From: Myxococcus stipitatus
GTDB taxonomy: Bacteria; Myxococcota; Myxococcia; Myxococcales; Myxococcaceae
Direction: 5' to 3'
DNA: 64,000 nucleotides
NCBI RefSeq assembly: GCF_038561935.1
Contig: NZ_CP102770.1
Coordinates: 8,122,001-8,186,000, forward strand
Shown: piece after piece, positions 1 through 64,000 of the stretch
Position numbering within the stretch: the first letter of the stretch is position 1
How the letters are laid out: each line of letters starts with the position of its first letter
Made by a program: the position numbers and the translations under genes
The notes under the pieces: generated by a model
Told to the model about the DNA's origin: nothing
Database searches by the model: none
Seen by the model: the letters and a program-made list of their open reading frames with translations, nothing else

Positions 1-210
1 CGCATAGGCATGCATCAGGATGTCCCACACCGCGGACATCTCCTGCTCATCCCTGGGCGGCCCGAATTCATCCGGCCTCGAGTCCACGTCTCCGTCCCTT
101 CAAGGGTGCCGTCGACGCACCCGGGGCGACATCCTACCGTGGGTCCAAGACCTCCTCACGAAACAGGGCGATTCCGGCTCGCCGGACGGCGCTCGCGTAG
201 ACTCCCCACC
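1..210. other. Left edge, no gene supported
   Basis: Open frames run through this stretch on both strands, but their translations are low in hydrophobic patterning, rich in Arg/Pro/Ser and resemble no family I know. It probably holds the promoter of the gene starting at 211 and the end of a neighbour outside the window. Confidence 0.4.
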
Positions 211-591
211 ATGACGACTTCCAAGCGGCCTGGAGCCTGGAGGTACAGGCTGGGACTCGGTGGGTCCTGTGAGTCTTGTGGCGTCAGGCTCCGCAGGCCC
301 CCCATGCTCAGGGCCGGCCAGCGCGTCTGTCCTCGGTGCGCGTTGCTGGGCAAGCCCCAGACGCTCGCGGACTCCGTCGTCCACCTGGGGGTCGAGGTTG
401 GCGCCAGCATCCTCGGCGATTTGTTCAAGGCCATGTTCCTGTGGGCCCTGGCCTTGGTGGGGCTCATCGGCGGCCTGCTGGTGCTGCTCTACCTGGGCGC
501 GACGCGCCTCCAGCTTCCCTGGGGATTGACCATCCTCCTGTTCGCCATTCCCGCGTTGATTGCCTTCCTGCTCCTGCGCCGGTCGAAGTGA
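211..591 (+). CDS. Small zinc-ribbon membrane protein
   Basis: A 126-residue protein of unknown function. Near the N-terminus it has two Cys pairs, C20/C23 and C40/C43, spaced like a treble-clef zinc ribbon. Two hydrophobic segments follow, at about residues 73-95 and 103-122, and the protein ends in a short basic tail (RRSK). The likely picture is a metal-binding cytosolic head on a two-pass membrane anchor. I chose the ATG at 211 because the Cys-rich head starts just after it; upstream in-frame codons add an Arg/Pro-rich extension with no family likeness. It converges on the DUSAM gene, leaving 14 bp between stops. Zinc binding is inferred from Cys spacing only. Confidence 0.7.
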   Translation: MTTSKRPGAWRYRLGLGGSCESCGVRLRRPPMLRAGQRVCPRCALLGKPQTLADSVVHLGVEVGASILGDLFKAMFLWALALVGLIGGLLVLLYLGATRLQLPWGLTILLFAIPALIAFLLLRRSK

Positions 592-605
592 ACCGTGGCT
601 CACGC

Positions 606-983
606 TCACTCTGGGTCATCGAGAGCGTCGAGGTGCGTCTGGGCAATCGAGCGGTAGTGGGGCACCACCTCCACGGCGAGCACCTCCTCGAGCGGTTCGC
701 GGGCTCCACGAATGTCGCCAGCGTCCTGACGGTTGGCCGACTCATTGATGGCGCGAGAAAGACGCCGTGACCCGACACGAATGCGCCGGGCAACCTCATC
801 CACCAATGAAGCCGCGCTCGACTCCTGCTGGAGCGCCCGCTCAACTTCCTCTGAGGACATTGCGACCTGCGGAGCAGTGTGACGAAGGAGGGCCCTGACC
901 TCATCGGTGAGCGCGAATGGCTGCCCCTCGGAAAGACGGCGCGCCAGGCTCCTGACCTCGTCCCACTTCAGCTCTTCCGGCAT
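606..983 (-). CDS. DUSAM domain protein
   Basis: A 125-residue, mostly helical, charged protein. The order of motifs (W-D near residue 7, SLARRL, LTDEVRALL, a central RRIRxGSRRLS block, DAGDxxGAR, and VEVVPxYRxxAxxxLDxLD at the end) is what I recognise as the DUSAM family, an expanded paralogous family of Myxococcus and Stigmatella with no known biochemical role. There is no signal peptide or membrane segment, so it is probably cytosolic. It lies 9 bp downstream of the exported Cys-rich gene on the same strand and is very likely co-transcribed with it. That arrangement would fit an effector plus cytosolic partner, but this is inference. Confidence 0.75.
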   Translation of the reverse strand: MPEELKWDEVRSLARRLSEGQPFALTDEVRALLRHTAPQVAMSSEEVERALQQESSAASLVDEVARRIRVGSRRLSRAINESANRQDAGDIRGAREPLEEVLAVEVVPHYRSIAQTHLDALDDPE

Positions 984-992
984 CGGTGCCTC

Positions 993-1364
993 TTATCGTG
1001 CGTGGCAGCGATCAAACGGCCATTCATGCTGACCCTCGCAATAGCGAAAACAGGCGTAGCAGTCCCCTGTCCATCTCGGCTTCTTCTGGGTCTTGCATCT
1101 GACATACGTGTCGGTGCAGTGCTGTCGCCACCCTTCATCTGGCTCATCGTCTTCGGTCGGGGTGGCGAGGGGTGAAGCAGCCGCCGCGCCAGCTGCGAGG
1201 ATTGCAGCCGCTTCCGCGGCGGTAAGGCCACATGCAGCTGGATTCCCAGGATGGGCCTGAACACAACATGTCTCGCTGTCAAGACAGGTAGCCCCAGCGG
1301 AGGCGCAATGCAGGGAGAGCACGGCGACAAGCACGGCACATCCCGCTGACTTCCGGGCCGTCAT
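993..1364 (-). CDS. Exported Cys-rich small protein
   Basis: A 123-residue protein with an N-terminal basic-hydrophobic signal segment (residues 1-25, Ala-rich cleavage region), an Ala-rich spacer, an acidic DDEPDE patch and a C-terminal 40-residue domain with five Cys and several Trp/Tyr/His residues (pattern C-x6-C-x10-C-x2-C-x3-C and a final WPFDRC). The even number of Cys in the mature part suggests disulfides outside the cytoplasm. I chose the ATG at 1364 because the signal peptide begins there; the longer in-frame extension has no family likeness. The same-strand DUSAM gene follows after 9 bp. Function unknown. It could be a secreted effector, an adhesion peptide or an envelope protein. 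Confidence 0.65.
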   Translation of the reverse strand: MTARKSAGCAVLVAVLSLHCASAGATCLDSETCCVQAHPGNPAACGLTAAEAAAILAAGAAAASPLATPTEDDEPDEGWRQHCTDTYVRCKTQKKPRWTGDCYACFRYCEGQHEWPFDRCHAR

Positions 1365-1474
1365 CGAATGACCCCAATCGCGTGGCCCCGAGAAGGCCGA
1401 AGCGTCGCACTCATGTTGCAAGAGCGGGACGGTATTGCCCCACCCTCTCTCCACCACTCGGCGCCCGTCATCTC

Positions 1475-2002
1475 TCACGGGCTGACGCGCTTCATCTTCG
1501 CGTAGAAGCTCGGCGCCAGGAGGTAGGCGAACGTCGCGTCGCCGAAGCCCAGCAGGTCTCCATCGCGCAGGTGCAGCTCACCACCCGACTCCAGCTCGCG
1601 CGCGTTCACGAAGGTGCCGTTGCTCGACTTCAGGTCCACCAGGGTGCAGCCCTTGGACTCCCCCCACCAGCACAGCTTCGCGTGGCGCTTGGAGACCGAG
1701 GGCTCGTTCACCACCAGGTCGCAGTCGGGCTGCCGCCCCACCGTGAGCACGTCCTGCCCCGACACAGGAGGGAGCGTCGCCACGGTGAGCGTGTCGAAGT
1801 GCAACCACAACGCCACCTGCTGTCGCTCCAGACTGGGGACATCCCGCGCCATCGTCGTGCGCGCGGCGCCCATCTTCATCGCCAGCTGCGCCATCACCGG
1901 GCTGGGCGGCTTCTGCACCAGCACGAAGGGCCCCACCTGCTTGCAGAAGAAGGTCTCCGTCAGCCGCGTGCTGAGCGCACGCAGCTCCTGAACGGTCATC
2001 AT
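1475..2002 (-). CDS. FHA domain protein
   Basis: A 175-residue protein whose C-terminal half is a forkhead-associated domain, the fold that binds phosphothreonine peptides. Diagnostic features are GR at residues 89-90, SxxKRH at about 102-107 and SSNGTFVN at 127-133. The N-terminal 80 residues are helical and unassigned. The start is one of two adjacent ATGs, preceded by a G-run acting as ribosome site. It lies 80 bp downstream of the PilB/GspE-like ATPase gene on the same strand, so the two probably form a unit in which phosphorylation by a Ser/Thr kinase signals to a secretion or pilus machine. No kinase gene is adjacent. Confidence 0.85.
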   Translation of the reverse strand: MMTVQELRALSTRLTETFFCKQVGPFVLVQKPPSPVMAQLAMKMGAARTTMARDVPSLERQQVALWLHFDTLTVATLPPVSGQDVLTVGRQPDCDLVVNEPSVSKRHAKLCWWGESKGCTLVDLKSSNGTFVNARELESGGELHLRDGDLLGFGDATFAYLLAPSFYAKMKRVSP

Positions 2003-2082
2003 TGCTGAACCCCCACCACACTCGAAGGCGGAGGATTCTGCGGGGCGACCGCACACCCGTCGAGTCTTCTCCCGCTCGAATC

Positions 2083-3642
2083 CTACGCTTCCGCGTCGGG
2101 CTTCGAGCCGTAACGCCCATCCCGGGTCGCGACGATGACGCGATAGGGCACCACCCGCACCAGCTCCGCCACCGTGGTGATGCCCGCGTCCACCTTGAGC
2201 AATCCATCCTCGACCAACGTCTTCAACCCCAGCGTCCGGGCATGCCGCCGCAAGCGCACCGTGGGCGCCCCCTGCGCGATGAGGTCTTGCAGGTCCGGCT
2301 CCACCACCAGGAGCTCGAAGATGCCCAGGCGCCCCCGGTAACCGGTGTGATGGCACGCGGCACATCCCCGCCCCGTGCGCGTGCGCAGGCCATCCAGCAA
2401 CCGCCCCATCATCGCCGCCTGCTCCGCCGTGGGCGCCGTGTCCTCCGCGCAGTGCTCGCAGATGCGCCGCACCAGCCGCTGCGTCAGCACCGCCAGTAGC
2501 GAGTCCGCCACGTCCACGTCGTCCAACCCCAGACCTCGCAGCCGCGCCACCGAGCCCACCGCGTCCGCAGTGTGCAGCGTGCCGAGCACCACGTGGCCGG
2601 TGGCCGCCGCCATCAGCGCCATGTTGCCGGTCTCCTGGTCCCGGACCTCACCCACCAACATGACATTGGGGTCCTGTCGCAACAGGGCGCGCAACAGCAT
2701 CGGGTACGGCATCTGCGGCGTCACCTGCTTCTGGTTCACCTTGGGGACGTAGTACTCGATGGGGTCCTCGGCGGTGACGATCTTGCGCAGCCCGTCGTTC
2801 AGCCGCGCCAGCGCCGAGTACAGCGTCGTCGTCTTCCCGCTGCCCGTGGGGCCGGTGACGAGCACCAGTCCCTCCGGATTGGAGAGGAGCTGGAGGAAGG
2901 TAGCCTGCATCTCGGGCGACATGCCCAGCTTCTCCACCGGCACCAGGCCCACGCTCGCATCCAGGATGCGGATGACCACGTCCTCCCCCGCGGGGCTGGG
3001 CACCACGCTGACGCGGAAGTCCACCACCTTGCGTCCCTCGGGCCGCTCCACCATCGCGCGCAGGCGGCCATCCTGCGGCCGGCGCCGCTCGGTGATGTCC
3101 AGACCCGCCAGCACCTTGATGCGGCTGACCACGCCCGGCACCGAGCGCGGGTCGATGTCCGTATAGGATTGGTGGAGCATGCCGTCGACGCGGTAGCGCA
3201 GGTCCACGTCGTCGAAGTAGCTCTCGATGTGGATGTCCGACGCCTTCATCTCCACGGCGCTGAGCAGCACATGCTCCACCAGCTCCACGGGCTTGGGTTG
3301 GGTGGACAGCTTCATGCCGGACTTGAGCAGCACATCCCAGGTCACGCGAGGGCCCGCGCCGAAGCCCACCTCGAGCGCGGTCTCGATTTCATAGGGATTG
3401 AGCCGCACGGGCAGCAGTGGCCGGCGCAGGAACTCGACCATGAGCTCGCGAACCTGCGTGTTGTCCGGCTGGGTCATCCCCACCGTCACCGGGGTGTCGG
3501 GAGCTTCCGGGTCCACCGTGCCGAGGACGGCCACCTGGTTGCGGCGACAGAAAGACTCGGGGAGCAACCGGAGCGAGGCCCGGTCCAAGGTGAACTGCGC
3601 GAGCTCGGTGAAGACGGGGGCGTTCGCGGACATGTCTGACAT
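2083..3642 (-). CDS. PilB/GspE-family secretion ATPase
   Basis: A 519-residue AAA ATPase of the type II secretion / type IV pilus assembly class. It has Walker A GPTGSGKTT (264-272), an Asp box near 292, Walker B LVGEVRD (329-335), a His box (GTLHTAD, 354-360) and the zinc-binding Cys set C395, C398, C427, C430 typical of GspE/PilB. The N-terminal 110 residues correspond to the MshEN/GspE-N region. Such ATPases are cytosolic hexamers that power pilin polymerisation. No pilin, inner-membrane PilC/GspF or secretin gene is nearby, so its machine is elsewhere or it has a specialised role, perhaps set by the downstream FHA protein. An in-frame ATG three codons in is an alternative start. Confidence 0.88.
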   Translation of the reverse strand: MSDMSANAPVFTELAQFTLDRASLRLLPESFCRRNQVAVLGTVDPEAPDTPVTVGMTQPDNTQVRELMVEFLRRPLLPVRLNPYEIETALEVGFGAGPRVTWDVLLKSGMKLSTQPKPVELVEHVLLSAVEMKASDIHIESYFDDVDLRYRVDGMLHQSYTDIDPRSVPGVVSRIKVLAGLDITERRRPQDGRLRAMVERPEGRKVVDFRVSVVPSPAGEDVVIRILDASVGLVPVEKLGMSPEMQATFLQLLSNPEGLVLVTGPTGSGKTTTLYSALARLNDGLRKIVTAEDPIEYYVPKVNQKQVTPQMPYPMLLRALLRQDPNVMLVGEVRDQETGNMALMAAATGHVVLGTLHTADAVGSVARLRGLGLDDVDVADSLLAVLTQRLVRRICEHCAEDTAPTAEQAAMMGRLLDGLRTRTGRGCAACHHTGYRGRLGIFELLVVEPDLQDLIAQGAPTVRLRRHARTLGLKTLVEDGLLKVDAGITTVAELVRVVPYRVIVATRDGRYGSKPDAEA

Positions 3643-3731
3643 GGGCTTATCAGCCTCGCGCCCGTGAAGACCATCCCTGACGGCGGCCCTGGGAAGGCAA
3701 ACACGCCCGCCGCGCTGCTATCCTCCCATCC

Positions 3732-3932
3732 ATGAAGCGCACCCCGGAACCGGACACGCCCGCGATGCCGTCGCTGCTTGTGTTCACCATCGCGGTGCTC
3801 CTCTTCGGCTCTCCCCTGCGCCGACTGTGGTTGGCCGAGGACGCTCCCGGGTACATGCCCTTCGTCGTGTGGCTGGGTGTCATTGCGCTCGGCGGTTGGG
3901 CCGCCTACCGGAGCGGTGGCCATGACGCTTGA
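3732..3932 (+). CDS. Small membrane protein before sensor kinase
   Basis: A 66-residue protein with two hydrophobic segments (about 13-28 and 42-60). Its stop lies inside the kinase gene: the kinase ATG is at 3922, giving an 11-bp overlap and probable translational coupling. This matches what I recall of Pseudomonas, where the small ORF cbrX overlaps cbrA, the symporter-fused kinase gene; small two-helix partners also precede many solute:sodium symporters (for example YjcH before ActP). It may assist or tune the SLC5-like domain of the kinase, or serve mainly to couple translation. No enzyme motif is visible. Confidence 0.7.
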   Translation: MKRTPEPDTPAMPSLLVFTIAVLLFGSPLRRLWLAEDAPGYMPFVVWLGVIALGGWAAYRSGGHDA

Positions 3933-6902
3933 GCTGGGCTCGCTCGTCGCCGCTTCCGTCGTCTATCTCCTGCTGCTCTTCCTCGTCGCGTACGCCGCCG
4001 AGCGAGGACTCATCTCCTCGCGAATCACCCAGCACCCGCTGGTGTATGCGCTCGCGCTGGGCGTCTACGCGACGTCGTGGTCCTACTTCGGCAGCGTGGG
4101 CTACGCCGCACGGCACGGCTTCCGCTACCTGGGCATCTACCTGGGCGTCACCCTGGCGTGTCTGCTCGTCCCCGTCCTGTGGCGCCCGCTCTTGCGCCTG
4201 ACGCGCGAGCTTCAGCTCACCTCGCTGGCGGACCTGCTCGCCTTCCGCTACCCGGGGCAGGCCACCGGCACCGCCGTGACGCTCTTCATGCTGGCCGGCA
4301 GCCTCCCCTACCTCGCGCTCCAGGTCCGCGCGGTGGTCGAGTCCGCGAAGGTCCTGAGCCCCACCGCCTCCCCCACCCTCGTCGGCGTGACGTTCAGCGC
4401 GGTGCTCATCGTCTTCTCCGTGCTCTTCGGCGCACGCCACCTGACACCGCGCGAGCGCCACGAAGGGCTGATGCTGGCCATCGCCTTCGAGTCCGCCGTG
4501 AAGGTGGTCGCCCTGGTGGCCGTGAGTGCATGGGCCGTGTCGTCTGTCTTTGGTGGCCTGGACGGACTGTGGACGTGGCTGGAGACTCACCCGGAAGCGG
4601 TGGAGCAGCTGCGCCGCCCCGCCCGCGAGGCCTCGTGGGCCCCGCTGCTCGTGCTGTCCTGCGCCGCCGCGTTCCTCACGCCGCGCAGCTACCACGTGGC
4701 CTTCACCGAAGCCCCCGAACGCGATGCCCTGTCCACCGCGACCTGGGCCTTTCCCCTGCTCCTCCTGGTGATGAACCTGGCGGTGCCCGTGCTGCTGTGG
4801 AGCGGAGAAGCCCTGCACCTGCCCTGGCCCGCGGACTTCCACATGCTCGCGGTGCCCGCATCGCGCGGCGCCACGGGTCTCGCGCTGGTGGCCTTCCTCG
4901 GCGGCGTGTCCGCGTCCAGCGCGATGGTCATCGTCACCACCCTGGCGCTCGCGCCCATGTGCCTGACGCACCTGGTGCTGCCCCTGGGGTACGCGCGCGG
5001 CCAGCCGGACCTGTATGGCTGGCTCCTCTGGGCGCGGCGGCTGCTCATCGCGCTCATCATCCTGGCGGGCTTCGGCTTCTACCACCTGCTGGACACTCGC
5101 GGCCTGGGGCTCGTGGACCTGGGACTCGTGTCCTTCGTCGCGGTGGCGCAGTTCGCGCCCGGCGTGCTGGGCCTGCTCTTCTGGAAGCGCGCCACTCGCG
5201 CGGGACTGCTCGCGGGCCTGGGCGCAGGGGGCACCACGTGGCTGGTGACGCTGGTGGTGCCGCTGTGGGCCTCGCCCGGCGTGGTGGCGTGGACCCATCG
5301 CATGGCCGTGCAGCTAGGCTTCCCCGGGGACGAGCCCTGGGGCTTCTCCACCTTCGCGTCGCTCACGCTCAACACCCTCGCCTTCGTGGGCGTGTCCCTG
5401 GCCACGCGGCAGTCGGCGCCGGAGCGCGAAGCAGCACGCGCCTGTACACGCGAGGCTCCCGGACTTGTCTCCGGAGGCGTGGAGGCGAGCTCTCCTCGTG
5501 AATTCCGCGAGCGACTGGCGCCGCTCCTCGGGGAGGAGGCCGCGTCAGCCGAAGTGGACCGCGCCCTGGAGTCCCTGGGCATGTCCGCCGACGAGCGGAG
5601 GCCCTCCGAGCTGCGCCGCCTGCGCGATGGCGTGGAGCGCAACCTGTCCGGCCTCCTGGGCCCGGTGCTCGCGAGGATGACCGTCGAAGAGGCGCTGCGG
5701 CTGGGCCCGGGAACTCGCACGGCGCTGGCCGAACAGCTGCGCTTCGTGGAGGAGCGGCTGCGCGACGCGCGCGGCATGCAGGGCCCCGAGCACGCGGTGG
5801 AGGCCGTGCGGCGCTACCTGCGGCGCATCCTGGAGGACCTGCCCCTCGGTGTCTGCGCGGTGGGGCCCGATGGAGAGGTGGTCATCTGGAACGCCGCGCT
5901 CGAGCGGCTCTCCGGCGTGGAAGAACACGCCGCGCGAGGCCATGCCCTGGCCGCCCTGCCCGCCCCCTGGGGCCCGCTCCTGTCTGGCTTCGCCACCGGA
6001 GCCGCGCCGGACACCGAGTCACGCGTCCACGTCTCCAGCAACGAGCGCACGCTGCGACTGCACCGCTCCCGGCTGACTCCAGCGGAGGAAGGCGGCGGTG
6101 CCTCCGAGGGCATGGCCCTGCTCGTGGAGGACCTCACGGAGCGCAAGGCGGTGGACGCGCGCCTCGCGCACCAGGACCGGCTCGCCTCGCTGGGGCGCGT
6201 GGCCGCGGGTGTGGCACATGAGATTGGCAATCCGCTGACAGCCATCGCCAGCCTCACGCAGAACCTCAAGTACGAGCTGGATGACGCCGCCGCCGTGACG
6301 GAGCGCACCGGCCTCATCCTCCAGCAGTGCCGCCGCATCAACGCCATCGTCCGCGCGCTGGTGGGCTTCAGCCATGCGGGCACGGTGGGCGGAGAAGCCC
6401 GCCCGTTCACCCGCGTGGAGGTCGCGCCCTTGTTGACGGAAGCCCTGCAACTGGCGCGGCTCGCTCGAGCGGAGACACGGTCGCGCGGCGTGCGGTTCGA
6501 GCACCGCTGTCCCGAGGGGCTCACCGTCCAGGGAGACTCGCAGCGCCTGGAGCAGGTGCTCGTCAACCTGCTGACCAACGCGGTGGACGCCTCGCCCGAG
6601 GGCGCACGCGTGGAGCTGGAGGCCGAGGCCGTGGAGGGACAGGTCCTCGTGCGGGTGCTGGACCGGGGGCACGGCATTCCCTCGGAGCTGGCGCAGCGGG
6701 TCTTCGAGCCCTTCTTCACCACGAAGCAGCCGGGCGAAGGAACGGGCCTGGGACTGGCCCTGGTCGCGGGCATCGTCCGCGAGCACGGCGGCACCGTCCA
6801 GGTGGACAGCCGACCCGGTGGAGGGACTAGCGTGACCGTGAGTCTGCCCGATGCGCGCGGCACCGACGCCAGCACGCGCCACACGAGCCCGGGGGCCGCC
6901 GC

Positions 6903-6906
<4 letters not shown>
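3922..6906 (+). CDS. Symporter-fused sensor histidine kinase (CbrA/CrbS type)
   Basis: A 994-residue membrane kinase. Residues 1-500 form a multi-pass solute:sodium symporter (SLC5) module. A helical linker at about 526-590 resembles the STAC domain that joins SLC5 and kinase parts in CbrA and CrbS. A PAS domain follows (about 631-735), then a HisKA dimerisation domain with the H-box AHEIGNPL (phospho-His 766) and a HATPase domain with N, G1 (DRGHGI) and G2 (GTGLGLAL) boxes. It probably senses, or senses through transport of, a small carboxylate. It overlaps the small upstream gene and the regulator downstream (ATGA), so the three are one operon. Location beside acs and actP suggests acetate as signal; this is inference. 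Confidence 0.9.
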
Positions 6907-8264
<1,358 letters not shown>

Positions 8265-8281
8265 GTGACGCACCGCACGAA

Positions 8282-8318
8282 GCGTTACCCGGGTAACGCC
8301 CACGTCACCTTCGGTAAC
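8282..8318. promoter_or_regulatory. Tandem palindromic enhancer-like sites
   Basis: An 18-bp perfect palindrome (8282-8299, GCGTTACCC|GGGTAACGC) is followed by a degenerate copy, GTCACC-TTC-GGTAAC (8304-8318). Both share the core GTTACC/GGTAAC, and their centres are about 20-21 bp apart, two helical turns, so two dimers would sit on one face. They lie 55-92 bp upstream of the -24 element. There is no loop or U-tract, which argues against a terminator. Likely binding sites of the preceding response regulator. Confidence 0.6.
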
Positions 8319-8372
8319 ACCCTGACGCGGCGAGCCAACCTGCAAGGTCTTGAAACTTCGTGTGACCCGGTC

Positions 8373-8388
8373 TGGCCGGAGTGTTGCT
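8373..8388 (+). promoter_or_regulatory. Sigma-54 promoter match (-24/-12)
   Basis: TGGCCGG-AGTG-TTGCT fits the consensus TGGCACG-N4-TTGCW, with GG and GC in the invariant positions and exact 16-bp length. It sits just downstream of an enhancer-binding-protein gene and of the palindromic sites. The predicted transcript start is near 8399, only about two bases before the porin ATG at 8401, so the mRNA would be almost leaderless. This is the main reason for caution. Confidence 0.6.
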
Positions 8389-8400
8389 CTGGGCGGGGGA

Positions 8401-9510
8401 ATGCCCCACACCTCCTCGCGCCTGTTGTTGCCCTGGCTCGTGCTCGCGGTGGCCCTGTCGCCGGTCGGCGCGGCGGTCGCCGGGAAGATAACGCTCACCG
8501 ATGAGGCGTACCTCAACGTCAACCTCCTGATGCAGCCCCAGGTGCAGCTCGTCAAGGACGGCGCCCCCGTGGGTCACGTGGGCACGGACTTCTTCCTGCG
8601 ACGCGTGCGGCTGCTCGTCTTCGGCGCGGTGACGAAGCGGCTGTCCTTCTTCATGGAGACGGACCAGCCCAACTTCGGCAAGGACGGGAGATACGACGTC
8701 GACTTCTTCGTGCAGGACGCGTTCGTCTCCTACGAGCTCCTGGACAAGGTCTGGGTGGACGCGGGCTTCCTCATCGCCCCGCTGTCGCGGCACAACCTCC
8801 AGGGCGCCATCGCGCTCGACACCGTCGACTTCCACTCCAACGTCATCCGCTTCACGCCGGGCGTCGGGAAGGTCTGGCGCGACATGGGCGTGCAGCTGCG
8901 AGGCTTCGCGGGCCCCGTCGGCTTCCGCGCCGCCATCCTCAATGGCGTCAGGGGCAGCGTCCAGCCCGACGGGCGGGTCATCAACCCCGATGACTGGCCG
9001 CGAGGCGTGGCGATGGCGCGGATGAACTTCCTCACGCGGGAGGAGGACCTCTTCTTCCAGGGCATCTACTTCGCGGAGCAGCCGCACCTGTCCGTGGGCG
9101 CGGGCGTGGACTATCAGCCCGATGCCATCGCCACCGCGAGCGGGGTGCACGACTCGCTGGCCCTGTCCGCGGACGTCTTCGCGGACGTGCCGTTCAGCGC
9201 CACCCTGGAGCTCGTCTTCCAGGCGGCCGTGTACCACTACCGTCAGGGGTTCGATAACCCCAACAGCGGCACGGGCTTCCTGGCGGAGCTGGGCTTTCGC
9301 ATCGGCGTCGTGGAGCCCGTCGTGTCCGCGACGTACTTCCGCTCGCGCGTCGACGCCCAGGACGCGCTCGCGCTCCGGCCCGGCATCAACCTCTGGTTCA
9401 AGAAGCACACGTTCAACCTCAAGACAGAGGTCGCCCTGTCACGCACCGGAGACATCTCCGAAGCGGAGACCGGCATCGCCGGCACCGCGCAACTGCAGTT
9501 CTTCTACTGA
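8401..9510 (+). CDS. Outer-membrane porin, OprO/P-like
   Basis: A 369-residue protein with a signal peptide (residues 1-26, ending GAAVA) and a mature part of alternating aromatic/polar beta strands that ends in Phe-Phe-Tyr, the usual C-terminal signature of outer-membrane barrels. The domain order recalls the phosphate-selective porin O/P family, although the cargo here is unknown. The ATG at 8401 was chosen since the signal peptide starts there; an in-frame TTG at 8350 would add 17 residues before it. It is the first gene of a likely operon with acs 21 bp downstream, so it may admit acetate or other short carboxylates through the outer membrane. That role is inferred from context. Confidence 0.75.
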   Translation: MPHTSSRLLLPWLVLAVALSPVGAAVAGKITLTDEAYLNVNLLMQPQVQLVKDGAPVGHVGTDFFLRRVRLLVFGAVTKRLSFFMETDQPNFGKDGRYDVDFFVQDAFVSYELLDKVWVDAGFLIAPLSRHNLQGAIALDTVDFHSNVIRFTPGVGKVWRDMGVQLRGFAGPVGFRAAILNGVRGSVQPDGRVINPDDWPRGVAMARMNFLTREEDLFFQGIYFAEQPHLSVGAGVDYQPDAIATASGVHDSLALSADVFADVPFSATLELVFQAAVYHYRQGFDNPNSGTGFLAELGFRIGVVEPVVSATYFRSRVDAQDALALRPGINLWFKKHTFNLKTEVALSRTGDISEAETGIAGTAQLQFFY

Positions 9511-9531
9511 AGTCCACCGAGGTCACCCCCG

Positions 9532-11496
9532 ATGACTGTCGCGAAGGATTCGTTCGTTGCGCCCAAGGAGCACTTCTCCCGCGCCTCCCATGTCCGGAGT
9601 CTGGAGGACTACCAGCGCCTCTATCGTCAGAGCCTGGAGGCCCCCGAGGCCTTCTGGGGCGTGCAGGCCCAGCGCCTCACCTGGTTCCATCCCCCGGACA
9701 CGGTGCGGGAGATGAACGCCGAGCAGGTGGACTTCTCCTGGTACAGCGGCGGCAAGCTCAACGTCGCCTACAACTGCGTGGACCGCCACGCCCGCGAGCG
9801 CCCCGGCAAGACAGCCCTCCTCTGGGCGAAGAACGAGCCGGGCGAGTACCAGGCCATCACCTTCCGAGAGCTCCAGCACCACGTCGGCCGCGTCGCCAAC
9901 GTGCTCAAGGCACACGGGGTCCGCAAGGGCGACCGCGTCTGCATCTATCTGCCCATGGTTCCGGAGCTCGCGTACACGATGCTCGCGTGCGCGCGCATCG
10001 GCGCGGTGCACTCGGTGGTGTTCGCGGGCTTCTCCGCGGAGTCGCTGCGCGAGCGCATCCTCGACTCGGGCGCGAAGGTGCTCGTCACGGCCAACGAGGG
10101 GCCCCGGGGCCCCAAGAGCGTGCCCACCAAGGCCATCGCCGACGAGGCCGTGGAGGGGCTCACGCAGGTGACGTCCGTCCTGGTGGTCCAGCGCACCTCG
10201 CGCGAGGTCCCCATGGTGGAGGGCCGCGACTTCTGGCTGAACGCGGAGATGGCGCGCCACCGCGGCGTCTGCCCCGCCGAGTGGATGGACGCGGAGGACC
10301 CGCTCTTCATCCTCTACACCTCCGGCTCCACCGGGAAGCCCAAGGGGGTGCTGCACACCACGGGCGGCTACCTGGTCTACGCGGCGACGACGCACCACTA
10401 CGTCTTCGACGTGCGCCCGGACGACATCCACTTCTGCACCGCGGACCTGGGCTGGGTGACGGGCCACAGCTACCTGCTCTACGGCCCCCTCGCCAACGGC
10501 ACCACCACCGTCCTCTTCGAGTCCACGCCCTCGTATCCCGACGCGGGCCGGCTCTGGCAGGTGGTGGACGACGTGAAGGCCACCGTCCTCTACACCGCGC
10601 CCACCGCGCTGCGCGCGCTCATCAAGGAGGGCGACGCGTGGGTGAAGAGGTCCTCGCGCAAGTCGCTGCGCCTGTTGGGCAGCGTGGGGGAGCCCATCAA
10701 CCCGGAGGTGTGGCGCTGGTACCACGACGTGGTGGGCGAGGGCCGCTGCCCCGTCGTCGACACGTGGTGGCAGACGGAGACGGGCGGCATCCTCATCTCG
10801 CCGCTGCCCGGGGCCACGCCGTGCAAGCCCGGCTCCGCCACCCTGCCCTTCTTCGGCGTGGAGCCCGTGCTGCTGGACGACGAGGGCCGGGTGATTGAAG
10901 GCAACGGCGTCAGCGGCAACCTGTGCCTGGCGCGCTCGTGGCCGGGCCAGGCGCGCACGCTGTACGGCCATCACCAGCGCTTCGTGGAGACGTACTACTC
11001 GCGCTTCCCACACCTGTACTTCACCGGCGACGGCTGCCGCCGCGACGAGGATGGCTACTATTGGATTACCGGCCGCGTCGACGACGTCCTCAACGTGTCC
11101 GGCCACCGGCTGGGCACCGCGGAGGTGGAGAGCGCGCTGGTCGCCCACGAAGCCGTGGCCGAGGCCGCCGTGGTGGGCTTCCCCCACGACATCAAGGGCA
11201 CGGGCGTGTGCGCCTTCGTCACCGTGAAGCCGGACTGGGTGGAGACCTCCACCGAGCAGATGGTGGGCGCGCTCAAGGAGCAGGTGCGCCACGTCATCGG
11301 CCCCATCGCCACGCCGGACCGGGTGGTGGTGGTCAACGGCCTGCCCAAGACGCGCTCCGGCAAGATTTTGCGCCGCATGCTGCGCAAGATTGCCTCCGGC
11401 GAGACGGAGAACCTGGGCGACGCCACCACCCTGGCCGACCCCGCCGTGCTCGACGAGCTGCTCACGAAGTCGCTTCCCACCCGCGCGAAGTCCTGA
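9532..11496 (+). CDS. acs: Acetyl-CoA synthetase
   Basis: A 654-residue AMP-forming acetate:CoA ligase of usual family length. It activates acetate with ATP and CoA to acetyl-CoA in the cytosol. Visible motifs: the P-loop-like [19 protein letters not shown], the hinge region [28 protein letters not shown] and the C-terminal [11 protein letters not shown], whose Lys (about 611) is the site acetylated to switch off Acs in many bacteria. Placed between the porin and the YjcH/ActP pair with gaps of 20-21 bp, it forms an uptake-activation operon. Transcription is probably driven by the sigma-54-type promoter before the porin under the upstream two-component system. Confidence 0.97.
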
Positions 11497-11516
11497 ACCT
11501 CCCCCCGAGACCCGAC

Positions 11517-11795
11517 ATGTCCGAGCCCTCTCGAAACGATGCCCTGGAAGCACTCGCCTCGTCGCGCTGGCGGGTGGCCGCCGCGCTCACGGTGGCCACG
11601 CTGGTCGCCTACTTCGGCTTCATCCTGCTCGTCGCCTTCAACAAGCCGCTGATGGGCCAGCAGCTCATCCCCGGCCTGTCGGTGGGCATCGTCCTGGGGG
11701 CGCTGGTCATCGTCACCGCCTGGGCGCTGACGGGCATCTACATGCTCTGGGCCAACGGCAGGTACGACCGGGCCCTGAACCCACTGCGTCGCTGA
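11517..11795 (+). CDS. yjcH: DUF485 small membrane protein (YjcH)
   Basis: A 92-residue inner-membrane protein with two long hydrophobic helices (about 20-42 and 54-78) and a charged C-terminus. It has the size and pattern of DUF485/YjcH, the small protein found before ActP-type acetate permeases in many Proteobacteria. The helix-flanking SSRWRVAAAL and the later TGIYMLWAN motif fit this family. It lies 20 bp after acs and 12 bp before actP, matching the classical acs-yjcH-actP order. Its role is not settled; it probably assists the symporter. Confidence 0.88.
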   Translation: MSEPSRNDALEALASSRWRVAAALTVATLVAYFGFILLVAFNKPLMGQQLIPGLSVGIVLGALVIVTAWALTGIYMLWANGRYDRALNPLRR

Positions 11796-11807
11796 AAGGA
11801 GGTCCTC

Positions 11808-13436
11808 ATGAACCCCACATCCACAGCGGGCTCGCAGCTGGGCCAGCCCAACGCCACGGCCATCCTCTTCTTCCTGCTCTTCGTCGGCGTCACGCTGGCC
11901 ATCACGTACTGGGCGGCGCGCAAGACGAAGACGACGTCGGAGTTCTTCGCCGCGGGCGGCGGAGTGAGCGCCCTGCAGAACGGCTTCGCGCTGGCGGGCG
12001 ACTACATGAGCGCCGCCAGCTTCCTGGGCATCGCGGGCCTGGTGGCGCTCTCCGGCTTCGACGGACTCATCTACTCGGTGGGCTGGCTGGTGGGCTGGCC
12101 CGTGGTGACGTTCCTCATCGCGGAGCCCCTGCGCAACCTGGGCAAGTACACCTTCGCGGACGTGGTGGCGTACCGGCTCAAGCAGACGCCGGTGCGCCTG
12201 TCCGCGGCGCTGGGCACGCTCACCGTGGTGAGCTTCTACCTGATTGCGCAGATGGTGGGCGCCGGCAACCTCATCCACCTGCTCTTCGGGCTCTCCTACG
12301 AGGTCGCCGTCGTCATCGTCGGCGTGGTGATGATTCTCTACGTGCTGTTCGGCGGGATGATTGCCACCACGTGGGTGCAGATCGTGAAAGCGGTGCTGCT
12401 GCTCGCGGGCGCCTCCGCGCTGGCGGGCGCGGTGCTCTACCGCTTCGGCTTCAGCCCGGTGGCGCTCTTCAAGGAAGCCTCACAACAGTACGGCGCGCAG
12501 GTGCTGGCGCCGGGCACGCTGGTGAGCAACCCGCTGGAGACGGTGTCCCTGGGCCTGGCGCTGATGTTCGGCACCGCGGGCCTGCCGCACATCCTGATGC
12601 GCTTCTACACGGTGCCGGACGCGAAGGCGGCGCGCAGCAGCGTGTTCTACGCCACGGGCCTCATCGGCTACTTCTACCTCGTCACGTTCATCCTGGGCTT
12701 CGGCGCGGCGGTGCTCGTCGGACGCCAGGCCATCACCGGCGTGGACAAGGGCGGCAACATGGCGGCGCCCATGCTGGCGGAGGTGGTGGGCGGCACGGGC
12801 TTCCTGGGCTTCATCTCCGCGGTGGCCTTCGCCACCATCCTCGCGGTGGTGGCCGGCCTGACGCTGTCCGGCGCGGCGGCGCTGTCCCACGACTTGTGGT
12901 CCAGCGTGGTGCGCAAGGGCCAGGCGCCCGAGCACGAGCAGCTCAAGGTGGCGCGGCTGGCCAGCCTCTTCCTGGGCGTGCTCGCGGTGGTGCTGGGCGT
13001 GGTCTTCAAGGGGCAGAACGTGGCCTTCATGGTGGGGCTCGCGTTCGCCATCGCCGCGAGCGCCAACTTCCCCGCGCTGCTGCTGTCCATGGCCTGGAGG
13101 CGCTTCACCACGCAGGGCGCGGTGGCCAGCATGCTGACGGGCTCCTTCAGCGCGGTGCTGCTCATCTTCCTGTCGCCCACCGTTCAAATCGACCTGCTGA
13201 AGAACACGACCGCGCTGTTCCCCCTGAAGAACCCAGGCATCATCACCATGCCCCTGGCCTTCTTCGTGGGCATCGCCGTGTCCCTGCTGTTCCCGGAGAA
13301 GGAGTCGAGTGAGCGCTTCGCCGAGGTGAAGCACCGCATGCACGTGGGCGCGGGCAAGGCGGCCGCGGCTCCCGTGACGCCAGTGCCCTCGGTCAGTCCC
13401 GGCGCGGCGCCTCGGCCCACGGCCACCAAGGCGTGA
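11808..13436 (+). CDS. actP: Cation/acetate symporter
   Basis: A 542-residue multi-pass inner-membrane protein of the solute:sodium symporter family, ActP subgroup. It has about 13 hydrophobic segments and the conserved stretches [21 protein letters not shown], the [14 protein letters not shown] region and [14 protein letters not shown]. It imports acetate and related short carboxylates with a cation. An AGGAGG-like ribosome site precedes the ATG. The last 35 residues are an Ala/Pro-rich cytosolic tail, longer than usual. It is the last gene of the porin-acs-yjcH-actP unit and is followed by a strong GC hairpin. Confidence 0.95.
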
Positions 13437-13451
13437 CGCGCCACCAGGACA

Positions 13452-13484
13452 GTCCTCCTCCGTCATGCTCCTGGGGAGGAGGAC
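13452..13484. terminator. GC hairpin between actP and ECF sigma gene
   Basis: Perfect 10-bp arms GTCCTCCTCC and GGAGGAGGAC separated by 13 bases, located 16 bp after the actP stop and before the convergent sigma-factor stop. No U-tract, so termination is inferred from position and stem strength. Confidence 0.6.
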
Positions 13485-13531
13485 GGGGGTGGGGCCCGGG
13501 CCACCAAGGGGTCTGGGTCCCGCCCCTCCTT

Positions 13532-14113
13532 CTACGTGTCGCCGCCGTCCAGCTTCTCCCGCAGGCGCATGCGCGCGCGGTGCAGGCGGCTCTTGTGCGC
13601 GCGCACGTCGATGCCTGACTTGCTCGCGGCCTCCTCGGCGGACAGGCCCTCCACGTCGCGGAGCAGCAGCGCCTCCCGGTCCGTCGCGGACAGCGAGGCC
13701 AGCGCGTCCCGAATCTCCGCGCCCAGCTTCCGCGCGTGGGCGGCCTCATCCGGGGGCCGCTCGCCGGACGGCACCACGCGCGCGGCCTCTTCATCCAGCG
13801 ACACGGCGACGCCCCCTCGGGCCTCGCGCCGCCGCTCCCGCGAGCAGTGGGAGCGCGCCACCTGGTAGAGCCACGTCGACAGCCGCGCCTGCTCCCGGAA
13901 CGCATGCAGGCCACGGAAGGCCGTCATCAGCGTCTCCTGGAGCACGTCGCGCGCCACCTCCTCGGAGCCGCACAGGCGCACCCCGAAGCGGTACACCGGC
14001 GACGCATACCGGGCGAGCAGGGCCTCCAGCGCCTCGCGGTCTCCCTTGCGTGCCGCCGCGACGAGCGCCGCGTCGCTCCGTCCTCCCCTTGCCGCCCTGT
14101 CTGTCGCATCCAC
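13532..14113 (-). CDS. ECF-type RNA polymerase sigma factor
   Basis: A 193-residue sigma-70 family protein with only regions 2 and 4, as in ECF sigma factors. Region 2 lies at about 30-100 (VARDVLQET, then LSTWLYQVARS) and region 4 at about 130-185 (LSATDREALLLRDVEGLSAEEAA, then SRLHRARMRLRE). It starts at a GTG (14113) preceded by GGGAG at good spacing. No anti-sigma gene follows, because the next gene is the convergent actP, so it is an orphan ECF by position. The linker between regions 2 and 4 is longer than in minimal ECFs. It is divergent from the YeeE/YedE pair, a possible target. Confidence 0.9.
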   Translation of the reverse strand: MDATDRAARGGRSDAALVAAARKGDREALEALLARYASPVYRFGVRLCGSEEVARDVLQETLMTAFRGLHAFREQARLSTWLYQVARSHCSRERRREARGGVAVSLDEEAARVVPSGERPPDEAAHARKLGAEIRDALASLSATDREALLLRDVEGLSAEEAASKSGIDVRAHKSRLHRARMRLREKLDGGDT

Positions 14114-14349
14114 GTGCCTGCTCCCTTTCTCCCTGGGTGAAAGCGCCGGGGCGCTATTCGCGCGGTCCGTCTGGGGACCTCCTCTTCCCTCAACATCCGC
14201 ACGGGCCGCTGAATCCTTTTCCCGCCGAGGCGACTCTCACCGCAAATCGGTGACGTGTCACCCGGGACTTCCCCCTCGACACTCTTTCCCCTCTTCGTGA
14301 TGCCCGACCCGCTTCACGGCTTCTCCACCTTCGTCAGGTCTCATCACCC

Positions 14350-14775
14350 ATGAACTCGTTCCTGCTCCCCCTCCTGGGGGGCGTCCTGCTGGGCGCAGGC
14401 GCCTCTCTGTTGCTCTTGTTCAACGGTCGCATCGCCGGCATCAGCGGAATCACCGCGGGCCTGCTGACGCCCGCCAGGGCGGACACCGCGTGGCGCGCCG
14501 CGTTCGTCGGTGGCCTCGCCGTGGGCGGCGTCGTGCTGGCGCTCGTCCGGCCGGAGTCCTTCGGCCCGCCCGTCCTGTCCGGCATGGGCGCCACGCTCGC
14601 CGCGGGACTGCTCGTGGGCTTCGGCACCCGGCTGGGCAACGGCTGCACCAGCGGCCACGGGGTCTGCGGTCTCGCGCGAGGCGCCAGGCGCTCGCTGGTC
14701 GCCACGCTCACGTTCATGGCCGCTGGCGCGCTCACGGTCTTCGTCACGCGGCATGTGCTGGGAGGTGTCTCGTGA
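14350..14775 (+). CDS. YeeE/YedE half-transporter, N-terminal half
   Basis: A 141-residue membrane protein with about four hydrophobic segments and the family motif [15 protein letters not shown] near residues 97-111, whose Cys residues act in thiosulfate/sulfur relay in YeeE-type transporters (PF04143). Full-length YeeE proteins are about 350 residues; here the fold is split in two genes, this one carrying the CTSGHGVCG half. Its TGA overlaps the GTG of the second half (GTGA). Together they probably move a sulfur compound across the inner membrane. No rhodanese or TusA-like gene is adjacent. Confidence 0.88.
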
Positions 14776-15215
14776 AGGCGGCGGTGATGGCGGGACTGGC
14801 GGGACTGCTCTTCGCGCTGGGCCTGGGCATGGGCGGCATGACGAACCCCGCGAAGGTGGTGGGTTTCCTCGATGTCGCCGGGGCGTGGGACCCCAGCCTC
14901 GCCTTCGTCATGGCGGGCGCGCTGGGCACCTATGGGCTCCTGCGCAAGCTCATCGTGCGCCGCGCGAGGCCCGTGCTCGCGAAGGACTTCCCGCCCGCGC
15001 CCTCGGCGGTGGTGGACGGGCGCCTGGTCGGTGGCGCGGCGCTGTTTGGCATTGGCTGGGGCCTGTCCGGTTACTGCCCGGGGCCCGCGCTGGTGTCCGC
15101 GCCGGTGGGAGGCGCCACTGTGTTGCTTTTTGTCGGGGCGATGCTGGTGGGGATGGGTGTTTTTCGCGCCTGGGAAGTCCTTCGCGCCCCCCGGACCTCC
15201 AGCCAACCTGGTTGA
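14772..15215 (+). CDS. YeeE/YedE half-transporter, C-terminal half
   Basis: A 147-residue membrane protein that complements the preceding gene. It contains the matching YeeE/YedE motifs [16 protein letters not shown] (residues 19-34) and [14 protein letters not shown] with the relay Cys near residue 100. It starts at GTG 14772, overlapping the previous stop, so translation is coupled and the two chains probably form one transporter. It belongs to the DUF6691/YeeE-associated class often found as such pairs. The sulfur substrate is inferred from the family. Confidence 0.88.
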
Positions 15216-15397
15216 GCGGGGCACTTCTGGACTACCCGCGGGGCCCGGTGCGGGCTGGAATGGCGCGCTGCGGGGCAACTCTTCTCAGACTTCCGGGCAT
15301 GTGAATTGATTGGGACATCACATCCGGGCGTTGAGTGCGTTTGCAAAGCTTTGGACGTGTCACCACGGCGAGCAGTGCTGGCTAGGATGTTTTCCCG

Positions 15398-16981
15398 ATG
15401 CCGCGCGCCGCGAATAGGTTGCTGGATGTGGACGAAGAGAGGCTCGTCCACCAGTTCCCCGGGCTGGACCGTAAGGCGATGGGTGCGTTCTTCACACCCT
15501 CGCCCCTGGTCGAACGGACGCTATCGCTCGCGATGGCGCACCTGGGAGCAGGACCGCTCACCGTGGTTGACCCGGCCTGTGGGGCCGGGGCCTTCCTGTC
15601 AGCGGCCTCGAAACTCTGGCCCGGCGCACGCCTGTGCGGCCTGGAGCTGGACCCCGCCGTGGCCCGGCTCTGCCAGGCCCGCGTCCCTGAAGCGGACGTG
15701 CGCGAGGGGGACACCTTGCGAGGTGGGATGGAACCCATGCTCGCCAACACGCCGCCGGAGCACCGCGAGCTGTGGGTGGGCAATCCGCCCTACAACGGCA
15801 CCTCGCCCGTGCTGAAGGATGCCAGCGCCTACGCGAAGCTGCGCGCGCTGCTCCCGCTGGCGCTGCCGCCCGGCACCAGCCTGCGCGACGACTTCGCCTT
15901 CTTCCTCCTGGTGGCCGCGCACCGGCTCTCCACGAGGCCCGGCGTGCTCGCCTTCATCACCCCGGCGAGCCTGCTGGACGCGTTCCTCTACGCGCCGCTG
16001 CGCCAGTCCCTCCTGCGCATGCTGACGCTGCGCGAGGTGGTGGACCTGGGACCCGGCGCCTTCCACGGCACGCAGGTGCGCACGTGCATCACCGTGTGGT
16101 CCTCGCTGCCCGGACACGTGGACCCGCCGCGCTTCGAGCGCCGAGGCGACTGGCAGCACTTCACGCCCGAGGCCCCCGAGTGGCGTCTGGCGCCCACCAC
16201 CCCCGAGGCCAGCGCGCTGGATGCCCGCTGGAGCGCGGAGGGAGAGCCGCTCACCACGCTGGTGCCGGTGAGCCTGCCGGGGGTGAAGACGCGCTTCGAC
16301 GAGCTGCTGGTGGACGCAGACCCGGAGCGGCTGCTCGCGCGGATTCGCGCCTTCGCCGCCGCGACGATGGAGGAGCTGCCGGAGTTCGCGCGCTCGCATG
16401 GGCTGCCGGAAGAGCTGCTTCTGAAGCTGCGCGCGCTGAAGGTGGGCCCGCCGCTGGAGGTGGACGCGAAACACCTGCGGCCCTTCTACCGGTACGGCGG
16501 AGCGCGGCACCGAGGCACGCTGCCTCCGGAGACCCGCGCGTACTGCTACCTGGACCGGCGCCTGATTCCCCGAGGCGACCACCGGCTGCGTGGGCCGTAT
16601 GACCCTCACGTGGGCGCGGTGAAGCTGCTCTTCAACGTGCGGGAGCTGCCCTTGTCCGCGGCGCTGCTGGAGGAAGAGGGCTGCGTGCATGACCATCGGC
16701 ACGCGCGCTTCGCGCCGCTGTACGTGCCCAAGCGGCTGCGCGACGAAGGGCTGCGCGTCACCCGCTCCTCCACGACGACGGAGGAGCTGGGGCCGCTGGT
16801 GCCCAACCTCTCGCCGCGAGGGCTCGAGTGGGCGGAGACGCTGGGCGGGCCGCTGCCCGCGTTCCAGGCCATCGTGAGGTTCCTCAACAGCATGGAGGTG
16901 CAGCGTACGTGGGCGCCGGCCTTCGGCGCCTCGCGCGTGGTCCCCGTACCGCTGTTGGTGCCGCCTCCCGGCCAGGAGTGA
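15398..16981 (+). CDS. Solitary N6-adenine DNA methyltransferase
   Basis: A 527-residue class I methyltransferase. The AdoMet motif DPACGAGAF lies at 58-66 and the catalytic NPPY at 129-132, giving the gamma-class order (AdoMet motif before NPPY) seen in TaqI-like and type IIG/BREX-PglX-like enzymes. The C-terminal half (about 290-520) would hold target recognition. It would transfer a methyl group to adenine N6 in a specific DNA site. No restriction endonuclease motif is visible within the protein and no restriction gene lies nearby, so it is an orphan. It is preceded by 182 bp without a gene. Confidence 0.85.
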   Translation: MPRAANRLLDVDEERLVHQFPGLDRKAMGAFFTPSPLVERTLSLAMAHLGAGPLTVVDPACGAGAFLSAASKLWPGARLCGLELDPAVARLCQARVPEADVREGDTLRGGMEPMLANTPPEHRELWVGNPPYNGTSPVLKDASAYAKLRALLPLALPPGTSLRDDFAFFLLVAAHRLSTRPGVLAFITPASLLDAFLYAPLRQSLLRMLTLREVVDLGPGAFHGTQVRTCITVWSSLPGHVDPPRFERRGDWQHFTPEAPEWRLAPTTPEASALDARWSAEGEPLTTLVPVSLPGVKTRFDELLVDADPERLLARIRAFAAATMEELPEFARSHGLPEELLLKLRALKVGPPLEVDAKHLRPFYRYGGARHRGTLPPETRAYCYLDRRLIPRGDHRLRGPYDPHVGAVKLLFNVRELPLSAALLEEEGCVHDHRHARFAPLYVPKRLRDEGLRVTRSSTTTEELGPLVPNLSPRGLEWAETLGGPLPAFQAIVRFLNSMEVQRTWAPAFGASRVVPVPLLVPPPGQE

Positions 16982-16989
16982 GGGTCCGC

Positions 16990-17011
16990 GCGGGAGCAGG
17001 TCCGCTCCCGC
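16990..17011. terminator. GC hairpin after methyltransferase gene
   Basis: Perfect 8-bp arms GCGGGAGC and GCTCCCGC with a 6-base loop, 8 bp after the methyltransferase stop. No U-tract. Confidence 0.55.
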
Positions 17012-17096
17012 ACGGATTCCCTGCAGGCCCGGCGAACACCCGCTAGTGTCCCGCCTCGTCGAGCAGTCTCCCCCTCAAGAGGAAGGACCCTCCGTC

Positions 17097-17660
17097 ATGA
17101 CGATTCGCGCGCTGCTGACCGCCACCGTCCTCACCGCCGCTTCCCCTGTGCTGGCCCAGGACGCGGCCGCTCCCGCCGCCACGCCCCCCGCCGCGCCGCC
17201 CAAGGTGGCGCCCGCCAAGGGCGAGTCGGCCCGGGCCATGGTGAAGGATGCCCAGGGCAAGGACGTGGGCGAGGTCATCTTCGAGCAGACCAAGCACGGG
17301 GTGCTCATCAAGGGGCAGCTGGAGAACCTGCCCGCGGGCCAGCACGCCTTCCACATCCACGAGACGGGCAAGTGCGAGGCGCCGGACTTCAAGACGGCGG
17401 GCGGCCACTTCAACCCGACGAAGAAGGCCCACGGCATCCTCTCGCCCAAGGGCAAGCACGTGGGCGACCTGCCGAACCTCTACGTCGACAAGGACGGCAA
17501 GGTGACGTTCGACACGTTCTCGCAGAACGGCCTCACCGTGAAGTCCCTGTTCGACAAGGACGGCTCCGCGGTCGTCATCCACGTCAAGGAGGACGACTAT
17601 CACTCGGACCCCACCGGCGACGCCGGCGGCCGCATCGCCTGCGGCGTGGTGGAGAAGTAG
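17097..17660 (+). CDS. sodC: Cu/Zn superoxide dismutase
   Basis: A 187-residue exported SodC. A signal peptide (1-21, ending VLAQ) and a Pro/Ala linker precede the barrel. Metal ligands are present: H86 and H88 (HAFHIHE), bridging H104 (GGHFNP), H112, H121 and D124 for zinc, and H162 for copper. C93 and C182 form the conserved disulfide, and the active-site Arg lies near 179 (GGRIACGV). It converts superoxide to peroxide and oxygen in the periplasm. The ATG at 17097 follows an AGAGGAAGGA ribosome site; an upstream GTG would add 17 residues before the signal peptide. It appears monocistronic, flanked by hairpins. Confidence 0.96.
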   Translation: MTIRALLTATVLTAASPVLAQDAAAPAATPPAAPPKVAPAKGESARAMVKDAQGKDVGEVIFEQTKHGVLIKGQLENLPAGQHAFHIHETGKCEAPDFKTAGGHFNPTKKAHGILSPKGKHVGDLPNLYVDKDGKVTFDTFSQNGLTVKSLFDKDGSAVVIHVKEDDYHSDPTGDAGGRIACGVVEK

Positions 17661-17675
17661 TCCACCGCCACGCCC

Positions 17676-17702
17676 CGTGGCCCCTTCTCCAGAGGGGCCA
17701 CG
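17676..17702. terminator. Bidirectional hairpin between sodC and serine hydrolase gene
   Basis: Perfect 10-bp arms CGTGGCCCCT and AGGGGCCACG with a 7-base loop in the 56-bp convergent gap. It could serve both strands; no U-tract. Confidence 0.65.
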
Positions 17703-17716
17703 CGTGAGCGCCCGCC

Positions 17717-19309
17717 TCAGTGCACGGGGCGGGCGACCGCGGCGGCCGGGGTCTCCTTCACCGGCGTGAAGAGCAGGTCCTGGAAGTCGAAGCTGAAGTC
17801 GGTCAGCGGGGAGATGGGCTGCATCCGCATCTCCGCCAGCGTGCCATCGGGCTTCAGCGAGAAGGACACGAAGGCATCCGCGTTGAGCGAGCGGTCCGTC
17901 CAGCGCGCGACGAACGTGTCGTATTGCCAGTGGGACAGCTCACCGACGAGGCTCGGCGTCCGGGTGAAGCGCAGCAGCCACTTGTCGCCTTCCTTCGTCA
18001 CCGTCACGTCGCCGTACCACGCGTCGCGGTACTTGCCGGCGTAGGACTCCATCGGCAGGGACGGCTTGCTCTGCGCGTTGCGCATGCCGCCCTGGAGCGC
18101 CACCTTCTCCTCCGCCTTCGCGCGCTTGGAGTCGTCATCCGCCTTGAACGCGGCGACCCAGTCCGTCTTCGGCGCGCCGACGAACGCATCCAGCACCGTC
18201 CACAGGGGCACCTCGAAGCCGCTGCGCTCCTCCTGGTTCGTCAGCACGGCGATGCCCAGCCCCAGCTCCGGCACCAGCATCACCCGCGAGAAGTAGCCCG
18301 GCAGCGCGCCGCTGTGGCCCACGAGCTTGTAGCCCCGGTAGTCGCGCACGCCCCAGCCCAGCGCGTACGCGGAGAAGTTCGCGCGCAGGGACTCCAGCGA
18401 CTTGGAGGGCTCGGAGATGCCCATCACCGTCTGCGCCGCCCACATCTCCTTCGACTGCGCCTCGCTGAACAGGCGCTTCTTGCCGTCCGTGCCCGGAATC
18501 ACGCCGCGGCCCAGCTGCGTCATCATCCATTTGGCCAGGTCATTCACGGTGGAGTTGATGGCCGCCGCGGGCGCGTTGTTGTCGATGCTCGTGGGGGCCA
18601 GGGCCTTGAGCACCCCATCCGCCTTCGCGTGCGGCGTCGCGACGTTGGCCGCCACGCGCAGGCCCTTCACGTGCGTGCTGCTGTCGCGCATGCCCAGCGG
18701 CATGAAGATGCGCTCGCGCACGAAGTCGCGCCAGTGACGGCCGCTCGCCTTCTCGATGACCTTGCCCGCGACGAGGTAGAGGATGTTGTCGTAGGCGTAG
18801 CGGCTGCGGAAGCTGATGGACGGACGGATGTGGCGCAGCTTGGAGACAATCTCGTCCTCGGTGAACGTGGTCGGCGGGAAGTACAGCAAGTCACCCGCGC
18901 CCAGGCCCAGGCCGCTGCGGTGGACGAGCAAGTCCCGCACCGTCAGCTCCCGCGTGACGTACGGGTCGAACATCTGGAACGACGGCAGGTGGTCCACCAC
19001 GCGGTCGTCCCACTGGAGCTTCCCCTCGTCGACGAGGATGGCCAGCGCCGCCGCCGTGAAGGCCTTGCTGTTGGAGGCGATGTTGAACAGCGTGTCCGCC
19101 GTCACCGGCGTCGCGTCACCCTGCTTGCGCACGCCATAGCCCTTGGCCAGCAGGACCTTGCCGTCCTTCACCACGGCCAGGGCCACGCCAGGGACCTCGA
19201 AGGTCTTCAGGGTCCGCTCGATGGTCGCATCCAGGTCCGGTGGCAGGGATTGCGCGAGCGGGGAGGACAGCGGCAGGACGATGAGCAGCAGCGCGAGGGC
19301 AAGACGCAC
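17717..19309 (-). CDS. Exported beta-lactamase-fold serine hydrolase
   Basis: A 530-residue class C beta-lactamase / DD-peptidase-like protein. Signal peptide residues 1-20. The catalytic SxxK is S79-N-S-K82, the YxN motif is in YAYDN (about 190-195), and HSG (VGHSG) replaces KTG, as in many esterase or peptidase members. After the 380-residue catalytic domain there is a C-terminal DUF3471-like beta domain. It likely acts on peptides or esters in the periplasm; beta-lactam resistance cannot be concluded. The start is GTG 19309 with GGAG five bases upstream; a longer in-frame start would put 28 polar residues before the signal peptide. Confidence 0.88.
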   Translation of the reverse strand: MRLALALLLIVLPLSSPLAQSLPPDLDATIERTLKTFEVPGVALAVVKDGKVLLAKGYGVRKQGDATPVTADTLFNIASNSKAFTAAALAILVDEGKLQWDDRVVDHLPSFQMFDPYVTRELTVRDLLVHRSGLGLGAGDLLYFPPTTFTEDEIVSKLRHIRPSISFRSRYAYDNILYLVAGKVIEKASGRHWRDFVRERIFMPLGMRDSSTHVKGLRVAANVATPHAKADGVLKALAPTSIDNNAPAAAINSTVNDLAKWMMTQLGRGVIPGTDGKKRLFSEAQSKEMWAAQTVMGISEPSKSLESLRANFSAYALGWGVRDYRGYKLVGHSGALPGYFSRVMLVPELGLGIAVLTNQEERSGFEVPLWTVLDAFVGAPKTDWVAAFKADDDSKRAKAEEKVALQGGMRNAQSKPSLPMESYAGKYRDAWYGDVTVTKEGDKWLLRFTRTPSLVGELSHWQYDTFVARWTDRSLNADAFVSFSLKPDGTLAEMRMQPISPLTDFSFDFQDLLFTPVKETPAAAVARPVH

Positions 19310-19417
19310 GAAGACTCCGAAAGAGGTGCCGGTTCGGCGTCCCTGTCTAGCCCACTTCGGGACCCCGCCCCAGCGCCTCCCGCCGCGAGGCATACCTCGC
19401 CCCGCCCCCGCGTCCGC

Positions 19418-21697
19418 TCAGACGTAGCCGAACCGGCGCCGCGCGAACCACTCCGCGCCCAGCAGGCCGATGAGGGCCACCAGGTAGTACCAGCGGTCCC
19501 ACAGCGGCTGGTCCTTCGCGCGGCCCACCTCGACGACCGGCGGGTCGAGCAGCGGCACGTCCGGCAGCCCGTCCTGCGGCAGCTTGTACGACTTGCCGCC
19601 CGTCACCTGCGCAATGGCCTCCATCAGCTCCGGCCGCACGGAGGCATCCGACAGCTCCGGGCCCACCGCGCGCACCGCCACCGCGTCCTCGCCCTGCCCC
19701 AGCTCCGTCTCACCCTTCTTCGCCGTCGCGAGCAGCTTGTATGGCCCCGGCTCGGGCGGCGCGAACTCCAGGCGCACCACGCCGTCCTGTCCCGTCGCGC
19801 CCGTCTGCACCGCCACGGCCTTCTGCGAGGCCACGGAGAACAGCTCCACGCGGACCTGGGCGTCCTGCGCGGGCTGGTAGTCCGCGCTGCGCGCCTGCAC
19901 CACCACCGCCACGGGGCGCCCCGGCTCCACCGCCGGAGGGTCCGCCGTCACCTTCAGCGTCGTCAGGTCCGGGTCCCGCACCAGCCACCGCAGCGCATTG
20001 CCCCAGAAGCGGTCATACGCGCGGTTGGGCGAGCCATCCCGGTGCGCCGCGAACGCCCAGTACCAGGACGCGTCCGTGGCCATCACCAGCGAGCGGCCCC
20101 GGCCGTAGTCCCACACGGCCACGAGCGGCGCGTTCTTCCCGTCCGTGGTGAGATGCGGATGCTCCAGCAACACCGTGGCACCTGGGCGCGCACGCGTCAG
20201 GTTGGCGCCCGGGATGGGCGGCAGCTGCGCCCACGCGGCCTCGGTGGCGGACGCGCCCATGCCGATGGCCGTCACCGGGTGGCGCAGGCCCTCCGGCGTG
20301 AGGCGCGCGGTGAAGGGCTCCGGGTTGGCGGGGCCCGCGGCGACCACGGGCAGCGCTTCCATGAGCGTGGGCATGTTGGCGCGGCCCTCGCCCAGCACGC
20401 TGTCGCCGCCCAGCATCACGAAGGCGCCGCCGTTGTGGATGTAGCGCTCCAGGTTGCGCTCGTACTCGGCGATGGAGAGCGACGGGTCCGTGTAGCCGAA
20501 GTTCTGGAAGATGACGACGTCGAAGGTGTCCAGCTTCGTGTCGAAAATCTCCTCCATCGGGAACGGGATGAGGGACAGCTCGCGGTCGTTGTTCGTGCCC
20601 GGGTCGTCCGACAGCGTGCGCAGGATGTAGAACGAGATGAGGTCCACGTTGGCGTCCTGCTTCAGCAGGCCGCGCAGGTAGCGCTCGTCCCACGAGGGGC
20701 GGCCCACCACGAGCAGCACGCGCACGCGGTCCCGGATGACCTTCAGCGTGAAGGAGCGGCTGTTGTTCTCCGCCACCGCCTCGTCCGGGAAGGTGGGCAC
20801 CGACACCGTGTAGACGAACCGGCCCGTCTGGTCCGGCGTGAAGGTGAAGGACACGGGCTTCACGTCGTCGGAGGTCTCCAGGCGCACCGTCTTGCTCGCC
20901 ACCGTCTTGCCCTCCTGGCGGAGGACGACGGGAATCTCCTGGCCTCGGAAGCCCCGGCCATGAATCTCCGCCTCCACCGTGAGCGAGTTGCGCACGAAGG
21001 CGAAGTCATCCACCTTCAGCGCCTCGATGGAGAGGTCCTTGAGCGCCTCCTGTCCCACGGTGAAGGTGGAGACGGGCACGCCCAGGTCCACCAGCGCCGC
21101 GCGGGCCCGGCCCACCGCGCCCGCCTTCAGCTCCGCGTTGTCCGTGCCATCGCTCAACAGCAACACGCCGGACAGCTTGCGCGCGCCCTGCCCCGCGCCC
21201 GCCACCGAGCGCAGCGCGGACAAGAGGTCCGTGGTGCCTCCGCGCGGCGCCTCCTTCACCAGCGACGCGGCCGTCACCGGCGTCAGCTCCGGGTCGAAGC
21301 CGTGCAGCTCCACCGTGAAGCGGTCCTGCAGGCCCTCGAGTCCCGGCGCCGCCTTCTCCAGGAAGCGGGCCACCTGCGCGGTGCGCGTGGGCCCGCCCGG
21401 CTCGGAGGGGAAGTCCATGGACGCGGAGCGGTCCACCAGCACCGCCACGCGGTTCTTCATCCGTGCGACCTGGAGGTGGCGGATGCCGGGCTCCAGGAGG
21501 AAGAACAGCGCGGCCACGCCCGCGCCCACGCGAAGCGCCCACAAGAGGACACGCCGTCCGCGCGACGGCTCCTTGCGCACGCCCCACGCGGCCAGCGCCA
21601 CTCCCAGGAGCAACCCGAGCGCGAGGAACACCACCGCCCAGGTGGGCAAGGGAGAGAGGCTGACGAGCTTCCAGGCGTTGAAGGTGGGGGAATTCAT
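19418..21697 (-). CDS. VWA and glutamine amidotransferase-like membrane protein
   Basis: A 759-residue inner-membrane protein. Two N-terminal helices (about 17-37 and 48-68) are followed by a von Willebrand A domain with the metal site DRSAS (near 89-93), then Ig-like beta domains, a class I glutamine-amidotransferase-like fold (about 310-520), another Ig-like region and a final membrane helix near the C-terminus. This is the architecture of the large exported VWA proteins that go with DUF4159, MoxR and DUF58 genes in several phyla. The DUF4159 gene lies 27 bp upstream on the same strand; MoxR and DUF58 are not in the window. Function unknown, probably envelope-related. Confidence 0.8.
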   Translation of the reverse strand: MNSPTFNAWKLVSLSPLPTWAVVFLALGLLLGVALAAWGVRKEPSRGRRVLLWALRVGAGVAALFFLLEPGIRHLQVARMKNRVAVLVDRSASMDFPSEPGGPTRTAQVARFLEKAAPGLEGLQDRFTVELHGFDPELTPVTAASLVKEAPRGGTTDLLSALRSVAGAGQGARKLSGVLLLSDGTDNAELKAGAVGRARAALVDLGVPVSTFTVGQEALKDLSIEALKVDDFAFVRNSLTVEAEIHGRGFRGQEIPVVLRQEGKTVASKTVRLETSDDVKPVSFTFTPDQTGRFVYTVSVPTFPDEAVAENNSRSFTLKVIRDRVRVLLVVGRPSWDERYLRGLLKQDANVDLISFYILRTLSDDPGTNNDRELSLIPFPMEEIFDTKLDTFDVVIFQNFGYTDPSLSIAEYERNLERYIHNGGAFVMLGGDSVLGEGRANMPTLMEALPVVAAGPANPEPFTARLTPEGLRHPVTAIGMGASATEAAWAQLPPIPGANLTRARPGATVLLEHPHLTTDGKNAPLVAVWDYGRGRSLVMATDASWYWAFAAHRDGSPNRAYDRFWGNALRWLVRDPDLTTLKVTADPPAVEPGRPVAVVVQARSADYQPAQDAQVRVELFSVASQKAVAVQTGATGQDGVVRLEFAPPEPGPYKLLATAKKGETELGQGEDAVAVRAVGPELSDASVRPELMEAIAQVTGGKSYKLPQDGLPDVPLLDPPVVEVGRAKDQPLWDRWYYLVALIGLLGAEWFARRRFGYV

Positions 21698-21724
21698 CCA
21701 GGCTCCCGGCGTCGGCCGGTGGCT

Positions 21725-22483
21725 TCAGCGCCGCTTGTTGAGGATGAGCGGCAGGTGGACGGCGTCGTCCTTGTAGTCCAAGCAGAGGGCGTACATGCAC
21801 ACGTTGATGCCCAGGCGCACCGCCAGCTCGCGCTGCGGCTCGCCGCCGGGGCTCACGTCGAACTCGAAGTCGCCCGTCTCATTGCGGCTCCACGCCCCGG
21901 CCACGTCGTTCTGCGAGTACAGCACCGCGGAGCGCTTGCCCAGGTTCGCCGCCAGCATCTGCGGCTTGTTGAGCAACCGTCCCGGCGCCGCGTCCAGGAG
22001 GAAGAAGGACTTGAACACCACGTGTCCGGAGGCCACCTCCGTCAGCGGGCTCTGCGGCAGCACCCGCGCCATCTCCCGGCGGAAGCTGGCGTCGAAGCCG
22101 TCCCCGTCGCTGCCGTCGTTGGCGTCCGCCAGCATGAAGCCGCCGTACGTCAGGTAGCGGCGCAGGTTGCCCACCTCCGCCTCGCTGAGCGGGGGGAAGG
22201 CGCCGTCGCCGCCGAAGTAGAGGAAGGGGTACTCGAAGAGGTCCGGGCTGCTGAGCGCGAAGGGCCGCGCGTCCGGCACCACCTCCACGGACGTGCGCCG
22301 CTGCAGCTCCCACGCGATGCGCCGCAGCCCCGACAGCCGTCCATCCCAACGGCCCCCGTGCTTCGCGACGGCGGGGATGAAGCGGCTCTTCTCACCGAAG
22401 GCCCACGCGCGCCGGGACAGCAGTGGGGCGAGCGCGGCGGTGCCGAGCAGGAGGTTTCGACGGGTCAGACGCCGCGCGGACAT
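21725..22483 (-). CDS. DUF4159 protein with Tat-like signal
   Basis: A 252-residue protein. The N-terminus has RRLTRRNLLLG followed by a hydrophobic stretch, which fits a twin-arginine signal peptide. The rest matches the DUF4159 pattern: a Rossmann-like glutamine-amidotransferase-type fold with PFLYFGGDGAFPPLS (about 85-99), GGFMLADANDG (114-124), the FRREM helix and a C-terminal NVCMYALCLDYKDDAVHLP segment. DUF4159 proteins are exported and usually genetically linked to VWA proteins, as here (27 bp). Its TTG/ATG region is divergent from the small gene at 22541, with 57 bp between. Confidence 0.85.
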   Translation of the reverse strand: MSARRLTRRNLLLGTAALAPLLSRRAWAFGEKSRFIPAVAKHGGRWDGRLSGLRRIAWELQRRTSVEVVPDARPFALSSPDLFEYPFLYFGGDGAFPPLSEAEVGNLRRYLTYGGFMLADANDGSDGDGFDASFRREMARVLPQSPLTEVASGHVVFKSFFLLDAAPGRLLNKPQMLAANLGKRSAVLYSQNDVAGAWSRNETGDFEFDVSPGGEPQRELAVRLGINVCMYALCLDYKDDAVHLPLILNKRR

Positions 22484-22540
22484 AGAGCGCCTCTATATAC
22501 CGTCGACGGGTGCTCGCATTCCCCGGTATAGAGCGGGGCC

Positions 22541-22804
22541 ATGGCAAAAGGCGGACAGACGCCGGAGCCGCCTGGCGCTCCCGAGGTCCGGGCCGCCTGG
22601 GCGCGCAAGGAGGCTGGAGACGTCGCCGGGGCACGGCGCGACGCCGAGCGTCTGCTGGCGGGCACTCCCTCCCCCGAGGACCGGGCCCAGGCCGAGGAGC
22701 TCCTGCGGCGCTCGTCCACCCCCCGGGCCCTCTACGGCTTCGCCCTCCTCGCCGCCGCTGTGTTCACCGGGCTGCTGTTATTGGCCTGGACCCGCTACGC
22801 TTAA
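22541..22804 (+). CDS. Small tail-anchored membrane protein
   Basis: An 87-residue protein. Residues 1-60 are charged, Ala/Glu/Arg-rich and helical (EVRAAWARKEAGDVAGARRD), recalling a single TPR-like helical hairpin. One hydrophobic helix follows (about 64-83) and ends three residues before the C-terminus, so it is probably anchored with the head in the cytosol. It reads in the same direction as the next membrane-protein gene 73 bp downstream. Function unknown. Confidence 0.65.
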   Translation: MAKGGQTPEPPGAPEVRAAWARKEAGDVAGARRDAERLLAGTPSPEDRAQAEELLRRSSTPRALYGFALLAAAVFTGLLLLAWTRYA

Positions 22805-22877
22805 GCACCATCGTCGGTGACCTGGAGGGCCCCATCGGGGCTGGCCCTGGCGCGCCGCAATGCAAGGAGTTGGAGCC

Positions 22878-23588
22878 ATGGAAGGCCTCCTCCAGGCCCT
22901 CAAGGCCTATCAGGAGCTCAACCCGTCGGGCTGGGTCGGCATCTACCGGCTGCTGCCCATGTGGGCGGGCATCGTCTGCTGCGTCATCGGCGTGGCGCTC
23001 CTGCTCGTGGGCGGTGGGCCTCGCATGTTCCGCTCGCTGGCGGGCCCCCTGGGCGCGCTGCTCGGGCTGGTGTGGACGAGCGCCGTCGCCGCGAAGCTGG
23101 GCCTGACGGAGCTGGACCCCCGGGCGCCCTCCTTCGTCGCCGCGGGGCTCATGGTGCTGGGCTTCCTGTTCCCGCCCGCCATCACCTTCATCGGCCTGGG
23201 GGTTCCGCTGGGCCTGGTGGCCGGGCAGATCGCCGGGCCCCAGGACTTCCTCCTGGGCTTCGCGCCGGGCTTCATCATCGGCGGGCTGGTGGGCGCGCTG
23301 CTCCACCGCGTGGTCAGCGCCGTGGTGGCCTCCGCGGTGGGCGGCTGGGTGCTGGTGATTGGCGCGCTGGCGGCGCTCCACCAGTTCGGCGGGCTGGTCA
23401 CCACCCTGGCCAGCAAGCCCTGGGGCGTCATCGTCGCCGCGGGCCTGTTCGCCGTCGCGGGCGCCGTGTACCAGATTGCCATGCGCCCCTCGCCCGAGGA
23501 GGCCGAGAAGCAGCGCGGCGAAAAGGAGCGCCTCAAGCAGCGCCAGGCGGAACAGCGGGCGCTCGAGAAACGTTGGGGGGTCAAGTAG
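22878..23588 (+). CDS. Polytopic membrane protein, DUF4203/TMEM198-like
   Basis: A 236-residue protein with about seven closely packed Gly/Ala-rich hydrophobic helices (residues 20-205) and a charged Lys/Glu/Arg/Gln-rich C-terminal helix (about 208-236) that is probably cytosolic and may be a coiled coil. The repeated Gly-x3-Gly helix faces and the helix order resemble the DUF4203/TMEM198 family. The ATG at 22878 follows AAGGAG at 8-base spacing; an in-frame ATG 18 bases upstream lacks such a site. No transporter or enzyme signature visible. Confidence 0.7.
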   Translation: MEGLLQALKAYQELNPSGWVGIYRLLPMWAGIVCCVIGVALLLVGGGPRMFRSLAGPLGALLGLVWTSAVAAKLGLTELDPRAPSFVAAGLMVLGFLFPPAITFIGLGVPLGLVAGQIAGPQDFLLGFAPGFIIGGLVGALLHRVVSAVVASAVGGWVLVIGALAALHQFGGLVTTLASKPWGVIVAAGLFAVAGAVYQIAMRPSPEEAEKQRGEKERLKQRQAEQRALEKRWGVK

Positions 23589-23681
23589 ACAACCTCCGGG
23601 GACAGCCCGCCGTGCTTTACGTCTCCCGGCGTGGCGCGTACATTCCGCCGGCTTTCCCCCCGGAAAACCCCCGAAGGATTG

Positions 23682-25130
23682 ATGGGCCAGCCCAGGCGCA
23701 AGGAGAAGGAGAAGCAGGACTCCCCCTCGGAGGCCACCCCCAGGCAGGAACCCACCGCCGGCAGCGCGTGGGTCAAGCCCGAGGGGTTGTCACGCCGTGG
23801 CTGGGCCGTGCTTGTCGGGTTGATCCTCGTCATCCAGTTTCCGCTCATCCACCATGTCTTGTTCCGGGCGGAGGCGGAGACCACGACGACAGTCCCCTAC
23901 ACCCAGGACTTCAGTGACTCCAGCGTGGTGAAGCGGGACTTCTTCACCACGGGAGGCTACTGGCGGGTGTTGGAGGGCGAGCTGCTGTCGCCGGGTGTGA
24001 AGAACAACCCGCTGTGGCTCCAGGCGCCGCTGCCGGACGACGTGGCCATCGAGTTCGACGTGCGCTCGGAGCTGCCCGAGGGCGACATCCGGGTGGAGGT
24101 CTTCGGCAACGGCGTGGACCCGAGCTCCGGCTACATCCTGGTGCACGGCGGCTGGAACAACTCGTCGTCGGCCCTCGCGCGGCTGGACATGAACGCGCCG
24201 CTCCTGGAGGCGCTCAAGCGCCGCGCGGCGCGCAAGGCGGAGTCCCAGGGCGGCTCCGCCCAGGGCGCCGACCTGACCAGCGTGTTCAAGGACGACACCC
24301 GCGTGCGCGTGGAGGCCAAGGGCACCCCGGTGCAGGCGGGCCGCACGTACCACTACCGCATCGAGCGGCGGGGCACGCTGCTGCGCTGGTACATCGACGG
24401 TGAGCTGTTCCTGGAGCTGGATGACCCGCATCCCTTGAAGGGCAAGGGCCACGACCGCCTGGGGCTCTCCGGCTTCGAGTCGCAGATCTTCTACGACAAC
24501 CTCCGCGTGGACACGCCGGACCGGATGCCCGTGAAGCTGGCGCCGGCGGCGGTCGCGATTCCGGCGGGGCCCTACGCGGACGACTTCAACCGCGACACGC
24601 TGGGGGATGCGTGGAACGTGACGAACCCCTCGGCGACGAGGCTGGTGGATGGCGCGCTGGTGGTGGAGCAGCTCCACAACCGCCCCGTGTGGCTCAAGCG
24701 CCCCCTCCCCCGCGACGCGGTGATTGAGTTTGACGCGTGGACGGACGACCCCCAGGGCGACATCAAGGTGGAGGCGTGGGGTGACGGCCGCTCCTTCTAC
24801 GCGGGGGACCTGCGCCTGCAGTACACGGCGACGGGCTACGTCTTCATCTTCGGCGGCTGGAAGAACACGCAGTCCGTCATCGCCCGCCGCAACGAGCACA
24901 CGCCAGACCGCGTCGCACGCGATGGCGCGTCCGTGGTGCCGGGCAAGCGTCACCACTTCAAGCTGACCCGGCGCGGCGCAACCCTCGCCTGGGAGCTGGA
25001 CGGACAGCCCTTCCTCACCCTGCAGGACCCCTCTCCCCTGGAGGGGGCTCGCAACCAGTACTTCGGCTTTTCGGGCTGGCAGACCCGGGTCCACTTCGAC
25101 AATTTGAAGATCGAGCCGCTCGCCCCCTAG
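23682..25130 (+). CDS. Membrane-anchored protein with two LamG/DUF1080-like domains
   Basis: A 482-residue protein. A charged N-terminus (1-38) leads to one signal-anchor helix (about 40-60). Outside lie two homologous jelly-roll domains, about 65-280 and 290-482. Each has an N-terminal DFSD/DFNRDTLGDAWNV strand, an IEFDxxxxxPxGDIxVExxG block, an FGGWxN or VHGGWNN block, a RRGxxLxWxxDG block and a closing GFSGW...FDNLxI/FDNL strand. This is the concanavalin-like fold seen in LamG and DUF1080 proteins, which bind sugars or glycans. No catalytic residues recognised. ATG 23682 is preceded by GAAGGA; an upstream GTG at 23631 is possible. The ketoacyl synthase gene follows after 20 bp. Confidence 0.78.
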   Translation: MGQPRRKEKEKQDSPSEATPRQEPTAGSAWVKPEGLSRRGWAVLVGLILVIQFPLIHHVLFRAEAETTTTVPYTQDFSDSSVVKRDFFTTGGYWRVLEGELLSPGVKNNPLWLQAPLPDDVAIEFDVRSELPEGDIRVEVFGNGVDPSSGYILVHGGWNNSSSALARLDMNAPLLEALKRRAARKAESQGGSAQGADLTSVFKDDTRVRVEAKGTPVQAGRTYHYRIERRGTLLRWYIDGELFLELDDPHPLKGKGHDRLGLSGFESQIFYDNLRVDTPDRMPVKLAPAAVAIPAGPYADDFNRDTLGDAWNVTNPSATRLVDGALVVEQLHNRPVWLKRPLPRDAVIEFDAWTDDPQGDIKVEAWGDGRSFYAGDLRLQYTATGYVFIFGGWKNTQSVIARRNEHTPDRVARDGASVVPGKRHHFKLTRRGATLAWELDGQPFLTLQDPSPLEGARNQYFGFSGWQTRVHFDNLKIEPLAP

Positions 25131-25150
25131 CGGCCAAGGAAAGTCATACC

Positions 25151-26719
25151 GTGCGCAGAGTTGGTATCTTCGGCTGGGGCGTCGTCGCCCCCCGGTCCAG
25201 GAACATTGAGGCGTTCGAGAGGAACCTCGCATCCTCCGAAAGCTGGCTGTCCCCCTTCAACGGCTTCGGGCCCGACAACTTCCTGGTCGGCACACCGGAC
25301 TTCGACCTGGCGGAGTACAAGCCTTGGATTGATGCGCGCTTCCCCGCCAACCGCTTCTCGCAGCTGGAGCGGAAGATGGGGCAGCCGACGCAGTTCGCCA
25401 TCGGCGCGTTCATCCAATCGCTGGCGCAGAACCCGGGCATCGAGCAGGAGCTGCAGGCCCTGGGGCCTCGTGCCCACGTCTACGTGGGAACGGGCCTGGG
25501 CGACCTGCCCACCGTCCAGGCCATCTCCCTGGACCTGTACCGCGCGCAGCGGCGGTGGAACCGCTTCTGGGCCGCGCCCGAGCGCAACGCCGTGCTGCGC
25601 CAGTGGCTGGAGACGCGCGAGCCAGTGGCCGGCCTGCCGCCGGAGCCCTCCACCGTCGACGAGGGCATCCGCGACGAGGCCGAGGACGCCTGGTGGGCGT
25701 ACTGGACGGGCCGCTCCACGGAGCTGCGCGAGTACCTGGCGGAGCTGCGGGACATCGAGGCCATCGGCGTGCCGGATGGCGCCGACGTCGAGTCCGCCAA
25801 GCTGGCCGTCATCAAGGAGAAGCGCACCCGCAACGCCCGGCTGCAGAAGAAGTGGAGCTCGCCGGAGCCGCCGTGGAACGCGGTGTCCTCCAACGTGCTG
25901 TGGAACATCCACAACACGCCCGCCTCGCAGATTTCGATGCTGGGCCGCATCACCGGAATGACGTTCGCGCCGGTGGCCGCGTGCTCGTCGTTCGGCTACG
26001 GGCTCAAGCTGGCGATGAACGCCATCCAGCTGGGCGAGGCCAAGGCCGTGGTGATGGGCATGACGGACGCGGCGCCCAACCCGCTGGTGGTGGGCGGCTT
26101 CTACAACGCCCGCGTCATCTCCGCGGACGCCGCCATCTCCAAGCCGCTCACCGCGCTGCGCGGCACGCACATCGCGGGAGGCTCCGTGGTGTGGGTGATG
26201 GGCGACTACGACTACTTCGTGTCCAAGGGCTTCAAGCCGCTGGGCATGGAGCCCGTGTCCGTGGGTGTCACCGCGGACGCCGACCACATCATCACCCCGT
26301 CGAAGGAAGGCCCCACGCTGGCCATCCGCGAGGCGCTGTCCGCCGCGGGCTGTACCCCCTCCGACGTCGGGAGCTGGGATTTGCACGCCACGGCCACGCC
26401 GGGCGACTACCTGGAAGTGCAGAACCTGCGCGACGTGATGCCGGAGTCGGTGCTCATCACCGCGCGCAAGGGCACCTTCGGCCACGGCATGTCCGCGGGC
26501 GGCGGCTGGGAGCTGACGGCGCAGTACCTGGGCTATGAGCGCGGCGGCGTGTTCCCCACCCCGCTGAAGCGCACGGAGCTCAACCAGCAGATCTCCCGCG
26601 TGCACGAGCGCTTCGTCTTCGACGAGGCCGTGGCCACGCCCGCCGGCTGCGCGGGCAAGCTGTCCATGGGCGTGGGCGGCATCAACGCGTGCGTCATCTC
26701 CCGCCCCTGGAAGAAGTAG
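25151..26719 (+). CDS. Stand-alone ketoacyl synthase with large insertion
   Basis: A 522-residue thiolase-fold condensing enzyme. The catalytic triad is complete: C278 (VAACSSFG), H412 (DLHATATPGD) and H445 (KGTFGHGMSAGG). The C-terminal MGVGGINACV strand is also typical. It would condense an acyl thioester with a malonyl-type unit. FabF-like enzymes are about 410 residues; here about 115 charged residues (roughly 121-240) are inserted before the active-site Cys. No acyl carrier protein, ketoreductase or other lipid or polyketide gene is nearby. The GTG start at 25151 has AAGGAAAG upstream. It may make a specialised lipid or act on an unusual carrier. Confidence 0.88.
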   Translation: MRRVGIFGWGVVAPRSRNIEAFERNLASSESWLSPFNGFGPDNFLVGTPDFDLAEYKPWIDARFPANRFSQLERKMGQPTQFAIGAFIQSLAQNPGIEQELQALGPRAHVYVGTGLGDLPTVQAISLDLYRAQRRWNRFWAAPERNAVLRQWLETREPVAGLPPEPSTVDEGIRDEAEDAWWAYWTGRSTELREYLAELRDIEAIGVPDGADVESAKLAVIKEKRTRNARLQKKWSSPEPPWNAVSSNVLWNIHNTPASQISMLGRITGMTFAPVAACSSFGYGLKLAMNAIQLGEAKAVVMGMTDAAPNPLVVGGFYNARVISADAAISKPLTALRGTHIAGGSVVWVMGDYDYFVSKGFKPLGMEPVSVGVTADADHIITPSKEGPTLAIREALSAAGCTPSDVGSWDLHATATPGDYLEVQNLRDVMPESVLITARKGTFGHGMSAGGGWELTAQYLGYERGGVFPTPLKRTELNQQISRVHERFVFDEAVATPAGCAGKLSMGVGGINACVISRPWKK

Positions 26720-26720
26720 C

Positions 26721-27290
26721 TCAGGGGTGGGCCCCCAGAGCGTCCGCCTCCAGCCTCGAGGCGGCCTCCGGGTCGAGGCGTTGGAGCAGCAGCAGCTCCA
26801 GCTCCAAATCCCGGGCGTAGCTCTGCTCGGTGGGCAGCACGCCGCTGGTGGTGGCGCTCACGCGGGCCTGGGCCTGCTCCTCCTGCGCGCGCGTGGAGCC
26901 CCCCGTGGCCAGCTCCTGCGTCACGTAGCCCGTGCTCACCTGCTGCGCCAGCCGGTTGCCGCGCATCACCCGGAGGAGGGTGCCCCCCTGCGCCAGGGTG
27001 AGGCCCTCCACCAGGTAGCGCGAGGCGGAAGCAGGCCCCAGCGCGCCCCCTCCGGAGTCGAGCCACTCCGTCTCCAGCACGTAGCGGCCCGGCATCTCCT
27101 TCCAGGAGTAGCCCCGCGCCTTGAGCGCCTCCTTCACCCCGGGCCAGATGTCCGGCAGCGTCTTGCGGTAGACGTGCTCCCCGGCCTTGTCGCGCAGGTA
27201 GTTCTGCCGCAGTGAGCTGGCGCAGCCCGCGAGCAGCACCAGCACGACTCCCGAAAGACACACGCCCCAGACACGGCGAATGTGGCCCAT
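26721..27290 (-). CDS. Lipoprotein of unknown function
   Basis: A 189-residue lipoprotein. The signal peptide (basic HIRR, then a hydrophobic core) ends in the lipobox LLAGC near residues 20-24. The mature part begins with SSLRQNYLRDKAGEHVYRK and has alternating beta strands (YVLETEW, LLRVMRG, STGYVTQELA), then a long helical, Gln/Ala/Leu-rich tail. It resembles small envelope-assembly lipoproteins in size only. The ATG at 27290 has a G-run upstream. It is convergent with the ketoacyl synthase, with 1 bp between stops, and lies downstream of the sigma-factor gene across a hairpin. Confidence 0.75.
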   Translation of the reverse strand: MGHIRRVWGVCLSGVVLVLLAGCASSLRQNYLRDKAGEHVYRKTLPDIWPGVKEALKARGYSWKEMPGRYVLETEWLDSGGGALGPASASRYLVEGLTLAQGGTLLRVMRGNRLAQQVSTGYVTQELATGGSTRAQEEQAQARVSATTSGVLPTEQSYARDLELELLLLQRLDPEAASRLEADALGAHP

Positions 27291-27311
27291 GGACAACCCC
27301 CGGCAGGCAGT

Positions 27312-27343
27312 GGCGAGGGGGCAGCATAGTCGCGCCCCTCGCC
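27312..27343. terminator. GC hairpin between sigma-factor and lipoprotein genes
   Basis: Perfect 9-bp arms GGCGAGGGG and CCCCTCGCC around a 14-base loop, 22 bp beyond the sigma-factor stop on the minus strand. Likely separates its transcript from the lipoprotein gene; no U-tract. Confidence 0.5.
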
Positions 27344-27365
27344 CGTGCTGTAGGGGCCCCCGGGC

Positions 27366-28478
27366 TCAGGCCTTCGGCGTCGCCACCAGGTCGAAGTCCG
27401 GGATGTGTTCGCGCATGAACTCGCGCATGCGCTGGATGAGCGCGGCCTCGATTTGACGCGCGCGCTCGCGGCTGACGCCGTACTTGTCGCCGATGTCCTG
27501 GAGCGTCAGGGGCTCGTCCGCGGTGAGGCGGTGCTCGAAGATGTAGCGCTCCTTGCCCTCCAGCGACTGGGAGAACTCCGCCAGCTTCTCCCGGAAGAGG
27601 GCCTTGAGCTGCTCGGCGCCCAGTCGCTCGTCGGCGGGGACCGCGCCCGACGGCAGGTAGCGGTCCGCGCGCGTGGCCCGGGAGCCCTCGTCGTCCCCGC
27701 CCAGCGGCGCGTCGATGGAGACCTCGTCGTGGCCCAGCCGCTGGTCCATCTCCACCACGTCCTGCTCGGTGACGTTGAGCCGCTCCGCGAGCAGCTTGGG
27801 GCTGGGCTCGAAGCCCTGGGCGATGAGCTTCTCCTGCTCCTGGCGCAGCTTGAAGAAGAGCTTCCGCTGGGCCTCCGTCGTCCCCAGCTTCACCATCTTC
27901 CAGTTGTCCATGATGTAGCGAAGGATGTACGCCCGAATCCACCAGGCCGCGTAGCTGCTGAGCTTCACGCCGCGCTCGGGGTCGTACTTCTTCACCGCCT
28001 GCATCAACCCGATGTTGCCCTCCTGCACCAGGTCCAGCAGGGACAGCGGGTTGCGGTGGTACTCGTGCGCCAGCTTCACCACCAGCCGCAGGTTGGACGC
28101 CACCAGCCGGTACGCCGTGCGCACATCCCCCGTGTCGCGGTACTGACGCGACAGCGCCAGCTCCTCGTCGCGCGTCAGCAAGGGGTGACGCTGCACCTCC
28201 GCCATGTAGGCCTGGAGGGGGTCCCTGTTGCTCAGCCCGGACTCACCCGCCCGCGCCAGGGCCTTGGAGGGCGCGGACCGGGGCGCGTCCTCCTCGGGCT
28301 CCACCTCGACCAGCTCCGCCTCGTCGGGCTCCAGGGAGTCCGGGTCCACCTGCGCCTCGACAGCCGAGTCCTCCGACTGGGCGTCAACCTCTTCCGCACG
28401 GGGAGGCGCGCTCCCCGCCGCCCGCTTCGACTTGGGCCGGGAAGACGTTCCTTTGGTTCTTTTCCCTCCACTCGCCAT
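27366..28478 (-). CDS. RpoH-like RNA polymerase sigma factor
   Basis: A 370-residue sigma-70 family protein. An 80-residue acidic/basic N-terminal extension precedes region 1.2 (about 86-120), region 2 (122-195, with NLRLVVKLA, LDLVQEGNIGLMQAV and the -10 contact helix SSYAAWWIRAYI), region 3 and region 4 (about 322-355, LTLQDIGDKYGVSRERARQIE). After region 2 it has QRKLFFKLRQEQ, close to the RpoH box of heat-shock sigma factors. RpoH is usually about 285-300 residues, so the extension is unusual. Myxobacteria carry several such paralogues (for example SigB/SigC), so the exact regulon is open. ATG 28478 has GGAGAG at good spacing. Divergent from the DEAD-box helicase. Confidence 0.88.
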   Translation of the reverse strand: MASGGKRTKGTSSRPKSKRAAGSAPPRAEEVDAQSEDSAVEAQVDPDSLEPDEAELVEVEPEEDAPRSAPSKALARAGESGLSNRDPLQAYMAEVQRHPLLTRDEELALSRQYRDTGDVRTAYRLVASNLRLVVKLAHEYHRNPLSLLDLVQEGNIGLMQAVKKYDPERGVKLSSYAAWWIRAYILRYIMDNWKMVKLGTTEAQRKLFFKLRQEQEKLIAQGFEPSPKLLAERLNVTEQDVVEMDQRLGHDEVSIDAPLGGDDEGSRATRADRYLPSGAVPADERLGAEQLKALFREKLAEFSQSLEGKERYIFEHRLTADEPLTLQDIGDKYGVSRERARQIEAALIQRMREFMREHIPDFDLVATPKA

Positions 28479-28546
28479 CGGCTCTCCATACCCCAAAGTG
28501 CCGCGATTGTTGCCAGAGGGTAATGCAGGAGCTATGCCCCTGCTTG

Positions 28547-30955
28547 ATGAGCGACATCCAAGAGCCCACCGCGCCGGGCAGCCCGGCCACCGACGAAGCG
28601 CCGACGCGTCCCGCCGAATACATCGCGGACATCGGCTTCGACGACATGAATCTGTCCGAGCCCCTGCGCCGTGCGTTGGCGGAGCGCGGCTACACCCACC
28701 CGACTCCTGTCCAGGCGCGCGCGTTCCGGCCGGCCATGGAGGGCAAGGACCTCATTGTTCGCAGCAAGACGGGCACCGGCAAGACGGCCGCGTTCGGCCT
28801 GCCCCTGTTGGAGAAGATTTCCCCGGATGACAAGCGCGTGCGCGCGCTCATCCTCTGCCCCACGCGGGAGCTGGCGCTCCAGGTGGCGGACGAGCTGACG
28901 AAGCTCGCGAAGTACAAGGGCGTGAAGGTGGCGGCCATCTACGGCGGCGCCTCCATGAAGCAGCAGGAGGACGCGCTCGAGGAAGGCACGCCCATCATCG
29001 TCGGCACGCCGGGCCGGGTGTTCGACCACATCCACCGGGGCAACCTGAAGCTGGATGGGTGCGACCACGCGGTGCTGGACGAAGCCGACGAGATGCTCAA
29101 CCAGGGCTTCTACGAGGAAGTCACCCGCATCCTCGACCGCCTTCCCAAGACGCGCCAGGTGCTGCTCTTCAGCGCCACCGTCCCCACGGACATCCAGAAC
29201 CTCATCGCGCGCTACACGACGAACGCGGAGACGCTCCTGCTCTCCGGCGACGTGTTCACCGTGGAGCACATCCACCACGTCCGCTACGACGTGTCGGACG
29301 CCTTCCCCAAGCCGCGCAACCTCATCTACGTGCTGGAGAAGGAAGAGCCCCAGAACGCCATCATCTTCTGCAACACGCGGGATGACACGGCGCTGGTGAC
29401 GGCGGTGCTCAACCGCAACGGCTTCGACGCGGAGCTGCTCAACGGAGACCTGCCGCAGAAGGAGCGCGAGCGGGTGATGGCCAAGGTGAAGCGCGGCGAG
29501 GTCGCCTTCATGGTGGCCACGGATATCGCGGCGCGCGGCATCGACATCTCCGGGCTGGAGTACGTCATCAACTACTCCCTGCCGGAGGACCCGGCCGTCT
29601 ACCTGCACCGCGTGGGCCGCACGGGCCGCATCGGCAACAAGGGCACGGCCATCAACCTCTTCTCCGGGCGCGAGCTGGCCACGTACACCGCGCTGGAGAA
29701 GAAGTACGGCATCAAGTTCGACAAGCAGGAGATGCCGGCGCCCGAAGAGGCCATGCGCCTGTGGACCGAGCGCCACGTGCGCGAAATCCAGGAGGCCGCT
29801 GGCAGCTCCGTGTTCGAGGGCTTCTTGCCCCTGGCCGCGCAGCTCAAGACGCGTCCCAACGCGGATGACCTGGTCGCCTTCCTGCTGAAGTACTTCTTCA
29901 GCCACCTGCGCATGGAGAAGGCCAAGGCCGCGCAGGAGGCCGAGGGCCGCGAGCCGACGCCGGAGCGCAAGCCCGAGGGCCGCCGCCGCGAGCGCGAGCG
30001 CGGGGACGAGCGCCGGGAGCGCGGCGAGCGCCGGGAGCGTGGCGAGAAGCCGCTGGCGCGCCCGGAGCATCCGGACCGCGAGCGCCGGCCGCGCCGGGAC
30101 GAGCCCCGCCGGGAGCGGGACTCCAGCCGTGGCGCCGCCGCGCTGGAGGCGGGCCCGGGCGAGGCGAAGCTGTGGGTGAACCTGGGGACCGCGGATGGCC
30201 TGGGGCCGGGCAGCATCGCCACGGCGCTGGAGGATGCGGGCGCGCCGCTGGGGAAGGTGGTGCGCGCGGAGCTGCGTCCCACGTTCGCGTACGTGTTCGT
30301 CGCGGACGAGGACGCCGCCGCGTTCGAGACGCTCAACGGCAAGCAGCACGGCTCCAAGACGCTTCGCGTGGAGAAGAGCAAGCCGCGCAGCGAGCGCGAG
30401 CCGGGCACGCGCCCGCCTCCGTCTCCGGACGCCGGCCCGGGCGAGGTGAAGCTGTGGACGAACCTGGGCTCCGATGACGGCATGGACGAGGCGAAGCTGC
30501 CCGCCGCGCTGGAAGCCGCGGGGGCTCCCGCGGGCAAGGTGCTCAAGGCGCTCCTGCGTCCCACGTACGGCTACGCCTACGTCGCCGAGGCCGACGCGCC
30601 GGAGTTCGAGGCGCTCAACGGCAAGACGGTGGGCGACAAGGTGCTGAAGCTGGAGCGGCACCGTCCTCGCGGCCAGCGCGAGGAGCGTCGTCCGCGTCAC
30701 GAGTCCCTGCCGGACGTGCCGGGCCAGGTGCGCCTGTGGGTCGGCCTGGGCAAGCAGGACGGGCTGGACGAGGCGGGTGTCGCCAGCGCGCTCGAGGCCG
30801 CGGGTGCTCCGGCCGGCAAGGTGGTGCGGATGGATTTGCGCCCCACGTACGCGTACGTGTTCGTCGCGGACGAGGACGCCACGGCCTTCGAGGCCACGCA
30901 CGGAAAGCAGCACGGTGAGCGCACGCTGAAGGTCGAGCGCGCGCGCAAGAAGTAG
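28547..30955 (+). CDS. DEAD-box RNA helicase with three DbpA-like RNA-binding modules
   Basis: An 802-residue RNA helicase. The RecA core has a Q motif, Walker A SKTGTGKT (73-80), PTREL, DEAD (178-181), SAT (209-211) and HRVGRTGR. A dimerisation-like segment follows to about 450, then a very Arg/Glu-rich linker (455-535). The C-terminus holds three tandem DbpA/CsdA-type RRM-like domains at about 536-615, 628-705 and 722-798. Each has LWxxLGxxDG, AxxxALExAGAPxGKV, LRPTxxYxxVAxxDAxxFE and LNGKxxGxKxLxxE blocks. Known bacterial members carry one such domain. It probably remodels ribosomal or structured RNA. An in-frame ATG at 28523 with AGAGGG close upstream is an alternative start. Confidence 0.92.
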   Translation: MSDIQEPTAPGSPATDEAPTRPAEYIADIGFDDMNLSEPLRRALAERGYTHPTPVQARAFRPAMEGKDLIVRSKTGTGKTAAFGLPLLEKISPDDKRVRALILCPTRELALQVADELTKLAKYKGVKVAAIYGGASMKQQEDALEEGTPIIVGTPGRVFDHIHRGNLKLDGCDHAVLDEADEMLNQGFYEEVTRILDRLPKTRQVLLFSATVPTDIQNLIARYTTNAETLLLSGDVFTVEHIHHVRYDVSDAFPKPRNLIYVLEKEEPQNAIIFCNTRDDTALVTAVLNRNGFDAELLNGDLPQKERERVMAKVKRGEVAFMVATDIAARGIDISGLEYVINYSLPEDPAVYLHRVGRTGRIGNKGTAINLFSGRELATYTALEKKYGIKFDKQEMPAPEEAMRLWTERHVREIQEAAGSSVFEGFLPLAAQLKTRPNADDLVAFLLKYFFSHLRMEKAKAAQEAEGREPTPERKPEGRRRERERGDERRERGERRERGEKPLARPEHPDRERRPRRDEPRRERDSSRGAAALEAGPGEAKLWVNLGTADGLGPGSIATALEDAGAPLGKVVRAELRPTFAYVFVADEDAAAFETLNGKQHGSKTLRVEKSKPRSEREPGTRPPPSPDAGPGEVKLWTNLGSDDGMDEAKLPAALEAAGAPAGKVLKALLRPTYGYAYVAEADAPEFEALNGKTVGDKVLKLERHRPRGQREERRPRHESLPDVPGQVRLWVGLGKQDGLDEAGVASALEAAGAPAGKVVRMDLRPTYAYVFVADEDATAFEATHGKQHGERTLKVERARKK

Positions 30956-30974
30956 CCGTTCCTCCGTGAGCCGT

Positions 30975-31022
30975 CCCGGGAGGTGGTGGCGCGGCGAGCA
31001 CTCGCCGGGCGCTCCTCCCGGG
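30975..31022. terminator. Nested hairpin between helicase and XRE genes
   Basis: Outer perfect 9-bp arms CCCGGGAGG/CCTCCCGGG enclose an inner 7-bp stem CGGCGAG/CTCGCCG with a 2-base loop. It fills most of the 70-bp gap between two converging genes and can serve both strands. Confidence 0.65.
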
Positions 31023-31025
31023 TGC

Positions 31026-31523
31026 TCAGCCCTCCCGGGGCCGCGCGACCTTCCTGCGGCGGGCCTGGTGGTAGTGCGCGGTGCAGAGGCCTCGGGCCAG
31101 GACGGCGCGCTGACAGTCGGGCTCGACGCACCGGGCGGGTTCGGGCCTGGGCGGCGGCGCGGGCGTGGGACCTGAAGCGAACATCATCTCCGCCACCTTC
31201 AGCAGCCGGTCCACGTCCGGACGGGACAGCTGCTTCGCCCGCGCGAAGCCTTCCAGACGGTGGGCCCCCGCGTCCTCCACGTCATCCACCCGGAGCAGCT
31301 CCCAGAGGGGCAGCTCCAGCGCGCCCGCCACCTGGAGGAGCGTCTCGTAGCTGGGGCTGCGCTCGCCGCGCTCCAGGAGGGACGCGAAGGACACCGAGAT
31401 GCCACACCGCGAGGCGAAGTCCTCCTGGGTGAGGCCTCGGCGCTCCCTCAGGGCCCGAATCCTGCGGGCCAGGCCCAGCAGGTGTCCGTTCACCGTCGAA
31501 GCATCCGGAGGGCCAGGAGACAT
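31026..31523 (-). CDS. XRE-family regulator with C-terminal Cys/His motif
   Basis: A 165-residue protein. Residues about 17-78 are a Cro/CI-type helix-turn-helix (IRALRERRGLTQEDFASRCGISVSFAS is the core, with SYETLLQVAGAL after it). A helical segment rich in Arg/Leu follows (about 85-112), then a Pro-rich linker and a C-terminal motif C-x4-C-x8-C-x2-HYH-x-ARR. The latter is a zinc-binding pattern seen in small phage and HNH-associated domains. It probably binds DNA or RNA as a regulator. It is divergent from the glutamate dehydrogenase gene with a 93-bp gap, so it may regulate that gene and itself. Confidence 0.83.
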   Translation of the reverse strand: MSPGPPDASTVNGHLLGLARRIRALRERRGLTQEDFASRCGISVSFASLLERGERSPSYETLLQVAGALELPLWELLRVDDVEDAGAHRLEGFARAKQLSRPDVDRLLKVAEMMFASGPTPAPPPRPEPARCVEPDCQRAVLARGLCTAHYHQARRRKVARPREG

Positions 31524-31616
31524 GGCAGTTTCCTATGGTAGCGCACCCCTTCTGTTAAGGTCTCGCGCGCGGTGCGGGCTCACCCGGGTCCACCGCAACC
31601 AGGAGCCTTGCGAAAC

Positions 31617-32846
31617 ATGAGCGCCGTCGAGGGTACCAACTACTACTTCCGCAAGGCCGCGCGGATCATGGACGTGGGCACCCCCATCGAGACGCTGCTC
31701 GCCACGCCCCTGCGCGAGGTGAAGGTCCAGGTCTCCATCGAGATGGACTCCGGCGAGATTCGCACCTTCCTCGGCTACCGCATCCAGCACGACAACAGCC
31801 GCGGCCCCATGAAGGGCGGCCTGCGCTACCACCCGAAGCTGGACCAGGACGAGTCCTCCTCGCTCGCGTCGCTGATGACGTGGAAGACCGCCGTCGTGAA
31901 CCTGCCTTACGGCGGCGCCAAGGGCGGCATCGCGTGCGACCCGTCCCAGCTCAGCCTCAAGGAGCTGGAGCGGCTGACGCGCAAGTTCGTCGACCAGATT
32001 CAGGACGTCATCGGCCCCACGCGCGACATCCCCGCGCCCGACGTCAACACCAACCCCCAGGTGATGGCGTGGATCATGGACCAGTACTCGCGCTACCACG
32101 GCCACTCGCCGGCGGTGGTGACGGGCAAGCCGCTGGAGCTCTACGGCTCCAAGGGCCGTGAGGCCGCCACCGGGCGAGGCCTCCAGTACGTGTGCCGCGA
32201 AATCCTCCGCGACCTGGGCCTGCCGGTGAAGGGCACGCGCTTCGCCATCCAGGGCTTCGGCAACGTGGGCAGCCACACCGCGCAGCTCCTGTGGGAGGAC
32301 GGTGGCGTCATCGTGGCCGTGGCGGACGTGCTGGGCGGCGTGCGCAATCCCCAGGGCCTGGACATCCCGTCCCTCTTCGAGCACGTGAAGCGCACCGGCA
32401 CCGTGACGGGCTTTGGTGGCGGCACCGCCTGCACCAACGAAGAGGTGCTCGCGGCCGACTGCGAGGTGCTCATCCCTGCGGCGCTCGGCCACGCGCTCAC
32501 CCGCGACAACGCAAACACCGTGCGCGCGCGCCTCATCATCGAAGGCGCCAACGGCGCGACGCAGCCGGAGGCGGACGAAATCTTCGAGAAGCGCGGCATC
32601 TTCGTGGTGCCGGACGTGCTCGCCAGCGCGGGCGGTGTCACGGTCAGCTACTTCGAATGGGTGCAGAACCTCCAGCACCTGTCCTGGGAAGAGGACCGCG
32701 TCAACGCGGAGCTGGAGAAGACGATGAAGGAGGCCTACGAGCGCGTGGCGCAGATTGCCCGCTCGCGGAAGGTCTCCATGCGGACGGCGGCCTACATCCT
32801 GGCCATCGGCCGGGTGGGCAAGGCCACCGTGCTGCGCGGCATCTGA
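31617..32846 (+). CDS. gdhA: Glutamate dehydrogenase (Glu/Leu/Phe/Val family)
   Basis: A 409-residue oxidoreductase that interconverts glutamate and 2-oxoglutarate plus ammonia with a nicotinamide cofactor. Substrate and catalytic residues are visible: K66 (GPMKGGLRYHP), K90 (TWKTAVVNLPYGG) and the catalytic Lys K102 (GGAKGG). The Rossmann domain has GFGNVGS (about 216-222). Length and motifs fit hexameric GDH; leucine or other branched-chain dehydrogenases are shorter. ATG 31617 lies 10 bases after AGGAG. The next gene is a threonine ammonia-lyase 127 bp downstream. Myxobacteria live on amino acids, so a catabolic direction is likely. Confidence 0.93.
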   Translation: MSAVEGTNYYFRKAARIMDVGTPIETLLATPLREVKVQVSIEMDSGEIRTFLGYRIQHDNSRGPMKGGLRYHPKLDQDESSSLASLMTWKTAVVNLPYGGAKGGIACDPSQLSLKELERLTRKFVDQIQDVIGPTRDIPAPDVNTNPQVMAWIMDQYSRYHGHSPAVVTGKPLELYGSKGREAATGRGLQYVCREILRDLGLPVKGTRFAIQGFGNVGSHTAQLLWEDGGVIVAVADVLGGVRNPQGLDIPSLFEHVKRTGTVTGFGGGTACTNEEVLAADCEVLIPAALGHALTRDNANTVRARLIIEGANGATQPEADEIFEKRGIFVVPDVLASAGGVTVSYFEWVQNLQHLSWEEDRVNAELEKTMKEAYERVAQIARSRKVSMRTAAYILAIGRVGKATVLRGI

Positions 32847-32973
32847 CGCGCGCGGACGCACGTCCGGACTCCCTCCGGGCGAGCCTGCCGCAACGCGGCA
32901 AGTGGAGGGGGCTCGTCGTCTCGTGCCGGCTGTCCCTTCCGCCCGGCCCGCGCTTCCGATAGACGCGGCGCCC

Positions 32974-34191
32974 ATGGTCACCCTCCAGGACATCCACGCC
33001 GCCAGGGAGCGGCTGCGCGACGCCATCCGGCCCACGCCCTGCCCCGCGTCGGACTACTTCACGGAGCGGACGGAGTGCGCCGCGGTGTACTTCAAGCTGG
33101 AGAACCTCCAGCGCACCGGCGCGTTCAAGGAGCGCGGCGCGCTCAACAAGCTGCTGACGCTGACGCCGGAGGAGAGAAAGCGCGGAGTCATCGCCGCGTC
33201 CGCCGGCAACCACGCGCAGGGCGTCGCGTACCACGCGCGTCGGCTGGGGGTGAAGGCCACCATCGTGATGCCGGAGCGCACGCCGCTCATCAAGGTGTCG
33301 CGCACACGGGATGACTACGGCGCGCGCGTGGTGCTCAAGGGCGCCAACTACGACGAGGCCTACGCGGAAGCGCTGCGCCTCCAGCAGGACGAGGGCCTCG
33401 TCTTCGTCCACCCGTTCGACGACCCGCACGTCATCGCGGGCCAGGGCACCATCGGCCTGGAGCTCCTGGAGCAGTGGCCGGACGTGGAGGTGGTGCTCGT
33501 GCCCATCGGCGGCGGCGGGCTCATCTCCGGCGTGGCGTGCGCGTTGAAGGAGTCGAAGCCAGGCGTCCTGGTGATTGGCGTGCAGTCGTCCACCATCGAC
33601 AGCATGAAGGCCTCCTTGGCGGCGGGGAAGCGGGTGGAGCTGCCCGCCGCGGGCACCACCATCGCGGATGGCATCGCCGTGAAGAAGGTGGGCGACCTCA
33701 CCTTCGAGATGGTCCGCAAGTACGTGGACGCGGTGGTGTCCGTGGACGAGGAGGAGATTGCCGCCGCCATCCTCACGCTGCTCGAGCAGGAGAAGAGCGT
33801 GGTGGAGGGCGCGGGCGCGGTGGGCGTGGCGGCCGTGCTCAACGGGCATGTGCCCAAGGCGAAGGGCAAGCGCACCGCCATCATCCTGAGCGGCGGCAAC
33901 ATCGACATGAACGTCATCAGCCGCATCATCGAGCGCGGCCTGGTGAAGGCCGGACGCCTGGTGCAGTTGGAGGTGCGGCTGCCGGACCGGCCCGGCATGC
34001 TCGCGCGGCTGACCACGCGCATCGCCGAGCTGAAGGCCAACGTGGTGGACCTCCACCACGAGCGCGCCTTCTCCAAGGCGGGCCTGGGCGAGGCCATGGT
34101 GGAGGTCACCCTGGAGACCACGGGCCCCGCGCACATCCGCGAGCTGGAGACGGCGCTCGAGGAGCTCGGTTGGCAGGTGACGCGCAAGTAG
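32974..34191 (+). CDS. ilvA: Threonine ammonia-lyase with ACT domain
   Basis: A 405-residue PLP enzyme that deaminates threonine (and often serine) to 2-oxobutyrate and ammonia. PLP-binding K52 is in RTGAFKERGA; the SAGNHAQG loop (about 75-82) and the phosphate-binding GGGGLISG loop are present. The last 80 residues form one ACT domain (VRLPDRPGMLARLT), as in the shorter TdcB/IlvA type with a single regulatory domain, so feedback control by an amino acid is likely. ATG 32974 is preferred; frames upstream run into the glutamate dehydrogenase gene. The assignment between biosynthetic IlvA and catabolic TdcB is open. Confidence 0.9.
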   Translation: MVTLQDIHAARERLRDAIRPTPCPASDYFTERTECAAVYFKLENLQRTGAFKERGALNKLLTLTPEERKRGVIAASAGNHAQGVAYHARRLGVKATIVMPERTPLIKVSRTRDDYGARVVLKGANYDEAYAEALRLQQDEGLVFVHPFDDPHVIAGQGTIGLELLEQWPDVEVVLVPIGGGGLISGVACALKESKPGVLVIGVQSSTIDSMKASLAAGKRVELPAAGTTIADGIAVKKVGDLTFEMVRKYVDAVVSVDEEEIAAAILTLLEQEKSVVEGAGAVGVAAVLNGHVPKAKGKRTAIILSGGNIDMNVISRIIERGLVKAGRLVQLEVRLPDRPGMLARLTTRIAELKANVVDLHHERAFSKAGLGEAMVEVTLETTGPAHIRELETALEELGWQVTRK

Positions 34192-34237
34192 CCAGGGGCC
34201 TTGCATGGCGGCGGCGGGGCTCGGCCATACTGAGGCC

Positions 34238-35650
34238 ATGTATTCCCTGCTCGCCGCACTGCTGCTCGCCGCCGCCCCCTCCACTCCGGCCCAGAAGGCC
34301 AAGGACCTCTCGGGACAGAAGGCCTGGGAGGAGCTGTACCTGGCGTTCGGCTCCGGCGACGAGAAGGCGGTCCCCGAGGAGCAGCGCGCCACGGTGTCCG
34401 GCGCGCTGGCGAAGGGCTGCCAGGCGATGCTGAAGGACGACGCCGTCATGGCGTACTCCATGGGCGAGCGCGCCATCGTCTACGAGGAGTCCGCGCCCGC
34501 GCTGCGCTGCCTGGCGACCGCCGCGCGCAAGACGGAGCAGCGCGCCGCCGCCGAGGCCGCCCTGCTCAAGGGCGTCACCCGCTTCCCCAAGGACGGTAGC
34601 TTCCCGCTGGAGCTGGGCAAGCTGCTGCTCGAGGAGCAGGACTCGGTGGGCGCGCAGGCCGCGCTGGAGAAGGTGCCTCCTCGCTCGCGCGAAGCGGCCG
34701 AGGCGAAGCGACTGCTCAAGCAGGCCCGGCAGCAGACGCTCCAGGAGGACGCGGCCCGCTCGGAGGCCACGCGCATCTCCCGCCGGCTGGGCGGGGGCGC
34801 CCCGCAGGCGGTGAGCCGGGGCGGGGATGAGACCTCCGTCGTGTCGCTCGGGACGCGGCCGGGGATGAGCGTGCGCGCACCCGACGTCGGCTTCGAGTCC
34901 CGCGTGGACGCCTCCGGCATGCGCGTGCGGGCCAACAACCGGTTCGTCATCAGCTACTTCGACAACCAGCGCGACTTCAGCCAGCGCGCCGACTACGAGG
35001 GCAAGGTCGTCGACATCCTCAACGACGCCTACCACTTCACCCGCCAGGTGCTCGGGGAGACGCGGGAGTCCCCCGTCGCCGTCGTGCTCTACACGGCCAA
35101 GGAGTTCGGAGCCACCTTCGGCCAGCGGGCGGCCCGCTTCATCGCGGGCAAGTACACGGAGAACGCCATCCGCATCAACGACGCGGCGGAGCTGACGCGA
35201 GAGACCCGGGCGACCCTCGTCCACGAGTACATCCACGCCGCCGTCTCCGACTTCTGCGGGGGCAATGACCAGGACATGGACAAGCTGCCCATCTGGTTCA
35301 ACGAGGGCCTGGCCATGTTCGTGGAGTGGAAGTACCTGGATGTGCCGGGTCCCAACCTGCGGCTGGCGAACGAGATGCGCGCCGTGCTGGCCGCGTCCGG
35401 CAAGCTCCCGAAGCTGCGGGACATGACCTGGGTCGCCCCGATGAACACCGCCTCCCCCCACATGGGCTACGCGGCGTCCGGACTCGCGGTCAAAGAAATG
35501 ATGCGCCGAGAGGGGGCCCACCGCCTGATGACCCTGCTGCGCGCGGTCTGCCAGCAAGGCTCCGGCTTTGACGAGGCGCTCAAGACCCACTACGGAATGA
35601 CCCTGGAGGACCTTGATACCGAGGTCGAACGTTCCATCGAGAAGAGGTAG
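34238..35650 (+). CDS. Exported gluzincin-type metallopeptidase-like protein
   Basis: A 470-residue protein. A hydrophobic N-terminus (LLAALLLAAAPS) is a signal peptide. Residues about 30-190 are helical with TPR-like repeats. The C-terminal domain has the zinc motif HEYIH (329-333) and a downstream E in WFNEGLAMFVE, the pattern of the peptidase MA-like gluzincins. It would act in the periplasm or envelope; substrates unknown. ATG 34238 starts the signal peptide; an in-frame upstream start adds 11 residues. It follows threonine ammonia-lyase by 46 bp but has no metabolic link to it. Confidence 0.83.
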   Translation: MYSLLAALLLAAAPSTPAQKAKDLSGQKAWEELYLAFGSGDEKAVPEEQRATVSGALAKGCQAMLKDDAVMAYSMGERAIVYEESAPALRCLATAARKTEQRAAAEAALLKGVTRFPKDGSFPLELGKLLLEEQDSVGAQAALEKVPPRSREAAEAKRLLKQARQQTLQEDAARSEATRISRRLGGGAPQAVSRGGDETSVVSLGTRPGMSVRAPDVGFESRVDASGMRVRANNRFVISYFDNQRDFSQRADYEGKVVDILNDAYHFTRQVLGETRESPVAVVLYTAKEFGATFGQRAARFIAGKYTENAIRINDAAELTRETRATLVHEYIHAAVSDFCGGNDQDMDKLPIWFNEGLAMFVEWKYLDVPGPNLRLANEMRAVLAASGKLPKLRDMTWVAPMNTASPHMGYAASGLAVKEMMRREGAHRLMTLLRAVCQQGSGFDEALKTHYGMTLEDLDTEVERSIEKR

Positions 35651-35770
35651 CTGCCGGGCAAGCGCGGTCCATTTGGTTTACCCCTCCCCGGGAGTCCCCT
35701 ACACTCGGAGCCCCCTCCATTTGCGCTGCGACGGTAAACGGGCAGTCCGCCGTCCGCAGCAAGGTGACGG

Positions 35771-38700
35771 ATGTCGGACACGCGCGCAGCCATGAGAGAA
35801 TTTCGCTTCCTCGACGAGAAGCGGAAACTGGGAAGCCTGTCTCCCGTCGAGGAGGCACGCTGGGGCGAGCTGCGCGCGCACCTGGGCGTCCAGGACACCC
35901 CCGCGCCCGAGGCCGCCGCCTGGCAGCAGGAAGCGGCGCCCCAGGGCTACTACGGCGCCGACGGCCAGTGGTACGCCTACCCCGCCGGTTACGCCCAGCA
36001 GCCCCAGGGCTACTACGGCGCCGATGGCCAGTGGTACGCCTACCCCGCCGACCCGGCCTACGCCCAGCAGCCCCAGGGCTACTACGGCGCGGATGGCCAG
36101 TGGTACGCCTACCCCGCCGGCTACGACCCGAATCAGGCCTACGCGCAGCAGGGGTACGATCCCAACCAGGCCTACGCGCAGCAGGGCTACGACCCGAACC
36201 AGGCCTATGCCCAGCAGCAGGGGTATGACCCCAACGCGGGCTACCCCGGCTACGACCCGAACCAGGCCTACGCCCAGCAGCAGGGCTATGACCCCAACGC
36301 GGGCTACCCCGGCTACGACCCGAACCAGGCCTATGCCCAGCAGCAGGGCTATGACCCGAACCAGGGTTACGCCGAGGGCTGGCCAGCCTCGCCCCAGGAT
36401 GCACAGGGGGTCGCGGGCTACGAGCAGGCGCCTCAGGACCCTGCCGCCTACGCCCCATCCGCGGAGCCGGAGAACCTGGCCCTCAGCTCCGATGACATCG
36501 ACATCCCCGCGCTGAGCGAGCCCGCGCCGTGGATGCCCCCCAGCCCCACGCCTGTCCCCATCGCTCCCGCGTCGGCCACGTCGACGTCCGCTTCGTTCGC
36601 GGATGTCCTCGATGATTCGGGCGCGGAGGGTGACGCGGTGGGGCTGGAGTCCCCTTCGTTCGACACGGTGTCCGAGGAGACCGCCACGGCCCCGGAGGAG
36701 GACTTCGGGGAGCTGGATGCGCAGCCGGAGCCCGTGGTCCAGGCTCGCGCGCCGGAGGCATCGCTCGAGTCGTCCTTCGCCGACCTCTCGCTCGAGGTCG
36801 AGTCGGCGCCGATGGATGTCTCGGACGCCGTGCTCGAGGTGGCCTCGTCCGAGTCCGAGCTGGAGGTGCCGTCGTCGGAGATCGAGCTGGTCGACGCCTC
36901 GGGTGACAGCGAGCCCGTGCTGGCCGAGGAGCGCGCCGCGCCCGTGGACGAGGCGTGGGCTTCCGCGCCGCTCGCCGTGGATCCGCTCGAGTCCGCCGTG
37001 GAGGAGCTCGCGGACGCGAACGACGTCATCGACGTGGGGGCCATGGATGCGGCCTCGCTCGATGCGTCCGACATGCTCGAACCCATCGCTCCGGAGTCGA
37101 GCAGCGAACAGCTGTCCCCCGCCACCGAGAACGGGGCGGCCGTGGACGCGGCTCCAGGTGGAGCTGACGCCTCGGTGGAGGAGATTGCCCTCGACAGTGC
37201 CGACGTGAGTGCGTCGGATCTGGATTCGCGCCCTCCGCTGGAGCTGCATCATGCGGATCCGCGGGAAGCCGATGCGTGGACCGCGTCCATGGAGACCGAG
37301 TCCACTCCGGAGCCTTCCGCGTCGGTGCTCGACACGGAGTCCGCGCCGGAGGAGCACCTGAGCGCCGAGTCGTTCGATGCGCCGGTGGCCGCGGGCGAGG
37401 CGCCGACGTTCGACGTGGCGGACCTGGGCGCGGAAGAGACGATGTCCTCGGAGACGTCGCCGTTCGATTCCTCGACGGTGCCGTCGCTGGAGATTCGTTC
37501 GGTGCGCGTCGGGCCGGATCTCCAGGCCGACACGGTCGAGGTCGACACCGATGCGGCGGTCCTCCCGGAGGTCGGGACGACAGCAGCCGAGACGTTCGAC
37601 CTGAGTGGCAGCCCCGAGGATGCGGTGCCCCTCGCGGCGGCGGGTGACTTCGTCTCGTCCGAACAGTTCGCTGGCTCGAATGACCGAGGGCTGGAGCTGT
37701 CTCCCGAGAGCTCCGCTGAGGGTGATTGGAGCACGCAGTCGAGTGAGCTGGAGCCGCTCGCGAGCAGCGCGGGAATCATCACGGAGCAGCTCGCGACCGA
37801 GGAGGCGGGGACCCTCGAGCTGCAACCCGCGTGGGCCGCCACCGCGGATACGTCCACGGCGGGAGCTTCCGAGTGGAGCGAGAGCGCCGCGTCAGCAGGG
37901 TCTGACGTCATCGAGCTCCAGCCCGAGTGGGCCTCCGCGTCCAGCGAGGCTGCGACCGAGGGTTCCTCGGTGGAGGGTGTTGTTGCCCTCGATGCGAGCG
38001 AGGCGGTGGCCGAGGAAGGGCAGCCCGAGTGGGCGGCGTCCGCGAGTGAGTCGGCCCCTGCAGGTGCGGCGCAGTCGGAGTGGGCAGCGACGGCGAGTGA
38101 CGCCACAGCGGGGCAGTCTGAGTGGACTGCCACCGCCGAGGAACTCCCCGCCGATGCCGTCCAGGCGGAGTGGGACTCGAGCGCGAGCGGCGCCACCGCG
38201 ACTCAGTCCGAGTGGGCTGCGACGACCGCAGAGCTTCCGGCTGATGCGGTTCAGGAGGAGTGGGCGGCGACGGCTAGCGATACCGCTGCGGCGCAGCCTG
38301 AGTGGACCTCCGCCGAAGAGCTTCCGGCCGACGCTGTTCAGGCGGAGTGGGCACCCGAGGCTGGCACGCCTGTAACCGGTGTGGCGCAGCCTGAGTGGAC
38401 GGCTGCCACCGAGGAGCTTCCCGCCGACGCCGTTCAGGCGGAGTGGGCCTCGGGTACGAGCGACGCCATTGCGACGCAGTCCGAATGGGCAGCGGCGACT
38501 GAGGAACTTCCGGCTGACGCGGTTCAGTCGGAGTGGGCAACCGCTGAAGGCACTCCGGCCTCTGGCGAGACGCAGCCTGAGTCGGCTGTCGCCACCGAAG
38601 AACTTCCTGCGGATGCGATTCAAGCGGAGTGGGCAACCACCGAGGGAACGCCTGCATCCGGAGAAGCACAACCCGAGTGGGCCGCTACGGCTGAAGAGCT

Positions 38701-41700
38701 TCCCGCTGATGCCGTTCAGGCGGAGTGGGCAACCGCCGAGGGAACGCCTGCATCCGGAGAAGCACAGCCCGAGTGGGCCGCCACGGCTGAAGAGCTTCCC
38801 GCCGATGCCGTTCAATCGGAGTGGTCTGCCACTGCGAGCGCGCCCGCCTCCGGAGAGGCACAGCCCGAGTGGGCCGCTACGGCTGAAGAGCTTCCCGCTG
38901 ATGCCGTTCAATCGGAGTGGTCCGCCACTGCGAGCGTGCCCACGTCTGGAGAGGCACTGCCTGAGTGGTCCGCCACGGCTGAAGAGCTTCCCGCTGACGC
39001 CGCTCAATCGGAGTGGTCTGCCACGACGAGCGCGCCCGCATCCGGAGAGGCACAACCTGAGTGGTCCGATACCGTTGAGGAACTCCCTGCTGACGCCGTT
39101 CAGGAGGAGTGGGCATCCACGGAAAGTGCTCCCGTAGCAGGCTCCCCTCAGCCCGAGTGGGCGACCACAGCCGAAGAGCTTCCCGCCGACGCCGTTCAGG
39201 CGGAGTGGGCACCCGAGACTGGCACGCCTGTAACCGGTGCGGCGCAGCCTGAGTGGACGGCTGCCACCGAGGAGCTTCCCTCCGACGCCGTGCAAGCGGA
39301 GTGGGCACCCGAGACCAACACGCCAGAACCTGGTGCGGCACAGCCCGAGTGGTCCGCGTCAGTCGAAGAGCTTCCCGCCGACGCCGTTCAGGCGGAGTGG
39401 GCTCCCGAAACGAGCACTCCTGAAACCGGCACGGCCCAGCCTGAGTGGTCCGCGTCAGTCGAAGAGCTTCCCGCCGATGCCGTGCAAGCGGAGTGGGCAT
39501 CCACGGAAGGCGCCCCTGTCACTGGCTCCACGCAGCCTGAGTGGGCAGCCTCGGCCGAGGAGCTTCCGGCTGATGCTGTTCAGGCGGAGTGGGCCCCCGA
39601 GGCCAACACTTCCGTAACGGGTTCGGCACAGCCTGAGTGGGCGGCCACCGCCGAGGAGCTTCCAGCCGACGCAGTTCAGTCCGAGTGGGCTCCCGAGACC
39701 AGCGCCCCCGTGGCGGGTGCGGCACAGCCTGAGTGGGCGGCCACCGCCGAGGAGCTTCCCGCCGACGCCGTTCAGGCGGAGTGGGCTCCCGAGACCAGCG
39801 CTCCCGTAGCGGGTGCGGCACAGCCCGAGTGGGCTGCGACGGTCGAAGAGCTTCCCGCTGATGCCGTTCAGGCGGAGTGGGCAACCGCCGAGGGAACGCC
39901 TGCATCCGGAGAGGCACAGCCCGAGTGGGCCGCCACGGCTGAAGAGCTTCCCGCCGATGCCGTTCAATCGGAGTGGTCTGCCACTGCGAGCGCGCCCGCC
40001 TCCGGAGAGGCACAGCCCGAGTGGGCCGCTACGGCTGAAGAGCTTCCCGCAGATGCGGTCCAAGCGGAGTGGAGCGCCTCGGAGAGCGAGCCCGCGCCCA
40101 CCACCACGCAACCTGAGTGGGCAGCCACCGCCGAAGAGCTTCCGGCCGATGCCGTTCAGGCCGAATGGAGCGCATCGGAGAACGAGCCCGTTCCCACCAC
40201 TGCTCAGCCTGAGTGGTCCACGGCAACCGAAGAGCTCCCCGCCGATGCCGTTCAGGCTGAGTGGGGCGCGACTGAGAACGCACCTGCCTCCGCGCAGCCC
40301 GAGTGGTCCGCGACAGCCGAAGAGCTCCCTGCCGACGCAGTCCAAGTGGAGTGGAGCGCTACGGCGAACGACGCGGCGACGGCCACGGCTGAAGAGCTTC
40401 CCGCTGACGCAGTCCAAGCAGAGTGGGAAGCCAACACGAGCACTCCTGCGGTGGGCTCCACCGCGCAGCCCGAATGGGCCGCGACGGCCGAAGAGCTCCC
40501 TGCCGATGCCGTTCAGTCCGAATGGGCAGCCACCTCGGCGACACCAGAGACCGGCGCTGTGCAACCGGAGTGGTCCGCGACAGTCGAGGAACTTCCCGCT
40601 GATGCGATTCAACCGGAGTGGGAGACGAACGCGGTAGCCGCCGCACCTGGCGCTGCTCAGCAGGAGTGGTCCGCCACGACGGAAGAACTCCCCGTCGACG
40701 CAGCCCAGCCCGAGTGGGCCGCCCACACGGGGACGCCCGCGTCCGATGCCGCACAGCCTGAGTGGTCGGTGACCACGGAAGAACTCCCCGCCGATGCGGT
40801 TCAGTCCGAGTGGGCTTCCTCCACCGGTGCGTCCGCACCTGCCGCAACGCAACCCGAGTGGTCCGCCACCACCGAGGAACTCCCCGCCGACGCCGTTCAG
40901 TCCGAGTGGGACTCGACTGCGAACGCCTCTGGCACCACCCAGCCTGAGTGGTCCGCCACCGCCGAGGAACTCCCCGCCGACGCCGTTCAGTCGGAGTGGG
41001 ATTCCGCTGCGAACGCCTCCGGCACCGCCCAGCCCGAGTGGGCTGCCACGACGAGCGCCCCCGCCACCGCGCAGCCCGGATGGTCCTCCGAAGAGCTCCC
41101 CGCGGACGCCGTCCAGTCCGAGTGGGACTCCACCGCGAACGCTCCCGCCACCGCTCAGACCGAGTGGGCCGCTGAAGAACTCCCCATCGACACGGCGCAG
41201 CCCGAGTGGGCCTCCACAAGCGCCCCCATGACCGGAGCCGCGCAGTCCGAGTGGGCCGCCGAGGAACTCCCCGCCGACGCCGTCCAGTCCGAGTGGGACT
41301 CCGCCGCGAGCCCCCCCGCCGCCGCACAGTCCGAGTGGGCCGCCGAGGAACTCCCCGCCGACGCCGTCCAGTCCGAGTGGGACTCCACCGCGAACACCCC
41401 CGCCACCGCGCAGTCCGCGTGGGCCACGCCCGGCACCGAAGCCACTCCCGAGTGGAGTGACTCGACCGGCACTCCGCCGTCCACCGAGCCCTGGAACAGC
41501 CCGTCCATCGACGTGGAGCCGACCCTCGAGCTGTCCACCGAGGAGCAGGCCCCCGTCGAGGCCATCCAGGTCGAAGAGGAAGTGTCCTGGGCCGAGCCGC
41601 CTGCGCCCCAGGCCAAGCCTTGGGTCTCTCGCGACAGCAGCCCGTTCGGCATGCCGGGGAAGGACTACTCCGCCCCCACCCCGAGCCCCGTCCTCACCTC

Positions 41701-42319
41701 GCCGCCCGTGGCTCCCCTCATGGAAGAGGAGGAAGTCGCCGTCGAGTTCGAACCCGAGCCGGAGCTCGCCGAAATCGAGCTGGTGGAAGAAGCCGCCGAG
41801 CCCGAAGCCGCGCCTCCTCGCACCGCCACCGCCACCGCCGCGGCGGCACTGAGCGCCGCGCTGCGCCCCTCCGCCCCCCCTCCCCCGCCGCCGCTCGCCG
41901 CGACCCACGAGCCGCTCTTCGAGGAAGAGCCCACCATGGGCACCTCCTCCTTCGTCGAGGGCGAGCACAAGGTCATCATCCACACCGTCGAAGGACAGGT
42001 GAAGCGCGGCACCATCCGCGACGCCGACCTGCTCGACGACGTCATCCTCCTGGAGCAGCAGAGCGGCTTCGCCGCGGAGCCCATCCCCGGCAAGCGCCTC
42101 AAGGCCATCTTCTTCGTCGTCCCCGCGGGCACGCGCCACCCGCCCGCGGAAGGTCAGAAGATTCGCGTCACCTTCAACGACGGCCGCCAGGTCGCGGGCT
42201 TCTCCCTCGACTTCAAGGGCAGCACCCCGGGCTTCTTCGTCGTCCCCGCCGACCAGCGCACCAACACGCCGCGCATCTTCATCTACCGCGCCAGCGTGCA
42301 GGCCGTGACGGAAGGCTGA
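35771..42319 (+). CDS. Giant acidic Trp-repeat protein with C-terminal DUF6982-like domain
   Basis: A 2182-residue protein with no signal peptide or membrane helix, so probably cytosolic. Order: a short helical head (FRFLDEKRKLG, then SPVEEARWGELRAHLG, to about 45); Tyr/Gln-rich repeats (60-205); an acidic Ser/Asp/Glu-rich disordered region (about 215-770); an array of about 35 units of 32 residues (about 780-1893), each made of two 16-residue halves that end in Q-x-E-W; an acidic Pro-rich linker; and a folded beta-rich domain (about 2060-2182, VIIHTVEGQVKRGTI, then GKRLKAIFFV and RVTFNDGRQVAG) that resembles the myxobacterial DUF6982. An AAGGTG ribosome site precedes the ATG. Function unknown; it looks like a long scaffold or condensate-forming chain. 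Lack of frameshifts over 6.5 kb argues for selection. Confidence 0.85.
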   Translation: MSDTRAAMREFRFLDEKRKLGSLSPVEEARWGELRAHLGVQDTPAPEAAAWQQEAAPQGYYGADGQWYAYPAGYAQQPQGYYGADGQWYAYPADPAYAQQPQGYYGADGQWYAYPAGYDPNQAYAQQGYDPNQAYAQQGYDPNQAYAQQQGYDPNAGYPGYDPNQAYAQQQGYDPNAGYPGYDPNQAYAQQQGYDPNQGYAEGWPASPQDAQGVAGYEQAPQDPAAYAPSAEPENLALSSDDIDIPALSEPAPWMPPSPTPVPIAPASATSTSASFADVLDDSGAEGDAVGLESPSFDTVSEETATAPEEDFGELDAQPEPVVQARAPEASLESSFADLSLEVESAPMDVSDAVLEVASSESELEVPSSEIELVDASGDSEPVLAEERAAPVDEAWASAPLAVDPLESAVEELADANDVIDVGAMDAASLDASDMLEPIAPESSSEQLSPATENGAAVDAAPGGADASVEEIALDSADVSASDLDSRPPLELHHADPREADAWTASMETESTPEPSASVLDTESAPEEHLSAESFDAPVAAGEAPTFDVADLGAEETMSSETSPFDSSTVPSLEIRSVRVGPDLQADTVEVDTDAAVLPEVGTTAAETFDLSGSPEDAVPLAAAGDFVSSEQFAGSNDRGLELSPESSAEGDWSTQSSELEPLASSAGIITEQLATEEAGTLELQPAWAATADTSTAGASEWSESAASAGSDVIELQPEWASASSEAATEGSSVEGVVALDASEAVAEEGQPEWAASASESAPAGAAQSEWAATASDATAGQSEWTATAEELPADAVQAEWDSSASGATATQSEWAATTAELPADAVQEEWAATASDTAAAQPEWTSAEELPADAVQAEWAPEAGTPVTGVAQPEWTAATEELPADAVQAEWASGTSDAIATQSEWAAATEELPADAVQSEWATAEGTPASGETQPESAVATEELPADAIQAEWATTEGTPASGEAQPEWAATAEELPADAVQAEWATAEGTPASGEAQPEWAATAEELPADAVQSEWSATASAPASGEAQPEWAATAEELPADAVQSEWSATASVPTSGEALPEWSATAEELPADAAQSEWSATTSAPASGEAQPEWSDTVEELPADAVQEEWASTESAPVAGSPQPEWATTAEELPADAVQAEWAPETGTPVTGAAQPEWTAATEELPSDAVQAEWAPETNTPEPGAAQPEWSASVEELPADAVQAEWAPETSTPETGTAQPEWSASVEELPADAVQAEWASTEGAPVTGSTQPEWAASAEELPADAVQAEWAPEANTSVTGSAQPEWAATAEELPADAVQSEWAPETSAPVAGAAQPEWAATAEELPADAVQAEWAPETSAPVAGAAQPEWAATVEELPADAVQAEWATAEGTPASGEAQPEWAATAEELPADAVQSEWSATASAPASGEAQPEWAATAEELPADAVQAEWSASESEPAPTTTQPEWAATAEELPADAVQAEWSASENEPVPTTAQPEWSTATEELPADAVQAEWGATENAPASAQPEWSATAEELPADAVQVEWSATANDAATATAEELPADAVQAEWEANTSTPAVGSTAQPEWAATAEELPADAVQSEWAATSATPETGAVQPEWSATVEELPADAIQPEWETNAVAAAPGAAQQEWSATTEELPVDAAQPEWAAHTGTPASDAAQPEWSVTTEELPADAVQSEWASSTGASAPAATQPEWSATTEELPADAVQSEWDSTANASGTTQPEWSATAEELPADAVQSEWDSAANASGTAQPEWAATTSAPATAQPGWSSEELPADAVQSEWDSTANAPATAQTEWAAEELPIDTAQPEWASTSAPMTGAAQSEWAAEELPADAVQSEWDSAASPPAAAQSEWAAEELPADAVQSEWDSTANTPATAQSAWATPGTEATPEWSDSTGTPPSTEPWNSPSIDVEPTLELSTEEQAPVEAIQVEEEVSWAEPPAPQAKPWVSRDSSPFGMPGKDYSAPTPSPVLTSPPVAPLMEEEEVAVEFEPEPELAEIELVEEAAEPEAAPPRTATATAAAALSAALRPSAPPPPPPLAATHEPLFEEEPTMGTSSFVEGEHKVIIHTVEGQVKRGTIRDADLLDDVILLEQQSGFAAEPIPGKRLKAIFFVVPAGTRHPPAEGQKIRVTFNDGRQVAGFSLDFKGSTPGFFVVPADQRTNTPRIFIYRASVQAVTEG
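35941..36380 (+). repeat. Tyr/Gln-rich tandem repeats in the giant gene
   Basis: Three near-identical copies encoding QGYYGADGQWYAYP (first near 35943, last ending near 36117), then about nine copies encoding GYDPNQAYAQQ or GYDPNAGYP (36120-36375). Composition (Tyr, Gln, Gly, Asn, Asp) resembles prion-like low-complexity sequence. Copies are close at DNA level, so recent expansion is likely. Confidence 0.85.
38110..41440 (+). repeat. 96-bp tandem array encoding 32-residue Trp units
   Basis: About 35 in-frame copies. Consensus half A is W-AATAEELPADAVQ-x-E and half B is W-x5-TPASGEAQ-P-E, so Trp recurs every 16 residues. Half A is highly conserved and half B varies. Copies in the middle are almost all exactly 96 bp; the last few (after about 40,900) lose residues from both halves. 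This is coding repeat, not CRISPR. Confidence 0.9.
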
Positions 42320-42349
42320 GCCTCCAACACCTGGTGCCCTGAAACGACA

Positions 42350-42382
42350 AGAGGGGCCCCCACCACCGTGGGGAGCCCCTCT
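42350..42382. terminator. Bidirectional terminator between giant gene and yceI gene
   Basis: Long stem AGAGGGGC-CCCCAC / GTGGGG-AGCCCCTCT with a 4-base loop and one bulge, in the 87-bp convergent gap. On the minus strand it is followed by TTGTCGTTT, moderately U-rich. Confidence 0.75.
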
Positions 42383-42406
42383 GTCATTCAGCAGTGAAGG
42401 CGACGA

Positions 42407-43021
42407 TTACTTCTTCGGCGCCGCCGCGGCATCCGCCTTCTTCGTCAGCGACAGGTTCAGGGTCACGCTGACCTCCTCACCCACCGCCACGCCGCCCGTC
42501 TCCAGCGCCGTGTTGTAGGTCAGGCCGAAGTCCTTGCGGTTCAGCTTGGTGGTGGCCTCGACGCCCGTGCGGGTGTTGCCCCAGGGGTCCTTAGACTCCT
42601 TCGACGGGCCCGTGACGTCCAGGACGACCGGCTTCGTCACGCCGTGCATGGTCAGGTCGCCGGAGACCTTCAGCTTGCCCTCGCCCGCCTTCTCCACCTT
42701 CTTCGACTTGAAGGTGATGGTCGGGTACTTCGCAACGTCGAAGAAGTCCGGCGCGCGCAGGTGCTCGTCGCGCTTGGCGTTCGCCGTGTTCACCGACGCC
42801 GCGTCCAGGGTCGCCTCGACGGTGGACTTGGTGATGTCCTTGTCGTCCAGGTTGACGGTGCCGTCCTTGATGTTGAACGAGCCCTTCACGTTCGACACCA
42901 TCATGTGCTTCACGGAAAACTCAGCGCCGGAGTGAGCCGGGTCCACCGTCCACGTGGAGGCCAGGGCCATGGACGGCAGGGCCACCAACAGGGCAATCGC
43001 GCTCTTCAGGGTCGTCTTCAT
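42407..43021 (-). CDS. YceI family periplasmic protein
   Basis: A 204-residue exported lipocalin-like protein. Signal peptide 1-21 (ending ALAS). The mature part has the YceI hallmarks WTVDPAHSGAEFSVKHMMVSNVKGSF near the start, a DExLRxPDFFDVxxYPTITF block (about 85-105), LTMHGVTKPVVL (about 125-136) and NRKDFGL. YceI proteins bind long isoprenoid or amphiphilic molecules in an eight-stranded barrel; the physiological role is often unknown. The last ten residues are Lys/Ala-rich. It lies 30 bp downstream of the dioxygenase gene on the same strand and may share its transcript. Confidence 0.94.
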   Translation of the reverse strand: MKTTLKSAIALLVALPSMALASTWTVDPAHSGAEFSVKHMMVSNVKGSFNIKDGTVNLDDKDITKSTVEATLDAASVNTANAKRDEHLRAPDFFDVAKYPTITFKSKKVEKAGEGKLKVSGDLTMHGVTKPVVLDVTGPSKESKDPWGNTRTGVEATTKLNRKDFGLTYNTALETGGVAVGEEVSVTLNLSLTKKADAAAAPKK

Positions 43022-43051
43022 AGGGGTGTGCTCCTCGATGGACTACGGGGT

Positions 43052-43930
43052 TCAAGCGCGCAGCGCGAAGCTGCGCATCGACAAGGTTCCGTGATGGAAG
43101 CCCTCGAACACGGGGGTGATGCGGTCTTCGGGGAGGGCGGCTCCGAGGACGAAATACAGCGGCAACAAATGCTCGGCCCTCGGATGCGCGAGCCTCCCAT
43201 TCGGTGCATCCAACCATGATTGCAGGCCCGTGAAGTCGCGCGCCTCCAGCTTCTGCGCCACCCACGTGTCGAACGCCTGCGCCCACGGCTCCGGGGACGC
43301 ATCCTTGTGGTGGAAATTCACCCGGCGCAAGTTGTGGACGATGCCGCCGCTGCCCATCAGCAGCACGCCCTCCGCGCGCAACGGACGCAGCACCTCGCCC
43401 AGCCTCGCCACCTCCGCGGGGCTCGCGTCCAACGGCATCGACACCTGCACCACCGGGAGCGCTGCCTGCGGAAACATGTGAAGCAGCGGTATCCACGCAC
43501 CGTGGTCCCAACCGCGCTCCGCATCCGCGACAGCCTTCACCCCTGAAACACTCAACCGCGAGACGATATCCGCCGCCAGCGCGGGAGCCCCGGGCGCCCC
43601 GTACCTCAGCCGGTACAGCGCCTGCGGGAAGCCGTAGAAGTCATGGATGAGCGGGGGCTGGGCGCTCGAGGTGACGCGCACCTCGCCCGGCGTCTCCCAG
43701 TGCGCGGAGACCACCACCAGCGCCTTCGCGCCTCCCGCCCCGTCTCCGAACGTGCGCAGCGCGCGCGGATACGCATCCGCATCCAGCGCCACCATCGGGG
43801 AGCCGTGCGACACGAAGAGCGCCGGAGCAGGCGTCCGGCCGCCTCCTGAACCTCCTCCCCCCAGGACACCCGCCACACCCACCGCCGCCGCCCCCTGGAG
43901 GACCTCTCGTCTGTCCAAGCCGTCTCCCAT
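43052..43930 (-). CDS. LigB/YgiD-type extradiol dioxygenase, Tat-exported
   Basis: A 292-residue protein of the class III extradiol ring-cleavage family (DOPA 4,5-dioxygenase, YgiD). After a Tat-like signal (DRREVLQG plus hydrophobic stretch, 1-24) come the conserved metal and active-site patches VSHGSPM, SAHWET, HDFYGFP, GWDHGAWIPL and the helix HLLPLYF. It would open catechol-type rings using Fe(II) or Zn-site chemistry; a periplasmic location would be unusual for the family. It is divergent from the V4R regulator, which fits induction by an aromatic. ATG 43930 is given; a TTG at 43918 with GGGAG upstream fits better with the predicted -24/-12 start. Confidence 0.85.
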   Translation of the reverse strand: MGDGLDRREVLQGAAAVGVAGVLGGGGSGGGRTPAPALFVSHGSPMVALDADAYPRALRTFGDGAGGAKALVVVSAHWETPGEVRVTSSAQPPLIHDFYGFPQALYRLRYGAPGAPALAADIVSRLSVSGVKAVADAERGWDHGAWIPLLHMFPQAALPVVQVSMPLDASPAEVARLGEVLRPLRAEGVLLMGSGGIVHNLRRVNFHHKDASPEPWAQAFDTWVAQKLEARDFTGLQSWLDAPNGRLAHPRAEHLLPLYFVLGAALPEDRITPVFEGFHHGTLSMRSFALRA

Positions 43931-43946
43931 GTCGGGCGCCTTCTAC

Positions 43947-43962
43947 TGCAACCCCAGGACCA
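43947..43962 (-). promoter_or_regulatory. Sigma-54 promoter match before dioxygenase gene
   Basis: Minus strand reads TGGTCCT-GGGG-TTGCA, matching TGGCACG-N4-TTGCW at all key positions with correct length. Predicted start near 43936. It sits between the dioxygenase and a divergent sigma-54 activator gene. The very short leader before ATG 43930 is the weak point; a TTG start at 43918 would resolve it. Confidence 0.55.
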
Positions 43963-44004
43963 GCGTCCTCCCCACGCCAACCCCCTGAAATGACGAACCA
44001 CCCC

Positions 44005-44039
44005 CTATCGTTCATGCAAAAACACTCTCAAAACGATAG
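44005..44039. promoter_or_regulatory. Inverted repeat, likely V4R regulator site
   Basis: Perfect 8-bp arms CTATCGTT (44005-44012) and AACGATAG (44032-44039), centres 27 bp apart, in AT-richer DNA between the divergent dioxygenase and V4R genes. It lies about 45-75 bp upstream of the dioxygenase -24 element. Spacing is too wide for a good terminator; an activator site is more likely. Confidence 0.5.
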
Positions 44040-44071
44040 AGAGAGGCATCACTTTGGAAGGGAGCCAACCG

Positions 44072-45709
44072 GTGGCGGGGCAATTCGAGCTGGGGCTGGA
44101 GGAGCTGCTGAGTTTCGAGCCAGGGGGCGGGCTCATCCAGTTCGCGGGGCAGCGGGTGCTGCTCATGGACCCGGTGGCGCTGGGGCTCTTGCGCAAGGAG
44201 CTGGTGGGGCTGATGGGCGTGACGGCCGCGCGCGGCATCTTCACGCGGCTGGGCTACGCGCACGGCTGGCGCACGGCGGAGGCCATGAAGACGGCGGTGG
44301 CGTGGAAGGAGGAGTCCCAGTGGCGCCGCGCCGGCGGACGGCTGCACACGCTGCAAGGCCAGGTGCGGGTGGAGCGCGTGGAGCGCAAGCCCGAGGAAGG
44401 ACCGGAGCCCTTCGCCGAAGCCCAGTGGCGCGACTCCTACGAGGCCGAGCAGCACCTGCTGCACCTGGGCCAGGCGGACCACCCCGTGTGCTGGAGCCTC
44501 ACGGGCTTCGCGTCCGGCTACATGAGCTACGTCAACGGGCGCGAAATCTACTGCACGGAGGTGCGCTGCGTGGGCATGGGGGACGCGGCGTGCCACATCG
44601 TCGGCCGCCCGTCGGAGGAGTGGAGCACCGAGTGCAAGGAGGTGCTGCGCTTCTATGAAACCCAGTGCATGGAGGGCGTGCTCGGGCAGGTGACGGACGC
44701 ACTGAAGCAGGCCGAGCGGAAGCTGCGCGCCAAGCGCCAGTCGCTCGCGCGCGTGGGCGTGACGGAGGACCCCGCGGGCATGGTGGCTCGCGCGGAGGCG
44801 ATGCTGCGAGTCATCGACCTGGGGCGCCGCGCGGCGAAGGTGGACTCCACGGTGCTCGTCACCGGAGAGAGCGGCGTGGGCAAGGAGCGCATCGCCCGCC
44901 TCATCCACGACGAGTCCACGCGCGCCCACAAGGCCTTCGTCGCCGTCAACTGCGCCGCCGTCACGGAGAGCCTCCTGGAGAGCGAGCTGTTCGGCCACGC
45001 GAGAGGCGCCTTCACCGGTGCCACCCATGACAGGCCGGGCCTCTTCGAGGCCGCGCACGGCGGCACCCTCTTCCTGGACGAAGTGGGCGAGGTGCCTCCC
45101 TCCATGCAGGCCAAGCTCCTGCGCGCGCTCCAGGAGAAGGAGGTGCGGCGCGTGGGCGAGAACACCAGCCGCAAGGTGGACGTACGCGTCGTCGCCGCCA
45201 CCAACCGGGACCTCGCCGAGGAGGTGCGCGCGGGCCGCTTCCGCCAGGACCTCTACTACCGGCTGCGCGTCATCGAGCTGCGAATCCCGCCCCTGCGCGA
45301 GCGCCGCGAGGACATCCTCCCCCTGGCCCGGCTGCTGCTCGCCGAGGCCGCCGAGCGACTGGGCCGCAAGGTGACGGGGCTCTCCCCCGACGCCGCGGAC
45401 CAGCTCCTGCGCTACGCGTGGCCGGGCAACGTGCGCGAGCTGGGCAACGCCCTGGAGCGCGCCGTGGCGCTGTGCGAGGGCACGCGCGTGGAGCGGGAGG
45501 ACCTGCCCGAGGAGGTCCGCGCCGCGCCGCCCAGCCTGGTCCCCAGCGGCAACCCGCGCCGGCTGGAGGACATGGAGAAGGAATACATCCTCGCGGTGCT
45601 GGCCCAGAACGCGGGCAACCGCGCGCGCACCGCCGAGCAGCTCGACATCGGCGTGGCCACGCTCTACCGGAAGCTCAAGCAGTACGGCCACCCGGAGGCG
45701 GCCCACTGA
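44072..45709 (+). CDS. V4R-domain sigma-54 activator (XylR/DmpR-like)
   Basis: A 545-residue enhancer-binding protein. The N-terminal half has an XylR_N-like region (about 20-120) and a V4R domain (about 130-190, with GREIYCTEVRCVGMGDAACH carrying the Cys set). In XylR/DmpR/PoxR this part binds aromatic ligands. A linker (about 195-225) leads to the AAA+ domain with GESGVGKE, GAFTGA, LFLDEVGE and YAWPGNVREL, and a C-terminal Fis helix-turn-helix (NRARTAEQLDIGVATLYRKLKQY). The GTG at 44072 has GGAAGGGAG eight bases upstream; a TTG at 44054 is the longer option. Divergent from the dioxygenase, which it probably activates. Confidence 0.92.
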   Translation: MAGQFELGLEELLSFEPGGGLIQFAGQRVLLMDPVALGLLRKELVGLMGVTAARGIFTRLGYAHGWRTAEAMKTAVAWKEESQWRRAGGRLHTLQGQVRVERVERKPEEGPEPFAEAQWRDSYEAEQHLLHLGQADHPVCWSLTGFASGYMSYVNGREIYCTEVRCVGMGDAACHIVGRPSEEWSTECKEVLRFYETQCMEGVLGQVTDALKQAERKLRAKRQSLARVGVTEDPAGMVARAEAMLRVIDLGRRAAKVDSTVLVTGESGVGKERIARLIHDESTRAHKAFVAVNCAAVTESLLESELFGHARGAFTGATHDRPGLFEAAHGGTLFLDEVGEVPPSMQAKLLRALQEKEVRRVGENTSRKVDVRVVAATNRDLAEEVRAGRFRQDLYYRLRVIELRIPPLRERREDILPLARLLLAEAAERLGRKVTGLSPDAADQLLRYAWPGNVRELGNALERAVALCEGTRVEREDLPEEVRAAPPSLVPSGNPRRLEDMEKEYILAVLAQNAGNRARTAEQLDIGVATLYRKLKQYGHPEAAH

Positions 45710-45712
45710 CGC

Positions 45713-46435
45713 TCAGTTGAGGTACTGGTCCCGGTCCGGGCGGTCCTTCGGCACCACGTGCAGGTGCTTGGACCGCTCGCGCAGCTGGCGCTGCAGCCGC
45801 CAGTGCTGGAAGTGCAGGAGCAGCCGCTTGGGGCTCGCGCCGCGCACATACGCGAGCACCAGCAGCATGGCGACGATGTGCGGCAGCTGGCTGGCGACGC
45901 CCGCCGTCAGCACCCGCAGCAGGACGAAGCCCGCGCCAATGGCCGCGAAGGCATTGCCGGAGAGCGGGATGCCCCAGAAGTTCGTCTGCCCCTTGCCGAT
46001 GGTCAGCCCATAGGCCACCCACAGCACGGAGCCCATCACCCAGCCGCCCTGATAGGCGTACGGCAGCGGGATGAAGAGCGCCGCCAGCCCCAGCAGATAG
46101 CCCGCCAGCGCGGTGCAGCCCACGGCCACCATCAGCAGCCGCTTCGAACCCCAGTACCCCTCCAGCCAGCCGCCGATGGACCACAGGAGCAGCGCGCCGA
46201 AGAGGATGCTGATGGGCTCGCTCTCGATGAAGGCATAGGTGAGCGGCTGCCAGATGAAGAGGTGGCCGAACACGCCGCTCGGCATCAACAGCAGGAAGCT
46301 GCCCTGGGCGCGCAGGAGCAGGTACATGACGGACCCCGCCACCAACCCCACGGCCAGCTTGGACGACATGGACTCCAGGCCGGGCAGGCCGAATCCTCCT
46401 CCGCCCCTGCCGCCGAAGCTGCGCATCGGTCGCAT
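45713..46435 (-). CDS. Rhomboid-like membrane protein, likely non-catalytic
   Basis: A 240-residue protein with six hydrophobic helices (about 22-205) and a basic cytosolic tail. The layout (WQPLTYAFIES loop, GGWLEGYWGS after helix 2, WVMGSVLWVAYG in the middle helix) is that of rhomboid/Derlin/TMEM115-type folds. A Ser is present in MGSVLW, but the GxSG active-site pattern is absent; a His occurs in a late helix (LPHIVAML). It may be a pseudoprotease that binds membrane proteins. GGAGGAAGG directly precedes the ATG at 46435. It converges on the V4R gene, 3 bp between stops. Confidence 0.72.
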   Translation of the reverse strand: MRPMRSFGGRGGGGFGLPGLESMSSKLAVGLVAGSVMYLLLRAQGSFLLLMPSGVFGHLFIWQPLTYAFIESEPISILFGALLLWSIGGWLEGYWGSKRLLMVAVGCTALAGYLLGLAALFIPLPYAYQGGWVMGSVLWVAYGLTIGKGQTNFWGIPLSGNAFAAIGAGFVLLRVLTAGVASQLPHIVAMLLVLAYVRGASPKRLLLHFQHWRLQRQLRERSKHLHVVPKDRPDRDQYLN

Positions 46436-46509
46436 CCTTCCTCCACTCCGGGTTCAACAGCCGGTCAAAGGTGGTGGAACCCGCGCCGCTTCGCAACCCC
46501 AAATGACGA

Positions 46510-46545
46510 AGGGCGCTCCACCCGGTCCCCGGGAGAGAGCGCCCT
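46510..46545. terminator. GC hairpin downstream of small gene
   Basis: Perfect 8-bp arms AGGGCGCT and AGCGCCCT, 34 bp after the stop of the gene at 46580 (minus strand), followed on that strand by TCGTCATTT. Separates it from the rhomboid-like gene. Confidence 0.55.
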
Positions 46546-46579
46546 CACACGCCGACTCAATGCGTCGCCTGGCGACGTC

Positions 46580-46780
46580 TCAAGCCTTCGCGCGGTAGAA
46601 AATCGTGATGGTCAGACAGTGGAACTCCTTGTCCGAGGACTGGGTCACCACCTTGTCGACCACGTCGATGTTGACCAGATTCTCCTTGAGCCACTTGGTG
46701 ATGTTCTCACCCATGTTCTCGCGGTCACGCGCGAGCGTGGTGGAGAACACCTTGACTCCCGTGAAGCTCGTAACGCCCAT
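46580..46780 (-). CDS. Small conserved-looking protein, unknown
   Basis: A 66-residue protein beginning GVTSFTGVKVFSTTLARDRE, with an amphipathic helix (MGENITKWLKEN) and two beta strands (VDVVDKVV-type and HCLTITIFYRAK). The beta-alpha-beta-beta pattern suggests a small compact fold, perhaps dimeric. No signal peptide or known motif. ATG 46780 with GAGGG upstream is preferred over an in-frame start 18 bases earlier. I cannot name a family. Confidence 0.6.
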   Translation of the reverse strand: MGVTSFTGVKVFSTTLARDRENMGENITKWLKENLVNIDVVDKVVTQSSDKEFHCLTITIFYRAKA

Positions 46781-46957
46781 TCCGACCCTCGGTCTCAAGC
46801 TGAGATTCTGGACGTTTACCCCGAGACGATTCCGCCATCAAGAAACGGGCCCGAATTACCGGCTTCTGGAGGGCCTGGACGCCCCACCCCAGGCCCCAGG
46901 TCCGGGGCATCCCGCCCACCGTTTCGCAGGCGACACCCGCCGGCCCTCTGCGGGCCA

Positions 46958-46984
46958 GGGCCTCGCGCGTCTGACGCGAGGCCC
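46958..46984. terminator. GC hairpin after zinc-ribbon gene
   Basis: Perfect 10-bp arms GGGCCTCGCG and CGCGAGGCCC with a 7-base loop, 8 bp beyond the stop of the gene at 46993 on the minus strand. No U-tract. Confidence 0.6.
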
Positions 46985-46992
46985 CGTGGACT

Positions 46993-47241
46993 TCAGCGGC
47001 CCATGCTGGCCCTGCGGCCCTGGCAGGTGACCTCGTCCTTGCAGGCCGGGCCAATGCCTTCCGGGTGGGCGGTGAGGGGCGTCTTGTCGCTCTCCTCCAC
47101 GCCGCACACCACGCACTTGCGCTTGCGGTTGCGACGCTCCGCGCGGCGCTGCTCGGCGATGGCCTTGGCCCGCTCGCGGGCCGTCTTCGCGTCCACCTCG
47201 TTGCTCATCTCGCGTCCCGGTTGGAAGTCGTGTGCAGGCAT
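46993..47241 (-). CDS. Small basic Cys-rich protein
   Basis: An 82-residue protein. A long basic helix (residues about 16-42, rich in Arg, Ala and Glu) leads into CVVCG (43-47), then C67 and C73 (PACKDEVTC), which could complete a four-Cys zinc site. Size and charge fit a nucleic-acid or ribosome-associated protein. Its ATG overlaps the thiolase stop (ATGA), so it is translated from the thiolase transcript; an internal ATG at 47208 is an alternative start. Function unknown. Confidence 0.65.
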   Translation of the reverse strand: MPAHDFQPGREMSNEVDAKTARERAKAIAEQRRAERRNRKRKCVVCGVEESDKTPLTAHPEGIGPACKDEVTCQGRRASMGR

Positions 47242-48437
47242 CAGAGCGCCTCGACGAGCACCGCGATGCCCTGGCCGCCCCCGATACAGGCGGATCCGAT
47301 ACCATAGCGGCCCCCGCGACGCTTGAGCTCATAGACCAGCGTCGTGGTGATGCGCGCGCCCGAGGCGCCCAGCGGGTGGCCCACGGCGATGGCGCCGCCG
47401 TTCACGTTGGTCTGCTCGCGAGGCAGGCCCAGCTCCTTCTCCACCGCCAGGTACTGCGGCGCGAAGGCCTCGTTCACCTCGAACAGGTCCATGTCCGTCA
47501 GCTTCGCCTGCGCGCGCGTCAGGAGATTCCGGATGGCGGGCGCGGGGCCGATGCCCATCACCTTCGGGTCACACCCGGCCACGCCCCAGTTCACCAGCCG
47601 GGCGATGGGCTTCAGGCCGTGCTTCTCCACGAAGCTGCGCGTGGCCATCACCATGCTGCCCGCGCCGTCGCAGATGCCGCTGGCGGCGCCCGCGTGCACC
47701 ACGCCGTCCTTCTTGAAGACCTTGGGCAGCTTGCGCAGCCCCTCCACGGTCGTCTCCGGACGGTTGTGCTCGTCCTTGGCGACCACCGTCTCGCCCTTCT
47801 TCGTCTTGAGCGTGACGGGCGCGATTTCATCCTGGAGGCGGCCCGCCTCCTGCGCGGCGGCGAAGCGCTTCTGGGTGAGGACCGCGTACTCGTCCACCTG
47901 GTCCTGGGTGAGCGCGTAGTCCACCGCGAGCTGCTCGGCGGTGAGCGCCATCGGGTTGCCGGTGTAACTGTCCGTCAGCGCCGTCCAGAGCATGTCCTCC
48001 AGGCTGCCCTTGCCCAGCGGCAGGCCCCAGCGCGCGCCGCGGATGACGTGGGGCGCCTGGCTCATGGACTCGGTGCCGCCGGCGAGCACGCAGTCGGCCT
48101 GCTCCGTGAGCATCAGCTCCGCGGCGGTGATGAAGGCCTGGAAGCCGGAGCCGCAGAGGCGGTTGACGCCCAGGGCCGGCACGGGGACGGGGACGCCGGT
48201 GCGCAGGCCCACGTGGCGCGGCAGGTAGATGGCATCCGCGCTGGTCTGCACGACGTTGCCGTACACGATGTGCTGGACGAGCTCGGGAGAGACCTTCGCC
48301 TGCGCGAAGGCGGCCTTCGCGGACTCGACGGCGAGGTCGGTGGCGCTGAGGTCCTTCAGGCTGCCGCCGTAGGTGCCGAACGGGGTGCGCTTGCCAGAAA
48401 GAAAGAAGATTTCCTCGGTCTTGGACACGCTCTTCAT
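47241..48437 (-). CDS. Acetyl-CoA acetyltransferase (thiolase)
   Basis: A 398-residue thiolase. The nucleophile is in NRLCGSGFQA (about 93-102); the His of GGAIAVGHPLGASGAR and the second Cys of CIGGGQGIA complete the active site. It either joins two acetyl-CoA to acetoacetyl-CoA or cleaves 3-oxoacyl-CoA. No hydroxyacyl-CoA dehydrogenase or CoA transferase is adjacent, so pathway placement (beta-oxidation, ketone metabolism or isoprenoid entry) is open. It has the longer N-terminal form starting KSVSKTEEIFFL. Followed by the overlapping zinc-ribbon-like gene. Confidence 0.95.
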   Translation of the reverse strand: MKSVSKTEEIFFLSGKRTPFGTYGGSLKDLSATDLAVESAKAAFAQAKVSPELVQHIVYGNVVQTSADAIYLPRHVGLRTGVPVPVPALGVNRLCGSGFQAFITAAELMLTEQADCVLAGGTESMSQAPHVIRGARWGLPLGKGSLEDMLWTALTDSYTGNPMALTAEQLAVDYALTQDQVDEYAVLTQKRFAAAQEAGRLQDEIAPVTLKTKKGETVVAKDEHNRPETTVEGLRKLPKVFKKDGVVHAGAASGICDGAGSMVMATRSFVEKHGLKPIARLVNWGVAGCDPKVMGIGPAPAIRNLLTRAQAKLTDMDLFEVNEAFAPQYLAVEKELGLPREQTNVNGGAIAVGHPLGASGARITTTLVYELKRRGGRYGIGSACIGGGQGIAVLVEAL

Positions 48438-48501
48438 GGTGCTCGTCTACCTACTCTCAAGGGGCGCGCGGTGCACGCACGCAGTGACGGGGCGGCGGGG
48501 T

Positions 48502-49149
48502 TCAGGACGCGCGCTGCCCCAGGAAGGCGCTGGCGACGATGGCAAGCGCCATCACCGTCCACAACAGTCCTTGCAGGTTCTGTCGGCGTATCTCCTTCCG
48601 ACCGAGCCCGCGATACCACGAACGCCCGGCCTCCACCCGACCTTCCCAGGTGAAGTCGCCCGCCGGGGTGACGCCCTCCATGCGGCGCAGGTGGGCGCGC
48701 AGCAGGCGCTCGGGGGAAGCGTCCGACAGTGAACCGCTGCGGTAGACGCCCGGGAGGTCCAGCGCGGGGCGGCGATAGCCCGCGGTGATGACGTAGCCCT
48801 CGGGTGCCAGGGGCGTGAGCAGGTAGAGCCGGGGCTCACCGTCGGCGGCTTGATACAGCGTGGCGAAGACGCGCTCACCCGGATGGGCGAAGTCGTAGGA
48901 GCGCGTCGCGCGCTGGAGCAGCGGCTTCTCCTCGTGGCTGCCGAGCGCCACGAAGCCGAGCCCCTGGAGCTGGACGGCGACGGTGGCCAGCTCGAGCGGC
49001 AGGTCCATCTGGTCCGCGGGGGCCTCGGGCTCGACGCGGACGCTGTGGGGGAAGAGGAAGAGGAGCGCGCGCCAGAAGTTGAGCGACAGCAGGACGATGG
49101 CGAGCACCAGGCCCGCGACGACGATGCCCAGGTTGGCGAGGACGTTCAT
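48502..49149 (-). CDS. Membrane protein of unknown function
   Basis: A 215-residue protein with an N-terminal hydrophobic segment (about 5-35), a middle domain of about 140 residues with alternating strands (FVALGSHEEK, RVFATLYQ, PRLYLLTPL, GYVITAGYRRP) and a second membrane helix near the C-terminus (about 192-210). The middle domain, with its final RLLRAHLRRME helix and GRSWYRGLGRKEIRRQ, is likely cytosolic between two anchors. I do not recognise a family. It is transcribed towards the thiolase gene with a 64-bp gap. Confidence 0.65.
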   Translation of the reverse strand: MNVLANLGIVVAGLVLAIVLLSLNFWRALLFLFPHSVRVEPEAPADQMDLPLELATVAVQLQGLGFVALGSHEEKPLLQRATRSYDFAHPGERVFATLYQAADGEPRLYLLTPLAPEGYVITAGYRRPALDLPGVYRSGSLSDASPERLLRAHLRRMEGVTPAGDFTWEGRVEAGRSWYRGLGRKEIRRQNLQGLLWTVMALAIVASAFLGQRAS

Positions 49150-49240
49150 TCGTTGAGCACCTGGATGCGAGGCGGGCCGCGGGACGGCGGCCCCGCCAGC
49201 GGGGCACCCTAGCGGAATCCCGTGCGTCCAGGATCCCCGT

Positions 49241-49897
49241 TCAACGGCGGGATGCAGTGGCGGGCAGGTTCTTCCAGCGCTCCAGGAATTCGGACTTCAG
49301 GGGGTCCTCGCCCCGGAGGAAGAGCTCCAGGTGTCCGAGGGAGTCCAGGCCGAAGAACAGCTCGCCATCGGCGATGACGGTGGGCACGCCGAAGGCACCC
49401 GCGGCGATGGCCTCGTCGGTGTTGCGGCGCACGCGGTCCTTGATGTCCTGGCGCTGGGCGGCGGCGAGGAGAGCGGGCGCATCCAGCCCGGCGGCCTGGA
49501 TGGCCATGGCAACCTGCTCGGGCGTCTCCGCGCCGTTGCCGCCACCCCAGACCCGCGCGAAGAGCGCGGACACGAGGCGGCTGCGCGCTTCGAGGTCATC
49601 CACCGCCGCCGTCACGCGCAGCGCGAGCAGCGGGACGAAGGGGTGCGAGGGCGGCGGGCCGAAGGGAACGCCGAGCTCGTGGGCGATGCGGAAGGTGTGC
49701 TTGAAGATGTAGCCGCGCTTGGCGGGCACCTCCGCGGGGCCGATGTTTCCGGTGGCGTTGAGCACGCCGGCGAGCAGCACCGGGACAGGCTCCACCTCGC
49801 GGCGATGGCGCGCGGCCAGGGCCGGCATCCGCGTCCACGCCAGATAGGCGTAGGGAGACAGGTAGTCGAAGCAGAAGCGGAGGGGTGCGAGGGCCAT
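49241..49897 (-). CDS. 2-Hydroxychromene-2-carboxylate isomerase / kappa-GST-like
   Basis: A 218-residue DsbA-fold protein. The N-terminal FCFDYLSPYAYLAW (about 8-21) has Ser-Pro-Tyr in place of a thioredoxin CxxC, as in GST-kappa and the glutathione-dependent HCCA isomerases of naphthalene degradation. An all-helical insertion (about 60-150) is followed by FGVPTVIADGELFFGLDSL (about 168-186), the second part of the thioredoxin fold with its cis-Pro. It probably uses glutathione or a related thiol to isomerise or detoxify aromatics. No aromatic-degradation operon surrounds it. Confidence 0.87.
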   Translation of the reverse strand: MALAPLRFCFDYLSPYAYLAWTRMPALAARHRREVEPVPVLLAGVLNATGNIGPAEVPAKRGYIFKHTFRIAHELGVPFGPPPSHPFVPLLALRVTAAVDDLEARSRLVSALFARVWGGGNGAETPEQVAMAIQAAGLDAPALLAAAQRQDIKDRVRRNTDEAIAAGAFGVPTVIADGELFFGLDSLGHLELFLRGEDPLKSEFLERWKNLPATASRR

Positions 49898-50044
49898 GCG
49901 AGGACTCTACCCTCCCCTCGCGCCGTGATTGCGAGCCGGCGGACTCACGCGCCTCGGGAGACCACGAGCCGACCCCGGACGAAGACACAATCCGTAACAG
50001 CGTCCCCCACCCGCTCCACCTGGCGCTCGTGCCTCGACGACAGG

Positions 50045-53000
50045 CTACGCGCTCTGCCGGGTCTCCGCGCTACGACGGAGCGCTCCCCGCAGTGACGCCG
50101 CTTGGGCCTGGAGGTTGGACGCTCGCGCCTCCGTGAAGGCCGTCTCCGCCGCCTCCAGCTCGGCGACCGCCGCCTCCACCGACGCCGCGCGCTCCGCGAG
50201 CGCCAGCCTCACGTGCCCCACCTGCAACACATTGCCCGTCAGCTCCGCCAACGCGAGCGCCCGGCGCAAGTGTCCAAGCCCCTCGTCACCCGGAAACAGC
50301 GCGGCCATCGCCCGACGCGCCAGCACCTCATCCCACGGGTTCGCCAGCACCGGGTCCGTCGCCCGGGACAGCGCCAGCTCCGCCGCCTCGCGCGCGGCCT
50401 CCAGGTGCCCCTGCTCCCGCTCGAAGCGCGATTGATAGACACGCAGCAGCGTCTCCATCCGCAGCCCACCCTCGCGCGCCGCCGCCAGGGCCCGGGGCAG
50501 GGACTGTCTCACCGCCGCCGCGTCCTCGAACAACACGTCCCTGCACGCCTGATACGCCCGGACATGGCACTGCAGCCACCGGTCCTCGGGCAGCACCCGC
50601 GCGAGCGCCTCGCCCCGCGCCACCACCGCGGCCACGTGCTCGTGCTCTCCTCGCTCCAGGTAGTAGGGCGGCGTGAAGATGGCCAGGTTGCGCTCCATCA
50701 ACCGCGGATTGCCCAGCCGGCGCACCAGGTCCGTCTTCTCCGTGAACGCGGGCACGAACGCCGCCCCGTCCCCCGTGAAGGCCGCACGCGTCACCACCGT
50801 GAACAGGTGGAAGGCGCGCACGTCCGTGAAGCCGTGCGACTCCGCCACCACGTAGCCATCTCGCGTGGCCTGCGCGTCGAGCGGCTCCCCGCGCAACGCC
50901 AGGTTCATGTTCATCATGTAGCCGCCCATCCCCAACGCCCACGCCAACCTGCGCGGCAACCGCCCCATCACCTCGCGCAACCCGCGCAGCCGGGAGAGCT
51001 GCTCGAACTGCGCCTCCACCACCCCCGCCGAGCGCCCCGTGTACGCACTGAGCACCGCGGGCGCCAGGAGCGTCCCCGCGCGATACGGCGACACCTCCGG
51101 CTGCTCCACCCGCACGCGCTCCAGCAGCGCATCCAAGTCCCGCGTGCGGCCGACAATGGCCAGCGCCATCCCCTGCAGGATGCGCAGCTCCGCCATCTTC
51201 CAGAAGATGTCCGCGGGCGACACCTGCGCGTCCGCCTCCCGCTCGCGGAACAGCTCCCGCAACCGCGCCGGCCGCTCCTCCTCCGGCGCCGAGCACGCCG
51301 CGTCCAGCTGCGCCAGCGCGACCCGTCGCCCCTCCACCAGGTCCACCGTCGACGACCAGTGCGAGAAGAGCTTCTCCGCGAAGGCCAGCGAGCTGGGCGG
51401 GTCGCTCGCGTAGCCCACCTCCACCAGCGTCACCCAGATGCGAAGCAGGAGCCGGTCCCGCCCCGGGAAGTCCGGCGCGGCCTCCAGCAGCGTCGACGCC
51501 TCCTTGAGCAGCAGCGTCGCCTCCAGCAACGCCTGCGACTCCATCGCCGCGCGGCCCGCGTCCAGCAGCGGGCCGATGGCCAGCTCCGGCTCCGTCGAGC
51601 GCAGGTAGTGCCACCCCACCGTGCGCGCCAGGTCCGAGCGCTGGTAGTAGAGCGTCTGCAGCGCCAGCGCCACGCGCCCGTGCGCCACGCGCCGCTCGTC
51701 CTCCACCGTGCTGTCGTAGACCGCCTGGTGCACGGTGTCGTGCGTGAAGACGTACCGCCCCTCCTCCTCCTGGAGGAACTGCCGCTCGACGATGCCATCC
51801 AGCACCGCGAACAGCTCCGCCTCCGGCAGCCCCGCGAGCGCGCGCACCATCGGCAGCTCCAGGCTCCGCCCCGCGGGCGCCAGCCGCCGCAGCAGCGCCA
51901 CCTGCTCCACCGGCGCGGACGACAAGCGCTCCAGCACCGCAGCCTGGATGCTCGACGGAAGCGACCGCGTGTCCAGCCCCGCCTGCGCCGTCCACCGCCC
52001 ACCCACGCGCGTCAGCGCGCCCTCCTCCACCAGCGCGCGCAGGCACTCCGTGGCGAAGAACGCATTGCCGCCGGTGATGGCGTGCAGCCGCGCGACGAAG
52101 CCCTCGGGCACCTCCAGCCCCGGCAGCGCCAGGCCCACCAGCGTGCCCACGTGCTCGGCGCCCAGCGGCTCCAGGTCCATGCGGCGCGTGAGCTTCTCGT
52201 CCACCGTCTGGAACGCCAGGCTCAGCCGGCTCAGCTCCCGCGAGCGGAACGTCCCCACCACCATCCCGCGCGTCCCATGCAGCGCGCGGATGAGCACGTT
52301 GAGCACCTCGAGCGAGGCCGTGTCCGCCCAGTGCAGGTCCTCGAAGCACAGGACGAACGTCATCCTCCGCCCCAGCACCTGGACCCACTCCGCCAGCGCC
52401 CCGAAGAAGCCCAGCTTCTCCTCGCCCGGCACCGGCGCCACGCCCGACGTCTCCGCCGACAAGGACGGCATCAGCCGCGACAGCCGAGGCGACAGCCGCT
52501 CCATCACCTCCGCCGGCGTGTGCGGCATCAACGCGCGCAGCGCCTGCGCGATGGGCGTCAGCGGCGCCTGTCCCTCCGCGCGACACTGCCCCCGGCCGAA
52601 CGGCAGCTCCGCGAGCTTCGCCTGCAGCTCGAACTCCTGGAGCAGCCGCGTCTTGCCCACGCCCGCCGGAGCGCCCAAGAGCACCGCGCGCGACTGGCCC
52701 CAGTCCGCCTCGGCCAGGCCGTTCATCAGCGCCTCCAGCTCCGCCGCGCGCCCCACCACCTCCGGGACGTGCAGGTAGCTGGAGCGCGCGGAGAGCGGCT
52801 CCTCCGGCATGGGCTCGCCGCTGGCGTGACAGAGCGCCTCCATCAGCTCGCCCGCGTCCTGGAAGCGCTCGCGAGGGTCCTTCGCCAGCAGCAGCAGGAT
52901 GATCTCCTCCAGCGCCGGGTCCACCGGAACCAGCGTGGAGGGCCTGGGCGGCGGACGCGTCAGGTGCTCGGCGAGGAGCGCCGCGGGCGTGTTGCGCTTG

Positions 53001-53818
53001 AAGGGCAGCCGCCGCGTCACCAGGTAGTACGCCATGATGCCCAGCGAGTAGAGGTCCGCGCGCCCGTCGATGCTCGCGCCGCGCTGCCACTCCGGAGCCA
53101 GGTACTCCAGCGTGCCCTTGAGCTTGCCGGGGCTCGGGGTGCCCAGCTGGTGCATCACCCCGAAGTCCATCAGCTTCACCGCGCCGGTGCTGGTGATGCG
53201 GACGTTGCTCGCCTTGATGTCGCAGTGCACGTACAGGCGCGAGTGGATGAACGCCAGCACCTGCGCCATCTGCAACAGCACCCGGTACAGGGTGCGCGTG
53301 TCCAGCGGTGCGTCGCGCGCGAGCGTGCTCAAGTCACTCCCGTCCACCACCTCCATGGTGATGAAGCGGTTGCCCGCCTCCGTCATCCCCCAGTCGAACA
53401 CCTTCAGCGTGCCGGGGTGCTGGAGCTTCTTCATCGCGAAGAACTCGTGCCGGAACATCAGCACCAGCTCCTCCGACCTGGCCGCCGACAACCCCGCCGG
53501 CACCTGCATCTCCTTGAGCGCCACGCGCCGCCGCTCGTGCAGGTCCTCCGCCAGCCAGATGCGGCCCATGCCGCCCTCGCCCAAGAGGCCCTCCACCCGG
53601 TAGCGCCCCGTCACCACCATCCCCACTTCCAGCGAACGGCGCGCGCTGGCGCCATCCCCCGAAAGCGTGACAGGTGTGCGGATGCGGTCCCCCCACGAGG
53701 AGCTCGTAGGCCGGCTTCGCTCGTCCAGGACAGTTGTCTTCTCTTCGTCGCTCACGAAGGCGGGGACCGGAAGGTCGTCAGAATCCAGAAGTCGATGGAA
53801 TAGCACGTTTCCTTGCAT
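50045..53818 (-). CDS. PknK-like Ser/Thr kinase with AAA ATPase and helical repeats
   Basis: A 1257-residue signalling protein. The kinase domain spans about 70-340, with Gly loop GEGGMG (80-85), K102, catalytic D200 in HCDIKASN (the usual HRD Arg is Cys) and DFG (218-220). A P-loop ATPase follows (GAPAGVGKT, 382-390; LCFEDLHWAD as Walker B), and then about 700 residues of TPR-like helices. This is the PknK / MalT-type plan in which the kinase controls an STAND-like module; here no DNA-binding domain ends the chain. The lack of HRD Arg suggests activity independent of activation-loop phosphorylation. ATG 53818 has a GGAGGG site; an upstream in-frame ATG lacks one. Confidence 0.92.
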   Translation of the reverse strand: MQGNVLFHRLLDSDDLPVPAFVSDEEKTTVLDERSRPTSSSWGDRIRTPVTLSGDGASARRSLEVGMVVTGRYRVEGLLGEGGMGRIWLAEDLHERRRVALKEMQVPAGLSAARSEELVLMFRHEFFAMKKLQHPGTLKVFDWGMTEAGNRFITMEVVDGSDLSTLARDAPLDTRTLYRVLLQMAQVLAFIHSRLYVHCDIKASNVRITSTGAVKLMDFGVMHQLGTPSPGKLKGTLEYLAPEWQRGASIDGRADLYSLGIMAYYLVTRRLPFKRNTPAALLAEHLTRPPPRPSTLVPVDPALEEIILLLLAKDPRERFQDAGELMEALCHASGEPMPEEPLSARSSYLHVPEVVGRAAELEALMNGLAEADWGQSRAVLLGAPAGVGKTRLLQEFELQAKLAELPFGRGQCRAEGQAPLTPIAQALRALMPHTPAEVMERLSPRLSRLMPSLSAETSGVAPVPGEEKLGFFGALAEWVQVLGRRMTFVLCFEDLHWADTASLEVLNVLIRALHGTRGMVVGTFRSRELSRLSLAFQTVDEKLTRRMDLEPLGAEHVGTLVGLALPGLEVPEGFVARLHAITGGNAFFATECLRALVEEGALTRVGGRWTAQAGLDTRSLPSSIQAAVLERLSSAPVEQVALLRRLAPAGRSLELPMVRALAGLPEAELFAVLDGIVERQFLQEEEGRYVFTHDTVHQAVYDSTVEDERRVAHGRVALALQTLYYQRSDLARTVGWHYLRSTEPELAIGPLLDAGRAAMESQALLEATLLLKEASTLLEAAPDFPGRDRLLLRIWVTLVEVGYASDPPSSLAFAEKLFSHWSSTVDLVEGRRVALAQLDAACSAPEEERPARLRELFREREADAQVSPADIFWKMAELRILQGMALAIVGRTRDLDALLERVRVEQPEVSPYRAGTLLAPAVLSAYTGRSAGVVEAQFEQLSRLRGLREVMGRLPRRLAWALGMGGYMMNMNLALRGEPLDAQATRDGYVVAESHGFTDVRAFHLFTVVTRAAFTGDGAAFVPAFTEKTDLVRRLGNPRLMERNLAIFTPPYYLERGEHEHVAAVVARGEALARVLPEDRWLQCHVRAYQACRDVLFEDAAAVRQSLPRALAAAREGGLRMETLLRVYQSRFEREQGHLEAAREAAELALSRATDPVLANPWDEVLARRAMAALFPGDEGLGHLRRALALAELTGNVLQVGHVRLALAERAASVEAAVAELEAAETAFTEARASNLQAQAASLRGALRRSAETRQSA

Positions 53819-54186
53819 CGGACACCCTCCGTTGGAACGAGGGAATCCGTGCCCACCACACCCAAGACAGGCGACCCCATACGCGTGTGCACGGGTCCGG
53901 CGCATCGGCACGCCCCGGGTTGAGTCGGGCAGGCGACATGGGTGGCGGCCCGCGGACTTTCCCCGTGGAGAGCGGCGTCAGGTGGCGGACGGCGCGGCGC
54001 CGCGCACGCTCCGTGAGCCCCACGCCGCACGTCGTGACGCTTTGTGTCCGGAGGCCTCGGGAGGAGGGCTTCGGGACTGGGGGTGAGGGCAGACCCCTTG
54101 TACGAGGCGCGCCATGCGGTGATGCTCCCATCAGGGCCGCGCCCAACCCGGTGCGACGTCCCCACGGGAGGAGGAGCTGGAGCATC
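53819..54186. other. Divergent regulatory gap, kinase and response regulator
   Basis: 368 bp without a supported gene between the divergent kinase and response-regulator genes. Open frames exist but their translations are Arg/Pro-rich and unlike any family. Ribosome sites lie at both ends (GGAGGG before the kinase, GGAGGAGGAG before the regulator). I saw no sigma-54 match or strong palindrome. Confidence 0.6.
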
Positions 54187-54606
54187 GTGAAGCCCAAGGT
54201 CCTCATCGTCGAGAACTCCTGGACCATGCGCGAGACGCTGCGCCTGCTCCTGTCCGGGGACTTCGACTGCTCCGTCGCGGCGAGTGGTGAGGCGGGCCTG
54301 GCCCAGGCGCTGAGCCAGCCGCCGGACCTGCTCCTCTCCGACGTCAACATGGAGGGCATGGACGGCTACGAGCTGTGCCGCCGCTGCCGCCAGGAGCCCT
54401 CGCTCCAGCACCTGCCCATCGTCTTCGTCAGCGGCTTCGCGCCCCGCTCGGACACGGACCCTTCCCTGCCGGTGCCGGACGCCTATCTCGTCAAGCCGGT
54501 GAAGCCCGCGCTGCTCATCGCCGAAATCCACGCCCTCCTGCGGCGCGCGAGCGCCCCCGTGTCGGCGGCCCCCTCCACCACCGCGCAGGCCGCCAACAAG
54601 GCCTGA
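54187..54606 (+). CDS. Single-domain response regulator
   Basis: A 139-residue CheY-like receiver with a short Ala/Ser tail. Phospho-acceptor D52 (LLSDVNMEGMDG), switch Ser near 82 (FVSGF) and K103 (YLVKPVKP) are present. The acidic pair that binds Mg is E9-N10, where D-D or E-D is normal, so metal binding may be weaker. No output domain; it may act by protein contact. The GTG start at 54187 follows a GGAGGAGGAG-type site. It is divergent from the PknK-like kinase; no histidine kinase is adjacent. A 7-bp hairpin follows the gene. Confidence 0.87.
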   Translation: MKPKVLIVENSWTMRETLRLLLSGDFDCSVAASGEAGLAQALSQPPDLLLSDVNMEGMDGYELCRRCRQEPSLQHLPIVFVSGFAPRSDTDPSLPVPDAYLVKPVKPALLIAEIHALLRRASAPVSAAPSTTAQAANKA

Positions 54607-54634
54607 AGCGGCCTCCTGGCGAGAGGCCCGGAGA

Positions 54635-54651
54635 TGGACGCGATGCGTCCA
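54635..54651. terminator. Small hairpin after response regulator
   Basis: Perfect 7-bp arms TGGACGC and GCGTCCA with a 3-base loop, 28 bp after the regulator stop and 183 bp before the P5C dehydrogenase gene. Confidence 0.45.
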
Positions 54652-54834
54652 GCTTCTCGCGCCCGCCCGGAGTGCCACGGAGCCAGCGCCGCGGGCGGGA
54701 AATACCTGTGCATTCCAGGGGTTGAGCGCAGGTGTCCGGGTGCGGACGACCGCGTGCTTCCGCGCTGTCCCGAAAGAGCCGGTTGGTTATGCTCGCGCGC
54801 CCTTTTTCCCTGCCCCAACTCGAGGTCCATCAGC

Positions 54835-56490
54835 GTGATCAACGCCATTCCCCGCGTCCCGGCTCCCCGCAACGAGCCCATCCTGCCCTACGCGCCGGGT
54901 TCCCCCGAGCGCCGCGAACTCCAGGCCACGCTCAAGCGCATGAGCGGCGAGCAGATTGACATCCCGCTCATCATCGGCGGCAAGCAGGTGCGCTCCGGCA
55001 AGACGGACACCGTGCGCATGCCCCACCGGCACTCCCACGTCCTGGCGACGCTCCACGAGGCCGACGCCAGCCACGTGCAGCAGGCCATCCAGGCGGGCCT
55101 GGCGGTGAAGGAGGACTGGGCGCGCATGCCGTTCGCCTCGCGCGCGGCCATCTTCCTGCGCGCCGCGGAGCTGCTCGCCACGCGCTACCGCCCCATCATC
55201 AACGCGTCCACCATGCTGGGCCAGTCCAAGACGGCCCACCAGGCGGAGATTGATGCGGCGTGCGAGGCCATCGACTTCCTGCGCTACAACGTCCACTTCG
55301 CCGAGCAGATCCTGGCCATCCAGCCGGAGTCCCCCGCGCAGACGTGGAACATGCTGGACTACCGTCCGCTGGACGGCTTCGTGTTCGCGGTGGCGCCGTT
55401 CAACTTCACCTCCATCGCGATGAACCTCTGCACCGCGCCCGCCATCATGGGCAACGTGGTGCTGTTCAAGCCGTCCTCCACGTCGGCCCTGAGCGCCTGG
55501 TACTTCATGGAGATGCTGCGCGAGGCGGGCCTGCCCGACGGCGTCATCAACATGCTCAACGGCGACGGCCCCACCGTGGGCAACCCGGTGATGGCGAGCC
55601 CCGACCTGGGCGGCATCCACTTCACCGGCTCCACGCCCACGTTCAACACCATGTGGAAGACGGTGGGCGAGAACATCAGCAAGTACAAGCAGTACCCCCG
55701 GCTGGTGGGTGAGACGGGCGGCAAGGACTTCATCGTCGCGCACGCATCCGCGGCGGATGACCTGGAGGCGCTCGCGGTGGCCATCGTGCGCGGTGGCTAC
55801 GAGTACCAGGGCCAGAAGTGCTCCGCGGCCAGCCGCGTCTACGTGCCCGAGTCCCTGTGGCCCAAGCTCAAGCCCCGCCTCCAGGCGCTCATCGGCGACA
55901 TCCGCATGGGCGACGTGACGGACTTCCGCAACTTCATGGGCGCCGTCATCGACGAGAAGTCCTTCAAGAAGGTCTCCTCGTACATCGACCTGGCGAAGCA
56001 GGACTCCAACGCCTCCATCGTCGCGGGCGGCGAGACGGACCGCTCCGAGGGCTGGTTCGTCAAGCCCACGCTGGTGCAGCTCAACGACCCGCGCCACCGC
56101 ATCCTGCGCGAGGAGATCTTCGCGCCGCTGGTCGGCGTGCACGTGTATCCGGATTCCAAGTACGTGGAGACGCTGCGCGAGGTGGACCAGAGCGCGACGT
56201 ACGCGCTGACGGGCGCCATCTTCGGGCGGGACCGGAAGGCCATCGACACGGCGATGGACGTGCTGCGCCACGCGGCGGGCAACATCTACATCAACGACAA
56301 GCCCACGGGCGCGGTGGTGGGCCAGCAGCCCTTCGGTGGCTCGCGTGCGTCGGGCACCAACGACAAGGCGGGCTCGCTGCTCAACATCATCCGGTGGACG
56401 AGTCCTCGCACCGTGAAGGAGAACTTCGCCCCGCCCACGAAGGTGCCCTACCCCTTCATGGACAGCGACCCCCACGATGGGGGTATCTAG
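54835..56490 (+). CDS. pruA: 1-Pyrroline-5-carboxylate dehydrogenase
   Basis: A 551-residue aldehyde dehydrogenase of the monofunctional P5CDH type, oxidising glutamate-5-semialdehyde to glutamate with NAD in proline and arginine catabolism. It has the long N-terminal arm (about 40 residues before the core), PFNFTSIAMN at the cofactor site, HFTGSTPTF, the general base in GETGGKDF and the nucleophile C329 (YQGQKCSAASR). The ending GGSRASGTNDKAG is typical for the group. The GTG start at 54835 is chosen from the family N-terminus and a GAGGT site. No proline dehydrogenase gene lies in the window, so PutA is not fused here. Aldose epimerase follows after 6 bp. Confidence 0.93.
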   Translation: MINAIPRVPAPRNEPILPYAPGSPERRELQATLKRMSGEQIDIPLIIGGKQVRSGKTDTVRMPHRHSHVLATLHEADASHVQQAIQAGLAVKEDWARMPFASRAAIFLRAAELLATRYRPIINASTMLGQSKTAHQAEIDAACEAIDFLRYNVHFAEQILAIQPESPAQTWNMLDYRPLDGFVFAVAPFNFTSIAMNLCTAPAIMGNVVLFKPSSTSALSAWYFMEMLREAGLPDGVINMLNGDGPTVGNPVMASPDLGGIHFTGSTPTFNTMWKTVGENISKYKQYPRLVGETGGKDFIVAHASAADDLEALAVAIVRGGYEYQGQKCSAASRVYVPESLWPKLKPRLQALIGDIRMGDVTDFRNFMGAVIDEKSFKKVSSYIDLAKQDSNASIVAGGETDRSEGWFVKPTLVQLNDPRHRILREEIFAPLVGVHVYPDSKYVETLREVDQSATYALTGAIFGRDRKAIDTAMDVLRHAAGNIYINDKPTGAVVGQQPFGGSRASGTNDKAGSLLNIIRWTSPRTVKENFAPPTKVPYPFMDSDPHDGGI

Positions 56491-56496
56491 GCTCGC

Positions 56497-57345
56497 ATGA
56501 GCCGAGCCTTCCCCGGCATCGCCGGGTTGGACACGTATGCGTTGGTCGACGGTGGGTGCCGCGTGGAGGTGATTCCTTCACGCGGGGCCCTCGTCTCGAG
56601 GATGACGGTGGACGGCGACGAGGTGCTCTACCTCGACGAGGCCACCGTGGCGGACCCGGCGAAGAACGTGCGCGGTGGAATCCCCGTGCTGTTCCCCATC
56701 GCCGGGCCCCTCCCGGGTGACACGTACCCGGCGGACCGCAAGTCCTTCACGATGTCGCAGCACGGCTTCGCGCGGCGCCTGCCGTGGACCGTGCGGCAGG
56801 CGGAGGACTCGCTGCTCGTGGTGGGATTGACCTCCACCGAGGAGACGCGGCGGCAGTTCCCCTGGGACTTCGACGCGCAGCTCACCTTCTCGCTGGTGGG
56901 CACGCGGCTGACGCTCGACTTCGACGTGGAGAACCGGGACACGCGTCCCTTGCCCCTGCACCTGGGCTTCCATCCGTACTTCCGCGTGCCGGACGCGGCC
57001 AAGGCCGTGGCCACGGTGGAGACGGATGCCACGCACGCGTGGGACAACTTCCACAAGCGCGAGGTCCCCTTCACGGGTTTCGACCTGACGCTGGATGAAG
57101 TGGACTTGCACCTGCGGGACCACTCGGGCCCGGGCACGCGGCTCACGCGAGGCCCCGGCGCGCGTCCGGTGCACCTGTCGTGGAGCCCGGAGTTCAAGCT
57201 GCTGGTGGTGTGGACGCTGCGCGGCAAGGACTTCGTCTGCGTGGAGCCGTGGACGGCCGCCGGCGGCGCGCTCGCCACCGGTCAGGGCCTGCTGCACGTG
57301 GAGCCCGGGGAGCGGGCGTCGCTCGCGTTCGATATCGAGGCGTGA
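56497..57345 (+). CDS. Aldose 1-epimerase family protein
   Basis: A 282-residue beta-sandwich mutarotase. Visible family signatures are GGIPVLFPIAGPL near 60-72, MSQHGFARRLPW (about 87-98), LHLGFHPYFRVPD (about 154-166, with the catalytic-type His), and a Glu in CVEPWTA near 250. It would interconvert alpha and beta anomers of a hexose or hexose-6-phosphate. The GFARRLPW and HPYF motifs are closer to the YeaD/D-hexose-6-phosphate epimerase branch. It starts 6 bp after the P5C dehydrogenase stop, so probably co-transcribed, without a metabolic link. Confidence 0.9.
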   Translation: MSRAFPGIAGLDTYALVDGGCRVEVIPSRGALVSRMTVDGDEVLYLDEATVADPAKNVRGGIPVLFPIAGPLPGDTYPADRKSFTMSQHGFARRLPWTVRQAEDSLLVVGLTSTEETRRQFPWDFDAQLTFSLVGTRLTLDFDVENRDTRPLPLHLGFHPYFRVPDAAKAVATVETDATHAWDNFHKREVPFTGFDLTLDEVDLHLRDHSGPGTRLTRGPGARPVHLSWSPEFKLLVVWTLRGKDFVCVEPWTAAGGALATGQGLLHVEPGERASLAFDIEA

Positions 57346-57364
57346 GCCCCGCTTCAGGTCTCCG

Positions 57365-58204
57365 TCAACCCAATGCCTGACGGCGCCAGTCCTGCCATTC
57401 CGAGGGAAGCTCGACCGGGAGCTTCCAGCCCTGAGCCTGCTGGAGCGCCTTGTCCAGGAATGCCGGGAGCGTCGTCGGTAGGTTGAGGTTGAACTCGGAC
57501 CTGAATCGCTTGAACAGCGACAGTCGCGTCGACAGGCTCATCTCCGCTTCATCCAGCTCCGCGGCGGTCGCGCCCACGACATCGCCCACGAAGACCAGGC
57601 CGGCGCTGGCGTACTCCCGGGCAGCCTTCTCCGAATACCCCAGGGCCCCGATGGTGGTGAGGAGCGCGTCTCGATACGCCTCGGAGAGACGAGCGGGAGG
57701 AGGCGTGACTCTGTACTCCTCCTTCCACTCGAGGTTGATGGTGAAGGTCTCCAACGACCCGCGGACCTCGTCGGACAAGGGGTGGCCCTGCGCGGCCATC
57801 GGCACCGCGGTCGCCGGGAGCGGCAGCCCGTGCGTCCAGAAGTAGTTGATGACGAGTCCCAAGGGCTCTTCCCACGCGTAGAGGAAGGTCCACCCAGGCC
57901 AGTAGGGATGCAGCATGCCGTCGAAGTCCCACTCACTGACGAAGTGGGTGTCCTCGTCGACGCGGATGAAGCCAAAGTCTCCGCCGAGGACCAGCACCTT
58001 CCTGTCGAAGTCGACGCACACGGCCGACCTCACGTCCTCGAGCGCATTCCCGGGCCGCCACCCCAGCGTGCCGCGAATCTTCGCGTCCGTGTACGCGGGC
58101 CCTCCGATGAGGAGCTCCAACGCCTGCCGTCCATCATGGCCGTAGCGAAAGATTTCGGCCTTCCCGCCCTTCAGGATGACGACGTCCGTGATGCGCTTGG
58201 GCAT
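57365..58204 (-). CDS. Paralogue A of a duplicated unknown family
   Basis: A 279-residue protein with a clear full-length paralogue at 58781-59620. The N-terminal half is beta-rich (VVILKGGKAEIFRYGHDG, then ALELLIGGP, LVLGGDFGFIRVD, PYWPGWTF). The C-terminal half (about 175-279) has PPARLSEAYRDALL, AGLVFVGDVVGATAAELD, STRLSLFKRFRSE and the ending LPSEWQDWRRQALG; the helix pattern around VGDVVGATAAEL resembles the alpha-CTD of RNA polymerase. No signal or membrane segment. Gene order with the 186-residue gene between the two copies suggests an operon (gaps 3 and 12 bp). I do not recognise the function. Immunity proteins often show such tandem paralogy, but no toxin gene is in sight. Confidence 0.75.
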   Translation of the reverse strand: MPKRITDVVILKGGKAEIFRYGHDGRQALELLIGGPAYTDAKIRGTLGWRPGNALEDVRSAVCVDFDRKVLVLGGDFGFIRVDEDTHFVSEWDFDGMLHPYWPGWTFLYAWEEPLGLVINYFWTHGLPLPATAVPMAAQGHPLSDEVRGSLETFTINLEWKEEYRVTPPPARLSEAYRDALLTTIGALGYSEKAAREYASAGLVFVGDVVGATAAELDEAEMSLSTRLSLFKRFRSEFNLNLPTTLPAFLDKALQQAQGWKLPVELPSEWQDWRRQALG

Positions 58205-58207
58205 GAA

Positions 58208-58768
58208 TCAGTCCTTCACTTCCAGATGCGCCATCTCCATCTCGAAGGAGAGCCTGAAGAAGTTCTGGCCCAGGAAGGCCTCAATCACATTGCTCTGGGT
58301 GTCATATCCGTGCTCTTGCCACTCTTGGCCTGCCTCCATCGGCTCCCCCGGGATGAGCTCGCCCTCGTCGTCGGCGAGCCCGTTGCCGAAGCTGCGGAAC
58401 CGGACTCGCTCTCCATCGCGGAAGAGCGAGAACATGTACGTCCCTGAGCTGTCGTCGAAGTGATACGCGAGCACCGCACCGTGCTTCGAGCACGCCGAGA
58501 ACTTGCGGACCCAGGCCTCCTGCTCCATCCCCAGGAACTTGCCCATGACGAGCGTCTTCCCATGGACGATGGCCACCGCATGGTCCCAGAACATGATCTT
58601 GGTGGCCTCGTAGAGACTGATGGGCGCGTCGTGGGCGAACGCCTCGACACCAATCGCGCTCAAGGCGGCCACGCCCGCCTCCCGCAGGACCTCGAACGGG
58701 TCCTCGGACTTCCCGACGTCCTGGGTGAAGTCGTGGTCGATGATGATGCCGCCGAAATTCCAGCCCAT
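58208..58768 (-). CDS. Unknown protein between the paralogue copies
   Basis: A 186-residue soluble protein starting GWNFGGIIIDHDF. It has alternating strands and helices with many acidic and aromatic residues: a helical segment EVLREAGVAAL, then MFWDHAVAIVHGKTLVMG, a Ser/Asp loop YHFDDSSGTYMFSLFRDG and a C-terminal FRLSFEMEMAHLEV. No catalytic motif, no Cys cluster, no signal peptide. It is framed by the two homologous 279-residue genes at 3 and 12 bp, so the trio is probably one transcript. Its fold recalls small immunity-type proteins in general, not a specific family. Confidence 0.68.
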   Translation of the reverse strand: MGWNFGGIIIDHDFTQDVGKSEDPFEVLREAGVAALSAIGVEAFAHDAPISLYEATKIMFWDHAVAIVHGKTLVMGKFLGMEQEAWVRKFSACSKHGAVLAYHFDDSSGTYMFSLFRDGERVRFRSFGNGLADDEGELIPGEPMEAGQEWQEHGYDTQSNVIEAFLGQNFFRLSFEMEMAHLEVKD

Positions 58769-58780
58769 GTCGTGTCTCCT

Positions 58781-59620
58781 TCAACCCAGCGCCTGACGAC
58801 GCCAGTCCTTCCATTCCAAGGGAAGCTCGACCGGGAGCTCCCATCCGTGTGCCTGCTGGATTGCGTTGTCCAGGAAGACAGGCAGCGTCGTCGGTACGTT
58901 GAGCTTGAGCTCATTCCGGAAGTAGCCGAACAGGCGGTTTCGCGTCGACAGGTCCATCTTTGACGCGTCCAGTTCCGCGGCGGTCGCGCCCACGACATCA
59001 CCCACGAAGAGCAAGCCGGCGCGAGAGCATCGGCTGACTTCCATCTCCGAAAGCCTCAGAGACTTGATTCGGATGAGGAGCGCGTCTCGACAGTCCTCCG
59101 AGAGACGCGCAGGCGGCGGAGTGAGGTTGTATTCCTCCTTCCAGGGGTAACGGAAGGTCATCTCATCCACTGACCCGAGGAGGTCTTCGGACACCGGATG
59201 CCGCAGCTCCTCCACCAGCGGCCGGGTCGAGGGGAGCTCCAACCCGTGCTTCTGTGCATGGGTGAAGGCAAGCTCCATCGCGTGACCAGCCGTATGGCTG
59301 AGCGTCCACCCGGGCCAATAGGGAAGCAGCATGGGGCAGATGTCCCACTCAGTGACGAAGACGCGCTCCAAGTCGGTCCGGATGAAACCAAAGTCTCCTC
59401 CGAGGACCAGTTCCTTCCGGTCGTAGTCCACACACGCGGAGGACCTCACGTCCTCGAGGGTTTCCGAGGCCCGCCACCCCCGAGTCTCGAGAATCTTCGA
59501 GTCAATGTACCCAGGCCCTCCGACAAGGAGCTCCAGCGCCGGCCTCCCGTCGTGGCCGTAACGAAAGATGTTGGCCTTTCCGCCCTTCAGGATGACGACG
59601 TTCGTGATGCGCTTGGGCAT
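58781..59620 (-). CDS. Paralogue A' of a duplicated unknown family
   Basis: A 279-residue copy of the protein at 57365-58204, equal in length and, by eye, identical at well over half of positions. The first 15 residues, VLGGDFGFIR, PYWPGWT, PPARLSE, LLFVGDVVGATAAELD, LPTTLP and the last 20 residues are best preserved; the middle (about 105-150) differs most. ATG 59620 matches the paralogue's start; a longer in-frame extension has no counterpart and is rejected. It is the first gene of the trio, 108 bp from the LysR gene. Duplication with divergence in the middle suggests different ligands or partners. Confidence 0.75.
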   Translation of the reverse strand: MPKRITNVVILKGGKANIFRYGHDGRPALELLVGGPGYIDSKILETRGWRASETLEDVRSSACVDYDRKELVLGGDFGFIRTDLERVFVTEWDICPMLLPYWPGWTLSHTAGHAMELAFTHAQKHGLELPSTRPLVEELRHPVSEDLLGSVDEMTFRYPWKEEYNLTPPPARLSEDCRDALLIRIKSLRLSEMEVSRCSRAGLLFVGDVVGATAAELDASKMDLSTRNRLFGYFRNELKLNVPTTLPVFLDNAIQQAHGWELPVELPLEWKDWRRQALG

Positions 59621-59727
59621 GGCCGCGAGACCCCGGGTGGCATGTATCGAAACAATGACGGACTCGCGGAGCGAATGTCGCATCCGAGCCGAGCGAATCC
59701 TTCCGAGGCTCACTCCGCGCGTGGGGT

Positions 59728-60663
59728 CTATCCACCCCGCCCCGTCTTCATCATTCCCCGGGCCAGGGACTGAAGCTCCGCGCGCAGCCATTGACTGCGC
59801 GGCTCGGAGTCCTCGGAGCGGTGCCAGTACAGATGCAGCTCCAGCCGAGGCAGCGAGAGCGGCATTGGCAGCAAGTGATTGTCGAGCTCCGCGTTGATCT
59901 CCTCCGCGCGCCGCCGGGGCATCGTCAGGAGCAGGTCCGAGCCAGACACGATGCGACACGCTGTCTCATAGTGGCGACAGCGCACCGTCACCTCGCGCTG
60001 ATACCCGAGACGGCTGAGCACCAGGTCCTCCACCGCCAGGCCCGCGCGACGTGAAGACACCGTCACATGTCTCGCGGCCATGTATGTGGCCACATCCAGC
60101 TTCCTGCGCTTGCGACTCACCACGCAGAACGCGTCCCGCGTGAAGGCCGTGTGCCGCAATTCCGCGCTCGTGGGCTGCTCCACATCGATGGCCAGGTCCA
60201 ACCGCCCCGAGGCCAGCTCCCGCTCCAGCTTCGCGCGCTCCAGCCTCACGCTGCTCACCCGCGCCTCCGGACTCACCTCGCGAAGGCGAGCCACCAGCCG
60301 GGGGACGATGGACGGCTCCAGCATGTCGCTCATCGCCAGCGTGAAGGTGCCCACGTCGCGCGCGGGCTCGAAGCCTCGCGTGTGGTGGACGGCCTGCTGG
60401 AGCAGCGCGAGCGCCTCGCGAATCTCGGGGGCCAGCCGCTCCGCCAACGGCGTGGGCGCCACGCCCCTGCCCTCCCGGACGAACAGCGGTGCCCCCAGTT
60501 GCTCCCTCAGCCGAGCCAGCGCGTGGCTCACCGCCGACTGACTGAGGAACAGCACCTCCGCGGCGCGCGTCAGGTTCCGCTCCCGATAGACCACGTCGAA
60601 CACCCGGAAGAGGTTGAGGTCCAGGGGCCCGGTCCTGGAGGCGGCGTCATGAACTGGGTTCAT
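59728..60663 (-). CDS. LysR-family regulator
   Basis: A 311-residue protein. Residues about 16-76 are the winged helix-turn-helix (LNLFRVFDVVYRERNLTRAAE, then SQSAVSHALARLRE), followed by the LysR linker helix and the periplasmic-binding-protein-like effector domain (about 105-300, with a RLDLAID strand). It would bind a T-N11-A-type operator and respond to a small ligand. It is divergent from the acyl-CoA dehydrogenase operon with a 93-bp gap and a small palindrome over its own start, the classic layout for control of the neighbour. GTG and ATG candidates upstream are not needed; ATG 60663 fits the family. Confidence 0.92.
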   Translation of the reverse strand: MNPVHDAASRTGPLDLNLFRVFDVVYRERNLTRAAEVLFLSQSAVSHALARLREQLGAPLFVREGRGVAPTPLAERLAPEIREALALLQQAVHHTRGFEPARDVGTFTLAMSDMLEPSIVPRLVARLREVSPEARVSSVRLERAKLERELASGRLDLAIDVEQPTSAELRHTAFTRDAFCVVSRKRRKLDVATYMAARHVTVSSRRAGLAVEDLVLSRLGYQREVTVRCRHYETACRIVSGSDLLLTMPRRRAEEINAELDNHLLPMPLSLPRLELHLYWHRSEDSEPRSQWLRAELQSLARGMMKTGRGG

Positions 60664-60675
60664 GATGACACATGA
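60660..60675. promoter_or_regulatory. Candidate LysR operator
   Basis: Interrupted palindrome TCATG-ATGACA-CATGA, overlapping the LysR start codon within the divergent gap. Size fits a LysR-type site, but the arms are short and the sequence includes the ATG. Confidence 0.3.
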
Positions 60676-60756
60676 CCAACATTCAGTGGATTCAACAAGA
60701 GTCGGGTGCCAAGGATGCCCTCCTCACCTCACGCTGGACACAGAGGAGGCCCCGCC

Positions 60757-61992
60757 GTGGACTTCGAGCCGAGCGCCAGAAGCAAGGACTACCTGGAGCG
60801 CGTGAAGCGGTTCATGCGCGAGCACATCGAGCCGGCCGAATCGAGCTACTACCAGGAGATACAAGCCGCCTCGCGCGCCGGTGACTGGACGACGTGGCCC
60901 GTGTCCCAGGTGATGGAGGGCCTCAAGGCCCGCGCCCGAGAGCAGGGCCTGTGGAACCTGTTCCTCCCCGACGAGAAGCTCGCGCCGGGCCTGTCCACGC
61001 TCGAGTACGCCCCCATCGCCGAGGAGACCGGGCGCAGCCTCATGGCCCCCGAGGTCTTCAACTGCAGCGCCCCCGACACCGGCAACATGGAGGTGCTGTG
61101 GAAGTACGGCACCGACGCGCAGAAGGAGCGCTGGCTCCAGCCGCTGCTCGCGGGCGACATCCGCTCGGTGTTCTGCATGACGGAGCCCGGCGTCGCGTCC
61201 TCGGACGCCACCAACATGGAGGCCACCGCCGTCGTCGAGGGCGATGAAGTCGTCCTCAACGGCGCCAAGTGGTGGTCCACCGGCCTGGGCCACCCTCGCG
61301 CCAAGGTCACCATCTTCATGGCCCGCACGCCGGACACCGGGGGGGACCGCCATCATCAGCACTCGATGGTGCTCGTGCCGCTGGACGCGCCGGGCGTCAG
61401 CATCCGCCGCATGCTGCCCGTCTTCGGCGACTACGACGCGCCCCACGGCCACGGCGAGGTCCACTTCGAGAACGTGCGCGTGCCCGTGTCCAACATCATC
61501 GGCGGCCCGGGCATGGGCTTCGAGATTGCCCAGGGGCGCCTGGGCCCTGGCCGCATCCACCACTGCATGCGCTGCATCGGCGCGGCGGAGCGGGCGCTGG
61601 AGCTGATGATTGACCGGGGCATGAACCGCACCGCCTTCGGCAAGCCCCTCCTCAACCTGGGCGGCAACCGCGAGCGGGTGGCCGATGCGCGCATCGCCAT
61701 CGACCAGGCGCGCCTGCTCACGATGTACGCCGCGTGGAAGATGGATGAAGTGGGCGCCCTGGGGGCGATGACGGAGATCTCCGCCATCAAGGTCGTGGCG
61801 CCCAATGTCCTCCAGCGCATCGTGGACGACGCCATCCAGATTCATGGCGGCGCGGGGCTTTCCATGGACACGCCACTGTCGGCATTCTTCGCCCAGGCAC
61901 GCACGCTGCGGCTCGCGGACGGACCGGACGAAGTCCACAAGGGCGTCATCGCCCGTATCGAGCTGGCCCGGCGCGGTTTCTCCCGGAGATGA
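60757..61992 (+). CDS. Acyl-CoA dehydrogenase (ACAD10/11-like)
   Basis: A 411-residue FAD enzyme. FAD and substrate motifs: FCMTEPGVASSDATNM (about 142-157), NGAKWWSTG (about 168-176), GRIHHCMRCIGAAERALELM, and the C-terminal IQIHGGAGLS and PDEVHKGVIARIEL. Residue choice around RIHHCMR is that of the ACAD10/ACAD11 branch, which in mammals removes phosphate from 4-phosphoacyl-CoA to give 2-enoyl-CoA. It starts at GTG 60757, seven bases after AGAGGAGG. The kinase gene overlaps its stop (ATGA), matching the fused kinase-ACAD of ACAD11. Confidence 0.93.
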   Translation: MDFEPSARSKDYLERVKRFMREHIEPAESSYYQEIQAASRAGDWTTWPVSQVMEGLKARAREQGLWNLFLPDEKLAPGLSTLEYAPIAEETGRSLMAPEVFNCSAPDTGNMEVLWKYGTDAQKERWLQPLLAGDIRSVFCMTEPGVASSDATNMEATAVVEGDEVVLNGAKWWSTGLGHPRAKVTIFMARTPDTGGDRHHQHSMVLVPLDAPGVSIRRMLPVFGDYDAPHGHGEVHFENVRVPVSNIIGGPGMGFEIAQGRLGPGRIHHCMRCIGAAERALELMIDRGMNRTAFGKPLLNLGGNRERVADARIAIDQARLLTMYAAWKMDEVGALGAMTEISAIKVVAPNVLQRIVDDAIQIHGGAGLSMDTPLSAFFAQARTLRLADGPDEVHKGVIARIELARRGFSRR

Positions 61993-63080
61993 CCATGGCC
62001 ACCCACGCCACCTCCACCGTCCCCCTCGACACGCCCGGCTCGGTGCGCTTGGGGGAAGAGCTGAACGTCGCCGCCGTCGATGCCTGGCTGAAGCAGCAGG
62101 TGCCCTCGCTCGAGGGCATGCCCACGGTGACGCAGTTCTCCGGCGGCGCATCCAACTGGACGTATCGGCTGCTGTATCCCCACCGAGACCTCATCCTGCG
62201 CAGGCCGCCCGCGGGCACGAAGGCCAAGTCCGCGCACGACATGTCTCGCGAGTACCGCGTGCAGCAGGCGCTCAAGCCCGCGTACCCGTGGGTGCCGCAG
62301 ATGGTGGGACTGTGCCAGGACCCGACCATCCTGGGCACGGACTTCTACGTCATGGAGCGCATCGAGGGACTCATCCCTCGCGCCAACCTTCCTCGCGGGC
62401 TGAACCTGGACCGGAACCAGACGCGCCAGCTCTGCCTCAACGTCATCGACAAGCTGCTGGAGCTGCACGCGGTGGATGCGCAGGCCGTGGGCCTGTCCTC
62501 GCTGGGCAAGGGCCCGGGCTATCCCCGCCGTCAGGTGGAGGGCTGGTCGGACCGGTACGAGAAGGCGCGGACGTGGAACGTGCCGAGCTACCGCTACGTG
62601 CGCGACTGGCTCAAGGCCAACATCCCCGACGACACCGCCACCTGCGTCATCCACAACGACTGGCGCTTCGACAACGTGGTGCTGGACCCGGGTGAGCCCA
62701 CGCGAGTCATTGGCGTGCTCGACTGGGAGATGGCCACGCTGGGCGACCCGCTGATGGACCTGGGCAGCGCGCTGGCCTACTGGGTGGAGGCGGATGACAC
62801 GTTCTTCATGCGGCTCACCCGCCGCCAGCCCACGCACCTGCCCGGCATGCTGCGGCGGCAGGAGGTCGTCGAGTACTACCTCCAGCGCTCCGGCCTGAAG
62901 CCCACCAACTGGACCTTCTACGAGGTCTTCGGAATCTTCCGGCTCGCCGTCATCATCCAGCAGATCTATTACCGGTATCACCACAAGCAGACGCGCAACC
63001 CGGCGTTCAAGAACTTCTGGACGCTGGTGACCTACTTCGACTGGCGCTGCAGGCGCATCATCGGGAAGGCGGGACGCTGA
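61989..63080 (+). CDS. APH-like small-molecule kinase (ACAD10/11 kinase-like)
   Basis: A 363-residue phosphotransferase of the aminoglycoside-kinase fold. It has a nucleotide-binding ILRRPPAG, the catalytic loop HNDWRFDN and the metal site VLDWEMATLGDPLMDLG. This set matches the kinase half of ACAD10/ACAD11 and LvaA, which phosphorylates the 4-hydroxyl of a 4-hydroxyacyl-CoA. Translation is coupled to the dehydrogenase by a four-base overlap. The family N-terminus (GEELNVAAVDAWL) begins 20 residues after the ATG. Antibiotic resistance is not implied. Confidence 0.92.
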   Translation: MTMATHATSTVPLDTPGSVRLGEELNVAAVDAWLKQQVPSLEGMPTVTQFSGGASNWTYRLLYPHRDLILRRPPAGTKAKSAHDMSREYRVQQALKPAYPWVPQMVGLCQDPTILGTDFYVMERIEGLIPRANLPRGLNLDRNQTRQLCLNVIDKLLELHAVDAQAVGLSSLGKGPGYPRRQVEGWSDRYEKARTWNVPSYRYVRDWLKANIPDDTATCVIHNDWRFDNVVLDPGEPTRVIGVLDWEMATLGDPLMDLGSALAYWVEADDTFFMRLTRRQPTHLPGMLRRQEVVEYYLQRSGLKPTNWTFYEVFGIFRLAVIIQQIYYRYHHKQTRNPAFKNFWTLVTYFDWRCRRIIGKAGR

Positions 63081-63773
63081 ATGGGCGCCGTGTATCTCAT
63101 CCGCCATGGACAGGCGTCCTTCGGCGCGGAGAACTATGACCAGCTCTCCGAGACCGGTTACATCCAGGCCCGCGTGCTGGGCGAGGCCCTCAAGGCCCGG
63201 CAGACGAAGGTCGACACGGTCATCATGGGGACGCTCGCCCGCCATCAGCAGACGGCGGAGACGTGCCTGAAGGCGCTCGGATCGGACCTCGTGCCGACGC
63301 GCATCCCGGGCTTCAATGAGTTCGACCACGTCGAGCTTATCGTCCGGCACACACCGCGCTATGCGAACCACGCGGCGTGGATGGAGGACCTCGCCACGGC
63401 GCCGGACCCGCATCGCGCCATCCAGGACATGTTCGGACAGGCCGTGGCGCGGTGGCTCGCGGGCAAACACGACCACGAGTACGCCGAGTCCTGGCCCGCG
63501 TTCCAGCAGCGCTGCATCCGGGCGCTCGACTCGCTCATCCAGGATTTGGGGCCGTCGAAGACGGCGCTGGTGTTCACCTCGGGCGGCCCCGTCACCGCCA
63601 TCTGCCAGCACCTGCTCCACATCCCGGACGAGCACGCGTTCCGGTTGAACTGGACGCTCGCCAACTGCGGCATCACCAAGGTCGTCTACAGCGACCGGGG
63701 ACACCACCTCTCGACGCTCAACGAGCACGCCCACTTCGAGGGACCGCACCGCGGCCTCGTCACGTACCGCTGA
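63081..63773 (+). CDS. Histidine phosphatase-fold protein lacking the second His
   Basis: A 230-residue phosphoglycerate-mutase-like protein. The RHG motif (R8-H9-G10) with the phospho-accepting His, the LARHQQTAE Arg and the NEFD acid are present. In the canonical fold a second His sits in a VxHGG strand; here it reads FTSGGP, with Ser at 167. It may be a weak phosphatase, a binding protein, or belong to a subgroup that uses another residue. Its ATG directly follows the kinase TGA (TGAATG). Linked to phospho-intermediate chemistry by context. Confidence 0.88.
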
Positions 63774-63784
63774 GGAGTGCCTCC

Positions 63785-64000
63785 GTGCGAAAGAACATCC
63801 TGATTACGGGCGCCAGCTCGGGGCTGGGTGAGGGCATGGCTCGGGAGTTCGCGGCGCGGGGTCACCACCTCGCGCTGTGTGCTCGGCGGACGGACAGGCT
63901 GGAGGCGCTTCGCACGGAGCTGCTGACGAAGCACCCGGGCCTTCACATCTCCGTGCGCGAGCTGGATGTGAATGAGCATGAGCGCGTGTTCGAGGTCTTC
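63785..64000 (+). CDS. Short-chain dehydrogenase, partial at window edge
   Basis: The first 72 residues of a Rossmann-fold oxidoreductase, cut by the end of the window. The cofactor motif [12 protein letters not shown], the CARRTDRLE stretch (suggesting NADP preference by the Arg pair) and LDVNEHERV (acid of the adenine pocket) are visible. GTG 63785 lies 11 bp after the phosphatase stop, so it belongs to the same operon. It may reduce or oxidise a hydroxy/keto group of the operon's substrate. Catalytic Ser-Tyr-Lys lie outside the window. Confidence 0.85.

Follow-up and report, generated by a model that had tools for sequence, protein, structure and literature searches.

A myxobacterial DEAD-box RNA helicase with three tandem DbpA-like RRM modules

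A DEAD-box RNA helicase encoded by Myxococcus stipitatus ends in three consecutive RRM-type modules, and trees of the helicase core and of the modules indicate that an originally lone RRM at the C terminus gave rise to three in the common ancestor of a Myxococcaceae clade. The gene lies in a window (the whole stretch of DNA analyzed) of 64,000 nucleotides from a 10.2 Mb genome whose kin is Myxococcus. The protein is predicted to act as a dimeric RNA chaperone of the CsdA/CshA kind whose RNA tether has been tripled, a proposal that we regard as evenly balanced between right and wrong. What is new is modest but real, in that the usual single RNA-grip domain has been tripled and retained on a well-known helicase.

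The helicase gene occupies positions 28547..30955 of the forward strand, on which all of its domains are read, and encodes 802 amino acids; an in-frame ATG upstream, at 28523, is an alternative start that would extend the protein to 810 amino acids. Identification of the product as a DEAD-box helicase in the preliminary description is borne out by a DEAD domain (28703..29200; PF00270, 166.6 bits) and a helicase C-terminal domain (29309..29635; PF00271, 122 bits), both above the Pfam cut-offs. These are followed by a helical region resembling the end of CshA (29741..29932, from a model alignment to 5ivl_B), which is presumed to be a dimerization domain, and by a linker (29933..30151) recognized by its Arg/Glu-rich composition (26 K+R and 21 D+E over aa 460–535). 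Three RRM-type modules lie C-terminal to this charged linker, as had been described, at a spacing of 94 amino acids: module 1 (30152..30385, aa 536–613), module 2 (30434..30667, aa 630–707), and module 3 (30716..30952, with aa 724–801 at 30716–30949). The NCBIfam model for CshA spans aa 31–455 and is the top match, followed by DbpA; none of the named helicases among the best 25 NCBIfam models listed reaches its equivalog cut-off (CshA, 414.8 against 646; DbpA, 394.4 against 524; PRK11634, 323.1 against 989; CsdA, 308 against 890).

The three modules share 43 (pair 1–2), 49 (pair 1–3), and 45 (pair 2–3) identical residues over 78 aligned positions, which is far above chance, and the translation retains the LWxxLGxxDG, AGAPxGKV, and LRPTxxYxxV blocks in every copy, in agreement with the original reading. 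The accompanying claim that copies 1 and 3 are the closest holds for the M. stipitatus protein (49/78 against 43 and 45) and fails as a general rule, as the identity of pair 1–2 is at least that of pair 1–3 in 7 of the 10 proteins compared. Copies 1 and 3 (33.5 and 30.8 bits) exceed the 25.6-bit cut-off of PF03880, the Pfam DbpA family, while copy 2 (16.4 bits) falls below it; consequently, copy 2 is recognized through its relatives, being a clear homologue by profile A1, and not through Pfam. By comparison, E. coli DbpA and CsdA have one module each, confirming the single-module state assumed for these proteins at the outset, and two further DEAD-box helicases of the same genome each contain a single DbpA module of the canonical type (L001, 90.1 bits; L002, 86.6 bits).

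Sequence searches of the PDB with the modules and with profile A1 return weak RRM matches only; kinship with DbpA is visible through Pfam and through the fold. Modelled together from 22 sequences (mean pLDDT 85.0; pTM 0.46, too low to place the domains relative to one another), the three modules are each predicted to have the RRM topology. The top VIA-align match is E. coli DbpA (7bbb, Z 10.3, 87 residues, rmsd 2.9; also 7pli, Z 10.2, and 7pmq, Z 10.1), and rRNA-bound YxiN (3moj) is matched with a Z of 8.6 over 73 residues (rmsd 2.3); many other RRMs come next in the ranking, no more than 2 Z units behind.

For aa 30–463, the predicted structure (mean pLDDT 84.9) can be superposed on CshA (5ivl_B) across 411 residues (model residues 1–426, Z 36.6, rmsd 5.5), and a CshA-type helical domain is present after the core. 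Hera, CshA, and CsdA dimerize via a small helical domain of this kind (PMC7721647, PMC3695512). By analogy, the three-module helicase is probably a dimer, which would carry six RRMs.

The surface through which these modules might contact RNA was compared between the 60 modules of the 20 three-copy proteins in the module tree (L079 excluded) and 17 canonical modules (14 myxobacterial modules, E. coli DbpA, E. coli CsdA, and YxiN). According to PMC3695512, YxiN and Hera bind RNA not on the face used by classical RRMs but on the other side of the sheet, and the sole specific contact that they share is a guanine held by the main-chain amides of I436, G437, and I439 of YxiN. The column of G437 is glycine in 17/17 canonical modules and in 0/60 modules of the three-copy proteins, a strong hint rather than proof that the pocket is lost, since a main-chain contact has no strict need for glycine. 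The column of K427, a base contact in YxiN, is Glu in 59 of the 60 modules and has a gap nearby, and it provides no test because Lys occurs in YxiN alone among the canonical rows. Acidic or neutral residues stand in place of the basic loop that follows strand 1, and the net charges of the three M. stipitatus modules are −1, −2, and 0, whereas the two canonical modules encoded in this genome have +3 and +6.

The opposite face of the sheet has a different character. With RNP positions numbered as in classical RRMs, the aromatic side chains of a classical RRM are found at RNP2-2 (Trp in 55 of 60; Lys, Arg, or Gln in 5 of the 20 copy-2 modules), RNP1-3 (Phe or Tyr in 60), and RNP1-5 (Tyr in 60), and a Lys or Arg precedes RNP2 in all 60. 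RNP1-7 is Phe or Tyr in 58/60 modules and aromatic in 0/17 canonical modules; RNP1-3 alone does not separate the two kinds of module, as it is His, Tyr, or Phe in 14 of the 17 canonical modules. Strand alternation in the model, as opposed to coordinates, suggests that these aromatics are exposed on the face of the β-sheet. Much of the same surface pattern occurs in the single-copy orthologues, indicating that the surface change predates the triplication.

Based on these features, it is proposed that the modules grip RNA through the aromatic face of the β-sheet, in place of the guanine pocket that YxiN and Hera have on the back face. In a dimer made by the CshA-type domain, six RRMs on charged, flexible linkers would tether the enzyme by avidity to long RNA or to clustered single-stranded segments, while the two cores would unwind duplexes near the tethered RNA. 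The near-neutral charge of the modules speaks against any one of them binding RNA strongly. Binding by the β-face would direct the enzyme to targets other than hairpin 92, probably mRNA or other regions of rRNA; binding of long structured RNA, as suggested in the preliminary description, is possible.

Some RRMs bind proteins, and an alternative is that the modules contact protein partners, such as an RNase or the ribosome, with the array functioning as a scaffold. The near-neutral charge and the conserved residues in each copy would suit this role, and protein-contacting RRMs (Y14) are among the fold matches, which says little alone; the basic residue before RNP2 in 60/60 modules together with RNP-like aromatics is the usual pattern of RNA binding, and the scaffold is considered unlikely. 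Somewhat less probable still is an extension of the tether proposal in which the back-face mode has been abandoned altogether and three classical β-face RRMs, doubled by dimerization, would carry out sequence-guided, multi-site RNA targeting, every module being adapted to a different RNA segment. To our knowledge, targeting of this kind has so far been found in eukaryotic RRM proteins.

The preliminary description also proposed that the three DbpA-type modules steer the helicase to hairpin 92 of 23S rRNA or to several like hairpins. DbpA is indeed the closest solved fold, YxiN is among the matches, and PF03880 scores for copies 1 and 3 lie above the cut-off. Evidence against this proposal includes the guanine-pocket glycine (G437 of YxiN; PMC3695512), present throughout the canonical modules and absent from all 60, the now acidic or neutral loop, the net charge of about zero, and the sub-threshold score of copy 2, while the canonical modules of L001 and L002 could do this job in the same genome. 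Hairpin 92 is therefore not supported as a target and is very improbable, well below the scaffold. The related idea that two copies are decoys beside one good copy also fails, as all three copies and the single-copy orthologues lack the glycine of the YxiN site and purifying selection is retained.

The three-copy design is not private to the M. stipitatus genome. Profile A1, built from 18 modules, was used to count modules across 96 Myxococcaceae genomes, giving three matches in 63 genomes, four in 1, two in 3, one in 27, and none in 2. Of the four matches in that one genome, three belong to the array and the fourth is weak and lies in a different helicase, and the three-copy array is found in 64/96 genomes and 11 genera. 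Among the genomes with two matches, the pair in G104 sits at a contig start and is cut by the contig end, whereas those in G059 and G115 are not at a contig edge. Some drafts have the array divided between two contigs, such as that of M. xanthus AM003 (one module on L030 and two on L029). Draft contigs from several myxobacteria (L028–L031, L022, L024, L027) break off after module 1 and before module 2; two pairs of contig ends were compared and share no overlap, making a GC-rich coverage gap as plausible a cause as a repeat.

Two-copy Corallococcus proteins amount to two records, each fetched twice (L025/L122 and L026/L123). In L025 the upstream side resembles the context of module 1 and the remainder resembles module 2, while in L026 the upstream side fits neither module context well beyond the last bases; a real deletion and an assembly collapse are indistinguishable from these sequences. 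If the assemblies are right, three modules are not strictly needed.

In other families of the order, 14 of 25 genomes have one match and 11 have none, and in all 14 the single module closes the reading frame at the same C-terminal place. The refuting condition of the preliminary description, that many bacterial helicases have two or three copies, was checked within Myxococcota: outside the order, 1 of 26 PF03880-matching genomes (G163) has two modules in one frame. That locus (L118, from another family of the class) is a 746-aa frame whose two tandem modules are 75% identical to each other and at most 42% identical to any other module, apparently reflecting a separate and younger duplication. 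A tblastn search of 72,556 plasmids gave no match, and the open-access papers searched contain no report of two or more DbpA-type domains in a bacterial DEAD-box protein.

The one-copy relatives outside the family are syntenic orthologues. A sigma-32 (RpoH-like) gene (27366..28496, reverse strand; NCBIfam PRK06596, 276.5 bits, cut-off 241) is divergent from the helicase gene, head to head with about 50 bases between them, and a relative of it adjoins the helicase in 14 of the 17 loci fetched from outside Myxococcaceae; shared regulation of the two genes is possible. The helicase-core tree contains 66 rows, of which 28 have three modules, 2 have two, and 36 have one. Twenty-nine multi-module rows (27 three-copy and 2 two-copy) form one clade with support of 100/96, and the sole three-module row outside it is L079 (genome G068). 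Three copies may have arisen a second time in L079, but the data also tolerate a tree that unites all multi-copy rows (p-AU 0.275, computed on 48 of the 66 rows). The tree left out repeats (L122, L123, L125), coreless or right-end-cut loci, and loci with no PTP anchor (L099, L118, L119), and kept L121 although it is identical to L013; the core alignment, A3, is without L005, L007, L072, and L076 (anchor ambiguous) and L011, L017, and L131 (anchor missing). L018, titled Comamonas sp. KCTC 72670, falls inside Myxococcus in the helicase tree with myxobacterial neighbours kept, and its label looks wrong.

Although the module tree of 100 modules rests on 78 columns and has many weak forks, the copies group by position. 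Module 1 (20 rows) forms one group (93/71), module 2 forms another that also takes in the first module of each two-copy row (97/85), and these two groups are sisters (99/94), while module 3 lies among the single modules of relatives. This tree left out 24 loci, which were near-copies or distant outgroups, and L022–L031 except L025 and L026. The placement of module 3 suggests that it best matches the ancestral domain and that modules 1 and 2 are additions; together, the supported clade and the position-wise grouping point to one old triplication followed by divergence.

An SDRELFE-like short motif occurs in the linkers of 20 of 27 one-copy rows of the family and in no three-copy row; it is seen in L073, L075, L077, L078, L080–L082, L098, and others, sometimes twice and then followed by PPIDDPT, and looks like a linear motif for binding a partner. 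An exchange of this motif for modules was considered and rejected, as the one-copy proteins nearest to the three-copy clade (L074, L076, L110) also lack it.

Selection on the copies was probed by Nei-Gojobori dN/dS against eight orthologues, using our own script. Values of 0.06–0.31 for module 1, 0.21–0.54 for module 2, and 0.11–0.31 for module 3, beside 0.07–0.14 for the core, indicate that all three copies are under purifying selection and that module 2 evolves fastest yet is constrained; each copy also has conserved residues of its own. Neutral origin of the additional copies by slippage, with drift alone retaining them, is thus very improbable, for although tandem copies also arose in L118 and two Corallococcus records have two modules, three copies are held across 64/96 family genomes in 11 genera, with residues conserved per copy and dN/dS below 1.

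These findings bear on the way in which accessory domains give DEAD-box helicases a choice of targets. Culturable myxobacteria offer a natural series in which an orthologous, syntenic core carries from one to three modules, and the influence of the number of RRMs on which RNA is chosen and on unwinding is therefore directly testable. In addition, a DbpA-type module can apparently lose the rRNA pocket and still be kept.

Among known systems, the eukaryotic multi-RRM proteins Prp24 and raver1 likewise have three RRMs in a row; RRM1–3 of Prp24 is the top Foldseek match of the modelled modules, and RRM1–3 of raver1 is among the VIA-align matches. In contrast to these proteins, the myxobacterial array is bacterial and fused to a helicase, and no kinship is claimed, the multi-domain matches having an rmsd above 10. 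The RNA-binding domain of DbpA and YxiN shares the fold (7bbb, 3moj) and, for copies 1 and 3, the Pfam family; the myxobacterial modules differ in loss of the pocket glycine, basic loop, and positive charge, and in the aromatic face of the β-sheet. The helicase core and following helices align with those of CshA over the 411 residues described above, although the NCBIfam cut-offs for CshA, DbpA, and CsdA are not reached. Hera and CsdA likewise possess, in addition to the domain that dimerizes, an accessory domain at the C terminus (PMC3695512, PMC7721647), and CshA is described as being without a DbpA-type domain (PMC8190605). Where CsdA and Hera have one RNA-binding domain and CshA no DbpA-type domain, the myxobacterial helicase has three divergent ones.

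Follow-up and report, generated by a model that had tools for sequence, protein, structure and literature searches.

The gene at positions 35771 to 42319 (plus strand) of the window, i.e. the whole stretch of 64,000 nt from Myxococcus stipitatus that was analysed, encodes a giant protein with periodically spaced tryptophans, which is better described as a member of an old, scaffold-like myxobacterial family in which the disordered middle turned into a Trp array in several genera. The repeat, the conservation of the protein, the selection on the peptide and the architecture of the chain are demonstrated. Regarding function we tentatively infer, with a probability of roughly 40%, a family-wide cytoplasmic scaffold, small and folded at its two ends and disordered and acidic over a very long middle, which would recruit clients or form clusters.

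Architecture and periodicity of the Trp array

The ORF call and the count of Trp gaps bore out the sequence-only reading of this DNA, which had described a product of 2182 residues with periodic Trp. From its composition the protein has a mass of ~226 kDa and a net charge of -380, is free of Cys and contains a stretch of 1309 residues without Lys or Arg, the longest of its kind in the chain (aa 640-1948). In the 10.17 Mb host genome, whose close relatives are Myxococcus, a genome search found the C-terminal domain DUF6982 at one locus, and there are no paralogs of the N-terminal segment, the Tyr-rich repeats, the Trp array or the linker motif. The gene, its upstream neighbor and its parts are the following:

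34205..35650, plus strand: upstream neighbor with TPR-like region and Peptidase_MA_2 (Pfam, synteny)
35771..42319, plus strand: whole gene, product of 2182 aa (ORF call, composition, ortholog survey)
35771..35905, plus strand: N-terminal segment, aa 1-45, MSDTRAAMREFRFLDEKRK..LSPxEEARWxELR, kept in orthologs
35938..36366, plus strand: Tyr-rich low-complexity repeats, three QGYYGADGQWYAYP units followed by GYDPNQ/AYAQQ units, shared by orthologs (Tandem Repeats Finder)
36416..37831, plus strand: acidic linker, aa 216-687, net charge -102 (composition)
37598..37651, plus strand: linker motifs DLSGSPED and VPLAAAGDF, candidate docking motifs (motif scan for the second)
37832..41623, plus strand: Trp array, aa 688-1951, 1264 residues, predicted to be disordered (composition, Trp gaps)
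38126..41380, plus strand: stretch of the array that carries the 34 EELPxDAVQxEW units of half A, aa 786-1870, units mostly 32 residues apart, falling to 28-30 at the end (motif count)
41624..41938, plus strand: Pro/Glu-rich linker, aa 1952-2056 (composition)
41939..42316, plus strand: DUF6982 (PF22478), aa 2057-2182, predicted to form two five-stranded Sm-like barrels (Pfam, AlphaFold2, Foldseek)

The array has 248 Asp/Glu, 79 Trp, only one Lys/Arg and neither Phe nor Tyr, and its net charge amounts to -0.195 per residue; the chain is acidic, as had been noted earlier, and from charge and hydropathy the array is also predicted to be disordered. Among the 88 gaps between the 89 Trp of the whole protein 51 measure exactly 16 residues and 16 measure 14, whereas shuffled sequences contained on average 2 and at most 9 gaps of 16 residues. 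The earlier description of a Trp every 16 residues in about 35 units of 32 residues holds with regard to these 51 gaps and to the 34 EELPxD copies of half A from aa 790 to aa 1864 (spacing exactly 32 in 23 of 33 cases), but not beyond aa ~1713, where the Trp pitch drifts to 14. Alignment of the copies agreed with the proposal that one half of the unit is strongly kept while the other varies: over 27 copies of the 16-residue half A the pattern E-E-L-P-x-D-A-V-Q-x-E-W is nearly invariant, and over 24 copies of half B the main kept element is Q-P-E-W.

Purifying selection maintains the peptide of the array and not the DNA alone. Between the 27 half-A copies dS is 1.30 and dN 0.09 (dN/dS 0.07), and between the half-B copies dN is 0.41 and dN/dS 0.33 at likewise heavily diverged synonymous sites (dS about 1.3), the exact ratios being rough because the copies were compared by plain Nei-Gojobori counting and because one segment of the Tyr region lies within the half-B set.

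An AlphaFold2 model of five 32-residue units showed no secondary structure (pLDDT 41, pTM 0.10; shallow alignment of 11 stretches of the array itself). Together with the composition this result favors disorder for the array and speaks against a solenoid, the two outcomes between which structure prediction had been suggested to decide. Profile searches with the array or its units found no family match in Pfam, NCBIfam, PHROGs or the PDB, in keeping with the impression that the repeat belongs to no known class. The literature searched contained nothing on the Trp array, its peptide strings or DUF6982, and the Trp-repeat protein, although conserved and larger than 200 kDa, seems to be undescribed and unstudied. 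Since Lys and Arg are almost absent from the array, proteomics based on trypsin would largely miss it.

Predicted folded ends and linkers

The sequence-only reading had pictured a cytosolic chain capped at both ends, which fits the helical-looking short N-terminus with its Tyr/Gln-rich repeats and the folded C-terminus, the latter being Pfam DUF6982. Neither a signal peptide nor a membrane segment is apparent by eye in the 2182 residues, so a cytosolic location is plausible. Judging from its sequence the N-terminal segment (aa 1-45) is probably a helical hairpin, and a similar, charged N-terminus is found in distant Myxococcota proteins. A sub-threshold Pfam match to Ephrin_CRD in the N-terminal stretch (E 5e-4) was taken as a low-complexity artefact. 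The acidic linker is ~85% identical over aligned columns to that of two close relatives and harbors a recurrent motif, Phi-x-L-A-x-x-A-D-F, which suggests a candidate docking site; its 29 hits, spread over 22 of 60 family members where shuffles led one to expect 0.1 hits, are descriptive, because the pattern was written after seeing the sequences and the relatives are not independent.

DUF6982 is the sole Pfam family matched in the protein (88.4 bits, curated score 24.5). Its AlphaFold2 model, based on 47 aligned sequences, is nearly all-beta with a pLDDT of 92.5 and ten strands readable as two barrels, and the domain is accordingly predicted to be a double Sm-like barrel. The most probable local matches of the model in Foldseek were Hfq/LSm chains (probability 0.97-1.00, 51-74 columns, rmsd mostly 2-4 A) with E-values >0.1, none of the matches falling below 0.001; the LSM/Hfq families of Pfam gave no hit in the protein, and a DUF6982 profile run against the PDB found Sm protein B at no better than E=1.6. 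As E-values and sequence profiles fall short, the name Sm-like refers here to the predicted fold and does not place the domain in the Sm superfamily. An internal duplication of the two barrels found no support in a profile comparison of the halves (19% probability). The Pfam entry shares the C-terminal 126 residues with the giant protein; it lists a domain of unknown function and is silent on the ~2000-residue disordered extension and its repeats.

Distribution of the family and turnover of the disordered region

We found a DUF6982 ortholog in 142 of 174 Myxococcota genomes, nearly always as a single copy; among the 76 Myxococcaceae genomes 70 have one, and among the 63 of good quality 60 do. 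Myxococcaceae orthologs have a common order of N-terminal segment, DGQWYAYP and GYDPN repeats, acidic linker, repeat region and DUF6982, of which the deepest family members show simpler versions, and protein length ranges from ~500 to 2358 aa with acidity kept throughout. Q-x-E-W arrays with a pitch of 12-16 and 22-70 copies occur in Myxococcus, Pyxidicoccus, Corallococcus, Citreicoccus, Archangium and one further genus; the ortholog of M. xanthus AM003, for example, has 1973 aa and 65 Trp. The unit peptide differs between these genera, EELPADAVQ arrays having been found in some Myxococcus only; Q-x-E-W, a content of 18-23% Asp/Glu and one of ~1% Lys/Arg persist in them. Hyalangium orthologs have many Trp and hardly any Q-x-E-W, Stigmatella/Hyalangium-like members have scattered Trp with Q-x-E-W almost absent, and several metagenome genera as well as most of the distant relatives have few Trp. 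Relatives from Anaeromyxobacter carry AWDPNAQPYDPN repeats in place of the Trp array in a related layout.

A check for orthologs lacking the array had been proposed as a way to expose a mere strain-level expansion; the presence of orthologs in most Myxococcaceae and of arrays across several genera rules this out. Unit and Trp content vary by genus, and the Trp array is thus a state, specific to certain lineages and quickly turned over, of a disordered region that is itself conserved; because several deep-branching relatives keep both ends with few Trp, it is dispensable for the ancestral function. Two distant Myxococcota (L138, L139) encode short stand-alone DUF6982 proteins, ~145 aa long and marked by the motifs KAVFFVK and SNN, which are possibly nearer to the ancestral form. 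A record labelled Comamonas sp. KCTC 72670 (L142) contains a Myxococcus-type ortholog in Myxococcus synteny, and its label is probably wrong.

Gene order around the DUF6982 gene is kept in much of Myxococcaceae. The neighboring TPR-like/Peptidase_MA_2 gene adjoins it in most of them and in the distant L122 and L126, from which we claim no shared function; its protein diverges faster (~50% identity) than the other neighbors (80-90%). The further conserved neighbors, glutamate dehydrogenase, a threonine ammonia-lyase type enzyme, YceI, a LigB-like protein and a sigma-54 activator, give no functional clue. Elsewhere in the window, a DEAD-box RNA helicase (28523-30955, plus strand) repeats VRLW/VKLWxxLGxxDG... 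in its C-terminal part, where three or more DbpA-like RNA-binding modules seem to follow one another in tandem, of which Pfam counted one stretch. An ORF of 1603 aa at 17720-22531 (plus strand) is probably spurious, having no Pfam family and a third-position GC of 0.68 as compared with 0.94-0.96 in the overlapping minus-strand ORFs.

Possible roles of an acidic Trp scaffold

A scaffold with many weak Trp motifs is favored on account of its PopZ-like layout and of a model developed for activation domains. The sequence-only reading had already suggested a long cytosolic scaffold, spacer or condensate former, of which the scaffold is plausible. GW182 with its AGO hook likewise carries numerous Trp motifs along a disordered chain; its Trp adjoin Gly and bind Argonaute, whereas in most copies of the giant protein the Trp is preceded by Q-x-E, and a Gly-Trp pattern was not found. 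In layout the giant protein resembles PopZ, the polar condensate scaffold of Caulobacter, which combines a short helix at its N-terminus with an acidic disordered linker, rich in Pro and conserved in composition rather than sequence, and with a domain for oligomerisation; its condensates balance attraction through this domain against repulsion through the acidic linker (PMC9512792). Helix (putative in the giant protein), acidic linker and folded end are shared, but the PopZ linker has 78 aa and its oligomerisation end is helical, while here a ~2000-aa middle with Trp repeats leads to a predicted beta-barrel; the charge per residue is -0.28 in PopZ (PMC9512792) against -0.195 in the array, with acidity kept across genera. 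Homology to PopZ was not detected, DUF6982 alone being matched in Pfam and the C-terminus being predicted as nearly all-beta.

According to the acidic exposure model, acidic spacing leaves the aromatic and Leu residues of activation domains exposed for hydrophobic surfaces (PMC10550315). Applied to the Trp scaffold, the Trp would act as stickers in an acidic spacer whose negative charges hold the chain expanded and the Trp exposed, so that many short Q-x-E-W copies could bind partners at once, recruit clients and probably give rise to a cluster or condensate. The DUF6982 end and the N-terminal helical segment may anchor or oligomerise the protein. Because the array is without positive charge, repulsion would oppose homotypic condensation, and clustering would need a partner or the folded ends; as the array can make no internal salt bridges or cation-pi contacts, these ends or a basic or hydrophobic partner are proposed as the drivers.

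Other readings account for part of the same evidence. Q-x-E-W, the most constant element of the array-bearing genera amid changing spacers, could be bound by the pocket of one particular partner, the array then being a specific multivalent docking strip that loads many copies of it without condensation, in the way that the Trp motifs of GW182 load Argonaute. Strong peptide-level selection on half A would suit such a strip, but the unit is inconstant between genera and Stigmatella/Hyalangium-like members have almost no Q-x-E-W, and we consider this possible but rather doubtful. It is unlikely that the acidic chain is merely an entropic spacer or bristle separating the folded ends or their surfaces, with the regularity of the Trp as a by-product of repeat expansion: length varies widely in the family while acidity persists, as a spacer would allow, yet selection retains half A and its Trp despite drifted synonymous sites, and 79 exposed Trp would be costly, sticky and unneeded. 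That a tandem DNA repeat expanded recently and neutrally, with no function of its own, is hardly credible. The array does differ even among close relatives (over aligned columns 71% identity, from one pair with G049 left out, vs 98% in the two ends), but the synonymous divergence between half-A copies at a dN/dS of 0.07 speaks against recent expansion at the DNA level, as do arrays in several genera.

The predicted resemblance of DUF6982 to Hfq/LSm also raises an RNA-organising hub, in which the double Sm-like domain would bind RNA and the disordered part would build an RNA-protein body, partly replacing Hfq. Myxobacteria are stated to have no hfq homolog, and other proteins may chaperone their sRNA Pxr (PMC5684412); in our survey Hfq family matches were absent from all 174 Myxococcota genomes and present in 5 of 14 control genomes. 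The absence of Hfq from the sample and the Sm-like fold make an RNA role worth testing. It is nevertheless an improbable reading, since DUF6982 has a nearly neutral charge (+1) and the remainder is strongly acidic, which disfavors RNA; moreover, the Foldseek similarity falls short of E-value significance, and LSm domains can bind peptides too, as that of Edc3 does with short helical ones (PMC6778109). Edc3 and RAP55/Scd6 of P-bodies also have a small Sm-like barrel ending a disordered chain, a likeness by predicted fold only; they are eukaryotic, with a single LSm barrel and a disordered part that is not an acidic Trp array. Slightly less probable still is a bacterial RNA-protein body scaffold whose double Sm-like domain and acidic Trp brush would organise RNA metabolism or small-RNA control in a phylum that seems to lack Hfq.

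Among bacteria, myxobacteria are a main model in which multicellular development, motility and condensates at the division site are studied. The ~70 orthologs of the putative Trp scaffold constitute a natural series: the composition of the disordered region, and in several genera also a motif of four residues, is preserved while the remainder is rewritten, and the series thereby lends itself to a direct test of sticker-and-spacer ideas.
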